Assembly: GCA_029882975.1 (NCBI GenBank)
Contig: JAOUJW010000042.1
Coordinates: 1-47,507 of the forward strand
Length of the DNA: 47,507 nucleotides
Direction: 5' to 3'
Source of the DNA: Gammaproteobacteria bacterium
Lineage (GTDB): Bacteria > Pseudomonadota > Gammaproteobacteria > SZUA-152
Shown here in pieces: positions 1-47,507 of this stretch (position 1 is its first letter; each line of letters begins with the position of its first letter). The notes below the pieces were generated by a model that made no database searches, was not told the DNA's origin, and saw nothing but the letters and a program-made list of their open reading frames with translations. Made by a program: the position numbers and the translations under genes.

Positions 1-321
1 CACAAATACCGCAGCCTGGTTTAAAGCGCGAGTCAAACTGGCGATATGGAATGGTTTTCGAACAAAAAAAGTACCGGCAATATTTTTATAGACATCGGAT
101 AATACGATGGTGGGTCGATTGGGATATAGATCACGGTACTTTTGCAGCCGTACTTGGGCAGACTCCCCATCCAGATCCAAAATGCCTATATCTGCCTCAT
201 ATTCAGACACCAACTCATAAACAGGACTTTCTTGGTCTTGAAAAAATAACTGCAAAGTACGGAATGTACGCCCTTGGGCACCACATATTGCCACTCGTAT
301 GGTAGGCGAACCCGGTCTCAT
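1..321 (-). CDS. Receiver-like (CheY-fold) protein, 3' end outside the window
   Basis: An open frame of 107 codons runs from an ATG at 319-321 to the left edge, so the C-terminus is missing. The translation has the layout of a response-regulator receiver: a hydrophobic strand near residues 8-13, ILDLD at 47-51 where the phospho-acceptor Asp would sit (D49 or D51), TIVLSD at 71-76, and FVRKPF at 86-91 with the conserved Lys-Pro pair. The acidic pair usual near the N-terminus is absent (VAICGAQG), so it may be a pseudo-receiver. Its ATG overlaps the stop of the upstream gene as ATGA, which implies translational coupling. Receiver fold is seen in the sequence; signalling role is inferred. Confidence 0.7.
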   Translation of the reverse strand, partial: MRPGSPTIRVAICGAQGRTFRTLQLFFQDQESPVYELVSEYEADIGILDLDGESAQVRLQKYRDLYPNRPTIVLSDVYKNIAGTFFVRKPFHIASLTRALNQAAVFV

Positions 322-1178
322 AATGATGCTCCTTTTAGTTCGGCATCAGATAAAATCGTGGTCTCACTAAGGTCAAGGTTGTTGCTTTGGGTATTGCTTT
401 GGGTGTTGCTTTGAGTACTGCGCAAGGCGTTTCGAATCTTCTTTGCGGTTTGAACCCATATATCATGGTCAGAAATATGTTCATGGGATAATTGCTGATA
501 CATACCCAGACAAGACTCCAGATCCCAAGTCGCCAGATAAATTTCGAGAAGTTGAAGTTGCAGTTCCTTGGAGTGAGGATATTGCACCAAACCCTGTTCC
601 AATAAGCGCTGCGCCTCTTCCACTTGTCCATATTCAATGTATTCATTCGCAGAGAAAACAAGCCTGCTGATTTTGTCCTGGTGCGCAATGCTGGGGTATG
701 TGTCAATAAACTCGGATATGCCAATGTAACCTTTGCTTAAAACCGAGGTACGGGTATACAGGAAAGTTTCACCATCCACTGATTTTTGGATGGCTTGATA
801 CAAAATTTTGAACTGTTGTGCTTTTAAAATGGGTTTGGCGAATTGCAGCATCCGCTGTTTTAAATGTTGTCCCTCGGATTTCAAGGCAATAAATAAATCC
901 ACCAAAGAACCGTATAAGTTATCCGCATCACGTTTGCGCGCCATCCAATGTATTCGAAGAACGTGATTGGATATGACGGTAGGACAACGGGCCACTAGAT
1001 GAGACAAATAAGCGTCGATACGCTTATCAAGTAGTGAGAAATCAATATCCAATTCCGAGCTAAGTACTTTGCGTACCCAGGCTTCAGGATCTGACACCGT
1101 TGTGCACCCATGGGAGCTGGAGTCAGATACTTCAGACATAGATGGTTTTAACGGCGTAACAAGCGCACTGCACGTCAT
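318..1178 (-). CDS. FimV C-terminal/TPR-like helical protein
   Basis: Mostly alpha-helical protein of about 286 residues. The segment around VFSANEYIEYGQVEEAQRLL and LQLQLLEIYLATWDLESC reads like the TPR-type C-terminal domain of FimV, the type IV pilus/polar hub protein. Near the C-terminus is a short Thr-Gln-Ser-Asn tandem repeat (three units, about 386-425). The start at 1178 is chosen because AGAGAGG lies 8 bases upstream; a longer frame to 1268 begins with TTG and its extra residues look non-coding, and an internal ATG at 1139 lacks a ribosome site. It is translationally coupled to the receiver-like gene downstream (ATGA), so the two probably act together. No signal peptide or membrane segment is seen, so it is probably cytoplasmic. 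Family assignment is by resemblance only. Confidence 0.65.
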   Translation of the reverse strand: MTCSALVTPLKPSMSEVSDSSSHGCTTVSDPEAWVRKVLSSELDIDFSLLDKRIDAYLSHLVARCPTVISNHVLRIHWMARKRDADNLYGSLVDLFIALKSEGQHLKQRMLQFAKPILKAQQFKILYQAIQKSVDGETFLYTRTSVLSKGYIGISEFIDTYPSIAHQDKISRLVFSANEYIEYGQVEEAQRLLEQGLVQYPHSKELQLQLLEIYLATWDLESCLGMYQQLSHEHISDHDIWVQTAKKIRNALRSTQSNTQSNTQSNNLDLSETTILSDAELKGASL

Positions 1179-1711
1179 GGTTCCCGGCCTCTCTGGGTTT
1201 ACACGTGCAGGACATTTGGGGATTGGAAAACCTGCTGCCGGCTGACAGCCAGAATAATCACAGCACAAAACAACGATCTGGCGATCTCACGCCTGTCTGC
1301 TTGCGTTCGCCTCATGCAATCGCAATGACCGCATTCAAGGACCGAACAGGCATGGGTTTTAACGGCTGCTTATAGTTCCACCAACAAAATTCACTGCACT
1401 AGTTAAAAAATAATCAATTCGATCATTCTTATATTGGACCGGGTCCATTATTTATTTTTATATTTCTATAGTTTAATTTCACTAACTAAGATTACACATA
1501 GTTTGATAATAGCTCGATCTGAATTAGTGTCAATAGCGGAGACAATATTGAGATCTGTTTACTATTTAACCTGCAAAGAATTGAAAAGCCTCTTTAGCGC
1601 GAGGAGATTCACAGTGCAAGGAGATTGACTCGGCAGACGCTTGCTCGGTCAATCTCCAAATTGCGACGATGAAATCAACTGAAGTCACTTCGCTGTTGTC
1701 GCGACTGGCAC
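1179..1711. other. Intergenic region, no gene seen
   Basis: About 530 bases between two minus-strand genes. The 5' leader of the FimV-like gene lies at the left. The middle is AT-rich (about 1395-1600) and could hold its promoter. A 64-codon plus-strand frame at 1434-1628 has no ribosome site and no recognisable content. The only clear structure is the inverted repeat at 1620-1657. Confidence 0.5.
1620..1657 (-). terminator. Inverted repeat downstream of the PAD gene
   Basis: Perfect 10-bp arms ggagattgac (1620-1629) and gtcaatctcc (1648-1657) flank an 18-base loop, 55 bases past the PAD stop codon. There is no T-run, so if it ends transcription it is not a classical intrinsic terminator. 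Confidence 0.35.
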
Positions 1712-3649
1712 CTATATATCGTAACCGCCATCCGGCTTATATTCCCACCATAAGCGATTTCGGAAAGGCTTACGTTGTATATTGGTGCCACAATGTACTT
1801 CACCTAACATTTCATGATAGGAATACCAATCATCAATAAACACGACGGAGCGCTCCGGTACGGCATCCCGAAACGCTTGTTCAAAAGCGCACAGACCTTC
1901 AATGACCGGACCGTAGGGCTTGGGTACGATGCTGGTGTTGTCAATGACCAGGTGATTAACCATGTCTGGAAAATAAGCGACTGTCCGATTTGTACCTGCC
2001 GGGTGAAATAAAACCGGTATTTGTATGATGTGCCGATCGTCAACACCCAAGTTGCGTTTCAGAATCTCAATATTAGAATCCATATGATTTTGGTATTCCA
2101 TATTATCAAGCCAAAATCCTGTGTCATCCAGCAAGTCACTAACGGCTATCTCTGCGGATATGCCGCTGCCCGGCTCACCACGCATTCGTCCTTCAAACAA
2201 AGTACTACTGCCATAACCGGTAATTTTTAAACGTTCCAAAATAGCTTTGGCTCGTTGCGGTGAAGCAACCAACACTTCAAAGCCCACATCATTATTGGCC
2301 GGGACAAAACAGATAATTTCATCGGCATGCCCCACAGACAACCAGTCAGTGTATATCTCAAAGGGGGCCTGAACTTTTTGTGCATACAGAAACTTGCGTA
2401 ATTGCGGCATCATTTGACGGTTGGCTTCAGAATAGTCACCATACTTTTTTCCACCAAACACGATTCGTCCAAAAGGATAATAGCGTCCATTGACCGTTAC
2501 CGGTGGACTGACCTCCAAATTTCCGAAGGAATCCAGGGAATTGGGCCGGCTACCACCCACTTGAAAATGGCCGAAGTCAGGCCCCAGTAAAGCCCGCTCA
2601 GGAAAATCGTCCAGGCCTCGATCCCTGGGACTGTCCATCACGACGGGTAAAATATGGCTGCTTCCCTGAACATAACCGAATTCGATTTCATCCTGTATCC
2701 AGCGATCCCCCATGTGGTCTTGCGGCTCAATCACCGTCAAGGGCACACCCATCGTATCCAAGGCAGTGGCCAATCCATGAAGAAACCGTTCATTGCTGTT
2801 ACCGCCGTCTGCGATTCGACAGGTAAACACTCGCTCCGCCGCCAGGGTATTGGGTGTCATAATCCAGGGTGCCACTCTAAACACCATGGAATCCGTGGCC
2901 AAAACAGACCGTCCCTGGACCAATAACAACTCTAATGTAATCAGACCTTCAAAATTTGCGCCTGGGTATTCATGGGCTTCGATAAAATACTCTCCCCCTT
3001 TGATCGAAAGAGGTTCGGAACTCACCAGCGGAGCTTGCTCGCCTTTAGGATCTTTACCCAGGATTCTGACATAACTGCCATCGATGTCTTGCGCGTAAAC
3101 GGTAAAGCGAGCGGCCGATCCTTCCGTTGCAGTTAAGCTAAGGTAAACATTCTCTGGAAACGTATCCAATAAAGTGTCTTCAACTCTGAATTTAGACCAC
3201 TCGGAAAAATGTCCCAAGGCCGGATCAATCTCGGAAATGTCCAAATCATTGTTGACCAGTAATACCGCCCCTCTCTGACCGCTACCCCAAACCCAGGCTT
3301 CATTGCCGCTGTCTGCATGATCCACATCTCCATCACGATCACTGTCGTTTTTCAAGGAAACCCTACATACATCGGCCCTTATCTCCAAACGATCCTGTTC
3401 ATTGCCCTGCTCATCTACATTAACTAAGGTAGCGGAGTTTTTCCCGGCGGCGAGCGCTTGTATTCTGATCAAACCCTCATACGGCAACGGAACTGATACA
3501 GATTCATTTAGATTAAATTCTTTCCATTCGTTGTTCTGTACGTAATATATTTGCAGCCCGGATGCGTGTAACAACACCACATTACCTGTTTGCACATTGT
3601 AATTGATCCGGACACTTTCACCTCTGGACAAAAAATGATTTGATTGCAT
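1712..3649 (-). CDS. Peptidylarginine deiminase, animal-type three-domain PAD
   Basis: Converts peptidyl-arginine to citrulline with release of ammonia. The full PAD architecture is visible. Numbered from the longer start at 3679: an N-terminal beta domain (about 11-110), a PAD_M calcium-binding domain with NDSDRDGDVDHAD (111-123) and WGSGQRGAVLLVNND (131-145), and a C-terminal catalytic domain from about 285. Catalytic residues match vertebrate PAD4 as I recall it: D330 in WIQDEIE, H451 and D453 in SVGHADE, C630 in GEVHCGTN, and substrate arginines R352/R354 in DSPRDRGL. VFRVAPWIMTPNT and LDSFGNLEVSPPVTV are nearly identical to the human stretches. Start 3649 is preferred because AGGGAG lies 6 bases upstream and a TATAAT box at 3682-3687 would place the transcript start after the ATG at 3679. 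No signal peptide, so cytoplasmic and unlike secreted Porphyromonas PPAD. Neighbours give no clue to the target. Confidence 0.93.
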   Translation of the reverse strand: MQSNHFLSRGESVRINYNVQTGNVVLLHASGLQIYYVQNNEWKEFNLNESVSVPLPYEGLIRIQALAAGKNSATLVNVDEQGNEQDRLEIRADVCRVSLKNDSDRDGDVDHADSGNEAWVWGSGQRGAVLLVNNDLDISEIDPALGHFSEWSKFRVEDTLLDTFPENVYLSLTATEGSAARFTVYAQDIDGSYVRILGKDPKGEQAPLVSSEPLSIKGGEYFIEAHEYPGANFEGLITLELLLVQGRSVLATDSMVFRVAPWIMTPNTLAAERVFTCRIADGGNSNERFLHGLATALDTMGVPLTVIEPQDHMGDRWIQDEIEFGYVQGSSHILPVVMDSPRDRGLDDFPERALLGPDFGHFQVGGSRPNSLDSFGNLEVSPPVTVNGRYYPFGRIVFGGKKYGDYSEANRQMMPQLRKFLYAQKVQAPFEIYTDWLSVGHADEIICFVPANNDVGFEVLVASPQRAKAILERLKITGYGSSTLFEGRMRGEPGSGISAEIAVSDLLDDTGFWLDNMEYQNHMDSNIEILKRNLGVDDRHIIQIPVLFHPAGTNRTVAYFPDMVNHLVIDNTSIVPKPYGPVIEGLCAFEQAFRDAVPERSVVFIDDWYSYHEMLGEVHCGTNIQRKPFRNRLWWEYKPDGGYDI

Positions 3650-3812
3650 TGGACTCTCCCTGCTCCCCGATTCAGACATCTATTATACTGATCCCGGTTT
3701 ACTTTTAGTTTCGACCTACAGAATTATTTTCGCAAATTATCTCATCAGTGTTTATCAGAATCATTGCCGCTAACGTATAATGTACCTTTTTCCATGATCA
3801 ACGGACAGCTAT
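3650..3812. promoter_or_regulatory. Divergent promoter region for PAD and acyltransferase genes
   Basis: The two genes diverge from this 160-bp AT-rich gap. A TATAAT hexamer lies on the minus strand at 3682-3687 for the PAD gene, and another on the plus strand at 3776-3781, 32 bases before the acyltransferase ATG. Neither has a convincing -35 box. Confidence 0.4.
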
Positions 3813-4409
3813 ATGTACATCCCTGAACCCGGTGACAACCTACCCCGACGGGGCAATGCCTTCAGCAAATGGCTGGGACGCAGTATTTTGCGTCTTTGTC
3901 GCTGGCGTATTGAAGGGTCGTTTTGCCAATCACCCAAATTCGTAATTGTCATGGCGCCACACACTTCCTGGTGGGACTTTACCAACAACTTTGGTGTTTT
4001 ATTAGCAACCGGACTGCACGCCTCATGGTTCATAGCCAACAAATACACCAAAGGAATCATTGGCACCTTATTGGGCTACGTGGGAGCCATTCCGGTTGAA
4101 CGCAGTGAACGCACGGATATGGTTACCCAAATGGCCAATCAGTTTCACAACCACGACAGATTTTTACTGGCCATCTTTCCGGAAGGAACCCGCAAACCCG
4201 TACCCCACTGGAAAACCGGATTTTGGCATATCGCCAAAAAAGCACAAGTGCCCGTGCAATTGGTTGCTGTGGATTATCGTAAACGTGCCACCGTCTTCGG
4301 ACCGGTAATGGAATTGTCGGATAATGTGGACGCTGACATACAGCACATGCGTGAGTATTTCAGACCCGTTCTCGCCAAGCGGCCGGAAAAAGCCCTTTAC
4401 GACAACTGA
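3813..4409 (+). CDS. PlsC-like 1-acylglycerol-3-phosphate acyltransferase family protein
   Basis: 198-residue acyltransferase of the PlsC/LPLAT superfamily. The catalytic HX4D motif is H50-T-S-W-W-D55 and the substrate-binding motif FPEGTR is at 122-127, followed by a Lys/His-rich stretch. There is no long N-terminal membrane anchor, only amphipathic segments, and it is shorter than classical PlsC (about 245 residues), so it belongs to the short 'glycerol acyltransferase' group. It is likely to act at the inner membrane on lysophosphatidate or a related acceptor; the exact acceptor cannot be read from sequence. It stands alone, convergent with yaiI. Confidence 0.85.
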   Translation: MYIPEPGDNLPRRGNAFSKWLGRSILRLCRWRIEGSFCQSPKFVIVMAPHTSWWDFTNNFGVLLATGLHASWFIANKYTKGIIGTLLGYVGAIPVERSERTDMVTQMANQFHNHDRFLLAIFPEGTRKPVPHWKTGFWHIAKKAQVPVQLVAVDYRKRATVFGPVMELSDNVDADIQHMREYFRPVLAKRPEKALYDN

Positions 4410-4467
4410 ATTGTGCAGCGGCCTGTTTGCTGCATTGGACTTCTTTTGCGGTGGATTAAGTGAAAGA

Positions 4468-4926
4468 TTAGTTCTCTTGTCTTTGTTTGATTGCAAGCCA
4501 ACGATCAAGCTGATCGGCAAATGCTTTTCGATCCGCTTGACTCAAACCGGACGGTCCTCCCGTATGCACACCGCTGCTGCGTAACGTATCCATAAAGTCC
4601 CGCATATTGAGCTTGGCTTTAATCGTATCCTTGCTGAATAATTCGCCTCTGGGACTCAACGCTGCCCCGCCCTCACTCAATACTTCATCCGCCAATGGAA
4701 TGTCACTGGTAATGACCAGGTCACCGGTTTTAACGCGTTTCACAATTTCATTGTCGGCCACATCAAAACCCGAGTCCACCCTTACGCTGCGAATGTACTT
4801 GGAAGACGGTGTTTTGATGAATTGGTTAGCGATGAGCGTAACTTGTGTTTGCGTTCTTACCGCTGCCCGAAACAAAATCTCCTTAATCACCACGGGACAG
4901 GCATCCGCGTCAACCCAGATTTCCAA
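4468..4926 (-). CDS. yaiI: UPF0178/YaiI family NYN-type protein
   Basis: 152-residue member of the YaiI/YqxD (UPF0178) family, the same length as E. coli YaiI. Family hallmarks are [15 protein letters not shown] at the N-terminus, the Asp-rich [13 protein letters not shown] and the C-terminal [16 protein letters not shown]. The fold is PIN/NYN-like and suggests a nuclease, but the biochemical role of the family is poorly known. The start is a TTG at 4924-4926, chosen because GAGG lies 8 bases upstream and because family members begin directly before the WVDADACP motif; a longer frame reaches 4989 with a non-conserved tail. Convergent with the acyltransferase gene. Confidence 0.9.
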
Positions 4927-5141
4927 TGTGTTATCCTCTACCAAACTCAAATAGTTCCTGCATCCTACCATCACCCAGCACCGATTCAAATAGCATCATA
5001 TTTATCTATTCTCCGAACCGTCTCAGGCCCTCCCAGGACATAGCGTAACTTCCGATATACTACAAATCCAGCCGATGTAAGCGATTGGAAAATATTCTAC
5101 GTATACTCTACGTGAAAAGAATCAACAAAAAGGCAGTTACC

Positions 5142-6512
5142 ATGAAATATCAACGCATACCTTCAGCAATATTGATTAATTTTCTTCTACTGTTCACCGC
5201 ATTGTTGTTTACTGCATCAGCAACCGCCGCCAACTTTGTATCGCTGGACGATCAATTTGCCAGAGTCGCAGATAAGGCCCCCGGATTTGGTGGCGTCTAC
5301 TTTGATGACTATGGCCGTCTCAATATTCACATAAAACCGGCCGGCCCTGAAATTTCGTCAGAAGAAAAGAAAGCAGTGTTAAGCAGTTTGCGCGCCGTAT
5401 TTGGCATCAACAGAATGAGTGCACCCATGGGCGCCGTCAAGGATCGCCTGCTGGTAAAGAAACCCACCAACACAGGCCCGATCTATCATAGCGCCGCCTA
5501 TGGTTTCAAGGACCTGCTCTCCTGGCGCAACGAAATTAGAACCAATATATTTAAAAAGCTTATACTAACGTTGGATATCAATGAATCCGAAAACCGAATA
5601 AGTATTGGCGTTCCTGATGTGGCTCGCTATAAAGCCAAACTGGAGTATGAACTCGCCGGACTGGGTATTCCGCTTCACGCAGTAATCATAGACCAAGGTA
5701 AAGTATTGATCCCTTACAATCACATGAATATGGAATTTTTTCCGGAAAAACAAGGGGGCATTCGCATTTCCAGGGTTGCAGACGGCAGAACCTTTGGTTG
5801 CACTATCGGATATAACAGCGCACGCCCATTCCTTTGGCTGAATATCGCCGGATTTGTTACTGCCGCACATTGTACTGAACAGCCAGGATCGGTTAGTGCA
5901 ACCACTTTCTTCCAACCGGACTCGCCTAACAACTCCGGAGTGGAAGAATTGGATCCCCCTTTCATCACACTTCCAGGATGCCCGCCGGGCATCACCTGCC
6001 GTTTAAGCGACTCCGCATATGTTAACTATGGAGGAATGCCAACGCGAACCGGTAGTGTCGCTAAAACCACGAATTGGCTGGCATCACGAGTCATTGACCA
6101 TAATTCTCCGGAGTTTACTGTAAGTGGATTTGTGTCTAACCAACTCGTTGGCGATGTCTTGGAAAAAGTCGGCCAAACCACAGGTTGGACAGTATCAAAA
6201 ATTGAATCCACTTGCTTTGACATTTTCGCCGGTCCACTTATGGACACCCTACTGTTGTGTCAAAACCAAACTTACCTGGAAAGCTACCCTGACATTAGAG
6301 ACAATCTGCGTATTTCAGCTACCGGCGACAGCGGCGCACCGGTTTTCTATTGGGACTTAAATACAGATGCTAAAATTGCCGGAATACTTATTGGCGGGAT
6401 AGCTGACAAAAACGATCCAACCCAACAGGACATTCGTCGGTATGTATACAGCCCGATCGGGAACATCATCAGTGAACTGGGAACAGCGGGAATTCCACTG
6501 CTCGCCCCCTAA
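5142..6512 (+). CDS. Secreted trypsin-like serine protease (S1 family) with propeptide-like N-domain
   Basis: 456-residue exported protease. A signal peptide covers about residues 1-30 (hydrophobic core, cleavage after ATAA). Residues 31-210 form an unrecognised domain, plausibly a propeptide as in alpha-lytic-protease-type enzymes. The catalytic domain has H243 in FVTAAHC, D290 in RLSDSAYV and S397 in ATGDSGAP, a complete triad; several cysteine pairs (C220/C244, C280/C286, C359/C373) suggest disulfides in an oxidising compartment. Start at 5142 has AGG 8 bases upstream; the longer frame from 5085 would bury the signal peptide. A terminator hairpin follows directly, so it is monocistronic. 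Substrate unknown. Confidence 0.88.
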   Translation: MKYQRIPSAILINFLLLFTALLFTASATAANFVSLDDQFARVADKAPGFGGVYFDDYGRLNIHIKPAGPEISSEEKKAVLSSLRAVFGINRMSAPMGAVKDRLLVKKPTNTGPIYHSAAYGFKDLLSWRNEIRTNIFKKLILTLDINESENRISIGVPDVARYKAKLEYELAGLGIPLHAVIIDQGKVLIPYNHMNMEFFPEKQGGIRISRVADGRTFGCTIGYNSARPFLWLNIAGFVTAAHCTEQPGSVSATTFFQPDSPNNSGVEELDPPFITLPGCPPGITCRLSDSAYVNYGGMPTRTGSVAKTTNWLASRVIDHNSPEFTVSGFVSNQLVGDVLEKVGQTTGWTVSKIESTCFDIFAGPLMDTLLLCQNQTYLESYPDIRDNLRISATGDSGAPVFYWDLNTDAKIAGILIGGIADKNDPTQQDIRRYVYSPIGNIISELGTAGIPLLAP

Positions 6513-6520
6513 AAACATGT

Positions 6521-6543
6521 CCAGCCCGGCACTGCCGGGCTGG
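6521..6543 (+). terminator. Hairpin terminator of the protease gene
   Basis: Perfect 10-bp stem ccagcccggc/gccgggctgg with a 3-base loop, 8 bases after the protease stop, followed by a short weak T-rich stretch. It may serve both converging genes. Confidence 0.7.
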
Positions 6544-6575
6544 TTTACCTTCTAAACTTAGGTATACAAGCTATT

Positions 6576-7118
6576 TCAAGGGATTTTTAATTTTAGTAAA
6601 AAGCAGCCCGACATAGCACTGCCAAAATCAGCCAATAGAAATGAACTGTTAATGCCAAATGCAAAAAACCGGTTGACGTTCCTTTCCCACTCCAAAACAT
6701 AGACCGGTGCCACCCCGGTAAGCCTGGACCTGTCTTCGGGCCCCGGATTGAGAAAGGGTGACTCATACCCCCTAAGTTCCCATTTAGACAAACCAATTTT
6801 ATTTATCAGACGCGAGCGATTGCTGACTTTCAATGATTTCCCGAATAGTATCTGTGTTTGAGACACGTCGTAAGAATCCCCAAAAGATATAACGGCGTTA
6901 ACTTGAGATGCAACTTCAAACACAAAATCATTGGATAGACGCACCCCCATTCTGGGCGACGCCGCGAAACCACCCGAAGTATAGCTTTCCCCATATAGGG
7001 TTTTACCGGCCTTAACATGAACTCGCCCTACACCTATCTGAGGAGAGAGATAGAAGTTGGGCTCGGCGTAGGACACGCTGGTAAACAGCATCAGCAAAAC
7101 CCAAGCCACCATTTTCAT
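6576..7118 (-). CDS. Small outer-membrane beta-barrel-like protein (PagL/acyloxyacyl hydrolase-like shape)
   Basis: About 180 residues with an N-terminal signal peptide (MKMVAWVLLMLFTSVSYAEP, cleavage after SYA). The mature part alternates polar and hydrophobic residues in short strands (FYLSPQIGVGRVHV, GGFAASPRMGVRLSNDFVFE, VYVLEWERNVNRFFAFGI), the pattern of a small 8-stranded outer-membrane barrel. I do not see a clear PagL catalytic motif, so no enzymatic role is assigned. Start 7118 is chosen as the Met that begins the signal peptide, with GGAG about 10 bases upstream. Convergent with the protease gene. Confidence 0.6.
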   Translation of the reverse strand: MKMVAWVLLMLFTSVSYAEPNFYLSPQIGVGRVHVKAGKTLYGESYTSGGFAASPRMGVRLSNDFVFEVASQVNAVISFGDSYDVSQTQILFGKSLKVSNRSRLINKIGLSKWELRGYESPFLNPGPEDRSRLTGVAPVYVLEWERNVNRFFAFGINSSFLLADFGSAMSGCFLLKLKIP

Positions 7119-7283
7119 TACCCTGTACTCCATCAACAAAACATTGTTACGCAATCGCGCCGAACCAATTGCTGCTTTTGTTTTATACTAGAACCAATGA
7201 AGGCCGGAGGATATAACGCCTATAGGTTAAGTCATAAAGACAAAGGTACTATGAAAATCAGGGGAAGAATAAGCTCAGGTTTT

Positions 7284-7319
7284 CAAGAAAAAATCGAGCG
7301 GGAACACTCCCGCTCGATT
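7284..7319 (-). terminator. Intrinsic terminator of the DUF2892 gene
   Basis: Perfect 12-bp stem (7292-7303 with 7308-7319, sequence aatcgagcggga and complement), 4-base loop, then a T-run on the minus strand (TTTTTTCTTG). This is a textbook rho-independent terminator 20 bases past the stop codon. Confidence 0.85.
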
Positions 7320-7337
7320 CGTCATCCCGGCACTGCC

Positions 7338-7814
7338 TTAAGCGGCGTGGGGATAATCCACTTCGTAATGTTCTTCGGTGCCTTGTTCCTCAGGCAGTTC
7401 CTCGGATTGCTCAACGACAATCTCAGTCTCAGTCTTACTGAACAGTGCGGTAAGAGGTTCTACGCCTGCAATCGCAGCAAACACCGGATAAATACCCAGC
7501 AACGGCAGAACTGCCAAGTTACCCAATGGTGCAGTAACTACGTAAACGCTGCCGATAGCTGCTATTCCCACTGTTGCGGCAACAACGCGAACCGGCGTTG
7601 ACAGTTCGCCCTGAGAACCCAGTAGTGCTTTCAACGGGCTCCAGCCCGTAACTGCCGTAAACATGGGATAGATTGCCAATAGGGGCAGCAGGGCCAACCA
7701 GCCCAGTGGCGTTGCGGTTGTAGTCATGGTCACGCCGATCAATGTAGCACCCGCACCGACGCGAACAAGGCGTGAAACCGTGCTCAAATTACCTACTCGA
7801 TCTGAATTATTCAT
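7338..7814 (-). CDS. DUF2892 (YgaP membrane-domain) protein with internal duplication
   Basis: 158-residue inner-membrane protein with two copies of the DUF2892/YgaP-TM unit: residues about 15-68 (LPLLAIYPMFTAVTGWSPLKALLG) and about 72-128 (LPLLGIYPVFAAIAGVEPLTALF), each a pair of hydrophobic segments ending in the family's conserved P-L motif, with the usual Cys before it replaced by Ser or Glu. The C-terminal tail is acidic (about 30 residues). In E. coli YgaP this membrane unit is fused to a rhodanese domain; here a rhodanese-containing gene lies just upstream on the same strand, so the two may act as a split YgaP handling sulfane sulfur at the membrane. That link is an inference. Confidence 0.75.
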   Translation of the reverse strand: MNNSDRVGNLSTVSRLVRVGAGATLIGVTMTTTATPLGWLALLPLLAIYPMFTAVTGWSPLKALLGSQGELSTPVRVVAATVGIAAIGSVYVVTAPLGNLAVLPLLGIYPVFAAIAGVEPLTALFSKTETEIVVEQSEELPEEQGTEEHYEVDYPHAA

Positions 7815-8012
7815 GACATCCCCCTTTGTTGATGTGTGAAATCTTTCCTTATAGTAAGTAAAGCTCAGGGGGATGAAGCTTCTCTTACCGTTTTATTAAT
7901 TTTGGCTTAAGGTGAGTGACGGCCTCTCATTACATTTTATCCCTTTGTTTTAATTGGTTTATTATGTGGCGTTTCCGTTCGAAAACCGATCGGATTGGAA
8001 CTTATTTCTCCT

Positions 8013-9038
8013 TTAGGAAATTGAATCCTGCGGGACATTGCTCAATCCTCCATCTAAAACAAAGGCATCAATGTCATTTTGATTGAGCAGAAATGTTGCC
8101 ATCGAACTGAGTTTTTCCGTATCACAATAAACGACGTAGCGTTTACTTCGATCCAGCTTATTCAGTTTGGAGCGTAATAGAGGAAAAGGTACATTAACAC
8201 TGTTTTTTAAATGACGACTTTGGTATTCATTGGGCAATCTCACATCCAACCACACCAGATTGGGATCTGACATGATGTCGCTGTACTGGATGGACTTAAG
8301 TACCGGATCCCGCAACAACTCTTGAAAATCGTCTTTTTTCAAACGCATAAGGACGCCATCGGTCGTCATAACCACAGATGCATTTCGCTTGGAGTCGGAT
8401 ATAAGCGCTTCTTCACCAAAAAAAGAACCCACACCCAGCGTTGCCAGAACCAATCCGGTCGACGAAGACCGAGTTTGACGCACCACCTGGCACTGCCCCT
8501 TACGAATGATATAAAATGAATCTCCCTCACTTCCCTGATTAAATACCATTTGGCCGGATTTTACCGCTACTTCTTCCATGCGCATGAAAAACGACTGAAG
8601 GTTTAAAGGGGGTATTTTATGAAAAAGGCTGGATTGAAGGGTTTTGGTCATCCAGTCTTCATCTTCAAGTTCCTGCAATTCGATGCGACCCGACTGCTCT
8701 AAGGCTAACATATTGTCCAGTAAATCTGCATCCACACTTAAACAAACCAAATCGGTTTTCGCTTTAGCGGAACACTGCTGACGCTCCAATGGTAATTTGG
8801 AGTGTTTAGTCCCTCCCACAACAGAACGCGTCGGAGCACCCTTTTGAATAAGCTCTACCTCACCCTTTATGACGTAAAAAACCCGGCGACTTGCATCCTC
8901 AGCATTATATAAAGCCTGACCCGCTTTAGATTTGAGAATCCTGGATTTTGCTGCCAGTTCCTTACAATGATCCGGACTCAACGCCTTAATGGGAACCAAA
9001 TCGGAAAAAATCGCAGGATCTATAATCTTATTACTCAT
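8013..9038 (-). CDS. Two cyclic-nucleotide-binding domains plus rhodanese domain
   Basis: 341-residue cytoplasmic protein. Residues about 13-120 form a degenerate cNMP-binding domain (YVIKGEVELIQKG). Residues about 130-240 form a better-conserved one with EGDSFYIIRKGQ and the phosphate-binding cassette FFGEEALISDSKRNASV, including the Glu and Arg that contact cyclic nucleotide. Residues about 250-341 form a rhodanese domain (VWLDVRLPNEY, then CDTEKLSS with the catalytic Cys). This suggests sulfur transfer gated by a nucleotide or other small ligand. Start 9038 (ATG) is taken with GGTGAG 8 bases upstream; three in-frame GTG codons precede it. Neighbour of the DUF2892 membrane gene. Confidence 0.85.
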   Translation of the reverse strand: MSNKIIDPAIFSDLVPIKALSPDHCKELAAKSRILKSKAGQALYNAEDASRRVFYVIKGEVELIQKGAPTRSVVGGTKHSKLPLERQQCSAKAKTDLVCLSVDADLLDNMLALEQSGRIELQELEDEDWMTKTLQSSLFHKIPPLNLQSFFMRMEEVAVKSGQMVFNQGSEGDSFYIIRKGQCQVVRQTRSSSTGLVLATLGVGSFFGEEALISDSKRNASVVMTTDGVLMRLKKDDFQELLRDPVLKSIQYSDIMSDPNLVWLDVRLPNEYQSRHLKNSVNVPFPLLRSKLNKLDRSKRYVVYCDTEKLSSMATFLLNQNDIDAFVLDGGLSNVPQDSIS

Positions 9039-9197
9039 CACCACCACTCACCTATAGTCAGACTTTCTATCCTGCTGTTTCGTATTTTTTGGAGTAAATA
9101 AGCTGCTCAAAGTCACATATTTGTCAAATTCGATTGTCATCGCACAAAAAATGAGACTTATATCACTTTCTGCATTTCGGGAAAGCAAGCAGGGAGG

Positions 9198-10184
9198 TTA
9201 TTTGGCAGCGCAGACTTTGTTTTTACCCATTTTTTTTGCTTGGTACAACGCCGCATCTGCACGCTGAACCACATCTTGAGCCGAATCGCAATTATCAGTG
9301 ACTAGTGCAACACCGGAACTGATGGTTATTCTTATAGAATTGTGTTCGTTGGTAATTTCCAGTTCAGAAAGCAATTTTCGAATTCCTTCAGCGCAAGCCA
9401 TGGCTCCATCGTCACTGGTTTCCGGCAAAAGCAGTACAAACTCTTCACCACCGTAGCGGGCAACCAGATCGACATCACGCACGCTTTTTGTAATTAATTT
9501 GGTCACTGCAACCAACACTTGGTCACCAACCAAATGTCCGTAGGTATCATTAATTTGCTTAAAATCATCCAAATCAACAAACACAACCGAAAACCTTTTA
9601 CCGTAGCGTTTGGCTCGAACAAATTCCTGATTAAGCGCCTCCTGAAAATATCGATGATTGTAGGCGCCGGTAAGGCCATCTCTATTCACGAGGTTTTTCA
9701 ATCGGTTATTTGCTTTCACAAGTTGGATATTAAACTCTGACAACTGATCCAACAAATCGGCATTTTCTTTTACCAAAACACTTTTTTCATACGCGCGTTT
9801 AACCGCCATTGATATTACTTCAATATCATCAAACGGCTTGAGCACGTAATCATAAGCCCCGGCGCGTAGCGCAGAAACTGCGCTTTCGATGGACGCATGG
9901 CTGGTGATAATGATGATTTCAGCCGAACTGTTTATTTTTTTGATTTCACCAACGAGTTCCAGACCGCTCATTCCCCCCATGCGAATATCCGAGACCACTA
10001 ATGGAACCGCGTATTGTTCCATATAAGCCAAAGCTTCCTCTGCACTGGAAGCACCGATCACCTCATACCCTTCTTCCTCGAGAATTGAAGTAAGCAGTTC
10101 GACAATGTGAACCTCATCGTCGACAACTAGAACGCGTCTGTCGCTCAGAACTGTACGGGAAACATTGGCGCAGGCAGGATTCAC
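9198..10184 (-). CDS. Response regulator with GGDEF diguanylate cyclase output (PleD/WspR type)
   Basis: 328 residues. Receiver domain 15-130: acidic VDDE at 21-24, phospho-acceptor D66 in VVSDIRM, T94 and K116 in VLKPFDD. A helical linker (135-165) leads to a GGDEF domain (165-328) with the active-site GGEEF at 245-249, so it should make c-di-GMP from two GTP. The inhibitory I-site RDVD (236-239) sits the canonical five residues before GGEEF, giving product feedback. The start is a GTG without a good ribosome site, so it is uncertain. It follows the histidine kinase gene after 187 bases on the same strand and is its probable output. Confidence 0.92.
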   Translation of the reverse strand: MNPACANVSRTVLSDRRVLVVDDEVHIVELLTSILEEEGYEVIGASSAEEALAYMEQYAVPLVVSDIRMGGMSGLELVGEIKKINSSAEIIIITSHASIESAVSALRAGAYDYVLKPFDDIEVISMAVKRAYEKSVLVKENADLLDQLSEFNIQLVKANNRLKNLVNRDGLTGAYNHRYFQEALNQEFVRAKRYGKRFSVVFVDLDDFKQINDTYGHLVGDQVLVAVTKLITKSVRDVDLVARYGGEEFVLLLPETSDDGAMACAEGIRKLLSELEITNEHNSIRITISSGVALVTDNCDSAQDVVQRADAALYQAKKMGKNKVCAAK

Positions 10185-10371
10185 GAATATTTCATTCTTT
10201 TAAATAACAACATGTTACAACAATGTCTCAAAAAAAAACCATTAGTTCTTTAATCGGCTTATCTTAATGATTTCTTAAGCGTTTTCACTATGGTAATAAT
10301 TTATCCTCAAGGATTGTATATGGAAGACCAAACGTAAAATTAGAACTCCACCACATTTTTGTGAACCAGGA

Positions 10372-12192
10372 CTAAAGGGGATCGGTACCTGTGCGTTGAG
10401 ATATGTCGCTTGAACTAGGTATGGGTAATGTGATTACAAACACAGTACCTTGATTTAAAACACTTTGTACCCGAATCTTGCCTGAGTGATCCTGAATTAT
10501 GCCGTAACTGACTGACAATCCAAGCCCCGTACCCTCGCCTGACTTCTTGGTGGTAAAAAATGGTTCAAATATTTTCGCCTGTACTTCCGCTGACATACCC
10601 GGTCCATTATCGGTAACTAGAATTTCTACGGTATTTTGTTCAGTCATACGACTGGATATGGTCACCGTACCTGCCGCTCCTTCCATGGCATGTTGAGCAT
10701 TGATCAACAGGTTCATGACGACTTGCTCTAATTGGTTTGTATCTCCCAAAATCTGTGGTAGTTGACTCTGCAACTTTAACTGTATGGAAACACCGTTAAG
10801 GTTAAGCTGGTGATCAACAATCTCTACGGCATGCTGAATTGCATTGTTCAAATCCATCAAGACAGGCCGACGCTCGCTCGCATCGGATCTGGCGAATTTC
10901 ATTAAGTTTTCAATTATGGCTTTGCAACGTTTAGTTTCCCGTTCAATTACTTCCAGGTTTTTCATCAACGGACTGTTCTCATCCAATTTTCGCTTAGCCA
11001 GTTGGGCATACCCTAGTATTCCTGTAAGGGGATTTTTAACCTCATGCGCTATCCCGGCACTGAGTTGCCCAAAGGCAGACATCTTCTCGGATTGAATCAA
11101 GGCATTCTTCGCCTGTTCCAACTTTTCCTCCCTTAACTTTAAGCCTTGCGCCATTTCATCAAAAGAATGGGCCAGATCCCCGATTTCGTCACTGGAGTGT
11201 ATATTCAATTTGATATCGAAATGACCCGCTCCCACGACTTTAGTGGCCTTTGATAACAACTCCAACGGTCGCGTTAACCTGAATGCCCACACCAGACTGA
11301 TTAACACTGTCACTAACAATAACCCTAAGGCAACATAGATAAGGTTTTCCAATAGGGATCTTGCTGATAGAAAAGCGGCAGTTTTGGGAATTTGCGACAC
11401 AACAAGTAGATTACCCACCCCCACATTGGCAAACCCCCCAATCACATCCACCCCGTTATGATGATACTCCTTGGTGATGCCTAAACTATGTGGATTACGG
11501 ACATCACCCAGCAACTCAGACGAGATAAGCTCCTCCGGATCCCTTGTCAGTACCGGATCCAGGTGTGAAAACAACGTATTATCTGAATGCAGAATATAGG
11601 TCTGGAACAGCGTTGAACGCTGCGCAATCTCCATAATGCTATCCAGTCGGATAATTGCTGAGACCACGGTCGTGGCATCAATACCAAACACCAAAGTGAA
11701 ACTGGGTAAATTTTTGTGAATGGTGGAATTTTCTATATAGACGCCGTGTTGCTTAAGCTGCTGCTCAGGTATTGGCTTGGACAAACGATAGCTGGTGTAG
11801 TCGCTCTTATTGATTCCGGCAGTGTTAAGCATGCTCGGATCATAAAGTGTCAGATCTTTCTTATTTTTTCGGACCAGGGTAATCGCAATCAAGTCCTGAA
11901 AATCTACAAATATCTCTTGCAGTAATCTCTGCTGTGTGAACTCCTCCAATTTTTCATCCACCAATATTCTCGCAAAGAATTCCAACCGATTTTTATAGCC
12001 CTTCAATAGCGCTTTAATTTCCGAGGTGTTGTGAATCACCATGGTTGAGGTTAAATCGTGAATATATGTTTTCTTGTCCTGATGAAACAAGTTGGCCATC
12101 GTAAAGGTAATGACACTGACTACTGCTGTGGTTACAATCAGTGAAGCAGCCAATAATTTATGTCGAATGGGTGTTTTAAATTTTCGCATCAT
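10372..12192 (-). CDS. Membrane sensor histidine kinase (HAMP, HisKA, HATPase)
   Basis: 606 residues. TM1 about 13-35, an extracytoplasmic sensor region to about 280, TM2 about 284-305, HAMP 306-355 (RLTRPLELL...DEIGDL), then a NtrB-like kinase core: H383 in [13 protein letters not shown]-box [11 protein letters not shown]1 DNGPGM and G2 GTGLGLS. It should autophosphorylate at H383 and pass phosphate to the response regulator encoded downstream. The gene starts 2 bases after the FecR-domain gene stop, with two consecutive ATG codons, so the two are translationally coupled. The sensor region is of no type I recognise. Confidence 0.92.
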
Positions 12193-12194
12193 AA

Positions 12195-13538
12195 CTATTT
12201 TCCAGTGTAGGTAATCATTTTTGTTTCATACTTTACATTACCTTCATTGTCGATGGATTCTACAACAATAATATTTGCCCCTTTTTTTAAAGCAACTTTG
12301 TGACGAAACTCACCTGTAGGAGACACATCCACGGGGACATCATTAATAATAATCCGGCTGACATCAGCTCCGGTTGTACCCGTCATTTCATACTCGGGTT
12401 TCGCAATAGTAGCCGGCGGGTAATTCACCTTCATTTTTGGCGGTTCCCTTTCTTTTACCACTTTGATAACTTTAGTTTTACTAAATACCCCTTCTACCCA
12501 ACCTATATTCGCTCTAACTTTCCAGTAGTAGGTGCCCTCGGTAAGTTTATTGTGTGAAAAAGTCGTACGATCGATCCGTTCATTGGTGATTACTGTCCGA
12601 AAATCGGGATCCTGCGCGATGATCACGTCATAACTGTCAGCTTCCGCCAAGGGCGCCCAAGATAATGCCACTTGACGGGGAACTGTGTGGTAATTGTATA
12701 AGGTATTATCCTTTGGTGTAACGGTACGGACCGACGCGGGCTGATAGACCGGTTTTGGAATCGGTTTTCCCGGTGTCACAGTGACGGCTTGATTCTGTTT
12801 AATAGAAACAGATTTTCCTTGAGAGCTAACACTGGCCTCCCCTGCCAATATGGTGATTGTGGATGACTGATCGGGATTCACTTTAACTTCAAAGTCTGTC
12901 GTCTGTTTTGTACTGGCGTTTTTCACCGTAGTAACAATATTGCCGGTTTCCACTTCAACTCTTTTCCTATATTCGCGGCTCGCTCGAATTCTGCTTCGTA
13001 GCCGACCGGTCGTTAGAATGATTCGGGCCTGCCGCTCCTGCCTGACCGCATCTACGTTAATTTTATTTATAATAATCATAGAGTTTGAGTCTAATATCAG
13101 TGTATCGGTATTGCTAAAAGCAATGGTTGCGCTGGCTTTTGTATATGTTTGAACAGCATCCCGGTTGCGCAAGGACAGCCCCTTTTTCGCCGTCTCCCAG
13201 GCAATAGCGTTTGCGGGTTTATTTTTTACTACGTTTTTAAGGCTTTGAATATTCGCAACTACAGGGTAATTACTTTCTGAGTCAGTACTCTCGCCTCCCA
13301 ATTCAACAGTATATTGTTTATCCTTGGCAGCACCGGACATTCGAAACACTTGCGATTCTGTAACCACGTCCTTTATGGACGTTCCATTGGGAAACATAAA
13401 ATCAAACAGCCTTAACAACAGCAGGAACAAACACAGCACTAAAAACACTATGACAAACGCCTCTAGGGTATTTCTCTTTATTACACTGCCGTATTCGATC
13501 CCTACTGCCACCGAGTAACCTCTATCGAATGTCCCCAT
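12195..13538 (-). CDS. Membrane-anchored FecR-domain protein with Fn3/Ig-like tail
   Basis: About 447 residues. One transmembrane segment near residues 25-48 places the rest in the periplasm. There follow a FecR domain (about 140-255, TDTLILDSNSMIII and GRLRSRIRA, then TTVKNASTKQTTDFEV and ILAGEASVSSQGKSV), an Fn3-like unit (PRQVALSWAPLAEADSYDVIIAQD...TYYWKVRANIG) and a C-terminal Ig-like/glucodextranase-B-like unit (YEMTGTTGADVSRIIINDVPV). FecR domains bind or display signals in the envelope. Being first in an operon with the kinase and a c-di-GMP synthase, it probably acts as scaffold or signal sensor for that kinase. Start 13538 is tentative; the frame extends to 13607 without a signal. 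Confidence 0.8.
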   Translation of the reverse strand: MGTFDRGYSVAVGIEYGSVIKRNTLEAFVIVFLVLCLFLLLLRLFDFMFPNGTSIKDVVTESQVFRMSGAAKDKQYTVELGGESTDSESNYPVVANIQSLKNVVKNKPANAIAWETAKKGLSLRNRDAVQTYTKASATIAFSNTDTLILDSNSMIIINKINVDAVRQERQARIILTTGRLRSRIRASREYRKRVEVETGNIVTTVKNASTKQTTDFEVKVNPDQSSTITILAGEASVSSQGKSVSIKQNQAVTVTPGKPIPKPVYQPASVRTVTPKDNTLYNYHTVPRQVALSWAPLAEADSYDVIIAQDPDFRTVITNERIDRTTFSHNKLTEGTYYWKVRANIGWVEGVFSKTKVIKVVKEREPPKMKVNYPPATIAKPEYEMTGTTGADVSRIIINDVPVDVSPTGEFRHKVALKKGANIIVVESIDNEGNVKYETKMITYTGK

Positions 13539-13936
13539 ACGCCTAATAGGTTTTGAGCCCGAACATATATGACAACCAGTCGTCCATCTGTTTCCACCCA
13601 CAGACAATTATCCCATAGTTGGACGAATTACTTTTGTCGACCCGCATGTCGATTTGGCGTTTGTTTGATTAGTTTACAAATTCTGTATCGACCCATTGCT
13701 ATTAATTGTTAAGTGTAGTGACAGATTATCCATAACTATTGGCGTCTGTTGCGGTAAGGAACCCCAGCGTTGAAATTGCTGAACACAGCTCACGCACCGC
13801 TATAGAGCATTTACGGTGTTACTTATGTAGGGAGGGAGCATGAGCAGGAAGCGGAAGCCTTCCCCACACGGACGTGGGGAAGGAGCGTGACTGGATGCTT
13901 CGTAATGCGATTCTTTACAGAACGTGGCAATTCACC
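13539..13936. other. Intergenic region upstream of the FecR operon
   Basis: About 400 bases that should hold the operon promoter (AT-rich stretch about 13660-13740) and the 3' end of the M23 peptidase transcript. Apart from the hairpin at 13858-13883, nothing else is recognisable. Confidence 0.45.
13858..13883 (-). terminator. Hairpin after the M23 peptidase gene
   Basis: Perfect 10-bp stem ccttccccac/gtggggaagg with a 6-base loop, 54 bases downstream of the peptidase stop. No T-run follows on the minus strand, so it is a probable but not classical terminator. Confidence 0.45.
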
Positions 13937-15316
13937 CTATTGTGCAAAACTGTTCATTGCCAATAGATTGCCAGTCGTACTTTTAAGCATGGACAGTGAA
14001 TAACTGGCTTTTTGCTGAAAATCCGCCACGTACTTTTCGTTAAGGGGTTTAGCCGTGGGCAGTTTTACAGTCAATGGGTTGCGATGCTCACCGTTAACTA
14101 AAAATTCATAATGCAAATGTGGTCCCGTTGCCAAACCGGAGCTGCCAACATAGCCTATGGTTTGCCCTTGCTTAACCACAGTTCCCGTACGCTGCTTCTT
14201 ATTATAGCTCTGCAGATGAGCATACAGTGTCCGATACTGAGCACCGTGTTCAACTATCACCGTCTTACCATATCCGCGCAAAGTACCACGAAAAATAATT
14301 TTCCCGTCACCGGCAGTTTTGACCACCGTACCGTGAGGTGCGGCATAATCAACGCCATTGTGGCTTCGCATTTTGTTTAACACCGGGTGATACCGACTGC
14401 CAAATCGGGAGCTGATTCTGGTAAAGTCCACCGGGGTCCTTAGAAATGGCTTATGCATGTTTTCGCCTTGAGGATTATAATAGCCCGAGTTTCCTTCCGG
14501 ATCCGTATATCTCACAGCCCGGTATACTTTGCCTTTATTAACAAATTCCGCAGCCAGTATATTACCCGTCTTTATTTTTTTGCCACCATGGTGGAGCGTT
14601 TGGTAAACCACTGAAAATTTGTCACCATCCCTAATATCCAAGGCAAAATCGATATCCCAACCAAACAATTGTGCCAGTTCCATTGCAGTCTTTTCCGAAA
14701 TTCCGGCCTTCTTAGCCGCAATAAATAGGGAAGAATGAATTGTCGCGGATGCCCGATGCGTCTTTTTCTCGTATTGTTTTTTGTTTTCTGAAAGCACAAA
14801 CGAATCACCCTCACGCAGGGCTACCAGGCTATAAGTGGGTTCAGCGACGTATTCAAGCCCGGCAAAATCATCATTCACATAGCGAATTTTTATCAGTTGC
14901 CCCGGTTTAATTTGTTGCAGACGTTTCGCGAGGGGGTCAGCTTGTATCATTGCTCGCAGATAATCCGTATTGATATCCAATTGTTTGAAAATGAGCGCCA
15001 GATTTTGACCTTTGGCGACCTTGTAGGATTTCCAATATCCGGCGGGTGTTGATACGGGCGCAGAAGGAACGGTAAAAGAGTCTAACATCGGTACAGTAAA
15101 AGAAGGCGTTGAATCGTTGTAAGCAGCAACAGAGTCATTATTACTAAGCGGGTTCACCGGATTTTCACCATCTTGTTTGGTGTATGCTTTAGCACCCAGA
15201 AGAACCAACACGGAAAATACTATCACCAGCAAACTGCTACTGAGACAGCGTTCGTAAAAGTTCAGTTGACTTTCGAGTTTTCTTGTTGTATCGCAGCAAT
15301 TATTTTTGGTGAACAT
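13937..15316 (-). CDS. M23 family murein endopeptidase (MepM/OapA type)
   Basis: 459 residues, anchored by a transmembrane segment at about 28-44. The periplasmic part has an OapA/LysM-like domain (about 95-165, including IKPGQLIKIRY), a linker domain typical of MepM (YebA), and a C-terminal LytM domain. Zinc ligands are all present: H319 and D323 in HNGVDYAAPHG, and H402 in GPHLHYEF; H367 (YAHLQ) and H400 complete the active site. It should cleave peptide cross-links in peptidoglycan during growth. It stands alone between a plus-strand lipoprotein gene and the FecR operon. Confidence 0.9.
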   Translation of the reverse strand: MFTKNNCCDTTRKLESQLNFYERCLSSSLLVIVFSVLVLLGAKAYTKQDGENPVNPLSNNDSVAAYNDSTPSFTVPMLDSFTVPSAPVSTPAGYWKSYKVAKGQNLALIFKQLDINTDYLRAMIQADPLAKRLQQIKPGQLIKIRYVNDDFAGLEYVAEPTYSLVALREGDSFVLSENKKQYEKKTHRASATIHSSLFIAAKKAGISEKTAMELAQLFGWDIDFALDIRDGDKFSVVYQTLHHGGKKIKTGNILAAEFVNKGKVYRAVRYTDPEGNSGYYNPQGENMHKPFLRTPVDFTRISSRFGSRYHPVLNKMRSHNGVDYAAPHGTVVKTAGDGKIIFRGTLRGYGKTVIVEHGAQYRTLYAHLQSYNKKQRTGTVVKQGQTIGYVGSSGLATGPHLHYEFLVNGEHRNPLTVKLPTAKPLNEKYVADFQQKASYSLSMLKSTTGNLLAMNSFAQ

Positions 15317-15673
15317 CGCTATTTCCCTTTAACAATTGACAGACTTCTCATGTTATCGATGAAATGCGTCACACATTTAGGAAAAAAAGTGAAAAATACA
15401 CCTAAAGTTAAACTGACAAGTTAATTTTTTTTGGAGCATATATGTTATCCAACCTCTAGTTTTGGCTAATAACTCATTGAAAAATAGCTTTCCACAACGT
15501 CAAACTGGGGGGGCAACCGGATCCGATCACTGGTAAGTGTTATAATAATTTTTACGAAATGCAGAACGGTATTTGACGAGCTCCCTGTGCTCCTCTTTCT
15601 GCTCGCCAACGGTTGAGTATTAAATTGTGTCACACATTTTGCATACTTAATTCAATTATCCCCATCCAGACCC
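15317..15673. other. Divergent intergenic region, no gene seen
   Basis: About 357 AT-rich bases between the divergent M23 peptidase and lipoprotein genes, which must hold both promoters. The string gtcacacattt occurs near both ends (15368-15378 and 15629-15639); this may be chance or a shared site. Confidence 0.4.
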
Positions 15674-16201
15674 ATGTACAAGCTCTTCACCTCTTTATGC
15701 CTAATAATCTCATTGGCCGGTTGTGGTGGTGACAGCGCCGGACCGAGTGTCGGTAATGTTGCCTGTGGTAGTGGTAGTTCACCGTACTTAGGGTGTTGGA
15801 GAACCATTGGCTGCCAATCTCTCAGCAATCCCGGCGGTAGTCCGGTGTGGGGGATTGTCAGTTACAATTTCGCGTCTAACGGCAATCTATATGAGCAAGG
15901 CGAAGTTTATAGCAACCCTACCTGCACAGGAACTGCTGTATACGACTGGAGCAACTTCACTGATCTGAGCTTTACCGAGCTTGGCTCGGAAACGTTGGCT
16001 TCCGGGCCAATGGGTTATCGTCTGAACGTAGAAGATGTCACTACCGGTGGCGCAGGCACCACGGAAGTGTTGGTGGCCGTATCTAACGGTCAATTGTGTT
16101 TATCAGACAGCTTACTCTTGGCATCCGCGGACTCAATGTCAGTTTTCTTTAGCCAGACCCCAACCGACGTCAATTACAGCAATTGCTTGGATTTTTTGTA
16201 G
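15674..16201 (+). CDS. Small lipoprotein of unknown function
   Basis: 175 residues starting with a lipoprotein signal (MYKLFTSLCLIISLAGC, lipobox LAGC), so it is lipidated on Cys17. The mature part is Gly/Ser-rich with several cysteines (YLGCWRTIGCQ, NPTCTG, GQLCLS, NYSNCLDF) that may pair. The sequence between is rich in short beta strands. I recognise no family. A hairpin follows the stop, so it is monocistronic. Confidence 0.7.
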   Translation: MYKLFTSLCLIISLAGCGGDSAGPSVGNVACGSGSSPYLGCWRTIGCQSLSNPGGSPVWGIVSYNFASNGNLYEQGEVYSNPTCTGTAVYDWSNFTDLSFTELGSETLASGPMGYRLNVEDVTTGGAGTTEVLVAVSNGQLCLSDSLLLASADSMSVFFSQTPTDVNYSNCLDFL

Positions 16202-16217
16202 CCAATATAAGCAAATA

Positions 16218-16242
16218 GTCGGGTGGAGTTATTCCACCCGAC
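16218..16242 (+). terminator. Hairpin after the lipoprotein gene
   Basis: Perfect 10-bp stem gtcgggtgga/tccacccgac, 5-base loop, 17 bases past the stop. No T-run. May serve both converging genes. Confidence 0.55.
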
Positions 16243-16344
16243 CAGGGATCTGTAAATCGACCAACCGGAGTGAGCGCACGCAGCCTCCATGGTAACCCCA
16301 GACTGACAGCAAACATCCCTCAGGTTTAACGGCAATATTGGCTG

Positions 16345-16974
16345 CTAGTTTATAAAAAACTTGACCTTTGCAATATTTGATGCGACGCCTAAATCTTTCA
16401 GGTCTTGTTTGTTACAAACACCATCTCCGTTTATATCAGTTACCACATCAGGGGCATCATTATAGATCCCATCCCGGTTTTTGTCGTCCGCCACGGCGAC
16501 ATATATCGTGCTCTTGGTGTTTACACCAAACAGTGGCGCACCAACAATCCATGTATCCCAAATCTCGACTTCTTCCCCATCAACATTGCTTACACCGGTT
16601 AGATTGAACAAATTAGCTAAATTTTGACACGAACCGGCACCAATAGTGGTCGTCTCGATCAAAACGATCAATCCGGGTAAGCGATCATCGGCCCCTGGGG
16701 AAAACGTTCCGGGAAACGGCGCCACATTATTATGGGGACCCGGTCCGGTTATTTGAAAATTCGAAAAACCACTACTTTCCAGCCCTTTTTCAAAGTTCAC
16801 CATCAAATCCACAAACCAGCCTCGACCGCCCAGTCCGGCGCGATCGCCTTTAGCCGGCGCAAACATCTTTACTGTAATAGGCTTATAATCATCATCAGCC
16901 ATGGTTAGTGTGGGCATCGCTACCACACTTCCTGCGACAAACAAAGAAAGAGCTATGTGTTTTCCAATAGACAT
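16345..16974 (-). CDS. Secreted protein with dockerin/EF-hand-like calcium loops
   Basis: 209 residues with a clear signal peptide (MSIGKHIALSLFVAGSVVAMPTLTMA, cleavage after TMA). The mature protein has a spondin-N-like opening (ITVKMFAPAKGDR...) and near the C-terminus two Asp/Asn-rich loops, DDKNRDGIYND and DINGDGVCNKQD, that match calcium-binding EF-hand/dockerin loops. Function is unknown; periplasmic or extracellular. Start 16974 is decided by AAGGAG 7 bases upstream; the longer frame to 17061 has no ribosome site. Confidence 0.7.
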   Translation of the reverse strand: MSIGKHIALSLFVAGSVVAMPTLTMADDDYKPITVKMFAPAKGDRAGLGGRGWFVDLMVNFEKGLESSGFSNFQITGPGPHNNVAPFPGTFSPGADDRLPGLIVLIETTTIGAGSCQNLANLFNLTGVSNVDGEEVEIWDTWIVGAPLFGVNTKSTIYVAVADDKNRDGIYNDAPDVVTDINGDGVCNKQDLKDLGVASNIAKVKFFIN

Positions 16975-17249
16975 TGTTATTCTCCTTGAACGATAGATAG
17001 TTTGTTTTGGACTCGAATTCTCTATTCTGTACACAAGACCTGCATACAAAGACATATACACAACCAGGCACCTGTTTATTCCTTTTCATGCACAAAATAT
17101 TTTTTTACTTTCCGGGGAATAAAACGCGATCAAAACCGTATATTAATACGAACAGAACTATCTACCATTCAACCCATCGGCGTTGCGATATGCAGCGAAT
17201 CAGAAGTGCTCCAACCATGCCAGGGGAAGAACAAATCATCGTACTTGAC
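16975..17249. other. Intergenic region left of the DUF2892 remnant
   Basis: Contains the 5' leader and presumably the promoter of the dockerin-like gene. Several short frames exist but none has a ribosome site or recognisable content. Confidence 0.4.
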
Positions 17250-17345
17250 AAAAAACGGGCGGGAACAGTTCCCACCCCGATTGTACTGTTGCGTTCAGTC
17301 TTAAGCCGCGGCGGTATTCCTCTTCATAATGCTCCGCCCGGAGTC
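17250..17345 (-). pseudogene. Remnant of a DUF2892 gene 3' end with its terminator
   Basis: Read on the minus strand, gagcattatgaagaggaata and the following gcggcttaag resemble the last codons of the gene at 7338-7814 (…EHYEVDYPHAA stop) with a net 2-base shift. The next bases include a hairpin, gggcgggaac...gttcccaccc (about 17257-17277), in the same place as that gene's terminator. About 100 bases align loosely with 7290-7375; nothing of the rest of the gene is present. Probably a decayed paralogue. Confidence 0.35.
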
Positions 17346-17382
17346 TCTTGCGTGTATAATGCCGATTTTTTAAGGCACTTCG

Positions 17383-18126
17383 ATGCTATTTACTTTTGAG
17401 ACCCATCAAATCGTTTTAACTACCTTGCTTTTTGTTTGGACCGGATTTGTCCGCTCCGGCCTGGGGTTTGGCGGTGCCGCACTTGGACTACCCTTACTGC
17501 TATTTGTTCACAACCAGCCCATAGACTGGCTTCCTATCATCGGCTTTCATCTGCTGATCTTTTCAGGCCTTACCTTACGTACCCGTTTGAATAATGTAGA
17601 CTGGAACTATTTGAAACGAGCCGGCCCATTGATCGTTCCCTCAGCTCTGGTAGGCGTTTTTGGACTCATCACTTTCCCCAATCAGTGGTTAGTTATTTTT
17701 ATATACAGTGTCACGCTCATCTATGCCGTCATCTGGTTAATGAACTGGTCACTTGTCAGTAACAACAATTGGCTGGATCGTATGTTTCTGGTCTCAGGCG
17801 GCTATATAGCGGGCACCTCCCTCACCGGCGCTCCTTTGATGGTCGCGGTCTTTGCCCGGAATGTAACGCATCAACAATTACGTAATACTCTGTTCGTGTT
17901 GTGGTTCACGCTTGTTGCGATCAAAATGAGTACCTTCGCACTGCTCTCCATAGATCTACAGTTTATGTCTGCTGTAGCTCTATTACCCACCGCCGCTATA
18001 GGTCATTATATTGGCTTAAAAGTACACGACATGATTTTAAGTAATGACACGGGGTTTAAACGGGTTATTGGGGCGGTTCTTATTTTTATCAGTTCTATCG
18101 GCTTATATCAGGTGATTAATATATAA
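17383..18126 (+). CDS. TauE/SafE family (sulfite exporter-like) permease
   Basis: 247 residues with about eight hydrophobic segments and the family's N-terminal signature GFVRSGLGFGGAALGLPLLL, repeated in spirit in the second half (GGYIAGTSLTGAPLMVAVFA), as expected for the TauE/SafE (DUF81) internal duplication. It is an inner-membrane anion permease; sulfite, sulfoacetate or other organic sulfonates are known substrates of the family, but the specific one cannot be read here. Stands alone. Confidence 0.87.
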   Translation: MLFTFETHQIVLTTLLFVWTGFVRSGLGFGGAALGLPLLLFVHNQPIDWLPIIGFHLLIFSGLTLRTRLNNVDWNYLKRAGPLIVPSALVGVFGLITFPNQWLVIFIYSVTLIYAVIWLMNWSLVSNNNWLDRMFLVSGGYIAGTSLTGAPLMVAVFARNVTHQQLRNTLFVLWFTLVAIKMSTFALLSIDLQFMSAVALLPTAAIGHYIGLKVHDMILSNDTGFKRVIGAVLIFISSIGLYQVINI

Positions 18127-18307
18127 CCAAAGACAGTTTTTGAATTTCAGTTTGCTCAAACTCTCATCCTTTCCACACCGTGTGTCGGTTTTTTTTACAG
18201 AAGCAAAGCGGCTTTCAAATTAATACTTATATTTTTCCGCATGTTATATAAACGGTATTGTTGATGCAGGATTATTAAAGCATTAGTAGCAAACAAGGAG
18301 GTATATC

Positions 18308-18892
18308 GTGAACTATAAATCTTGTCTGTTTTTCGCTCTCCTTATTAGCACTCCGGCGCAAGCCCTGCTCATAGATCGTGGCGACGGGATGATCTACGAT
18401 TCCGATCTCGATGTAACCTGGCTGCAGGATCTCCGTTATTCTCTTACCAGCGGTTATGACAGTGATGGACTCATGAGTTGGGATCAAGCGCAAACCTGGG
18501 TTTCCGGGTTATCCGTTGGCGGTGTTTCCGACTGGCGTTTACCGACATACAACCCCGCTAACCCCAGACCAACCGTACCCACGACGGAGAATGAATTAGG
18601 CTCCTTGTGGAATACATTGAGTGGCGGAGACATATTGGAACTCAGCGAAATCGCCCCCTTTTTCAACCATCCAAATACCGGTTACGACTGGTATTGGACG
18701 GGCTTGGAAGCGATTGATGTGGCGTGGCGAATGGAACTGCACTGTGCCTGCTGGGACGCACAACCGAAAAGCCACGAATATAACGTTTTGGCGGTACGAA
18801 GCGGCGATGTGTCTACGGTACCCGAACCGGCCAGCATGGTTCTAATGCTCGCTGGTCTGGCAGGTATAGGAATGGCGAAACGTTACAGTTGA
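18308..18892 (+). CDS. PEP-CTERM protein with Lcl/DUF1566 domain
   Basis: 194 residues. N-terminal signal peptide (cleavage near AQA-L), a Lcl/DUF1566-like domain (LIDRGDGMIYDSDLDVTWLQD, MSWDQAQTWVSGL, DWRLPTY, YWTG), and a C-terminal PEP-CTERM sorting signal VPEPASMVLMLAGLAGIGMAKRYS split as VPEP, a hydrophobic helix and a basic end. Exosortase (EpsH) should cut it near VPEP and attach it to the outside, tied to exopolysaccharide. No exosortase is in this window. The start is GTG, decided by AAGGAGG just upstream. Confidence 0.88.
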   Translation: MNYKSCLFFALLISTPAQALLIDRGDGMIYDSDLDVTWLQDLRYSLTSGYDSDGLMSWDQAQTWVSGLSVGGVSDWRLPTYNPANPRPTVPTTENELGSLWNTLSGGDILELSEIAPFFNHPNTGYDWYWTGLEAIDVAWRMELHCACWDAQPKSHEYNVLAVRSGDVSTVPEPASMVLMLAGLAGIGMAKRYS

Positions 18893-19271
18893 GTTTCTTT
18901 GTTCAGCGCTATGTGCACATGGCGACAAGCCGCCAAAGGACGGCTTGTCGCTGCGATAACTGTCCATGTGAAATACGGGCTGCGACCTTGCCGCTGTGTC
19001 CTCGCCGTATCCGCAATTTTTTCATGTACTGCGTATCACGAAATCACGGCAATGATCCGATAACTGAGGCGTACTTTAGATATGACAAACGCCCCGACGC
19101 CGGTACATCACAAGCTATGTCAGGTGTTTAATTTTAAACCGACAACTTGACGTCTTTTATACCCATTCCCAGCTGCCGCCGTTTCGACAATATAGCAAGA
19201 TTCGGTTCGAGCAAATTGGATAAATCTCCCATAATACTTTCTATCGAATAAATACACGGAAAATCAAAATA
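18893..19271. other. Intergenic region, no gene seen
   Basis: About 380 bases between the PEP-CTERM gene and the SDR gene. It opens with the hairpin at 18922-18951; an 80-codon frame through it is Cys/Arg-rich without a ribosome site and is not credible. The last 100 bases should hold the SDR promoter. Confidence 0.45.
18922..18951 (+). terminator. Hairpin after the PEP-CTERM gene
   Basis: Perfect 11-bp stem gcgacaagccg/cggcttgtcgc, 8-base loop, 30 bases past the stop, no T-run. Confidence 0.55.
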
Positions 19272-20036
19272 ATGAATTCGCTAACGGATAAAATCGCTAT
19301 TGTAACCGGCGCCAGTTCAGGAATAGGTTATGCCACATCGAAATTATTTGCACGAGAGGGCGCAAAAATCGTTGTTACCGCGAGAAACCCGGAGAAGCTC
19401 AACGAATTGGTAAATGAAATATCCCTCGCTGGCGGTACTGCGGTTGCGATTGTAGGGGATGTTAAAGACGAAAGTTCCGCCAAGTCACTGGTAGAGACAG
19501 CACTGGACCATTTCGGCGGACTTGATATTGCCTTTAATAACGCCGGCACCATGAAATGGGTGGGTGACACTCGCAAAGTCAATCTAGCGGAATGGCAAGA
19601 CACGCTGAATACCAATTTGACGAGTGCGTTTTTGGGAGCCAAACACCAACTCCCCGCCATGCTGGCCAGAGGCTCAGGTTCTCTCATTTTTACATCAAGT
19701 TTTGTAGGATACACGGCCGGATTTCCACACACAGCCGCATATGCTGCCAGCAAAGCAGGAATCATTGGCCTCACGCAGGCACTTGCATCCGAATTTGGCC
19801 CCAGAGGAATAAGAGTTAACGCGCTACTCCCCGGCGCTACTGACACCCCAATGGGAAGATCCTTTGCGAACACACCGGAAATGGTAGCTTTCGTAAAAAG
19901 CCTTTATGCACTGAAGCGTATGGCATCCCCGGAAGAGATCGCAAAATCCGCGCTTTACCTGGCGTCAGATGCGTCGAGCTTCACAACCGGTTCAGCGCTT
20001 GTTGTTGACGGTGGTGTGTCGATTAATCATACTTGA
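19272..20036 (+). CDS. Short-chain dehydrogenase/reductase
   Basis: 254-residue classical SDR. The NAD(P)-binding motif TGASSGIG is at 12-19, NNAG at 89-92, the active-site N near 115, S142/S143, Y157 and K161 in YAASK. The C-terminus GSALVVDGG is the usual SDR ending. It reduces or oxidises a small carbonyl/alcohol; R38 after the second strand (TARNP) favours NADP(H). The substrate is not readable. It lies 48 bases upstream of the Ada-like gene on the same strand, so the two are probably cotranscribed. Confidence 0.93.
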   Translation: MNSLTDKIAIVTGASSGIGYATSKLFAREGAKIVVTARNPEKLNELVNEISLAGGTAVAIVGDVKDESSAKSLVETALDHFGGLDIAFNNAGTMKWVGDTRKVNLAEWQDTLNTNLTSAFLGAKHQLPAMLARGSGSLIFTSSFVGYTAGFPHTAAYAASKAGIIGLTQALASEFGPRGIRVNALLPGATDTPMGRSFANTPEMVAFVKSLYALKRMASPEEIAKSALYLASDASSFTTGSALVVDGGVSINHT

Positions 20037-20084
20037 TCTGTATGTGGTACTGGAGATTTAACAGCAGGTGGCTGGATAAAAATC

Positions 20085-20912
20085 ATGTCTGACTACGAGA
20101 GAATAGCGAAAGCTATTTCATTTATAATTGAACACGCGCGTCAACAACCTTCCCTTGAAGAAATTGCTGCGCATTTACATATGAGCCCTTTCCATTTCCA
20201 GAGACTGTTTTGCAGATGGGCCGGTGTTACACCAAAAAGATTTCTGCAAATACTCACCGTAGAACGAGCAAAAAAGCTACTGTCAGAACCCAGTTCTCTA
20301 TTAGACATATCCAATGCAGTAGGATTGAGCAGTGGTTCGCGTTTGTATGATCACTTCATTAAGTTGGAAGCTGTCACACCTGGCGAATACAAAAAAGGTG
20401 GTACCGGCGTTACAATCGAGCATTCGATACACGACACTCCTTTTGGAAAGGTATTTATCGCCAAAACGTTAAAGGGTATATGCAAAATGGCTTTTCTAAA
20501 CCACCATGATGAAGATTCTCATCTTCAGGCGTTATGTCAAAAGTGGCCCCATGCGCAAATGCGTGAAAACCACGAAGGAACTCTCGATATTGTTAAGTCG
20601 ATATTTGGTGCAAATACAACCTTAGACCGCCCCCTATCTCTACATGTAACCGGAACAAATTTTCAGATTAGTGTATGGAAAGCTCTATTGGAAATTTCAC
20701 CGGGAACCGTATCAAGCTACACTCGGGTGGCCGGTAAGGTTGGAAGACCGAATGCAGCTCGTGCTGTTGGCTCAGCAATAGGCGCAAACCCTGTGGCCTT
20801 TCTTATTCCTTGCCATCGCGTCATACAACAAAGTGGAAAGCTTGGCGGATACCATTGGGGCGAGACACGGATGCACGCCATCCACGCGTGGGAATCAGCG
20901 AGATATGAGTAG
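20085..20912 (+). CDS. Ada-like AraC regulator fused to O6-alkylguanine-DNA alkyltransferase
   Basis: 275 residues. An AraC-type HTH domain (about 8-104, MSPFHFQRLF and SSGSRLYDHFIKLEAVTPGEY) is followed by the alkyltransferase N-domain (about 110-190) and the DNA-binding/active-site domain with IPCHRVI, acceptor Cys C243. It directly removes methyl groups from O6-methylguanine. Compared with E. coli Ada (354 residues) it lacks the N-terminal zinc domain that takes methyl groups from phosphotriesters, so it cannot use that switch; regulation, if any, must come from the AraC part otherwise. This short form is common in bacteria. Confidence 0.92.
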   Translation: MSDYERIAKAISFIIEHARQQPSLEEIAAHLHMSPFHFQRLFCRWAGVTPKRFLQILTVERAKKLLSEPSSLLDISNAVGLSSGSRLYDHFIKLEAVTPGEYKKGGTGVTIEHSIHDTPFGKVFIAKTLKGICKMAFLNHHDEDSHLQALCQKWPHAQMRENHEGTLDIVKSIFGANTTLDRPLSLHVTGTNFQISVWKALLEISPGTVSSYTRVAGKVGRPNAARAVGSAIGANPVAFLIPCHRVIQQSGKLGGYHWGETRMHAIHAWESARYE

Positions 20913-20984
20913 CAATAAGACCCCGAAGCACCGCACACAAGTAAGCTTAAAATGTGGTCCCATTGACCACTAGTAAAAGTTAAA

Positions 20985-23900
20985 CTATTTTCCGCTGCTT
21001 GTGTATTGGTAGAGTTTCACACCGGTTATCCCCCCCCTTGCACTGTCCACAAATGCAGCTGCAGGAACCAATTCATCTCCCTGGTAGGCACCAATATTGT
21101 GAGTAAAAACACATTCTTCGTTTGTATTGCAGAGTCCGTCATCGTTTCCTATCAAGTCACCCATTATTTCATTCGCGTTTCTAAGTAAACCAGACGAACT
21201 TGTATCTGACCAACTGTGGTTGATAAATTCTTCGCCGGTTGGAATCACCAACGCGTGGTGTGCTACCGACATTCCGCCATCACCAGCATCTGCTGCATCC
21301 AGGCGCCAATCCCATATTCTTCCGTCCGTACGCCAAACTCCACCGTTTTGAATACACTGAGACTCCAGATAAGCATACGCTATATCGCAGGATGGAAACG
21401 GCCCCTGGCTGTTTATTGATGGATATGAATCTCCATCCAGCCCCCAACTACGAAATCTGTTTTCGAAATTTACCCAATCGGTAATGGTTGCTAAATCAGT
21501 GCTTCCATTTATATCAGAAATATTCACAATATCATCGATAACGACTTTGCCTACAAATGTTCCGCTGATGTTTATACCGGTTTTTAATGTAGCATCCGAT
21601 AACTGTCCGGAATACACATTGGATCCGTCTATTCCCGTATCGGTACAGGATGCTGTAATAACACCAGGAGCGACTCCGGTACCTTCGACCAGACAGTCAA
21701 CATCAGTATTACCTCCAATTTTAAGAACTCCCGTAAAGTAGTTATTGGAGGCACTTCCTACTAATATGCCATGACGTGAGTTATTTGCAGCCACCAGGTT
21801 TAATGTAGTTGTTTCGTTCGAGTTGTTAGCTATCAAAAACGATGTGTAGTTGTTTACAGCAAGAACATTCATAAAAATATTATTAGGGGACTCACTAAGA
21901 TCTATTCCACTCAATCTATTTGAAACTATGGTTGCATTGATGAACCGATTATCGGCTGACCGAATGAGCCTAACCCCGCCTCCATCGGAACTGCTCCCGT
22001 TATCATTATGCGCCGCAACCAGACCGGTAAAATTATTGTTATTTGCATCAACCAAGTAAATACCTGAGTTTCCACTATTGGTTGATATAACATCTATAGC
22101 TGTGTTGTAGGACGAATTATTCAATACAAGACCATGTGACGGTGAATTTCCTATGCGCAAGCCATTAATTATATTATCGCGACTGTTTTGCAAAATAACG
22201 TTGCCAAAACCACCTACCTGCAAGTTACTAACCTGCGTAGAACGGATAACTGAGTTAGTAACGTTTTCCCACAAGATAGAATTGCTATTATTGACACCAT
22301 CAATTTTTCCCTCGAACCACAGATATTGGTATCCATTTGCATAGAAGGCAGCACCAACTCCGGCCCCGACCATGTCTACCCCAGGTTGAACGACCACTCC
22401 AATTTTATTCGCGTCTATTGAATAGTTTGCATAGGGCGTCAGCGTAATGATAAAAATAGATCCCTCTGAAAATAGCGAACCACCGGCGTTTGCGGCAACG
22501 ATAGGATTGTTCCACCATATACCACTTGGAGTTTTTGCCAACATGTTAGCAGATTGATAAATTGTAACGGAATTGGTTCGCCAATCCTGAATCGAAAAGT
22601 CTATCAAAGTCGACAAAGAAGCTCCCTTTCTTAAGCTGGTCGAAATAACACTTATTCCGCCGACCTTTTCTGCGCAACGCCAGTTAAAAGCATTTAGATC
22701 ATCCGAGGCTATTATATCTGTACAGCTCTGAACGCCATCCACAAATACTTCACGCAATTCGCCACCATGAAGACAACTGGTATAAGAATCTCGCAATCCA
22801 TCGCAAACGGAATCTACCAATGAAAAACCGTCGTTTCCTGTATAATTCACATAATCATTCCAATTAGCGCCGTTTACCGGATACAATGCCGTAACGTTCG
22901 GACACACAACAGCAATATCAAGAACTTCAGCCGATGCAATAGTTCCCGCACCGTTCACCACCAAGCACCGTTGTGTACTGGTAATGGGTTGGGAACTTAT
23001 GGTGACATTGTAAGGGGTCAAATCGTGTACTAGAGAACTAAAAACATAGGGACCACCATTACCGGTAATAATCAGATCATCGACACCATTATTTTGCAGC
23101 GTCAAAACTGCCCCGGTTTCTAATCCAGAGACAACCACACCAACCCTAAATGTTGAACACGAAATCACTACTGATGTTATGGCGTCACCAACAACATCAC
23201 CTGTACCATTAATGACTGCACATGTTTGGTTTGGCGCTGATGGTTCTGTTAAAACATTAACCTGATAGGTACTGCCTGAAAGCAACGCAGTGGCAAAAGT
23301 AAACACACCATCCGCTGAAATACTCAAATCATCCCCACCGTTATTTTGCAAAACCAAACCGGCACCCATCAGCCCGGTGACGGTGCCGCCGATGGTATAG
23401 GTATTCGTGGTACAGCTAACCCCGATGGTTTGAATATTCTGCCCCAACACCGATCCACTACCGTCGGACACGGTACATGTTTGACTGGGTAAGGTGGGCT
23501 GGGCAATTGCCGTCACATTGTAACCGGCGCCAGATGCAATCGCGGTGGTAAACGCAAAACTGCCGTCAGCGGATATGGGCAGATCGTCGCCGTTGTTATT
23601 TTGTAATACCAAGCCGGTACCCATCAGGCCGGTGACGGTGCCGCCGACGGTATAGGTATTCGTGGTACAGCTAACCCCGATGGTTTGAATATTCTGCCCC
23701 AACACCGATCCACTACCGTCGGACACGGTACATGTTTGACTGGGTAAGGTGGGCTGGGCAATTGCCGTCACATTGTAACCGGCGCCAGATGCAATCGCGG
23801 TGGTAAACGCAAAACTGCCGTCAGCGGATATGGGCAGATCGTCGCCGTTGTTATTTTGTAATACCAAGCCGGTACCCATCAGGCCGGTGACGGTGCCGCC

Positions 23901-24515
23901 GACGGTATAGGTATTCGTGGTACAGCTAACCCCGATGGTTTGAATATTCTGCCCCGCCACTGAGCCGTTTGCACCGGACACGGTGCATGTTTGACTGGGT
24001 AAGGTGGGCTGGGCAATTGCCGTCACATTGTAACCGGCGCCAGATGCAATCGCGGTGGTAAACGCAAAACTGCCGTCAGCGGATATGGGCAGATCGTCGC
24101 CGTTGTTATTTTGTAATACCAAACCGGAACCTTCCAGTCCAGTTACGGTTCCTCCTACGAAAAAGGTGTTAGTAACACAAGTTACCAAAATGGAATCAAC
24201 CTGTTGAACAGCGACACCGTTACCTTCAGTCACAGTACAAGTTTGGCTCGGATCAGTAGGTTGTGCAAAAACAGTTACGTCGTATGTCCCACCTGCTGTT
24301 ACTGCTTGGGAAAAAATAAAACTTCCATTATTTGCAACGAGCAAATCGTCACCTCCATTGTTCTGCAGAACAACGGAAGCCGCTTCACTCAAACCCGTAA
24401 CCGTGCCTCCAATCTGATACCTTTGCAGTTCCTCTTCATCTGAGCTACAGCCAGAAACAATCGCGCTCAAAAGCAGAATCAAGATTGGTATTTTTACAAC
24501 ATGTAGAGATTTCAT
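20985..24515 (-). CDS. Large lipoprotein with six ~85-residue repeats and a beta-helix domain
   Basis: 1176 residues. A lipoprotein signal (ILILLLSAIVSGC, lipobox VSGC) is followed by six repeats of about 85 residues (about 32-535), each opening GGTVTGL...VLQNNxGDDL and closing with a Cys-containing strand, so they look like Ig/Big-type modules with a conserved Cys pair (SQTC ... VSC). Residues about 545-650 are Cys-rich, then about 760-960 is Asn/Ser-rich with the ladder spacing of a right-handed parallel beta-helix (SYNTAIDVIST, NNNNFTGLVAAHND, ADNRFINATIVSN). Likely a surface-displayed adhesin or polysaccharide-binding protein. Repeats 2-4 are nearly identical at DNA level. CAGGTGA upstream of 24515 supports the start. 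Confidence 0.8.
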   Translation of the reverse strand: MKSLHVVKIPILILLLSAIVSGCSSDEEELQRYQIGGTVTGLSEAASVVLQNNGGDDLLVANNGSFIFSQAVTAGGTYDVTVFAQPTDPSQTCTVTEGNGVAVQQVDSILVTCVTNTFFVGGTVTGLEGSGLVLQNNNGDDLPISADGSFAFTTAIASGAGYNVTAIAQPTLPSQTCTVSGANGSVAGQNIQTIGVSCTTNTYTVGGTVTGLMGTGLVLQNNNGDDLPISADGSFAFTTAIASGAGYNVTAIAQPTLPSQTCTVSDGSGSVLGQNIQTIGVSCTTNTYTVGGTVTGLMGTGLVLQNNNGDDLPISADGSFAFTTAIASGAGYNVTAIAQPTLPSQTCTVSDGSGSVLGQNIQTIGVSCTTNTYTIGGTVTGLMGAGLVLQNNGGDDLSISADGVFTFATALLSGSTYQVNVLTEPSAPNQTCAVINGTGDVVGDAITSVVISCSTFRVGVVVSGLETGAVLTLQNNGVDDLIITGNGGPYVFSSLVHDLTPYNVTISSQPITSTQRCLVVNGAGTIASAEVLDIAVVCPNVTALYPVNGANWNDYVNYTGNDGFSLVDSVCDGLRDSYTSCLHGGELREVFVDGVQSCTDIIASDDLNAFNWRCAEKVGGISVISTSLRKGASLSTLIDFSIQDWRTNSVTIYQSANMLAKTPSGIWWNNPIVAANAGGSLFSEGSIFIITLTPYANYSIDANKIGVVVQPGVDMVGAGVGAAFYANGYQYLWFEGKIDGVNNSNSILWENVTNSVIRSTQVSNLQVGGFGNVILQNSRDNIINGLRIGNSPSHGLVLNNSSYNTAIDVISTNSGNSGIYLVDANNNNFTGLVAAHNDNGSSSDGGGVRLIRSADNRFINATIVSNRLSGIDLSESPNNIFMNVLAVNNYTSFLIANNSNETTTLNLVAANNSRHGILVGSASNNYFTGVLKIGGNTDVDCLVEGTGVAPGVITASCTDTGIDGSNVYSGQLSDATLKTGINISGTFVGKVVIDDIVNISDINGSTDLATITDWVNFENRFRSWGLDGDSYPSINSQGPFPSCDIAYAYLESQCIQNGGVWRTDGRIWDWRLDAADAGDGGMSVAHHALVIPTGEEFINHSWSDTSSSGLLRNANEIMGDLIGNDDGLCNTNEECVFTHNIGAYQGDELVPAAAFVDSARGGITGVKLYQYTSSGK
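23370..24125 (-). repeat. Three near-identical 255-bp tandem repeats inside the lipoprotein gene
   Basis: The string gtattcgtggtacagctaac recurs at 23401, 23656 and 23911, exactly 255 bases (85 codons) apart. Units agree almost base for base until about 24120, where similarity drops. Differences cluster in a short segment that changes SDGSGSVLG to SGANGSVAG. Recent duplication or ongoing gene conversion is implied. Confidence 0.92.
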
Positions 24516-25154
24516 ATGTGGTCACCTGCATCCCGTCTCTTCCTTAAGAGTTGGGTTCAGTACAACCCAGTCCGATATTTCGGATAAATTATATAGTTAT
24601 ATCTATTTGCAATATGTTACACCAATGTTTAAAAATTTAATTGCCGTCCGTCAGCCAAAAAGGCTTATTTATCGTTATCACTGCTTTCGTAATTTCAGTT
24701 GTTGTATCTATCAAAATAAGAATAGTTCCATAATGGGCTTTAATATTTGACCCAGGACAAACCATAAGCTTTAGAAAGTAAAACAATTTTTGATAGAAAC
24801 TCACCCTTTGGAAGTTAAATTATGATGTGCTTCCCTTTGGCTAGCTTGATTATAACGCCAAGGGGATTACAGCGACCATTCTCACTAAGCTGCGCCTGCT
24901 TTGCCCTAAACTCTAGCTAGACCTAAGACATAGCTTTGCTCGGCCTACTAATCTTTTACTTTCAGTCGGTTACGGATCATCATCCGTACGGTGGTTCCAT
25001 TCCTGTGTCACATTTTTGAAGCAAATTTTGGCCACACTGGATAGAAAGGCCGAAATTTTTGTCTCATTAATGACTCGTAGAGATTTTGCCGTACAATAGT
25101 TATAAATAAACGAATCACCACTTTGTAACCCAACAAATAGAATAAGGAACCTGG
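24516..25154. other. Long divergent intergenic region, no gene seen
   Basis: About 640 AT-rich bases between the lipoprotein gene and tamA. The left part (24570-24640) is very AT-rich and probably holds the lipoprotein promoter; the right end must hold the tamA promoter. No open frame with a ribosome site is visible. A small palindrome acggatcatcatccgt lies at 24974-24989. Confidence 0.5.
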
Positions 25155-26891
25155 ATGTACCTGAAGCGGCACTGGCTGCTGACTTTTCTCACCTGCGTTG
25201 CCAGTTTTTCATTGCACGCGGAAACCAGTGTTTCAGTGGAAATCCGCGGCATCGGGACTGAACTGGAAAAAAACGTCAGGCAATATCTTAGTATCGAGCA
25301 ACAAAAGTCTCATGCACTACTAAGTCCGGCACGGCTGCAGCGTCTTCAGGAAAAAGCCCCTGCGGAAATAAAAAAAGCCCTACAACCGTTTGGATACTAC
25401 AAACCTACAATAAAGACCGAATTGGAATCCACTCCGGACCAGTGGAAAGTAATATACAGTATTGATCCCGGCCCCCCCTTACCCATTGCTGAATTTAACT
25501 TTAAAGTCAGTGACCCCATTGCTAAGGATCCTGTTTTTCAGAAGTTAATTAACAGTATCAAAATGGGCCCCGGCCGTCCTTTTAGCCACATCGAATACGA
25601 AAAACTCAAATCCGACATGACAAGGATAGCCGCAGAGCGCGGCTATATTGCTGCGCACTTCGAAACCCATCGTGTCGAAGTCAACCTACACACCTACGCG
25701 GCAAAAATTCAGTTACATTTTGCCGGCGGTCCCCAGTACCATTTTGGCGAAGTGAAATTGGAACAAAACGTACTAAATCCGGCTTTAGTCAACCGCTATA
25801 TCCCCTTTGCACAGGGAACGCTATATAACCTAAACAAATTGGTAGAATTTCAACAAGCACTAAACGATTCAGATTACTTTCAGACCGTCGAGGTATCTCC
25901 CGGTCAAGCTGACCTAAGCGCAGCTACAGTCCCCATCATTGTCCATTTAACCCCAAGAAAGCCCAACCGACTCAGTTTCGGAATTGGTTATGGCAGCGAT
26001 ACGGGTACACGCGGAAAAGCCGCATGGGAAATTGTCCGGCTTAATCCAGCCGGTCATCGCACCAAAACCGAAACGATGGTATCCGAAATTGGATATCGGG
26101 CCAGTTTCAATTACCAAATCCCCATTTTTGATCCCCGGACTGACCAATTGGTTTACAGTGCCGCAGCCGTTAACGAACGCACTGACACCAGTGACAGCAC
26201 CTTGTATTCAGTGGGAGCGAATCTGAATCACAGTCGTAGTGCTTGGCGAGAAACCTTGTCTCTAAATTACCAACAGGAAGAATTTGAAATCGCCTCTGAG
26301 CGTGGTGTATCCAGCCTGCTCATACCCAGCGCCAATTGGAGTCGCACCTGGGGTAATAGACACATATTTACCTTTGATGGTGTGCGCACGCTGTTAGGCA
26401 TACGCGGTGCCGGCTCCAAATTGGCGTCTGACACCAGTTTTTACCAGATGCATGGCAGTATTAAAGCGATTCACTCATTGGGTGATCACCACAGGATAAT
26501 TTCGCGAGGAAAACTGGGGGGAACCTATACAGACGGTTTCAACCAATTACCGCCTTCAGTGAGATTTTTTGCCGGAGGCTCCCAAAGTGTTCGGGGTTAT
26601 GCCTATCAGTCTTTGGGTCCAACAGACACAAGCGGCAAAGTGGTTGGCGGCAAACACATAATGGTTGGTAGCGTCGAATGGGAATACCATTTTGATCCGA
26701 AATGGAGCGTCGCATTATTCTACGACGCTGGAAACGCCATTAACAGTTTAGCGGACGAACTGGAGCACGGTACAGGCTTTGGCATACGCTGGCAATCCCC
26801 TGTCGGGCCACTGCGAATGGATTTTGGTCATGCGATCAGTCACGAAGAACGCCCTTGGCGAGTGCATATCAACATCGGACCGGACCTGTGA
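25155..26891 (+). CDS. tamA: TamA, outer-membrane Omp85-family translocation protein
   Basis: 578 residues, the usual TamA length. Signal peptide 1-22 (cleavage after SLHA), three POTRA-type domains to about residue 280, then a 16-strand Omp85 barrel. The barrel shows LSFGIGYGSDTGTRGKAAW at its start and the conserved (V/I)RGY motif in GGSQSVRGYAYQSLGP near residue 480. With TamB it spans the envelope and helps insert outer-membrane proteins or move phospholipids to the outer membrane. Its stop overlaps the tamB start as GTGA, showing tight coupling. Confidence 0.94.
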   Translation: MYLKRHWLLTFLTCVASFSLHAETSVSVEIRGIGTELEKNVRQYLSIEQQKSHALLSPARLQRLQEKAPAEIKKALQPFGYYKPTIKTELESTPDQWKVIYSIDPGPPLPIAEFNFKVSDPIAKDPVFQKLINSIKMGPGRPFSHIEYEKLKSDMTRIAAERGYIAAHFETHRVEVNLHTYAAKIQLHFAGGPQYHFGEVKLEQNVLNPALVNRYIPFAQGTLYNLNKLVEFQQALNDSDYFQTVEVSPGQADLSAATVPIIVHLTPRKPNRLSFGIGYGSDTGTRGKAAWEIVRLNPAGHRTKTETMVSEIGYRASFNYQIPIFDPRTDQLVYSAAAVNERTDTSDSTLYSVGANLNHSRSAWRETLSLNYQQEEFEIASERGVSSLLIPSANWSRTWGNRHIFTFDGVRTLLGIRGAGSKLASDTSFYQMHGSIKAIHSLGDHHRIISRGKLGGTYTDGFNQLPPSVRFFAGGSQSVRGYAYQSLGPTDTSGKVVGGKHIMVGSVEWEYHFDPKWSVALFYDAGNAINSLADELEHGTGFGIRWQSPVGPLRMDFGHAISHEERPWRVHINIGPDL

Positions 26892-29800
26892 GACGCCTTA
26901 CCCTGATGACATCGACTGTACTACTATTACCCTTGGTGGTGATCGCCGCTTGGCTTCTGACCACCCAAAGCGGCCTGAATTGGGTGAGCGCAAAATTGGC
27001 GACAGCCCTGCCTGGCGAGCTCTCCATCACCGGCTTAAAAGGCAGTATTGCCGGAAAGATTTCCCTGGACTCTCTGACGTTCAAACAGGAGCAATTGGCA
27101 GTAAGTTCCGGCCCATTGCGTTTTGAATTAAACCCAATGGCCTTACTTAGTGCCAGAATCCACTTGGATACACTCCATGCGCAATCAATTACTGTAGAGT
27201 TACCACCCTCGAAACCGACAAGTACTGACACGGGTATAAGCTTTAAATCGATTGAACTTCCATGGCGCATCCTACTGGATGACATCCAAGTGGACCAAGT
27301 TCATATCAAACAAGCCAACACTGATATTCAGGTTCAAGAATTTAAATTGCAACTGACAACGTTATTAAATCGTATAAAAATAAAAAAGATTAGTGGCAAA
27401 TCCGGGTCCTACGCAGCTTCTGCTGAAGGCGAATTTCAGCTAAGCGAAAACCTGCCGCATCATTTCGAAATACAATGGAAATACCAAACATCTATTCAAA
27501 AGATATTATTGGGTCAAATACAAATCGACGGCAATACCGTATCCACGCAGATTAATCAGGTACTTTCCGGTCCCGTTCAGGCTAGGATGAATGCGAATAT
27601 TAAAGATCTATTGCAGAATCCCACGTGGCAACTCAATGCCGATATTTCCGCTTTCCAGCTTACCGACGTTAACAGCGATTGGCCTGCTATTACGGGTAAA
27701 ATGAATCTCTTTGGTGACGGCGACCTACAGACGGCACAACTTCAAGTCGACTTAGACGCTAATCACCCGGAGTTGGGGCCGATCCTGGGGAATATTGCAG
27801 GGCAACGACTGGCTGACAACTCCATCGTTTTTAAACAATTCAATCTAACCATACCCAACCGTAATGCATTTCTACATGGCAGTGGCCATTGGCACACCAA
27901 AAACTACGATGGCAACCACCATGACGAAAATAACAGCGTCGGGAAAATTGACGGCACATTTCAATGGCAGAACCTGCGTTGGCCGATAAAAGGCAAACCC
28001 TGGTTTGACAGCGCCTATGGCACGGGATGGTTCAACGGTACGCCCGACAAGTACCGAATCGGCCTGGCAACAGACCGCCCCTGGAAACAAGCACCCGCCT
28101 CGCTCTGGTTTTTAAGTGCCGACGGTGATAAACAAGGGTTACAGGTCCACTCACTGCGCATCAACGCCCTGGAAGGAGAAACAGTAACCCAAGGCACTCT
28201 GGTGTGGACACCCAGATTCCACTGGCAAGCCGATTCGCAATTCAGCGCCATCAATCCGGCTATACAGTGGCCGGAATGGCCGGGGAACTTAAGCGGTACC
28301 GTTGCCAGTGAGGGTGGTTGGGAAAACGATCGACTTCTCATCAACACGACAATTAAACAGCTCAAAGGTAAATTGCGCACCTACCCGGTTCGAGCACAAG
28401 GTCAGATCAAACTGGATGACTCAGACCTTAATATCTCAAAATTGCAAATCCGTTCTGCCACGTCACGAATTGATATCAACGGCCAAATTGCCAATCAATG
28501 GGATTTGCGGTGGAACGTCACCTCCAATCGTTTGGGCGACCTATACCCACTGGCAAAAGGAAAGCTCAAAAGCCTGGGCCATATAAGTGGCCCGTTAAAA
28601 TCCCCCACCATACAGGGCACGGCGACCGGTAGTGCTATCTCTATCGGTGAGGCAAGCATCGGTAATTTGGACGCGAAAGTCGACATTAATCCCTATGACT
28701 GGCGTTCCATAAAGCTGGCTCTGCAATCCAATGACCTCAGCTACAAGACTTTGAAACTAAAATCCTGGATATTGACCGCAAACCCTGATTCGCTCAGATC
28801 CACCGTCCGATCCAAAGCAGTCAATATTGATTTAAAGCTGGACGGTAAAGCCACTGCACAACAATGGTACGGAAAAACTGTTACCGCCGCGATAGATGGC
28901 CCTAAGCTGCAAAGTTGGCGATTACAAAAACCTGCCGAAGTCTCAATCACACCAAATGCTGTATATGTGGGTGATCTCTGCTTTCAAAATATATCTGCTA
29001 CTTTCTGCTCTAAACTAAAGCAACAGCAATCTTCGTTAATGTTGAATATACAAATGCAACACATCCCCATCGCACTGCTCTCTCCCTGGATTGATACCGA
29101 TGTAAGCGTTGCAGGTATATTTCATTCACAGGCAGCACTTAACATTGAAACTGCTAAAACCACAGGACACCTGGACATACAACTTCCGCCCGGGGTAGTC
29201 ACACATACACCGATGACGGAAAAGGCCCAACAATGGCATTACCAAGGGGGTGATATCAACATCACACTAAACCCGCAGGGTTTGAATGCAAAATCAAACT
29301 TCGTTGCACAGGCAGATCAGCGCTTGCAGACACAAGTGTCATTCCCTGGTTTTTCACTGAGTCAATTTGACTTTGAAAACCAACGATTAAATGGTAAAGC
29401 CCATATGACGGTACGTGACTTGATATTTTTGGAAGCGATGATTCCTGAAGTACACAAATTGACGGGAAACCTACAGGCGGATTTCTCCGTCGTCGGCACG
29501 ATTCGCCATCCCAAGTTTAATGGCCGTATGACGTTGAACCAGTCGCAGTTTCAAATTCCCAGGCTGGGCTTAAACATAGACCAGGTAAAATTAGACGTAC
29601 ACAGTTCGGGCGCGGATGCAATCGATTACCAATTGAAGGCCCATTCCGGAGATGGGCAACTGACCTTACAAGGCAAAACCGCGCTGACTCAAAAACCGTG
29701 GTCAACCACTGTCAAGATCAGCGGCCAGGATTTTCAGGTTGCCCGTATTCCAGAGGCACACATGCAAGTCTCGCCTGATCTGAATGTCACCATTCAACCG

Positions 29801-30637
29801 CCGAATATTGAAGTCACCGGGGAACTAGTCATACCCAAGGCCAAGCTGCAACCCAAGGACATTTCAACGGCAATACAACCGTCCGGTGATGTCATCATTG
29901 TTGACCGGGAACAAGAGGAACCGCAAAAGTGGAATATCAGAAATAATGTACGCCTCTCTCTTGGAGATAACGTCACTTTTTATGGCTTCGGATTTGATGG
30001 ACTCCTGGGCGGTAGCATCGTATTGAAGGATGAACCCGACCAATTGACGCAAGCTACAGGACAAATCAAAGTCGTCAAGGGCCGATATCGCGCCTATGGA
30101 CAACGGCTGGATGTGGAAAATGGTCAATTGGTCTATGCCGGTGGTCCACTAATGAACCCGGGTTTGGACTTTAAAGCGACACGCAAAACTGGGCCGGTTA
30201 CCGCCGGATTGAAAGTGCGCGGTAGCTTGCACAAACCGGAAATTGAATTGTTCTCCGTCCCGGCCATGGGGCAAACAGAAGCACTGTCCTATTTGATACT
30301 GGGCCGTTCCATTGAGAACACCTCCAACGAGGAAGGTGCCACAATGGCCAAAGCCGCTCTGGCTATCGGCCTAAGTGGCGGTGACCAATTAGCGCGAACC
30401 CTGGGAGAACGCTTCGGCTTGGACGAAATGCGTGTGGAAAGCAGCGCCGGCGGTGAACAGGCCTACCTGGTCATAGGCCGTTATTTATCACCCAAACTCT
30501 ATGTCAGCTATGGTGTCGGTTTGCTGGAATCGGTTAATACCTTTAACGTGAGATATGAAATCTCTGATAAATGGCAATTAAAAGGCGAAAGCGGCGAACA
30601 ACATGGGGCGGATTTTTTGTATACCATTGAAAGGTGA
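26888..30637 (+). CDS. tamB: TamB, AsmA-like inner-membrane partner of TamA
   Basis: 1249 residues, normal for TamB. One N-terminal membrane anchor (residues about 6-28) and a long periplasmic beta-taco built from repeated strands; the C-terminal DUF490 domain (about 900-1249) contains GRYRAYGQRLDVENGQLVYAGG, GPVTAGLKVRGSLHKPEIELFS and LSYLILGRS, typical of the family. The start is a GTG at 26888 overlapping the tamA stop by 4 bases. It bridges the periplasm and probably forms a lipid-conducting groove. No oddities. Confidence 0.94.
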   Translation: MRRLTLMTSTVLLLPLVVIAAWLLTTQSGLNWVSAKLATALPGELSITGLKGSIAGKISLDSLTFKQEQLAVSSGPLRFELNPMALLSARIHLDTLHAQSITVELPPSKPTSTDTGISFKSIELPWRILLDDIQVDQVHIKQANTDIQVQEFKLQLTTLLNRIKIKKISGKSGSYAASAEGEFQLSENLPHHFEIQWKYQTSIQKILLGQIQIDGNTVSTQINQVLSGPVQARMNANIKDLLQNPTWQLNADISAFQLTDVNSDWPAITGKMNLFGDGDLQTAQLQVDLDANHPELGPILGNIAGQRLADNSIVFKQFNLTIPNRNAFLHGSGHWHTKNYDGNHHDENNSVGKIDGTFQWQNLRWPIKGKPWFDSAYGTGWFNGTPDKYRIGLATDRPWKQAPASLWFLSADGDKQGLQVHSLRINALEGETVTQGTLVWTPRFHWQADSQFSAINPAIQWPEWPGNLSGTVASEGGWENDRLLINTTIKQLKGKLRTYPVRAQGQIKLDDSDLNISKLQIRSATSRIDINGQIANQWDLRWNVTSNRLGDLYPLAKGKLKSLGHISGPLKSPTIQGTATGSAISIGEASIGNLDAKVDINPYDWRSIKLALQSNDLSYKTLKLKSWILTANPDSLRSTVRSKAVNIDLKLDGKATAQQWYGKTVTAAIDGPKLQSWRLQKPAEVSITPNAVYVGDLCFQNISATFCSKLKQQQSSLMLNIQMQHIPIALLSPWIDTDVSVAGIFHSQAALNIETAKTTGHLDIQLPPGVVTHTPMTEKAQQWHYQGGDINITLNPQGLNAKSNFVAQADQRLQTQVSFPGFSLSQFDFENQRLNGKAHMTVRDLIFLEAMIPEVHKLTGNLQADFSVVGTIRHPKFNGRMTLNQSQFQIPRLGLNIDQVKLDVHSSGADAIDYQLKAHSGDGQLTLQGKTALTQKPWSTTVKISGQDFQVARIPEAHMQVSPDLNVTIQPPNIEVTGELVIPKAKLQPKDISTAIQPSGDVIIVDREQEEPQKWNIRNNVRLSLGDNVTFYGFGFDGLLGGSIVLKDEPDQLTQATGQIKVVKGRYRAYGQRLDVENGQLVYAGGPLMNPGLDFKATRKTGPVTAGLKVRGSLHKPEIELFSVPAMGQTEALSYLILGRSIENTSNEEGATMAKAALAIGLSGGDQLARTLGERFGLDEMRVESSAGGEQAYLVIGRYLSPKLYVSYGVGLLESVNTFNVRYEISDKWQLKGESGEQHGADFLYTIER

Positions 30638-30649
30638 GACTAAACTCAC

Positions 30650-30908
30650 TTGGTCAATGCCCTGTCTACCCAATTTCCTATGGGAGAAAAGTTTTTCAGG
30701 GATACCGTAAGGATGCCTAAGCACCTGATTAGAGAAGAAACCCTGTTAAAGGAAATAGACTTGTTTTTTGGACAGGAGGCAATAATCACGCGTTCACAAA
30801 CAATACAATAAACTGTTCGCTGAACAAGGCTATAAACTTGAAAGTATGGAAAAAACAATAGAACGCGACATAAATCCTGCCAAGCCAAAAAGTCACAATT
30901 GGTCCTGA
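30650..30908 (+). pseudogene. Frameshifted remnant of a metal-dependent hydrolase (PF10118-like)
   Basis: Right after tamB a frame reads LVNALSTQFPMGEKFFRDTV...LLKEIDLFFGQEAIITRS and stops; the next frame continues HKQYNKLFAEQGYKLESMEKTIERDINPAKPKSHN. Together these resemble the N-terminal third of the COG3687/PF10118 family (typical pattern: ALS..FP.GE.FF, then FIGQEA..H...N). A single frameshift near 30792-30795 splits it, there is no start codon, and the rest of the gene is missing, so it is a decayed fragment. Family assignment is from memory of the motif. Confidence 0.55.
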
Positions 30909-31201
30909 CCAACGACGCGCTTGTTAACCAGTGGCGTCAGGATAGTCCCAATGTCCCCGTCGTCAGGTTACCGTAACAAGTTAGGTGCACTAAAAAAGGG
31001 GCGGCGATTTGTCGACCCCTTTATGTAAGGGGTGTACGGGATCAAATCCAGCCATCCCATTGTAATCATGGAAAATTTTTTCAATAATCACCCACACTGA
31101 CCATGGTAATGTGGCCCGATATTTTTGTTGCAGAGTTTTTTCATTTCGTCGATAACATATTAATAATCCTGATTTCTTCCATGTTATTTGTGGAGCAAAA
31201 T

Positions 31202-32035
31202 ATGATTCGCTTTTTTGTTGTTGTGTCCGCATTCTTTATTATTTTTTGGTCACACGTGAGTTTTGCCGGATACTCAAAGCCTGTTCGTTTGGGATCGGTG
31301 GCGATGGATACACCAGCAGTAATGCACAAAAGGCTGCTGCCTTTGACAGAGTATTTGAGCGAATTTTTACAAAGACCGGTGGTTCTCAAATTATCCCCAA
31401 ATATGCCAGCCGCCATTAATGAGGTTGCCTCGGGTGCCGTGGAACTAGCCTATTTAACCCCCGTTGCGTATATACGTTCATACGAAAAGGGAAATACGCA
31501 ACTAATAGCTAAAACAATCACTAAGAAAAAAACCTCGTTCCAACTGATGATTGTTGTTCGGAAAGACAGCCCCTTGAAGACAGTTGAGGACTTAATTGGT
31601 AAAACCGTAGCATTTGGTGATCGTGCCGCTTTATTACAACGTGCAGCATTGGTAAGTTCCGGAATCCAAATGGAACAGTTGGGAAGTTACGCGTTTCTGG
31701 GGCATTACGATAATGTAATCCGTGCTGTGATGCATGGATACTATGATGCAGGAATATTGAAAGACACGATGGCGTATAAATGGGAAAACAAGGGTACACG
31801 GATTCTATATGCATCACCTGACCTACCACCTTACAATATTGCGGCAAGTAAAAACGTTGATATGAAACTATTGGCCAGGCTGAAGCAAGCTTTTCTTGAT
31901 TTGGACCCAAACGATCCCAAGCACTATACTATTATCAAGTCATTGGATAAAAAATACGACGGTTTCGCACCTGTTTCCGATGATGAATACGATGTCGTGA
32001 GAAGGTTGATTGAACCTTTTAAAAACGAGAAATAG
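31202..32035 (+). CDS. PhnD-like periplasmic substrate-binding protein
   Basis: 277 residues with a signal peptide (cleavage after VSFA). The fold is that of PhnD/PtxB phosphonate/phosphite-binding proteins: LGSVAMDTPAVMHKRLLPLTEYLSE, VELAYLTPVAYIRSY, SPLKTVEDLIGKTVAFGDR, YDAGILKDTMAY. No ABC permease or ATPase accompanies it. Instead a hybrid histidine kinase gene follows 46 bases later, so it probably serves as a periplasmic sensor for that kinase rather than a transporter part. The ligand is likely an oxyanion, but the sequence does not fix which. Start 31202 has GGAG 7 bases upstream. Confidence 0.88.
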   Translation: MIRFFVVVSAFFIIFWSHVSFAGYSKPVRLGSVAMDTPAVMHKRLLPLTEYLSEFLQRPVVLKLSPNMPAAINEVASGAVELAYLTPVAYIRSYEKGNTQLIAKTITKKKTSFQLMIVVRKDSPLKTVEDLIGKTVAFGDRAALLQRAALVSSGIQMEQLGSYAFLGHYDNVIRAVMHGYYDAGILKDTMAYKWENKGTRILYASPDLPPYNIAASKNVDMKLLARLKQAFLDLDPNDPKHYTIIKSLDKKYDGFAPVSDDEYDVVRRLIEPFKNEK

Positions 32036-32081
32036 TCAATAGTATTGGAAATATACAACACGTAATACGAAGTATCTGCCT

Positions 32082-34730
32082 ATGCGACTGTTACCACGTG
32101 GACTCAATGCACAGTTAGTGTTGATTTTACTGCTGTTGATGACACTTTCTATGACAGCGTTTACCGTGCACGGAATCCTTACACAGGTACAGCAACGCGA
32201 AGAATCCATGCAACTTCAAGCACAAGTGTTAGCTCGTAACCTGGCAGCGACAATCGCTGACGATTTACTCGAACGTGACTACACATCCATTGAATTGTCA
32301 CTATTGCGATCCGCCCAATTTCCAGGTGTTGCAGGATTACAAGTTTCCGACATTAGAGGAAAAATCATAGGTGACGTAGCCGTTGAAAATACTGCGCCTA
32401 TAGCGCGTTATGCACAACCGCCATTGTCACCACCTACTTCTACAAGTGTAAATATTTTATCAGAAAGCGGCATCCTGATAGTATGGCAACCCGTTGTACT
32501 GGGTGAACATTTGGGATGGATAAAGATTCGATTCAGACTACAGGCAATATCGGACGAAATATTTTCTTTATGGTGGAAGAACGCAATAGTTGGATTGATC
32601 ATCCTATTCGTAGCGAGTCTACTTCTTACACGTTTGTTGCGCAGGCCTGTTGCGGATATTCGCGCCTACACAGAATTCGCTGACAAACTGGTAAAATGCA
32701 GCGGAGAGCAAGCTAATGTAGTCAGTTATTCCATGGAGCTGTCAAAGCTTGGCACTGCACTCAATACCGCTTCTTCAAGACTCCATGACCAATCCAATGC
32801 AATCAAAAACGGTTTAGTCGATATCACTCGAATGGCAGCCTTTGTAGAACATTCTCCCAACTTCATGCTGTCATTAGATTGTCACGGCAACATTCTATAC
32901 ATTAACCCATGCGGATACCGCCACATGTCGGAGCTGAAGCTGAATCCTAATTCCGAAATATTTAACCTACTCCCGCATCCTCTGGATGAAGTTGTAGCGG
33001 AGGTTCTCAACACCGAGAAACCGAAAACGAATTTAGAAGTTGAATATAATAACACAAAAATGCTGTGGACCTTGGCTCCTGTCCGCGGACAAAATATGGT
33101 ACACGCATACGGCGAAGATATAACGGAGCGCGTGTTAGCGGCTGAGAAAACCAGGAACGCGTTGGTTGAAAAACTAAGTGCAGAATCTGCCAATAAGGCC
33201 AAGAGTCGATTCCTTGCCAATATGAGCCACGAGTTGCGTACTCCTATGAACGCGATATTGGGTTACAGTCAACTCTTAATCGAAGAATCTGTAGAGGGTG
33301 GTTATTCAGAAATAGGACCGGACCTCAAAAAGATAGAAGTTGCCGGGAAACACTTATTGTCTTTGATCAATGAAATACTAGACTTATCCAAAATCGAAGC
33401 AGGAAGGATGGAGTTGTATCTTGAAAAACTGGATTTGGACGACTTGTTACTCGAGGTAGTATCGACCGCTCAGCCACTGGCTAAGAAGAATAACAACATC
33501 ATTGATTTGCAATGCAGCGGGAAACTGGGTCATGTGACTTCGGATGCTACGAAATTGAAACAGATTTTACTCAATCTCATTAGCAATGCAACCAAGTTTA
33601 CCAGCAACGGGCACATTTGGATCTACACTAGCAGTGACCAGGTCAATGGTAAAGATTGGTTTACGATCGAAGTTCAAGACACAGGTATAGGAATGAGTGA
33701 AGACCAACTTGCCAGGATATTTGATCCTTTTTCACAAGCAGATAGCTCTACCAATAGAAAATACGGAGGAACCGGGTTAGGACTGGCCATCACAAAACGC
33801 TTTTGCGAACTGTTGGGTGGAAATGTAGAGGTAATCAGTGCCATAGGAAAAGGAACCACTTTCAGCGCACATTTACCGGCAGATGTTGTTGATAATAAAG
33901 ATGGACAAGATCTACTCTACAGGTCGGGAGAACCAAGGAATCGGATAAAATCTGCCAAAACCAAAGTCGAAAGGCGCCGCGCAGTTAGCACGATATTGGT
34001 AATAGACGACGATGCTGACATCCGTAATCTGGTGAAAATATATTTGAACAAGGAAGGATTTAAAGTTGAAACTGCGGCGGATGGAATGACAGGTCTGGAA
34101 ATGGCGAGAAAAATTAAACCGGATGCAATCACCTTAGACGTTATGATGCCTGGGGTGGGTGGGTGGACAATTTTAAAGGAATTGAAAGATGACCCTGTTT
34201 TAAAGAGTATCCCCGTTGCAATGCTCACAATGATCGACGACAAAGGATTGGCATTTGCGTTAGGGGCTGACGACTATTTATCCAAACCAATTGATTGGGA
34301 AGAGTTTATCAGCTCTATTAAGAAATATGTTCGCAAAAAGAAAATTGGCCCAATTATGTTGGTAACACATAGTCAACCACGTCGAGACACTATAACCGAT
34401 TGTTTGGAACAGGAGGGATATCAATTAATACATGTAAACAATTCCGAGGCAACCCAGCAGTTGGACAGGAACGATTTACCGGCGATGGTCGTACTGGACC
34501 TAATGGAAAATGATGTGAATTACACCGAATTCGTGGCTGAGATAAAGTCCAACTCCCGCTGGAATTCAGTGCCGGTGATAGCCCTGGTTTCCACGGAATC
34601 AGATGAAGAGAATAATTCACACATACTCACAATTGAGTCGATACGCCTGGAAAAAGACAACATGAAAGCATTGCTGGACAAATTGCAATCTTTAATTAAA
34701 TCAAAAAATAGTAAACATAACGCAGCTTAA
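32082..34730 (+). CDS. Hybrid histidine kinase with PAS and two receiver domains
   Basis: 882 residues. TM1 about 8-30, a periplasmic sensor to about 165, TM2 about 167-185, a PAS-like domain about 252-355, HisKA with H383 in [10 protein letters not shown], HATPase with N502 in [15 protein letters not shown] and GGTGLGL, then REC1 (637-752; DDD at 642-644, D686 in TLDVMMP, K735 in LSKP) and REC2 (757-872). REC2 keeps D806 but lacks the acidic pair (VTHSQ) and the conserved Lys, so it is probably a pseudo-receiver. No DNA-binding output is present, so phosphate probably passes to an unlinked partner. It appears to be cotranscribed with the PhnD-like gene. Confidence 0.92.
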
Positions 34731-34744
34731 TCTCGACGTCCAGT

Positions 34745-34954
34745 TGCAGACGTCTCGACAACTTGTTCCAGACATTGTCCACCACCGCCATCCATGGCGG
34801 TGAACCTCGTCCAATCACTTTCGGCTCCGTGCCTCCCGCGATACTTGTGCAATCGCTCCCGACCTCCTGTCTCTCGCGATACTTGTGCATCCATGCACGT
34901 CGTCCTGTACTTCGTCCATGACAAAAACCCGAGGATATGCCTCCAATCCCTTCG
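34745..34954. repeat. Mosaic of short palindromic repeats, copy A
   Basis: This gap holds several short palindromes of the CATCCATG type: accgccatccatggcggt (34784-34801) and gtgcatccatgcac (34886-34899), plus cgatacttgtgcatccatgcacgtcgtcctgtac context. From 34828 it matches 41293-41450 (copy B) almost base for base over about 90 bases, and both copies sit upstream of a vapC gene. No gene is credible here. Confidence 0.75.
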
Positions 34955-34993
34955 GGGATATACTATTGACATATCCCACAAGACCACTAAAAT
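34955..34993 (+). promoter_or_regulatory. Retained VapB-type promoter/operator before the orphan vapC
   Basis: TTGACA (34966-34971) and TAAAAT (34988-34993) are 16 bases apart. An inverted repeat gggatat/atatccc (34955-34961 and 34971-34977) overlaps the -35 box, matching the operator of the intact vapBC at 41556-41578. Confidence 0.65.
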
Positions 34994-35002
34994 TGGATAT
35001 AC

Positions 35003-35045
35003 CGCGACCAACCTGACTGATGATCAACATCGCGAGAGTCTTTAA
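35003..35045 (+). pseudogene. vapB: 3' remnant of a vapB antitoxin gene
   Basis: The codons before the orphan vapC read ATNLTDDQHRESL then stop, matching the end of the intact antitoxin (RDQPEDQHRENF then stop). The promoter region joins directly to this tail: about 218 bases corresponding to 41609-41826 of the intact locus, including the start codon, are absent. Confidence 0.75.
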
Positions 35046-35047
35046 GC

Positions 35048-35446
35048 ATGATGAAATACATGCTGGATACCAACATCGTTATCTACACTATTAAGAACCG
35101 TCCTAAAAAAGCCCGCCAAGCTTTCACGCAGCACGAAAACCGAATGTGCATATCTGCTATAACGTTTGGGGAACTCATTTATAGCGCAGAGCACTCTGCA
35201 CAACCCGAACGAAATCTTGCGGGTATCAATGGATTGGTAGCCCGACTCGAAGTCGCACCATTCGAAGAGCACGCGGCAGAACATTTTGGCCAACTTAGAG
35301 CTGAGCTATATCGAATTGGTAAACCCATCGGACCCTACGCTATGATGATCGTTGGTCACGCCGGAGCGAAGGGCTTAATCTTGATTACAAATAACATGAA
35401 GGAGTTCGAGCGGGTACCGGGGTTGAGGGTTGAGAACTGGGCTTGA
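35048..35446 (+). CDS. vapC: Orphan VapC-like PIN-domain toxin with an active-site Asp-to-Ala change
   Basis: 132 residues, about 88% identical (116/132 by eye) to the intact VapC at 41868-42266. PIN-domain acidic residues D7 (LDTN) and E42 (FGELI) are kept, but the third catalytic acid, D98 in the intact copy (IGPYDMMIAGHA), is Ala here (IGPYAMMIVGHA), a GAT to GCT change. VapC enzymes need this Asp to bind the catalytic metal, so RNase activity is probably lost. The cognate antitoxin is deleted apart from its last codons. The remaining frame is intact, so it may still be made and may still bind VapB. Loss of antitoxin with an inactivating mutation makes sense for survival. Confidence 0.9.
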   Translation: MMKYMLDTNIVIYTIKNRPKKARQAFTQHENRMCISAITFGELIYSAEHSAQPERNLAGINGLVARLEVAPFEEHAAEHFGQLRAELYRIGKPIGPYAMMIVGHAGAKGLILITNNMKEFERVPGLRVENWA

Positions 35447-35548
35447 GCGCCAATACGCGTATAATGTTTGAAATCGTTTGTTGACGACTGGCAGGGTTGA
35501 ATTCAGGCCGTTTACATTTTGTGGTGTACCAAGAGGATATATTTATTC

Positions 35549-36067
35549 ATGAAGTTATTACATTTACCTTTTGTAGCAATACTCAGTCTTACAATTATCG
35601 ATACCGTCTCGGCGAACGAAGTGATATCTGGTGTTGTGCATTTTACAAATGGTGAGACCGTGAATTTTACTAATATAGGTTGCAGCAAGGGAAGAGTAAA
35701 AGACGCTTCTGTGTTTGGTGACTTTAAGTCCAAACCAGTGGAAATAAAACTAAAGTTCACTCAGTCGTTAACTTTTGCGAAATCACCAAAGCACAACAGG
35801 CAGTTTGATATTACTGTTGTTAATAGTAGGAATAAGGAATTTGTACTTAACAACGCATATATTCTAATGAAACTTAATAGCTGTCGAGTTTCCGAAACCA
35901 GAAGTTTTGTTTATACCTTTTACAATGATATTACTGACAACTATGATGACTCCTCTGCAGAGTATAGTGAACTGAAACGTATCGATTTTAACAATACAAA
36001 TAAAAAGAAAAAGGACTCATACCCTCCCGGATATAAATACGATCCATATACTGGTGAAAAACTCTGA
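35549..36067 (+). CDS. Small secreted protein of unknown function
   Basis: 172 residues. A signal peptide (MKLLHLPFVAILSLTIIDTVSA, cleavage after VSA) precedes a Lys/Asn-rich beta-type domain with two cysteines (IGCSKG and NSCRVS) that could pair. The C-terminal 25 residues are highly charged (NNTNKKKKDSYPPGYKYD). I recognise no family. Codon use looks AT-richer than the neighbouring core genes. Start 35549 chosen as the Met opening the signal peptide; AGAGGA lies about 12 bases upstream, a long spacing. Confidence 0.6.
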   Translation: MKLLHLPFVAILSLTIIDTVSANEVISGVVHFTNGETVNFTNIGCSKGRVKDASVFGDFKSKPVEIKLKFTQSLTFAKSPKHNRQFDITVVNSRNKEFVLNNAYILMKLNSCRVSETRSFVYTFYNDITDNYDDSSAEYSELKRIDFNNTNKKKKDSYPPGYKYDPYTGEKL

Positions 36068-36116
36068 AATGGTGAGTTATAACGTCACACAATCAACAAA
36101 ATTGGAACTCACTGCT

Positions 36117-36181
36117 AAAACCGGGGGTGGAGCACAGTTTTCGCTATTATTAGAGTGAACTATGCTCTGCCCCCCGGTTTT
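36117..36181 (+). terminator. Long imperfect inverted repeat after the secreted-protein gene
   Basis: Arms aaaaccgggggtggagca (36117-36134) and tgctctgccccccggtttt (36163-36181) pair with a few mismatches and enclose a 28-base AT-rich loop. It sits 50 bases past one stop and 36 bases from the convergent doc gene, so it could end both transcripts. It might also be a small repeat element; no second copy is seen. Confidence 0.5.
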
Positions 36182-36216
36182 GACTTCCTCTAATAAGATA
36201 TGTGGGCGGATCGGAT

Positions 36217-36603
36217 TTAAATCCTATGAATATGTTCTTTGAGCCAAGATACCAGTGCTTCCATAGTAGCAGTGTTTGACTCCAACAGACCTACAATAAA
36301 CGCATGAGCTGATTTCGGTTCCACTTGAATTTTGAAACCATTAAGTCGAAGAAAGATGTCAGTAACAAAAAACGCAGCTCGTTTGCTACCATCGACAAAC
36401 CGATGATTCATCAGTAATGACTCAAATAAGGCCCCCGACATTTGGTAAATATCTTCATAGTATCCGGTTTGAGGCCGATATAAGGCACTTTCCAGCAATC
36501 CCATATCACGCACACCGGCCGGCCCGCCGAAGGCTTCAATTAACCGTTCATGAATGGCCAAAACTTCGTCCAGCGAAAGGAACCGGACAGATTTATTTGG
36601 CAA
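36217..36603 (-). CDS. doc: Doc/Fic-family toxin (death-on-curing)
   Basis: 128 residues. The Doc core reads FLSLDEVLAIHERLIEAFGG, then GLLESALYRPQTGYY, and the Fic motif HRFVDGSKRAAF with H67, D71, K74 and R75. Doc enzymes phosphorylate EF-Tu and use the Fic fold in reverse. The usual Asn of the motif (HxFxDGNKR) is Ser here. The start is probably a TTG at 36603 overlapping the antitoxin stop by 11 bases, so the two are coupled. The gene overlaps no other frame with content. Confidence 0.88.
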   Translation of the reverse strand: MPNKSVRFLSLDEVLAIHERLIEAFGGPAGVRDMGLLESALYRPQTGYYEDIYQMSGALFESLLMNHRFVDGSKRAAFFVTDIFLRLNGFKIQVEPKSAHAFIVGLLESNTATMEALVSWLKEHIHRI

Positions 36604-36805
36604 GGAGATGACCTAATGCTTCGTTATCGCTAATGGAATCTTCCAAATGCTGCATAACAAGCGGACGCACACGGCGCTTACGAACATACTCGCGAATAGC
36701 TTCGGTTAAAACACCTGATATATGTTGGTGCGATTCGTTGGCAAGCTGTTTGAGGTCTTCCCAAGCAACCTCGTCGACTTTTGAACTGATTTTGATATTG
36801 GCCAT
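36593..36805 (-). CDS. Ribbon-helix-helix antitoxin partner of Doc
   Basis: 70 residues starting MANIKISSKVDEVAWEDLKQLANESHQHISGVLTEAIREYV: a short basic strand and two helices of RHH/CopG type, then a C-terminal tail (DNEALGHLLAK) that should bind the toxin. Doc is classically paired with Phd (YefM fold); an RHH partner is a different but known arrangement. It should repress its own operon. The ATG at 36803-36805 has only a weak ribosome site. Confidence 0.8.
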   Translation of the reverse strand: MANIKISSKVDEVAWEDLKQLANESHQHISGVLTEAIREYVRKRRVRPLVMQHLEDSISDNEALGHLLAK

Positions 36806-37181
36806 GGGTGGTTATATAGATAAACTGTAAAGACGCGTCAAGATTTGTCATGACACCGGCCGATTTCTGGTGGTGAACTGGAGATCAACACCCCGCTTAA
36901 ACCGCTGATGCGAATCATTTTGATAGCAAAATATAGTGATTAAGACCCGAAAAACCAAAATGTATTGGTTATTTTATTTGTATTATCAAAAGGTTATGTC
37001 AGCCATGAATGGGGTAACGACCGATGCGTTATGTGTCGTCCCAACAGGATACAGCTCTGTTTTCAGAGCTCCTACCCAGCGGTTGCCGCGCGGGGGCCAG
37101 GATTAACACTAGAGAATCGGGCATGAATTCATTAACAAGACCGGAGGGAGTTAAATCTGTCTCCGCTTGTTAACCCTGGTT
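36806..37181. other. Intergenic region with a GC-rich structured patch
   Basis: The left part holds the antitoxin promoter. At 37050-37110 a GC-rich block includes a hairpin agctctg...cagagct and a G/C run (ttgccgcgcgggggcc). It is unlike the AT-rich DNA around it and matches no RNA or repeat I recognise. The right end has an inverted repeat (37132-37173). Confidence 0.4.
37132..37173 (-). terminator. Imperfect hairpin after the VOC gene
   Basis: ttaacaagaccggag (37132-37146) pairs with ctccgcttgttaa (37161-37173) with a two-base bulge and a 14-base loop, 9 bases past the stop of the minus-strand VOC gene. Confidence 0.5.
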
Positions 37182-37610
37182 TTAAGTCTCACCACCATAC
37201 ATATTTCTTTTTTCCGAGGACTCACTCAGGTATTGGACAAACTCAAACTCAAAACCGGATGCCTCCTCGAAATATACATTTTTTCGGTAAGGGTGTTCTG
37301 CACCCTGCATGGATATTTCATGCCCCTGACTCTCCAAGCGCTCGACAACCGCATTAAGGTCATCGACAACTATTCCAATATGCGCCAAACCGGGCGAATG
37401 CCCTTTCAGATCACGATTGTCTTCCTGGCTGCCTTCATTCAAGGTGATGTAGAAATCATCCGTACCAAAATGCAACCACTCACGTTTAACCCCATACCAT
37501 TCATTTTGCCCTCTTCCCCGAATTTTCCAGTCAGGAAACGCCACCTGGAGAAACGCCAATGTGGCATTCATATCTCTTGATACTAAATTGACATGTTCCA
37601 GTCTTGTCAT
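37182..37610 (-). CDS. VOC-superfamily (glyoxalase-like) protein, SoxR target
   Basis: 142-residue vicinal-oxygen-chelate protein with two beta-alpha-beta-beta-beta modules: LEHVNLVSRDMNATLAFLQ...WLHFGTDDFYITLNEG and LAHIGIVVDDLNAVVERLE...NVYFEEASGFEFEFVQY. Metal ligand candidates are H6, H76 and the Glu near the C-terminus (FEFEF). Family members include glyoxalase I and antibiotic-resistance dioxygen-fold proteins; the reaction cannot be fixed. AAAGGAG precedes the ATG. Its promoter carries a SoxR box in a 19-bp spacer, so it should be induced by redox-cycling compounds, and it may protect from one. Confidence 0.85.
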   Translation of the reverse strand: MTRLEHVNLVSRDMNATLAFLQVAFPDWKIRGRGQNEWYGVKREWLHFGTDDFYITLNEGSQEDNRDLKGHSPGLAHIGIVVDDLNAVVERLESQGHEISMQGAEHPYRKNVYFEEASGFEFEFVQYLSESSEKRNMYGGET

Positions 37611-37641
37611 TGATCTCTCCTTTAAGTAAATTGTGATGGCA

Positions 37642-37672
37642 AGTCTAAAAGTTAAAGTTAACTTGAAGTCAA
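37642..37672 (-). promoter_or_regulatory. SoxR-controlled promoter of the VOC gene
   Basis: On the minus strand TTGACT (-35, 37667-37672) and TAGACT (-10, 37642-37647) are separated by 19 bases, the long spacer typical of MerR-family activated promoters. Inside lies gttaaagttaacttgaag (37651-37668), 14 of 18 matching the E. coli soxS box as I recall it. Transcription should start near 37635, just before the ribosome site. Confidence 0.8.
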
Positions 37673-37698
37673 GGCGTTTTTGTGATTATCTTCACTCC

Positions 37699-38130
37699 GT
37701 GAAAAATATTCTGACTATCAGTGAAGTATCCAAGCGCAGTGGTGTTGCCGCTTCTGCTCTACGTTTCTATGAAGAGCGTCAACTTATAAAATCTGAACGC
37801 ACCGGATCGGGACATCGACGCTACCATCGCTCTGTACTGCGACGTGTGGCTTTTATCGTATTTGCACAACGTATCGGTCTGACTTTGGAAGAAATCAGCC
37901 AGGAGATACACAAACTGCCAAGCGACCGCATTCCCACGAAAACAGACTGGTCACGGCTTTCCAGCAAATGGTTAAAACGCATCGACAAACGAATCGCCGA
38001 GCTGCAGCGTCTTAAAGAGGGTTTGGTGGGCTGTATAGGGTGTGGATGTCTGTCGTTTGAGCAGTGCCGTCTATCCAACCCCGAAGACAAGGTGGCTCGA
38101 AAAGGACCGGGGCCGCATTATTGGCTTTGA
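37699..38130 (+). CDS. soxR: SoxR, redox-sensing MerR-family regulator
   Basis: About 143 residues. The HTH domain (ILTISEVSKRSGVAASALRFYEE) is followed by a dimerisation helix and the SoxR iron-sulfur cluster motif C112-I-G-C115-G-C117-L-S-F-E-Q-C123, the exact E. coli spacing for the [2Fe-2S] centre. Oxidation of the cluster twists the target promoter into activity. A GTG start at 37699 is preferred: the frame extends to 37633, but that stretch contains the divergent promoter and SoxR box. It lacks a good ribosome site. The divergent VOC gene is the obvious target, instead of soxS. Confidence 0.9.
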   Translation: MKNILTISEVSKRSGVAASALRFYEERQLIKSERTGSGHRRYHRSVLRRVAFIVFAQRIGLTLEEISQEIHKLPSDRIPTKTDWSRLSSKWLKRIDKRIAELQRLKEGLVGCIGCGCLSFEQCRLSNPEDKVARKGPGPHYWL

Positions 38131-38230
38131 ATGGGGTGGGGTTTCGACCGTAACCCTCAAGGGGATTTGAACAGTATAACTGATTTACCACATACCATTT
38201 TTTCAAACGGTTTTTTTAGTTTTGAGTAAC

Positions 38231-38352
38231 TTTCAAAACCACATAATTCTATTAATACAATTGGTTATACACACCACTTTATTTAAGAGCAACAAAAGCC
38301 AAGCAGTACGTCCCCCTAAAGCAGTGGCACTACCTGACTCTGTTAAAAAAGT
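38231..38352 (+). pseudogene. vapB: Fragment of the vapB region, copy C
   Basis: 38231-38269 matches 41502-41540 (tttcaaaaccacataattc and following) and 38270-38352 matches 41640-41722 with one mismatch, so codons 5 to about 32 of the antitoxin are kept (HTTLFKSNKSQAVR...). The 99 bases between, with promoter, ribosome site and start codon, are missing, and similarity stops abruptly one base before the stop of the adjacent SRPBCC gene. A frame through it (TTG at 38222) has no ribosome site. Nonfunctional remnant. Confidence 0.8.
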
Positions 38353-38353
38353 T

Positions 38354-38797
38354 CTATTTACATTCTATCACCCTCTTAAGATTCTCAAGTACTTTATCGT
38401 CACCTTTTTCCATTGCCATCTTTAGCAAAGGTGCAACGAAAACACCCAAGCCCTTCCCCTTTACCTCACCGGTCATGGAAATTTTTGTTCCCCTTGTTGC
38501 CCCGGCATGATTTTCAAACGCGAAACTGAAAGTCGCGACAACGCCTAACATACCTGTCGTCACGGCATGCAAAGCCGGTCTATCATGCTTTATGACCTCT
38601 GCTCTCGATGTCATAACACGGTTTCCCTGCTTTCGAGTCTGAATCAACATCGAACCTATTTTTAAAGGCCCACCACCCTCTACTTCTGACCTAACCACCT
38701 GAGGTGACCATGCCGGAAGATTCGACTGTTCGGTAACATAATCGAAGAGCAGTTCTGGTGTTGTATGAATGATTATTTCTCTCTTGTACGAAGGCAA
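38354..38797 (-). CDS. SRPBCC (polyketide cyclase/START-like) family protein
   Basis: 147 residues with the SRPBCC pattern: YKREIIIHTTPELLFDYVTEQSNLPAWSPQVVRSEV, then repeated amphipathic strands, and a C-terminal helix (APLLKMAMEKGDDKVLENLKRVIE). These proteins bind small hydrophobic ligands in a deep pocket. The start is TTG at 38795-38797, decided by a strong GGGGAGGGG. Its stop abuts the vapB fragment, so the last residues may have changed when that fragment arrived. Ligand unknown. Confidence 0.8.
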   Translation of the reverse strand: MPSYKREIIIHTTPELLFDYVTEQSNLPAWSPQVVRSEVEGGGPLKIGSMLIQTRKQGNRVMTSRAEVIKHDRPALHAVTTGMLGVVATFSFAFENHAGATRGTKISMTGEVKGKGLGVFVAPLLKMAMEKGDDKVLENLKRVIECK

Positions 38798-38941
38798 TGG
38801 CCCCTCCCCGGTTTATCCAATTATTTTTGTATTTCGATTTCAGAATGATCGAGTTCTACAGCGAGTACCGCTTCCAAATGACTCCATCAGGAGTGCTCGT
38901 TTTGGACACCCCGACAGATAAACCCTTAAGGTTGTGAAAAA

Positions 38942-39319
38942 TTAGTGATCAGCATGCAAGGCGACGCGATTGCCTTCTGAATCCTGGAAATGGCTAACGA
39001 ATCCATACTCACCGATACTCATTTTGGGCCTGAGAACTTTGCCCCCATTGCTGCTTACCTTGTCCAAGGTTCCGTCAATATCATCGACGTGGAAATAAAC
39101 CAGGGATCCGTCGTGAGAAGGTGTATAACCTTCAGCCTGTACCAGTGTGCCAGTGCTCCCAAACGCGCCTGGTGCCATCGGGAACCATGCCATCTTCATA
39201 GGTCCCATCTCGTTTAGCGCCAAATCAACACCAAGAACAGCCTCATAGAAACGTTTTGCCCGATCAATGTCAGTAGATGGAATTTCAAACCAATTTACCG
39301 GATTAGTCTGTGTTGTCAT
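38942..39319 (-). CDS. VOC-family (glyoxalase-like) protein, second copy
   Basis: 125 residues of the small single-module-pair VOC group: NWFEIPSTDIDRAKRFYEAVLGVDL, then GSLVYFHVDDIDGTLDKVSSNGGKV and HFQDSEGNRVALHADH. This subgroup is often annotated 'glyoxalase/bleomycin resistance', with no proven reaction. AAAAGGAGAG precedes the ATG. It is divergent from a TetR-family gene and shares its operator region (39441-39483), so it is probably repressed by it. Confidence 0.87.
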   Translation of the reverse strand: MTTQTNPVNWFEIPSTDIDRAKRFYEAVLGVDLALNEMGPMKMAWFPMAPGAFGSTGTLVQAEGYTPSHDGSLVYFHVDDIDGTLDKVSSNGGKVLRPKMSIGEYGFVSHFQDSEGNRVALHADH

Positions 39320-39440
39320 TATTCTCTCCTTTTAATCAATCTACGTAATGTGAACTGTGAAAAACGGCGACTCGCGCGTCTAACTGTTTGTTTTTATACC
39401 TTTTATGTATGTCGATTGCATGGTATAGTCCGGTATACAC

Positions 39441-39483
39441 TAGACCGAACGGTCTATATTATGTACTAGACCGATTGGTCTAG
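39441..39483. promoter_or_regulatory. Twin palindromic operators of the TetR regulator
   Basis: Two copies of TAGACCG-NN-GGTCTA type: tagaccgaacggtcta (39441-39456) and ctagaccgattggtctag (39466-39483), 26 bases centre to centre. The second ends 10 bases before the tetR ATG, so binding should block transcription. The pattern resembles the NemR/related TetR operators as I recall them. Confidence 0.8.
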
Positions 39484-39493
39484 TAAAGCCTTT

Positions 39494-40084
39494 ATGAAAA
39501 ATAAACCGCAAACACGTGACAATATCGTACAAGCAGCCATGCAATTGTTTCATAGCAAGGGCTATGACGCCGTGGGTGTGAATGAGATTTGCCAGGCGGC
39601 GGGTGTAGCGAAAGGCAGTTTTTATCATTTTTTTCCCACCAAAAACGATGTCGCACTCGCCGTCGTAGAGAGCTGGTGGTTAATGGATCAACAGCTACGA
39701 CAGTCATGGGTACAGGATTTTGACCCCCTCACCCGCCTCAGAATGATACTGACTTTTCGGTGTGAAGTTTCTCGACAGATACAACAACAATGCGGTTTTG
39801 TATTGGGTTGCCCTTTTGGTCGTCTGATCATTGAGCTGGGTAATAAAAGTGAAGCGTTACGACTGAAAGTCGCACAAGTGTTTGACGAGAATCTTATGTG
39901 GTTACGTACCTCTTTTTCAGATGCCGTTAAATCCGGGCAGTTGGAACCGAACTATGACATTGATAGCGCAGCCAACCTAATGCTGAATACCATTCAGGGA
40001 ATTGGTGTCATTGGAAAAGTGTACAATGATGTAGATCGTATGGATGCGATAGTTAATACCATGTTTAAAACATTAAAAATATAG
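39494..40084 (+). CDS. TetR/AcrR-family repressor
   Basis: 196 residues. N-terminal HTH (about 8-55: TRDNIVQAAMQLFHSKGYDAVGVNEICQAAGVAKGSFYHFF) and an all-helical ligand domain with QQCGFVLGCPFGRLIIELG, the Cys/Gly-rich segment typical of the NemR/AcuR/YxaF-like subgroup; these cysteines could sense electrophiles. It should bind the twin palindromes upstream and control itself and the divergent VOC gene. No strong ribosome site is visible before the ATG. Confidence 0.9.
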   Translation: MKNKPQTRDNIVQAAMQLFHSKGYDAVGVNEICQAAGVAKGSFYHFFPTKNDVALAVVESWWLMDQQLRQSWVQDFDPLTRLRMILTFRCEVSRQIQQQCGFVLGCPFGRLIIELGNKSEALRLKVAQVFDENLMWLRTSFSDAVKSGQLEPNYDIDSAANLMLNTIQGIGVIGKVYNDVDRMDAIVNTMFKTLKI

Positions 40085-40118
40085 GAGTTCTTAGAGCCGC
40101 CTCACTTCACCCGACCAA

Positions 40119-40136
40119 AAACAACGAACCTGACCC
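40119..40136. repeat. 18-bp direct repeat, left copy (gaacctgaccc type)
   Basis: aaacaacgaacctgaccc is identical to 42305-42322. A further gaacctgacccc follows at 40144-40155. The pair flanks a 2.2-kb block with the repeat lipoprotein and vapBC. Confidence 0.75.
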
Positions 40137-40156
40137 GAGCCTCGAACCTGACCCCT

Positions 40157-40363
40157 TTGGTCTTTTACGTGTTTTGTGGGCAAGCATACGCTATTGAAAA
40201 TTTCCAAAATGATAGGGAATTCAGAAAGACTTGTTTTGAAGGTCTACAAATATCAGACCGAATAAAAATCATAGACGGGTTAGACTTACTAGCGGGACAA
40301 TTTGGTTTAGAAAAAACAAAAAGAAACATCACAGAAGCTGCTCCCGAAGATCCCGTGTATTAG
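40157..40363 (+). pseudogene. Possible truncated gene fragment
   Basis: A 68-codon frame opens right after the gaacctgacccc repeat and ends in a stop: ...CGQAYAIENFQNDREFRKTCFEGLQISDRIKIIDGLDLLAGQFGLEKTKR. Composition is protein-like and helical, but there is no ribosome site and the frame begins inside the repeat. It may be the 3' end of a gene cut by the repeat. No family recognised. Confidence 0.3.
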
Positions 40364-40678
40364 AGAAGTTGATATTATGAAACCCCAACTATCGAGGCTT
40401 TTTAATAACAAACATACAACTATGATTATCCGGCGCTTCTCGGTAACCCTCAACATTGCAAGAGGAAGAGGAAACGTCAGATTTGGTCGGAACTACTGCA
40501 CCTTTAGGGTTGATAGATATCCTCAAGAAATTTCATCAATTTTAATGTTGAATTTAATATTGAACCAGGAATCTAAGATCCCATACTGCAAAACCGGGGT
40601 CAAAGTTATTTTGACCCCAGTAGCACCTGCCAAGAACCAAGAACGTTGCGAAGGTTCTGAACCAGAAACCCGTACCAA
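40364..40678. other. Intergenic region, no gene seen
   Basis: About 315 bases. The only structure is the inverted repeat at 40596-40618. A plus-strand frame through it (40377-40748) runs antisense into the lipoprotein repeats and is not credible. Confidence 0.4.
40596..40618. repeat. Inverted repeat ggggtcaaa/tttgacccc
   Basis: Perfect 9-bp arms with a 5-base loop, 60 bases past the minus-strand lipoprotein stop. The ggggtcaaa...tttgacccc form is common as a dispersed element in gammaproteobacteria. It could also act as terminator for the lipoprotein gene. Confidence 0.55.
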
Positions 40679-41068
40679 CTACTGTTTCTTCGCAGCCGGT
40701 ACAGTTTCAGGAGCAACTTCCTGTTCAGTGACATCCGCGGCTCCCTGATCAGTAGGTTCTGGTTCAGCCTGATCGCTGGTTTCGGTTCCAGCCTGATCGC
40801 TGGTTTCGGTTCCAGCCTGATCGCTGGTTTCGGTTCCAGCCTGATCGCTGGTTTCGGTTCCACCCTGATCGCTGGTTTCGGTTCCACCCTGATCGCTGGT
40901 TTCGGTTCCACCCTGATCGCTGGTTTCGGTTCCGGCCTCGTTGGTGGTTTCTGGTTCAATCTGATCTTTGGTAGCTGCCGGTCCGGTTCCCGGGACGGCC
41001 TCTTTCTTATCACACGCGGCCAAACCAAGGACCACAACAATCACGCTCAGAGCAATAATTTTTTTCAT
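40679..41068 (-). CDS. Small lipoprotein with GTETSDQ tandem repeats
   Basis: 129 residues. Lipoprotein signal MKKIIALSVIVVVLGLAAC (lipobox LAAC), then seven tandem 8-residue units GTETSDQ(A/G) forming an acidic, unstructured stalk, then a short Glu/Pro tail. It resembles low-complexity spacer lipoproteins, with no folded domain. GGAGGTGA precedes the ATG at 41068. Function unknown; the repeat number could vary between strains. Confidence 0.75.
   Translation of the reverse strand: MKKIIALSVIVVVLGLAACDKKEAVPGTGPAATKDQIEPETTNEAGTETSDQGGTETSDQGGTETSDQGGTETSDQAGTETSDQAGTETSDQAGTETSDQAEPEPTDQGAADVTEQEVAPETVPAAKKQ
40768..40935 (-). repeat. Seven 24-bp tandem repeats in the lipoprotein gene
   Basis: The unit cctgatcgctggtttcggtt plus four bases is repeated seven times without a break. 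The first units end ccag and later ones cacc, giving the Ala/Gly change in GTETSDQ(A/G). Multiple-of-three length keeps the frame. Confidence 0.95.
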
Positions 41069-41555
41069 ACACGTCACCTCCATTGGTGTCGCAGAAAGAT
41101 AAGGAAACAACAAATTCTTTTGGAGAAGCTCTCCTCAAGGCGCGCTGGATTATACACATACCGTTCTAAACGAACAGTGGTTTTGAAAAATATTTTTCCA
41201 TGGAGAAACCCAGTCCATTTACAGGGGCTGTCCTCGGCAACGGCTCCTTGCGTTGCCCTCGACTGCATGTTCCTGTACTTCGTCCATGGACTCGTGCCTC
41301 CCGCGATACTTGTGCAATCGCTCCCGACCTCCTGTCTCGATACTTGTGCATCCATGCACGTCGTCCTGTACATCGTCCATGGCCTTCGCGGCATAATGCC
41401 ATCCTTGGCAAAAACCCGGAGGATATACCTCCAATCCCCTTGGGGACGCCAAATAACCAATTTACATATACCATTTCAAAGGATTTTTGGTTTTACTTAC
41501 CTTTCAAAACCACATAATTCAATAAATACAATTGGTTATAGAAAAAGGCGCGACT
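41069..41555. other. Repeat-rich intergenic region before vapBC
   Basis: Holds the lipoprotein promoter at the left, the mosaic repeat copy B (41217-41460), and at 41502-41540 the stretch shared with the vapB fragment at 38231-38269. Overlapping frames here exist only because the repeats are GC-rich; none is credible. Confidence 0.5.
41217..41460. repeat. Mosaic of short palindromic repeats, copy B
   Basis: Contains cgtgcctcccgcgatacttg (41293), gtgcatccatgcac (about 41346-41359), gtccatggac-type (about 41283-41292) and gtccatggcc-type palindromes. It matches 34828-34950 (copy A) with a 4-base and a longer indel. Copies A and B each lie just before a vapC locus. Confidence 0.75.
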
Positions 41556-41594
41556 GGGATATACTCTTGATATATCCCTGCAAACCACTATAAT
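41556..41594 (+). promoter_or_regulatory. vapBC promoter with overlapping operator
   Basis: TTGATA (41567-41572) and TATAAT (41589-41594) are 16 bases apart. A perfect inverted repeat gggatata/tatatccc (41556-41563, 41571-41578) covers the -35 box, as expected for repression by the VapBC complex. Confidence 0.8.
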
Positions 41595-41627
41595 TGGATA
41601 TACCTTATGGATATACATGGAGACGCA

Positions 41628-41864
41628 ATGACCACTATTCACACCACTTTATTTAAGAGCAACAAAAGCCAAGCAGTACGTCTCCCTAAAGCAGTGGCAC
41701 TACCTGACTCTGTTAAAAAAGTAGAGATTGTGGCTATTGGCAATACGAGGATCATTACGCCTGCTGGAGAGTCCTGGGACCAGTGGTTTGATGGACCCGG
41801 TGTATCCGAAGACTTTATGGTTGAGCGCGACCAGCCTGAAGATCAGCATAGGGAGAATTTTTAA
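41628..41864 (+). CDS. vapB: VapB-type antitoxin (AbrB/MazE-like DNA-binding)
   Basis: 78 residues. The N-terminal half (TTLFKSNKSQAVRLPKAVALPDSVKKVEI) is the swapped-hairpin AbrB/SpoVT DNA-binding domain of VapB; the C-terminal half (SWDQWFDGPGVSEDFMVERDQPED) is the acidic arm that plugs the toxin active site. GGAG lies 5 bases before the ATG at 41628, better than the in-frame ATG at 41607. It ends 3 bases before vapC. It should repress its own promoter together with VapC. Confidence 0.93.
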   Translation: MTTIHTTLFKSNKSQAVRLPKAVALPDSVKKVEIVAIGNTRIITPAGESWDQWFDGPGVSEDFMVERDQPEDQHRENF

Positions 41865-41867
41865 CTA

Positions 41868-42266
41868 ATGTTGAAATACATGCTGGATACCAATATCGTT
41901 ATCTATACCATCAAGAACCGTCCTGAAAAAGTTCGCCAGGCTTTCAAACAGCACGAAAACCAAATGTGCATATCTGCCATCACATTTGGAGAGCTTATTT
42001 ATGGAGCAGAACGTTCTGCACAACCCGAACGAAATCTTTCGGATATCAATGGATTGATTGCCCGCCTCGAAGTTACACCTTTCGAAGAACATGCTGCCGA
42101 ACATTTTGGCCAACTCAGAGCAGAATTATATCGAATCGGTAAACCCATCGGGCCCTACGATATGATGATCGCCGGCCACGCGAGGGCCAAGGGCTTGATC
42201 TTGGTTACAAACAATAATAAGGAGTTCGAACGGGTACCGGGGTTGAGAGTTGAGAATTGGGCATAA
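41868..42266 (+). CDS. vapC: VapC, PIN-domain ribonuclease toxin
   Basis: 132 residues. All PIN-domain acids are present: D7 (LDTN), E42 (FGELI) and D98 (IGPYDMMIAGHA), with the C-terminal LVTNNNKEFERVPGLRVENW typical of VapC/MvpA enzymes that cleave initiator tRNA. The nearly identical paralogue at 35048 has lost D98. Cotranscribed with vapB. Confidence 0.94.
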   Translation: MLKYMLDTNIVIYTIKNRPEKVRQAFKQHENQMCISAITFGELIYGAERSAQPERNLSDINGLIARLEVTPFEEHAAEHFGQLRAELYRIGKPIGPYDMMIAGHARAKGLILVTNNNKEFERVPGLRVENWA

Positions 42267-42304
42267 TTCGATAAACCGATACATCAATTCAAATTTAAGT
42301 TATG

Positions 42305-42322
42305 AAACAACGAACCTGACCC
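42305..42322. repeat. 18-bp direct repeat, right copy
   Basis: Identical to 40119-40136; followed by two ctgacccctagt units, just before the stop of the next minus-strand gene. Confidence 0.75.
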
Positions 42323-42334
42323 CTAGTCTGACCC

Positions 42335-42955
42335 CTAGTCTTCTTTCTTTGGCACTGAAAATGTCGCATTTATTTCCGCTTTTTCGGCATCATCAACAAT
42401 GATGTGAGCAAAAAGTTCGTTATAATGATCTTCAATATAGTTCTCATTTATCCACCATTTGCGAGTGAATTTCCATGATGGAGCAACTTCCCCGCCTTTA
42501 GCAATGATGACGCAATGTTTATCTTCTAGCATATCTTGGACGATGTTTTCTCGCTCTTTGCCTGTTTCTTGAGTGCTTTGTCCCTCTACACCGAAGAGAG
42601 ACTTTTTGTTTCCAACTCTTGCACTGGTTCCTTGCGAAGCTTTTTCATTTTCCTTTAATTTTCGGGTGGTTGTAATAGTTGAATTTGTACATCCGAATTG
42701 TTTAGCCAAATCGAACCGTGTATCGGACGATTCGCATCCTACTAGTTCCAGCTTCATTTCTCCTTCTACCAAAGCAAATTCCACCAAGCACTTCATGCGC
42801 AGTAAAGCTATTTCTTTCCATTGCGTTGAGAAACTAATTTTGGCGTAAAGCGGTATATTTTTCGATTTGGAATACTGAAGTCTCAGATTCATACCGACAC
42901 ATTCTGGGCACGAATTGGCTGGAGGTTGGTTTTGCAAAGTCAATTTATTGGTCAT
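42335..42955 (-). CDS. Unrecognised protein paired with a DUF262 fragment
   Basis: 206 residues, no signal peptide or membrane segment. An early CPEC motif could bind zinc, then a beta-rich segment (LRLQYSKSKNIPLYAKISFS), a helical/HTH-like stretch (TRFDLAKQFGCTNSTITTTRKLKE) and a Glu/Lys-rich C-terminus. The HTH-like part hints at DNA binding. I recognise no family. Its ATG overlaps the upstream DUF262 stop as ATGA, so the two genes are coupled. It lies directly downstream of the restriction genes, so a defence role is possible but unproven. Confidence 0.6.
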   Translation of the reverse strand: MTNKLTLQNQPPANSCPECVGMNLRLQYSKSKNIPLYAKISFSTQWKEIALLRMKCLVEFALVEGEMKLELVGCESSDTRFDLAKQFGCTNSTITTTRKLKENEKASQGTSARVGNKKSLFGVEGQSTQETGKERENIVQDMLEDKHCVIIAKGGEVAPSWKFTRKWWINENYIEDHYNELFAHIIVDDAEKAEINATFSVPKKED

Positions 42956-43380
42956 CGATTCACCTGTGAGTGGGATTTAGCCATTATTTCCACTAAGAAA
43001 TGATACTTCTGTCGCAAGCAGCTATCGAGAGCACAATAACATTGACATATCAACTTATTAAGCTGCCAGAGCATAGAATTTGTCTGCTGGCGACAAATCA
43101 TCGTTACGCGATTTCCGCAATTGTCTATTGACATTCTCTGCTGCCCGTCAACCACTTCTCGCGCGTCCTTATTCTGACCTAGTCGAACCTCTCGAATCAC
43201 CGATTTAGGTATATAGTTGCTGCGAAAATGGCTGTCCAATAGAGCCTGTCGTTTGCGTACATTCCATACTGTTTTTCGCTGATATGGTGGGCAAGCAACA
43301 AAATCATCGCTATATCGATGAAAATCTTCTATTTGTATTTTATCAGATACAACATCGTATTCAGGTCTCGGCTGAAACAT
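42952..43380 (-). CDS. Short DUF262 (GmrS-like) domain protein, truncated
   Basis: 142 residues. The N-terminal two thirds has DUF262/GmrSD nuclease-domain hallmarks: DKIQIEDFHRYSDDFVACPPYQRKTVWNVRKRQALLDS, IPKSVIREV and EVVDGQQRM with the DGQQR motif. Family members usually run 300-700 residues; here the sequence after DGQQRM turns into Cys-rich text that does not look like the family, so a frameshift or deletion is likely. Yet the ATGA overlap with the next gene looks functional. Start 43380 has AGGTG 6 bases upstream. Confidence 0.6.
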   Translation of the reverse strand: MFQPRPEYDVVSDKIQIEDFHRYSDDFVACPPYQRKTVWNVRKRQALLDSHFRSNYIPKSVIREVRLGQNKDAREVVDGQQRMSIDNCGNRVTMICRQQTNSMLWQLNKLICQCYCALDSCLRQKYHFLVEIMAKSHSQVNR

Positions 43381-43493
43381 AGTCCCCACCTTTTAACGGT
43401 TTTAAGATTCAGTAAAAATCTGTTGTTAGCGTCAAAAAACAGTTTAATTGTCCAGTTTTTGTTTCTTCCTCAGAAATCTCATTTAGCGAGTCA

Positions 43494-46400
43494 TTATTCC
43501 GACAATTTCAACAAATCAAATACAATCCGTGCAAACCCCTTGGCTTTTTCGGGATCGGATAGTAATTGCATCATCTGGTTTTGGTGTGCTTCGCTGCTGT
43601 CCATTACGGCTTCATCAACGGCTTTGTGGAAATCGCCTAACATGGCCTGTTCGGCTGTGTTGTTGGCAATCTGGTTCATGACTAATTCGTTTTCTCTTAC
43701 CTTGTCCCTGATCGTGTAGGCGTAATTCACCAAATCTTTGTCTGTTAACTGGTCGGTGATAAACAGTTCATTCAAGCGTTGGATGATTTGCGAGAGAAAT
43801 TCTTCCTTTCTGTCACGGGGCTTTGCAGTGCCGAGGCCTTCTCCTGGTTTTAAATACTCCCCTTCTCCATCTCGAAGATTGAGATCCTGCTGTTTTATTT
43901 TTGATAGGCGGTAGTGGCTCATTACCACATTGGTCAGGTCTATTTCATCATCCTCAATCAAGGATTCACGCAGCATGGGCCGTAGGTTACGCGCGTACAA
44001 GCTCAGTTTTTCTAATTCTTTATTGTCATAATCGACTATCTGAGACATGAACTCGTAGAAACGGACAAAGGTTCCCAAATCCTTTTTGAATATTTCCAGT
44101 GCATCCTTTTCCTGCTTGCAAGCCTTAAAGCTATTCTCGGCATTGGCTATCAGCACCGCATCCTTGGTCTTCTTAGTGCGCTCAAACATCTCCTTGGCTT
44201 GTTTGTAGGCGGCTACAGCAGACTTATAGCGTTTTTGCCAACGTTCTACAGCGGGCTTACAAATGTTGGCGATAGCGGCATTGCTTTTGTTCTTTGTATA
44301 AAAAGCCACGCAAAACTGTTCTACCTCTTGCCAGGTAAATATTCTGGTGGCACGCAGTTTGTCGAATAGGTCAAATATCAGGTTCGGGTCGGATACGTCA
44401 TCCAGTTCTGCGGTTTGGTAATAGGGTTTGAACGCGGCAAGAATATCATCCGGCTCATTGAAGAAATCGAGAATGTAAGTGCCCGTCTCGGCCTTGCCGG
44501 GATAGGTACGATTCAGGCGCGACAGGGTTTGTACACATTCCACACCGCCCAGCTTTTTATCCACATACATGGCAACGAGTTTGGGTTGATCAAAACCGGT
44601 CTGGAATTTGTTGGCAACGATCATCACTCTGTAATCGTCCGTATCAAAGGCCTTGCGCATATCTCGGCCCTTGAGGTCCGGGTTCATGTTGGTCTCGGTA
44701 AACTTCTCACCCAACAAACCTTCCGGGTTTGTGGTCGCTCCCGGCGTCCTGCCTCCCGCGACATTGATACTTCCCTGTATGGCATCCTTTTCATTAAATT
44801 CCACCTCACCGGAAAAGGCCACCATGGCATGTATTGTCTCATACCCCGGCTTATCTGACTTTTGAGCAATATACTTATCAAAACCCAATTTGTAACGCAC
44901 CGCCTCCTTGCGTGAACTGGTCACCACCATGGCCTTGGCCTGCCCTCCCAGTAGGCCCATCACATTATTCTTAAAGTGTTCAATAATCACCTGCACCTTT
45001 TGCGCAATATTGTAATCATGCAGGCGCACCCATTGATTAAGTTTGACCTGGGCCTTTTTGCTTTCCACTTCCTGATCGCTGGCAGCTATTTTCATCGCCA
45101 GGTTATAGGCCACCTTGTAATTGGTGTAGTTCTTTAACACATCCAGAATAAAGCCTTCCTCAATCGCCTGTCGCATACTATATACATGGTATGACTCTGG
45201 CTTATTGGTTTTGGAAGGTGGTTCATCCGGATTGGGTACACGACCAAACAGTTCCAGGGTTTTGGTTTTGGGCGTGGCGGTAAAGGCGAAATAACTTAGA
45301 TTCTTGGTTGCCCGGCGTGAGGCAACGGCGGCATCCAGAATATCCTCTGAACCCAGCTCTTCTTCATCACCCTCTTTGGCATCCAGCATAAGAACTTCTT
45401 TCAACTGCCGTGCGGTGGAGCCAGACTGAGAAGAATGGGCCTCATCGGCAATAATGGCGTAATGCCGTTCTTTTAAACTGACATTGTCCTCAATCGCCTT
45501 TAACACATAGGGAAAGGTCTGGATGGTGACAATAATAATCGGCTGCGAGGCCTCCAGGGCCAGCGCAAGTTTTTCTGACTTGGAACCCTCCCCTTCTTTG
45601 CGATTGATACGCCCAACGGCACCATCGGCATGTTCAAACTGGTTAATGGTGTCCTGTAATTGATCATCCAATACAGTTCGGTCTGTCACCACAATCACGG
45701 AATTAAACAGTTTGTTGCCCTGCTCATCATAAAGTGCGGATAACTGATGCGCCGACCAGGCGATGGAATTGGATTTGCCGGAACCGGCACTGTGTTGAAT
45801 CAGGTATTTGTGGCCAGGGCCTTCACGGTGGGCCGCACTTACCAGTTTATTAACCACATCCCATTGATGATAACGGGGAAAGATCAGGGTTTCTTTTTTA
45901 TATTTTCGCCCATTCCAATCCTCTTTTTCTTCAATCTGCAAATGCACAAACCGGGCGAGGATCTTTAACAGATTATCGGGCAATAACACCTCATTCCATA
46001 AATAATCCGTGGCGTACTGGTTCACATCCTCTGGCACATCATTCCCTGCACCGCCCTCTTTAGTACCTTTGTTAAAGGGTAAGAAGTAAGTCTCATCCCC
46101 TTCCAGTCGGGTCGTCATATAGACTTCATATTGACTCACCGCAAAATGCACCAGGGCACCACATTTAAAGGTTAATAAGGGTTCCGGCTTTTTAGTGATC
46201 GGGTCAATGCCGAAGCGGGTGGTTTTGTATTGCTTAATGGCATTTTCGACGGCCTGTTTGAATTCTGACTTCAATTCCATGGTGGCCACGGGCAGACCAT
46301 TCACAAACAACACCAGATCAATACGCCAGGCCTTTGCGCTTTTAGCCCCCTCTCCCCCGGCGGGAGAGGGCTGGGGTGAGGGGGAAGCCCATGGTGAATA

Positions 46401-46817
46401 GACCAACTCTGGCACAACCCGCAGACGATTCTTCTCATAACGCGCAAGGGTATCGGGGTTTAGATCATGCTCGGGTTTAAACTGACACAGGCTAAAGCGA
46501 GTGCCACGATCCCGTAACTCATGGCGCAATACACCCAGCGTACCAAAGGTACGTAGCTCAGTATTCGCCGCGTTGGGGTCCGCCTTGTTGAGCTGAGTAG
46601 CAACACGCTCTAAAAATTTTTCTTCGGGATTGTTAGGGTATAAAGAACAGAACTTCTGCCATTGCTCATCCTGGGTTTCTTGAACAAAGCCCAGTAAATC
46701 CTCAGAATACAAAGCCAGTTCACGGTTATAGTTTTCTGGCTTGCCGAGCAACCAACCATTGGCAAGTAATTGTTGAATCATATCGTTTTGGAATGTGAAT
46801 TCATTTTCCTTGCCCAT
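43494..46817 (-). CDS. hsdR: HsdR, type I restriction enzyme motor/nuclease subunit
   Basis: 1107 residues. The nuclease motif is D167 with E181-L-K183 (RIDLVLFVNGLPVATMELKS). The SF2 motor has Walker A SAGSGKS (343-349), DEAH 458-461 and TAT 513-515, and motif VI region QTLSRLNRTYPGK. It cuts DNA after translocation when the HsdMS complex finds unmethylated target. Two repeat elements are inserted in frame: SPSPQPSPAGGEG at about 145-157, just before the catalytic D167, and AGGRTPGATTN at about 685-700. AGGGGAG precedes the ATG. hsdS lies upstream; hsdM is not in the window. Confidence 0.94.
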   Translation of the reverse strand: MGKENEFTFQNDMIQQLLANGWLLGKPENYNRELALYSEDLLGFVQETQDEQWQKFCSLYPNNPEEKFLERVATQLNKADPNAANTELRTFGTLGVLRHELRDRGTRFSLCQFKPEHDLNPDTLARYEKNRLRVVPELVYSPWASPSPQPSPAGGEGAKSAKAWRIDLVLFVNGLPVATMELKSEFKQAVENAIKQYKTTRFGIDPITKKPEPLLTFKCGALVHFAVSQYEVYMTTRLEGDETYFLPFNKGTKEGGAGNDVPEDVNQYATDYLWNEVLLPDNLLKILARFVHLQIEEKEDWNGRKYKKETLIFPRYHQWDVVNKLVSAAHREGPGHKYLIQHSAGSGKSNSIAWSAHQLSALYDEQGNKLFNSVIVVTDRTVLDDQLQDTINQFEHADGAVGRINRKEGEGSKSEKLALALEASQPIIIVTIQTFPYVLKAIEDNVSLKERHYAIIADEAHSSQSGSTARQLKEVLMLDAKEGDEEELGSEDILDAAVASRRATKNLSYFAFTATPKTKTLELFGRVPNPDEPPSKTNKPESYHVYSMRQAIEEGFILDVLKNYTNYKVAYNLAMKIAASDQEVESKKAQVKLNQWVRLHDYNIAQKVQVIIEHFKNNVMGLLGGQAKAMVVTSSRKEAVRYKLGFDKYIAQKSDKPGYETIHAMVAFSGEVEFNEKDAIQGSINVAGGRTPGATTNPEGLLGEKFTETNMNPDLKGRDMRKAFDTDDYRVMIVANKFQTGFDQPKLVAMYVDKKLGGVECVQTLSRLNRTYPGKAETGTYILDFFNEPDDILAAFKPYYQTAELDDVSDPNLIFDLFDKLRATRIFTWQEVEQFCVAFYTKNKSNAAIANICKPAVERWQKRYKSAVAAYKQAKEMFERTKKTKDAVLIANAENSFKACKQEKDALEIFKKDLGTFVRFYEFMSQIVDYDNKELEKLSLYARNLRPMLRESLIEDDEIDLTNVVMSHYRLSKIKQQDLNLRDGEGEYLKPGEGLGTAKPRDRKEEFLSQIIQRLNELFITDQLTDKDLVNYAYTIRDKVRENELVMNQIANNTAEQAMLGDFHKAVDEAVMDSSEAHQNQMMQLLSDPEKAKGFARIVFDLLKLSE
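44736..44761. repeat. Mosaic-repeat fragment inside hsdR
   Basis: 26 bases matching 34854-34879 (copy A) at 22 positions: cgctcccg-cctcctg-ctc-cgcga pattern. On the minus strand it encodes VAGGRTPGA. It lies where HsdR homologues normally pass straight from the SGEVEFNEKD region to GLLGEKFTE. Confidence 0.65.
46345..46390. repeat. Palindromic ccctctccc/gggagaggg repeat inside hsdR
   Basis: 9-bp arms ccctctccc (46348-46356) and gggagaggg (46362-46370), followed by ctggggtgaggg. This is the common dispersed repeat that reads SPQPSPAGGEG when in frame. Here it adds about 15 codons to hsdR without breaking it. Confidence 0.9.
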
Positions 46818-46830
46818 ATCAATCTCCCCT

Positions 46831-47022
46831 CTAATTCCCGAAACGATAATTCAACAATTTTTGATGAATGATGTGCAGGGATGCACGAATGCCACGAGCG
46901 CATGGATACGCAGGAGCGGCCATGTCGTTTTGAAAAACGAACTCGGTAGACTTGCCTACATGGATGTAGGTACTTGGGATTTGTCGGGAACAAAATCCCG
47001 TGTCACCACCGTAGTAATTCAT
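46831..47022 (-). repeat. Mosaic-repeat block between hsdS and hsdR (63-codon frame)
   Basis: A frame opens at the ATG overlapping the hsdS stop and ends before hsdR, but its content is built from palindromes: gtgcagggatgcac (46872-46885), cctacatggatgtagg (46955-46970) and gggaacaaaatccc (46986-46999). They belong to the same CATCCATG-type family as the blocks near the vapC genes. Probably not a real protein; the ATGA overlap may keep ribosomes moving to hsdR. Confidence 0.6.
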
Positions 47023-47415
47023 GCCACTGCTTCCTTATGGTTTTTAGTTTGTTCTGGTGCCTGCCAATTTCGGAGATCGATTTTTCCAGTGACTGCGGCT
47101 GAGATCAGGGCTATTCGGCGTTCTTGCATTAACTTGATAGCCTTTTCCGCACTTGATATTAATGCTTCGTATTTAGTCTTTAGCTTATCAACCTCACTCA
47201 GTATTTCTTGTATTTCTTCTGGTGGGGGAATAGTTACCTCAAAATTAAGAAACAAAGGTAGTCTTAGTGAATCAACAGTTGACTTAGCCTGTCCTGCCAT
47301 AGCGACTTTGTAAAAATTCTGTTCCAAATAATTAAACATAAATCTACCTGTCACATGTCGAAAATTATTCAACATATAAAGAGTTATGATCATTTCTGGT
47401 GTATGAGCACCTAGA
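47019..47415 (-). CDS. hsdS: HsdS specificity subunit, C-terminal part only
   Basis: The C-terminal end of a type I specificity subunit: the end of a target-recognition domain (RFMFNYLEQNFYKVAMAGQAKSTVDSLRLPLFLNFEVTIPPPEEIQEI) and the final coiled coil (LSEVDKLKTKYEALISSAEKAIKLMQERRIALISAAVTGKIDL). HsdS proteins are about 400 residues; about 130 remain before similarity stops near 47415, where an insertion sequence seems to begin. HsdS chooses the DNA site for both methylation and cutting, so this locus is probably inactive unless the rest lies intact beyond the element. Confidence 0.8.
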
Positions 47416-47507
47416 AAGGGTGGCGTGCCCTTTGTTGTATAATTGTTTTCGCTGAAAAACAAACGACAAAGGAAGCACACCACATGAGCAAAGATAATGT
47501 TATTGAA
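47416..47507 (+). mobile_element. Left end of an insertion sequence with transposase start
   Basis: From about 47416 (gggtggcgtgccctttgttg) the sequence no longer fits hsdS. After 68 bases an ATG at 47484 with AAGGAAG upstream opens a plus-strand frame MSKDNVIE that runs off the window. This opening resembles IS256-family transposases as I remember them. The gggtggcgtgcc end would be the terminal inverted repeat. Family is uncertain because only eight residues are visible. Confidence 0.45.

Follow-up and report, generated by a model that had tools for sequence, protein, structure and literature searches.

The gene and its domains

The window, i.e., the whole stretch of 47,507 nucleotides analysed here, carries on its minus strand a gene for an animal-type peptidylarginine deiminase (PAD) at 1712..3649, encoding 645 aa, within an intact open reading frame at 1712-3679 that would give 655 aa from an alternative ATG at 3679. 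The start at 3649, given in the first-pass annotation, is the better one, because a Shine-Dalgarno-like AGGGAGAG (3654..3661, minus strand, read from the sequence) lies four bases upstream of this ATG, and because the homologue in Bowmanella begins at that very residue, three codons after a stop. Residue numbers (D330, C630, etc.) are those of the first-pass annotation and count from ATG 3679, in the 655-aa numbering.

The neighbours of the gene encode a protein with a weak TPR match, an acyltransferase-domain protein and a YaiI-family protein; no mobile gene was found among the neighbours scanned, no flanking repeats of at least 18 bases were found within 1200-4000, and a promoter scan was uninformative (5 found, 4.7 expected). 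Contamination with animal DNA was ruled out, as the protein is 38-40% identical to human PAD1, 2 and 4 over the PAD_M and PAD_C domains (M+C), the reading frame is uninterrupted, the GC (0.473) and GC3 (0.471) of the gene are like those of the window (12 other genes range 0.42-0.55), and the source assembly has an estimated contamination of only 0.34%. The assembly gave no 16S rRNA match; its gammaproteobacterial label is based on the closest kin and on a visual reading of gene content.

The match to the PAD family is beyond chance, because the Pfam scores are far above the cut-offs and all PDB matches are PADs. The PAD_C catalytic domain (residues 260-646; 1742..2902, minus strand) reaches 417.9 bits with Pfam PAD (PF03068, cut-off 25), and the PAD_M domain (residues 106-254; 2918..3364, minus strand) reaches 60.2 bits with PF08527 (cut-off 24.8). 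All 27 distinct PDB sequence matches (27/27) are PADs, with human PAD1 at the top (E 2.1e-115, over residues 104-647), human PAD2-4 at E 1e-103 to 1e-106 and PAD6 at 1e-69 to 1e-75. The stretches said earlier to be shared with human PADs are confirmed, as the linker motif VFRVAPWIMTPNT and LDSFGNLEVSPPVTV are identical letter for letter in human PAD4. The window protein gave no match to PAD_porph (PF04371) at E up to 5, in agreement with its initial description as an animal-type PAD rather than the Porphyromonas gingivalis enzyme PPAD, which also makes protein citrulline and, according to a passage of PMC9174705, evolved independently. The Bowmanella homologue scored 16.6 bits with PAD_porph, under the cut-off of 25.

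Of the three PAD domains originally claimed, PAD_M and PAD_C are recovered by Pfam, and PAD_N has the support of a predicted fold but not of a sequence profile. Pfam found PAD_N neither in the window protein nor in 4 cyanobacterial three-domain PADs scanned, and a passage of Cummings et al. 2021 (PMC8826395) describes the PAD_N of its own cyanobacterial PADs as likewise unseen by Pfam. A beta-sandwich is predicted at the PAD_N place, up to residue 108 (3356..3649, minus strand). These N-terminal 108 residues were folded together with counterparts from six kin, and the mean pLDDT of the domain predicted alone was 86.8. In a Foldseek search of the PDB, PAD2 came first (E 3.9e-05) and the first 24 rows were PADs. 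Human PAD2 was also the best match in VIA-align (Z 10.9, rmsd 2.5 A, 98 residues), with residues 9..108 of the model on PAD2 11..119 in correct order and position. PAD1 and PAD3 gave Z about 9.3-9.8, the unrelated beta-sandwich 4lba nearly equals PAD2 (Z 10.5), and PAD4 reached just Z 7.3-8.1, close to unrelated rows (amebosin 7.9). Profile-profile comparison of the window N domain with 13 cyanobacterial N domains gave no support (0.4% probability; column-shuffle controls, n = 100, had a mean of 0.3% and a highest value of 9.6%). It is likely, from the modelled fold and the place, that this region is PAD_N, without support from sequence.

The full-length model (mean pLDDT 68) should be seen as a coarse fold match only, because its core is weak (the catalytic core is poor, with residues 323-392 below 50). 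PADs match it over the full length in the 50 rows listed (Z 22.5-25.1, rmsd 9.7-12.1 A), and the structural comparison with PAD4 that had been suggested at the outset gave a whole-length alignment (8-634 on PAD4 10-652, Z 24.6, rmsd 11.1 A), i.e., coarse support.

Catalytic and calcium-binding residues

All coordinates in this section are on the minus strand and taken from alignment. The catalytic residues named in the first-pass annotation, i.e., D330 (2690..2692), H451 and D453 (2321..2329), the nucleophile C630 (1790..1792) and R352/R354, all align with their human PAD counterparts. Catalytic D, H, D and C are present in 9/9 members of the lineage to which the window protein is assigned below (window, Bowmanella, Vibrio amylolyticus, three Methanophagales, Paenibacillus, Pseudorhodoferax and Endobugula).

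For the calcium sites, part of the residue-to-ion assignment is our assumption. The window protein keeps the residues of site 1 (Q329, E333, F385, L388, E389) and of site 2 (E331, D349, S350, D353, where E331, D349 and S350 are E352, D370 and S371 of PAD2; D349, S350 and D353, with substrate residue R352, lie at 2621..2635), the calcium-switch residue D368 (2576..2578; PAD2 D389, a column that shifts between alignments in other groups) and the site 6-type loop with D112, D114, D116 and D120 (DSDRDGDVD, 3320..3346), aligned with PAD2 D123, D125, D127 and E131. Sites are numbered as in PAD2, and the residue numbering was adjusted to agree with PMC8826395 at D125 and E131. The loop of sites 3-5, from N143 to E160 (3200..3253), is shortened; equivalents of N154 and D156 are present, D180 is changed to E, and the aspartate of D177 is missing. 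The calcium-type PAD_M loop claimed before is retained as far as the DxDxDG of site 6 is concerned and shortened at sites 3-5; for the calcium sites as a whole, sites 1, 2, 6 and the switch are kept and sites 3-5 are altered.

Loop lengths were used for comparison of sites 3-5, since a DxxD regular expression was too loose and was set aside. The stretch from PAD2 N154 to 186 has 24 residues in 8/9 lineage members and 19 in the remaining one (L008), 33 in 3/3 human rows, 31-34 in 13/13 three-domain cyanobacterial rows, 32 in 12/13 two-domain cyanobacterial rows (40 in L051), 49-52 in 3/3 Streptomyces/Embleya rows and 16 in a Campylobacteraceae row. In the lineage, D180 is replaced by E in 9/9 members and aspartate at the D177 position is found in 0/9 (a gap in one alignment, E in 4/9 in the larger one). 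Because D177 is variable also in cyanobacterial rows (D in 8/13 of the three-domain rows), its loss is a difference and no proof of lost calcium binding.

As far as can be read from the alignments, calcium site 2 (E352, D370) is the cleanest animal-type marker: its equivalents are present in 9/9 lineage members, 3/3 human and 13/13 three-domain cyanobacterial rows (25/25), and in 0/13 two-domain cyanobacterial and 0/3 Streptomyces rows (0/16), with E and N at these positions in the Campylobacteraceae row. A passage of PMC8826395 calls D389 exclusive. In our larger alignment D389 is not diagnostic, because D at this column is shared by 8/13 two-domain cyanobacterial and 2/3 Streptomyces rows and is absent from 5/13 three-domain cyanobacterial rows. 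Pfam detects PAD_M in 4/4 lineage members scanned (window, L002, L005, L008); the two-domain PADs L013 and L041, scanned at E up to 1, gave 0/2.

When compared with known systems, the window protein resembles vertebrate PAD1-PAD4 in the whole-length fold alignment, the catalytic residues, calcium sites 1 and 2, the calcium switch and the linker motif; it differs from them in keeping site 6 residues, which are absent in PAD1 and PAD4, and in lacking D177. It is also like cyanoPADI of Cyanothece sp. 8801 (Clade Ai, PMC8826395), with PAD_M, PAD_C, an N domain unseen by Pfam, the catalytic residues, calcium site 2 and no leader (by eye). The two-domain PADI of Streptomyces plasmids and cyanobacteria share PAD_C and, in intact copies, the catalytic residues, but they lack the site 2 residues and many have a leader or anchor.

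The roles of these residues, the reaction steps and the ordering of the cleft by calcium are known from human PADs, and the window enzyme would work in the same manner. Calcium bound at the PAD_M and PAD_C sites would complete the active-site cleft; D330 and D453 would hold the guanidinium of arginine, the C630 thiol would attack it with H451 as acid/base, ammonia would be lost, and hydrolysis would give citrulline, i.e., protein arginine would be converted to citrulline in the cytoplasm once calcium is bound. According to a passage of PMC8826395, a cyanobacterial three-domain PAD is active and calcium-dependent. The window enzyme is probably intracellular, because no signal peptide or leader is apparent by eye, unlike in the two-domain proteins, 8/13 of which start with a signal- or membrane-anchor-like stretch shortly before PAD_M (by eye), the other 5 having long extensions. 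To speculate, it may act at raised calcium, e.g., upon membrane damage.

It is unlikely, in our judgement, that the enzyme, though active, takes free arginine, peptides or some other guanidino compound as substrate instead of proteins, or that it works independently of calcium. The change of the 3-5 loop in 9/9 members would fit this, and the surroundings of the window gene show no obvious substrate or partner, but sites 1 and 2, the switch residue and R352/R354 match those of PADs that act on proteins, and the archaeal copies adjoin a protein-modifying transglutaminase. We favour, as a sequence-based reading, a calcium-dependent enzyme acting on protein arginine.

Relatives and phylogenetic position

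Genomes with PF03068 are rare around the window: 1/2 in the source genus, 1/24 in the order and 1/369 in the class, the only carrier being the window's own genome, which bears out the rarity in the class among the genomes sampled. The corresponding counts are 1/394 above the cut-off in Bowmanella's order (with two more under it), 3/53 in the Methanophagales order and 2/196 in a sample of the phylum, 1/200 in the Campylobacterota class, and 27/388 in the cyanobacterial class (13 at about 472-535 bits, 12 at about 186-242 and 2 fragments), where one of the 13 high-scoring PADs is broken by stops. A scan of 84,980 species genomes gave 11 named relative loci; the search was seeded with short peptides taken from the window protein and therefore under-samples distant members. 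Plasmid relatives were found in 4 records (Streptomyces 3, Embleya 1; 26.5-28.2% identity), of which the fourth match (H4 = L063) was left out. A phage or viral origin was ruled out, as no PAD relative was found in viral contigs and phages and no PHROGs match was obtained at E up to 0.01. Duplicates of named loci (L016-L026), a copy with stops (L038), fragments (L052-L055) and matches under the cut-off (L056, L057) were dropped.

The trees were calculated on 545 M+C columns with 42 rows (quick) or 33 rows (careful) and rooted on two-domain rows. The careful trees left out 6 of the 13 two-domain cyanobacterial rows and all 3 Streptomyces rows; the two later trees were made without the long Campylobacteraceae row (L012), and the one on PAD_C only also without L008 and L009. 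Animals are represented by three human sequences only (human PAD3, PAD6 and all fungal PADs were left out). The whole animal type separates from the two-domain rows at 100/100. Within it, the window, Bowmanella and Vibrio form a group at 100/100, and the lineage of nine members is obtained at 90/98 in the careful tree, again at 90/98 without L012, and with an SH-aLRT of 99 in the quick tree; on PAD_C alone its monophyly is weak (79/68). Rather than in a common proteobacterial clade, a placement that the first-pass annotation had held against novelty, the window PAD falls in this rare and scattered lineage. The 13 cyanobacterial three-domain rows form a clade of their own (96/99, careful tree), from which the window lineage differs also in its shorter 3-5 loop and in its hosts (Proteobacteria, archaea and a Paenibacillus), the window protein being 38-42% identical to these 13 rows over M+C.

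The order of the three branches depends on one row. With all rows included, the human rows join the long Campylobacteraceae row at 82/61, which we do not trust, and the AU test does not reject a grouping of human and cyanobacterial rows (p 0.53), although it is not found in the tree. Without L012, human and cyanobacterial rows group at 92/95 on M+C, and on PAD_C only at 99/98; in these trees, which lack the long row, animals and cyanobacteria thus stay together. The window lies outside this clade in the best trees, insignificantly so when L012 is included. Our reading of these alignments is that the lineage would be a third branch, sister to the clade of cyanobacteria and animals, with an order that is significant only without one long-branch row.

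Two other origins were weighed against this placement. A cyanobacterial source for the window gene and its relatives in archaea and Proteobacteria, which would then belong within or next to the cyanobacterial three-domain PADs, is improbable. The overall architecture is alike and, with all rows in, a clade of the lineage with cyanobacteria is not rejected (p 0.13); but the cyanobacterial rows keep to their own clade, a tree in which the Methanophagales rows leave the lineage for the cyanobacteria is rejected (p 6e-47, all rows), and without the long row the lineage plus cyanobacteria grouping is rejected as well, with p 0.014 on M+C and p 0.016 on PAD_C. Identities over M+C point the same way: lineage members share 35-44% with the cyanobacterial rows and 43-97% with each other, and human rows share 41-49% with the cyanobacterial ones. 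More improbable still is a reverse transfer, in which bacteria would have acquired an animal PAD that gave rise to the lineage: the linker motif is identical to that of human PAD4, and lineage plus human is not rejected on M+C, with p 0.20 for all rows and p 0.09 without L012, but this grouping is rejected on PAD_C alone (p 0.026), and human rows are 37-43% identical to the lineage and closer to the cyanobacteria. Finally, an ordinary two-domain PAD, as in actinobacteria and other bacteria, hardly deserves credence, for although a passage of PMC8826395 counts 69 proteobacterial species with PADI and describes other bacterial PADIs as two-domain, the site 2 residues, the detectability of PAD_M, the linker and the tree place the window PAD with the animal type, and the two-domain proteins differ in their N-terminal starts and extensions.

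Archaeal copies, gene settings and wider implications

The third branch that we prefer includes archaeal sequences. A passage of PMC8826395 concludes that one Methanophagales PADI (RCV64870.1) is a misbinned cyanobacterial sequence. In our set, three Methanophagales records (L004-L006; prefixes QENH, WSZT and QENJ; isolates CONS3730 twice and GLR107), on metagenome-derived contigs of 7-20 kb, hold PADs that are 94-97% identical mutually, 56-58% identical to the window protein and 37-42% identical to cyanobacterial rows over M+C. All three have the same order of a 335-aa unknown gene (partial in L006, at the contig end), a TGL transglutaminase gene (PF20085, 322.8 bits in L005) and the PAD gene, and ksgA precedes these genes in both L004 and L005. 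Downstream, L004 has a dihydroorotate dehydrogenase gene and L006 a similar fragment, while the contig of L005 ends shortly after PAD. An FmdE-domain gene lies on the contig of L004 and an EMC3_TMCO1 gene, of a kind known from archaea and eukaryotes, on that of L006; neither kind of marker was found among the genes scanned in L005. The GC of the PAD gene is close to that of its flanks in L004 (0.437 vs. 0.436 and 0.423) and L006 (0.435 vs. 0.443 and 0.432), with poorer agreement in L005, where GC after the gene is 0.382. Misbinning from cyanobacteria now explains these copies poorly, because three syntenic copies belong to the lineage and the cyanobacterial placement is rejected.

TGL was found in 4/74 genomes searched, namely the three Methanophagales and Paenibacillus (two partial matches), and in 3/53 Methanophagales, exactly the PAD carriers, a coincidence of 1 in 23,426 if the genomes were independent, which related genomes are not. 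Other members have other settings. Within about 8 kb of the Vibrio amylolyticus PAD there are a phage-type CI repressor, CII, a replicase, RadC and a group II intron maturase, and in Bowmanella a DNA methylase gene lies 361 bases upstream of PAD. In Paenibacillus, the N-domain part is unreadable in one frame, and the candidate defence proteins PDC-M54A (1452.8 bits) and PDC-S39 (488 bits) lie upstream; a role of PAD in defence was rejected, as PAD has no PADLOC match and these neighbours are an isolated case. Between the window and 14 other PAD loci, no common neighbours were found beyond generic signalling domains and a TetR-like regulator. Because of the scattered distribution and these gene settings, the lineage points to horizontal transfer; such transfers, and their direction, are what we infer from the present sample.

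It is quite probable, in our opinion, that the window gene encodes a leaderless, calcium-dependent intracellular peptidylarginine deiminase with a shortened 3-5 loop, belonging to a third, rare and horizontally spread lineage that is sister to cyanobacteria and animals. A wider reading, possible but held with clear reservation, is that calcium-switched three-domain citrullination was an old mobile module of bacteria and archaea that did not first arise in late cyanobacteria, with animals and cyanobacteria as one branch, and that the Methanophagales (ANME-1) archaea pair PAD with a transglutaminase for calcium-triggered modification and cross-linking of proteins. In vertebrate skin, PADs and transglutaminases share protein targets.

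According to a passage of PMC8826395, three-domain PADs occur only in animals and late-diverging cyanobacteria. A lineage in Proteobacteria and archaea does not fit this picture, and the claim that the animal type originated within late cyanobacteria is called into question. The first-pass annotation expected a gammaproteobacterial copy to add to the history of cyanobacterial and animal PADs; it does bear on that history, but as part of a separate lineage common to archaea and a Paenibacillus. The open PMC literature (subscription papers and supplementary trees being outside this scope) describes neither a third lineage nor an accepted archaeal PAD, and some of these proteobacterial sequences may stand in supplementary trees under another label. 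If the third lineage is true, it would provide a close outgroup for the published account of animal citrullination, the architecture of calcium site 2 would date further back, and the published dismissal of the archaeal copy would be reversed. The lineage also offers natural variants with an altered calcium loop, and its culturable hosts make a role of bacterial citrullination accessible to gene-removal tests. The PAD seems to work in its hosts, because purifying selection is seen between Bowmanella and Vibrio (dN/dS 0.03-0.05, at dS of 1.7-2.5, near saturation); pairs with the window are saturated, and dN/dS of the archaeal pairs is 0.18-0.28.

Divergent and degenerate PADs

Among the 13 two-domain cyanobacterial peptidylarginine deiminases (PADs; loci L039-L051), the alignment shows that the catalytic Cys is replaced by Ser in four and that the catalytic His is replaced in three, and since some of these proteins are without catalytic residues, pseudo-enzymes seem to be present among them. 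In the cyanobacterial locus L038, the three-domain PAD gene is broken by stops and represents a decaying copy. A highly divergent PAD is encoded in a Campylobacteraceae genome (L012:7629-9662), and its position in the tree is uncertain. It adjoins a gene which by eye resembles phosphatidylserine decarboxylase.

Neighbours of PAD in Methanophagales and Paenibacillus

In three Methanophagales genomes, a gene of the transglutaminase family PF20085 (TGL) lies immediately 5' of PAD (pairs at L004:6620-9926, L005:3642-6955 and L006:350-3644), with an intergenic gap of 308-388 bases; TGL had no matches among the remaining 50 Methanophagales genomes searched. The N-terminal portion of the Paenibacillus amylolyticus PAD cannot be read in a single frame, and the candidate defence proteins PDC-M54A and PDC-S39 (PADLOC) are located upstream of it (region L007:49-6693).

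Other genes of the window

The window also encodes a secreted-looking protein of 475 aa (5085-6512) with the trypsin-like motifs TAAHC and GDSGAP, for which Pfam returned no matches, and a lipoprotein-like protein of 1176 aa (20985-24515), in which a unit of about 80 residues recurs, by eye, in several nearly identical copies. The region 43494-47483 holds a type I restriction R subunit, together with a specificity-like fragment, recognised by eye, at the contig end.
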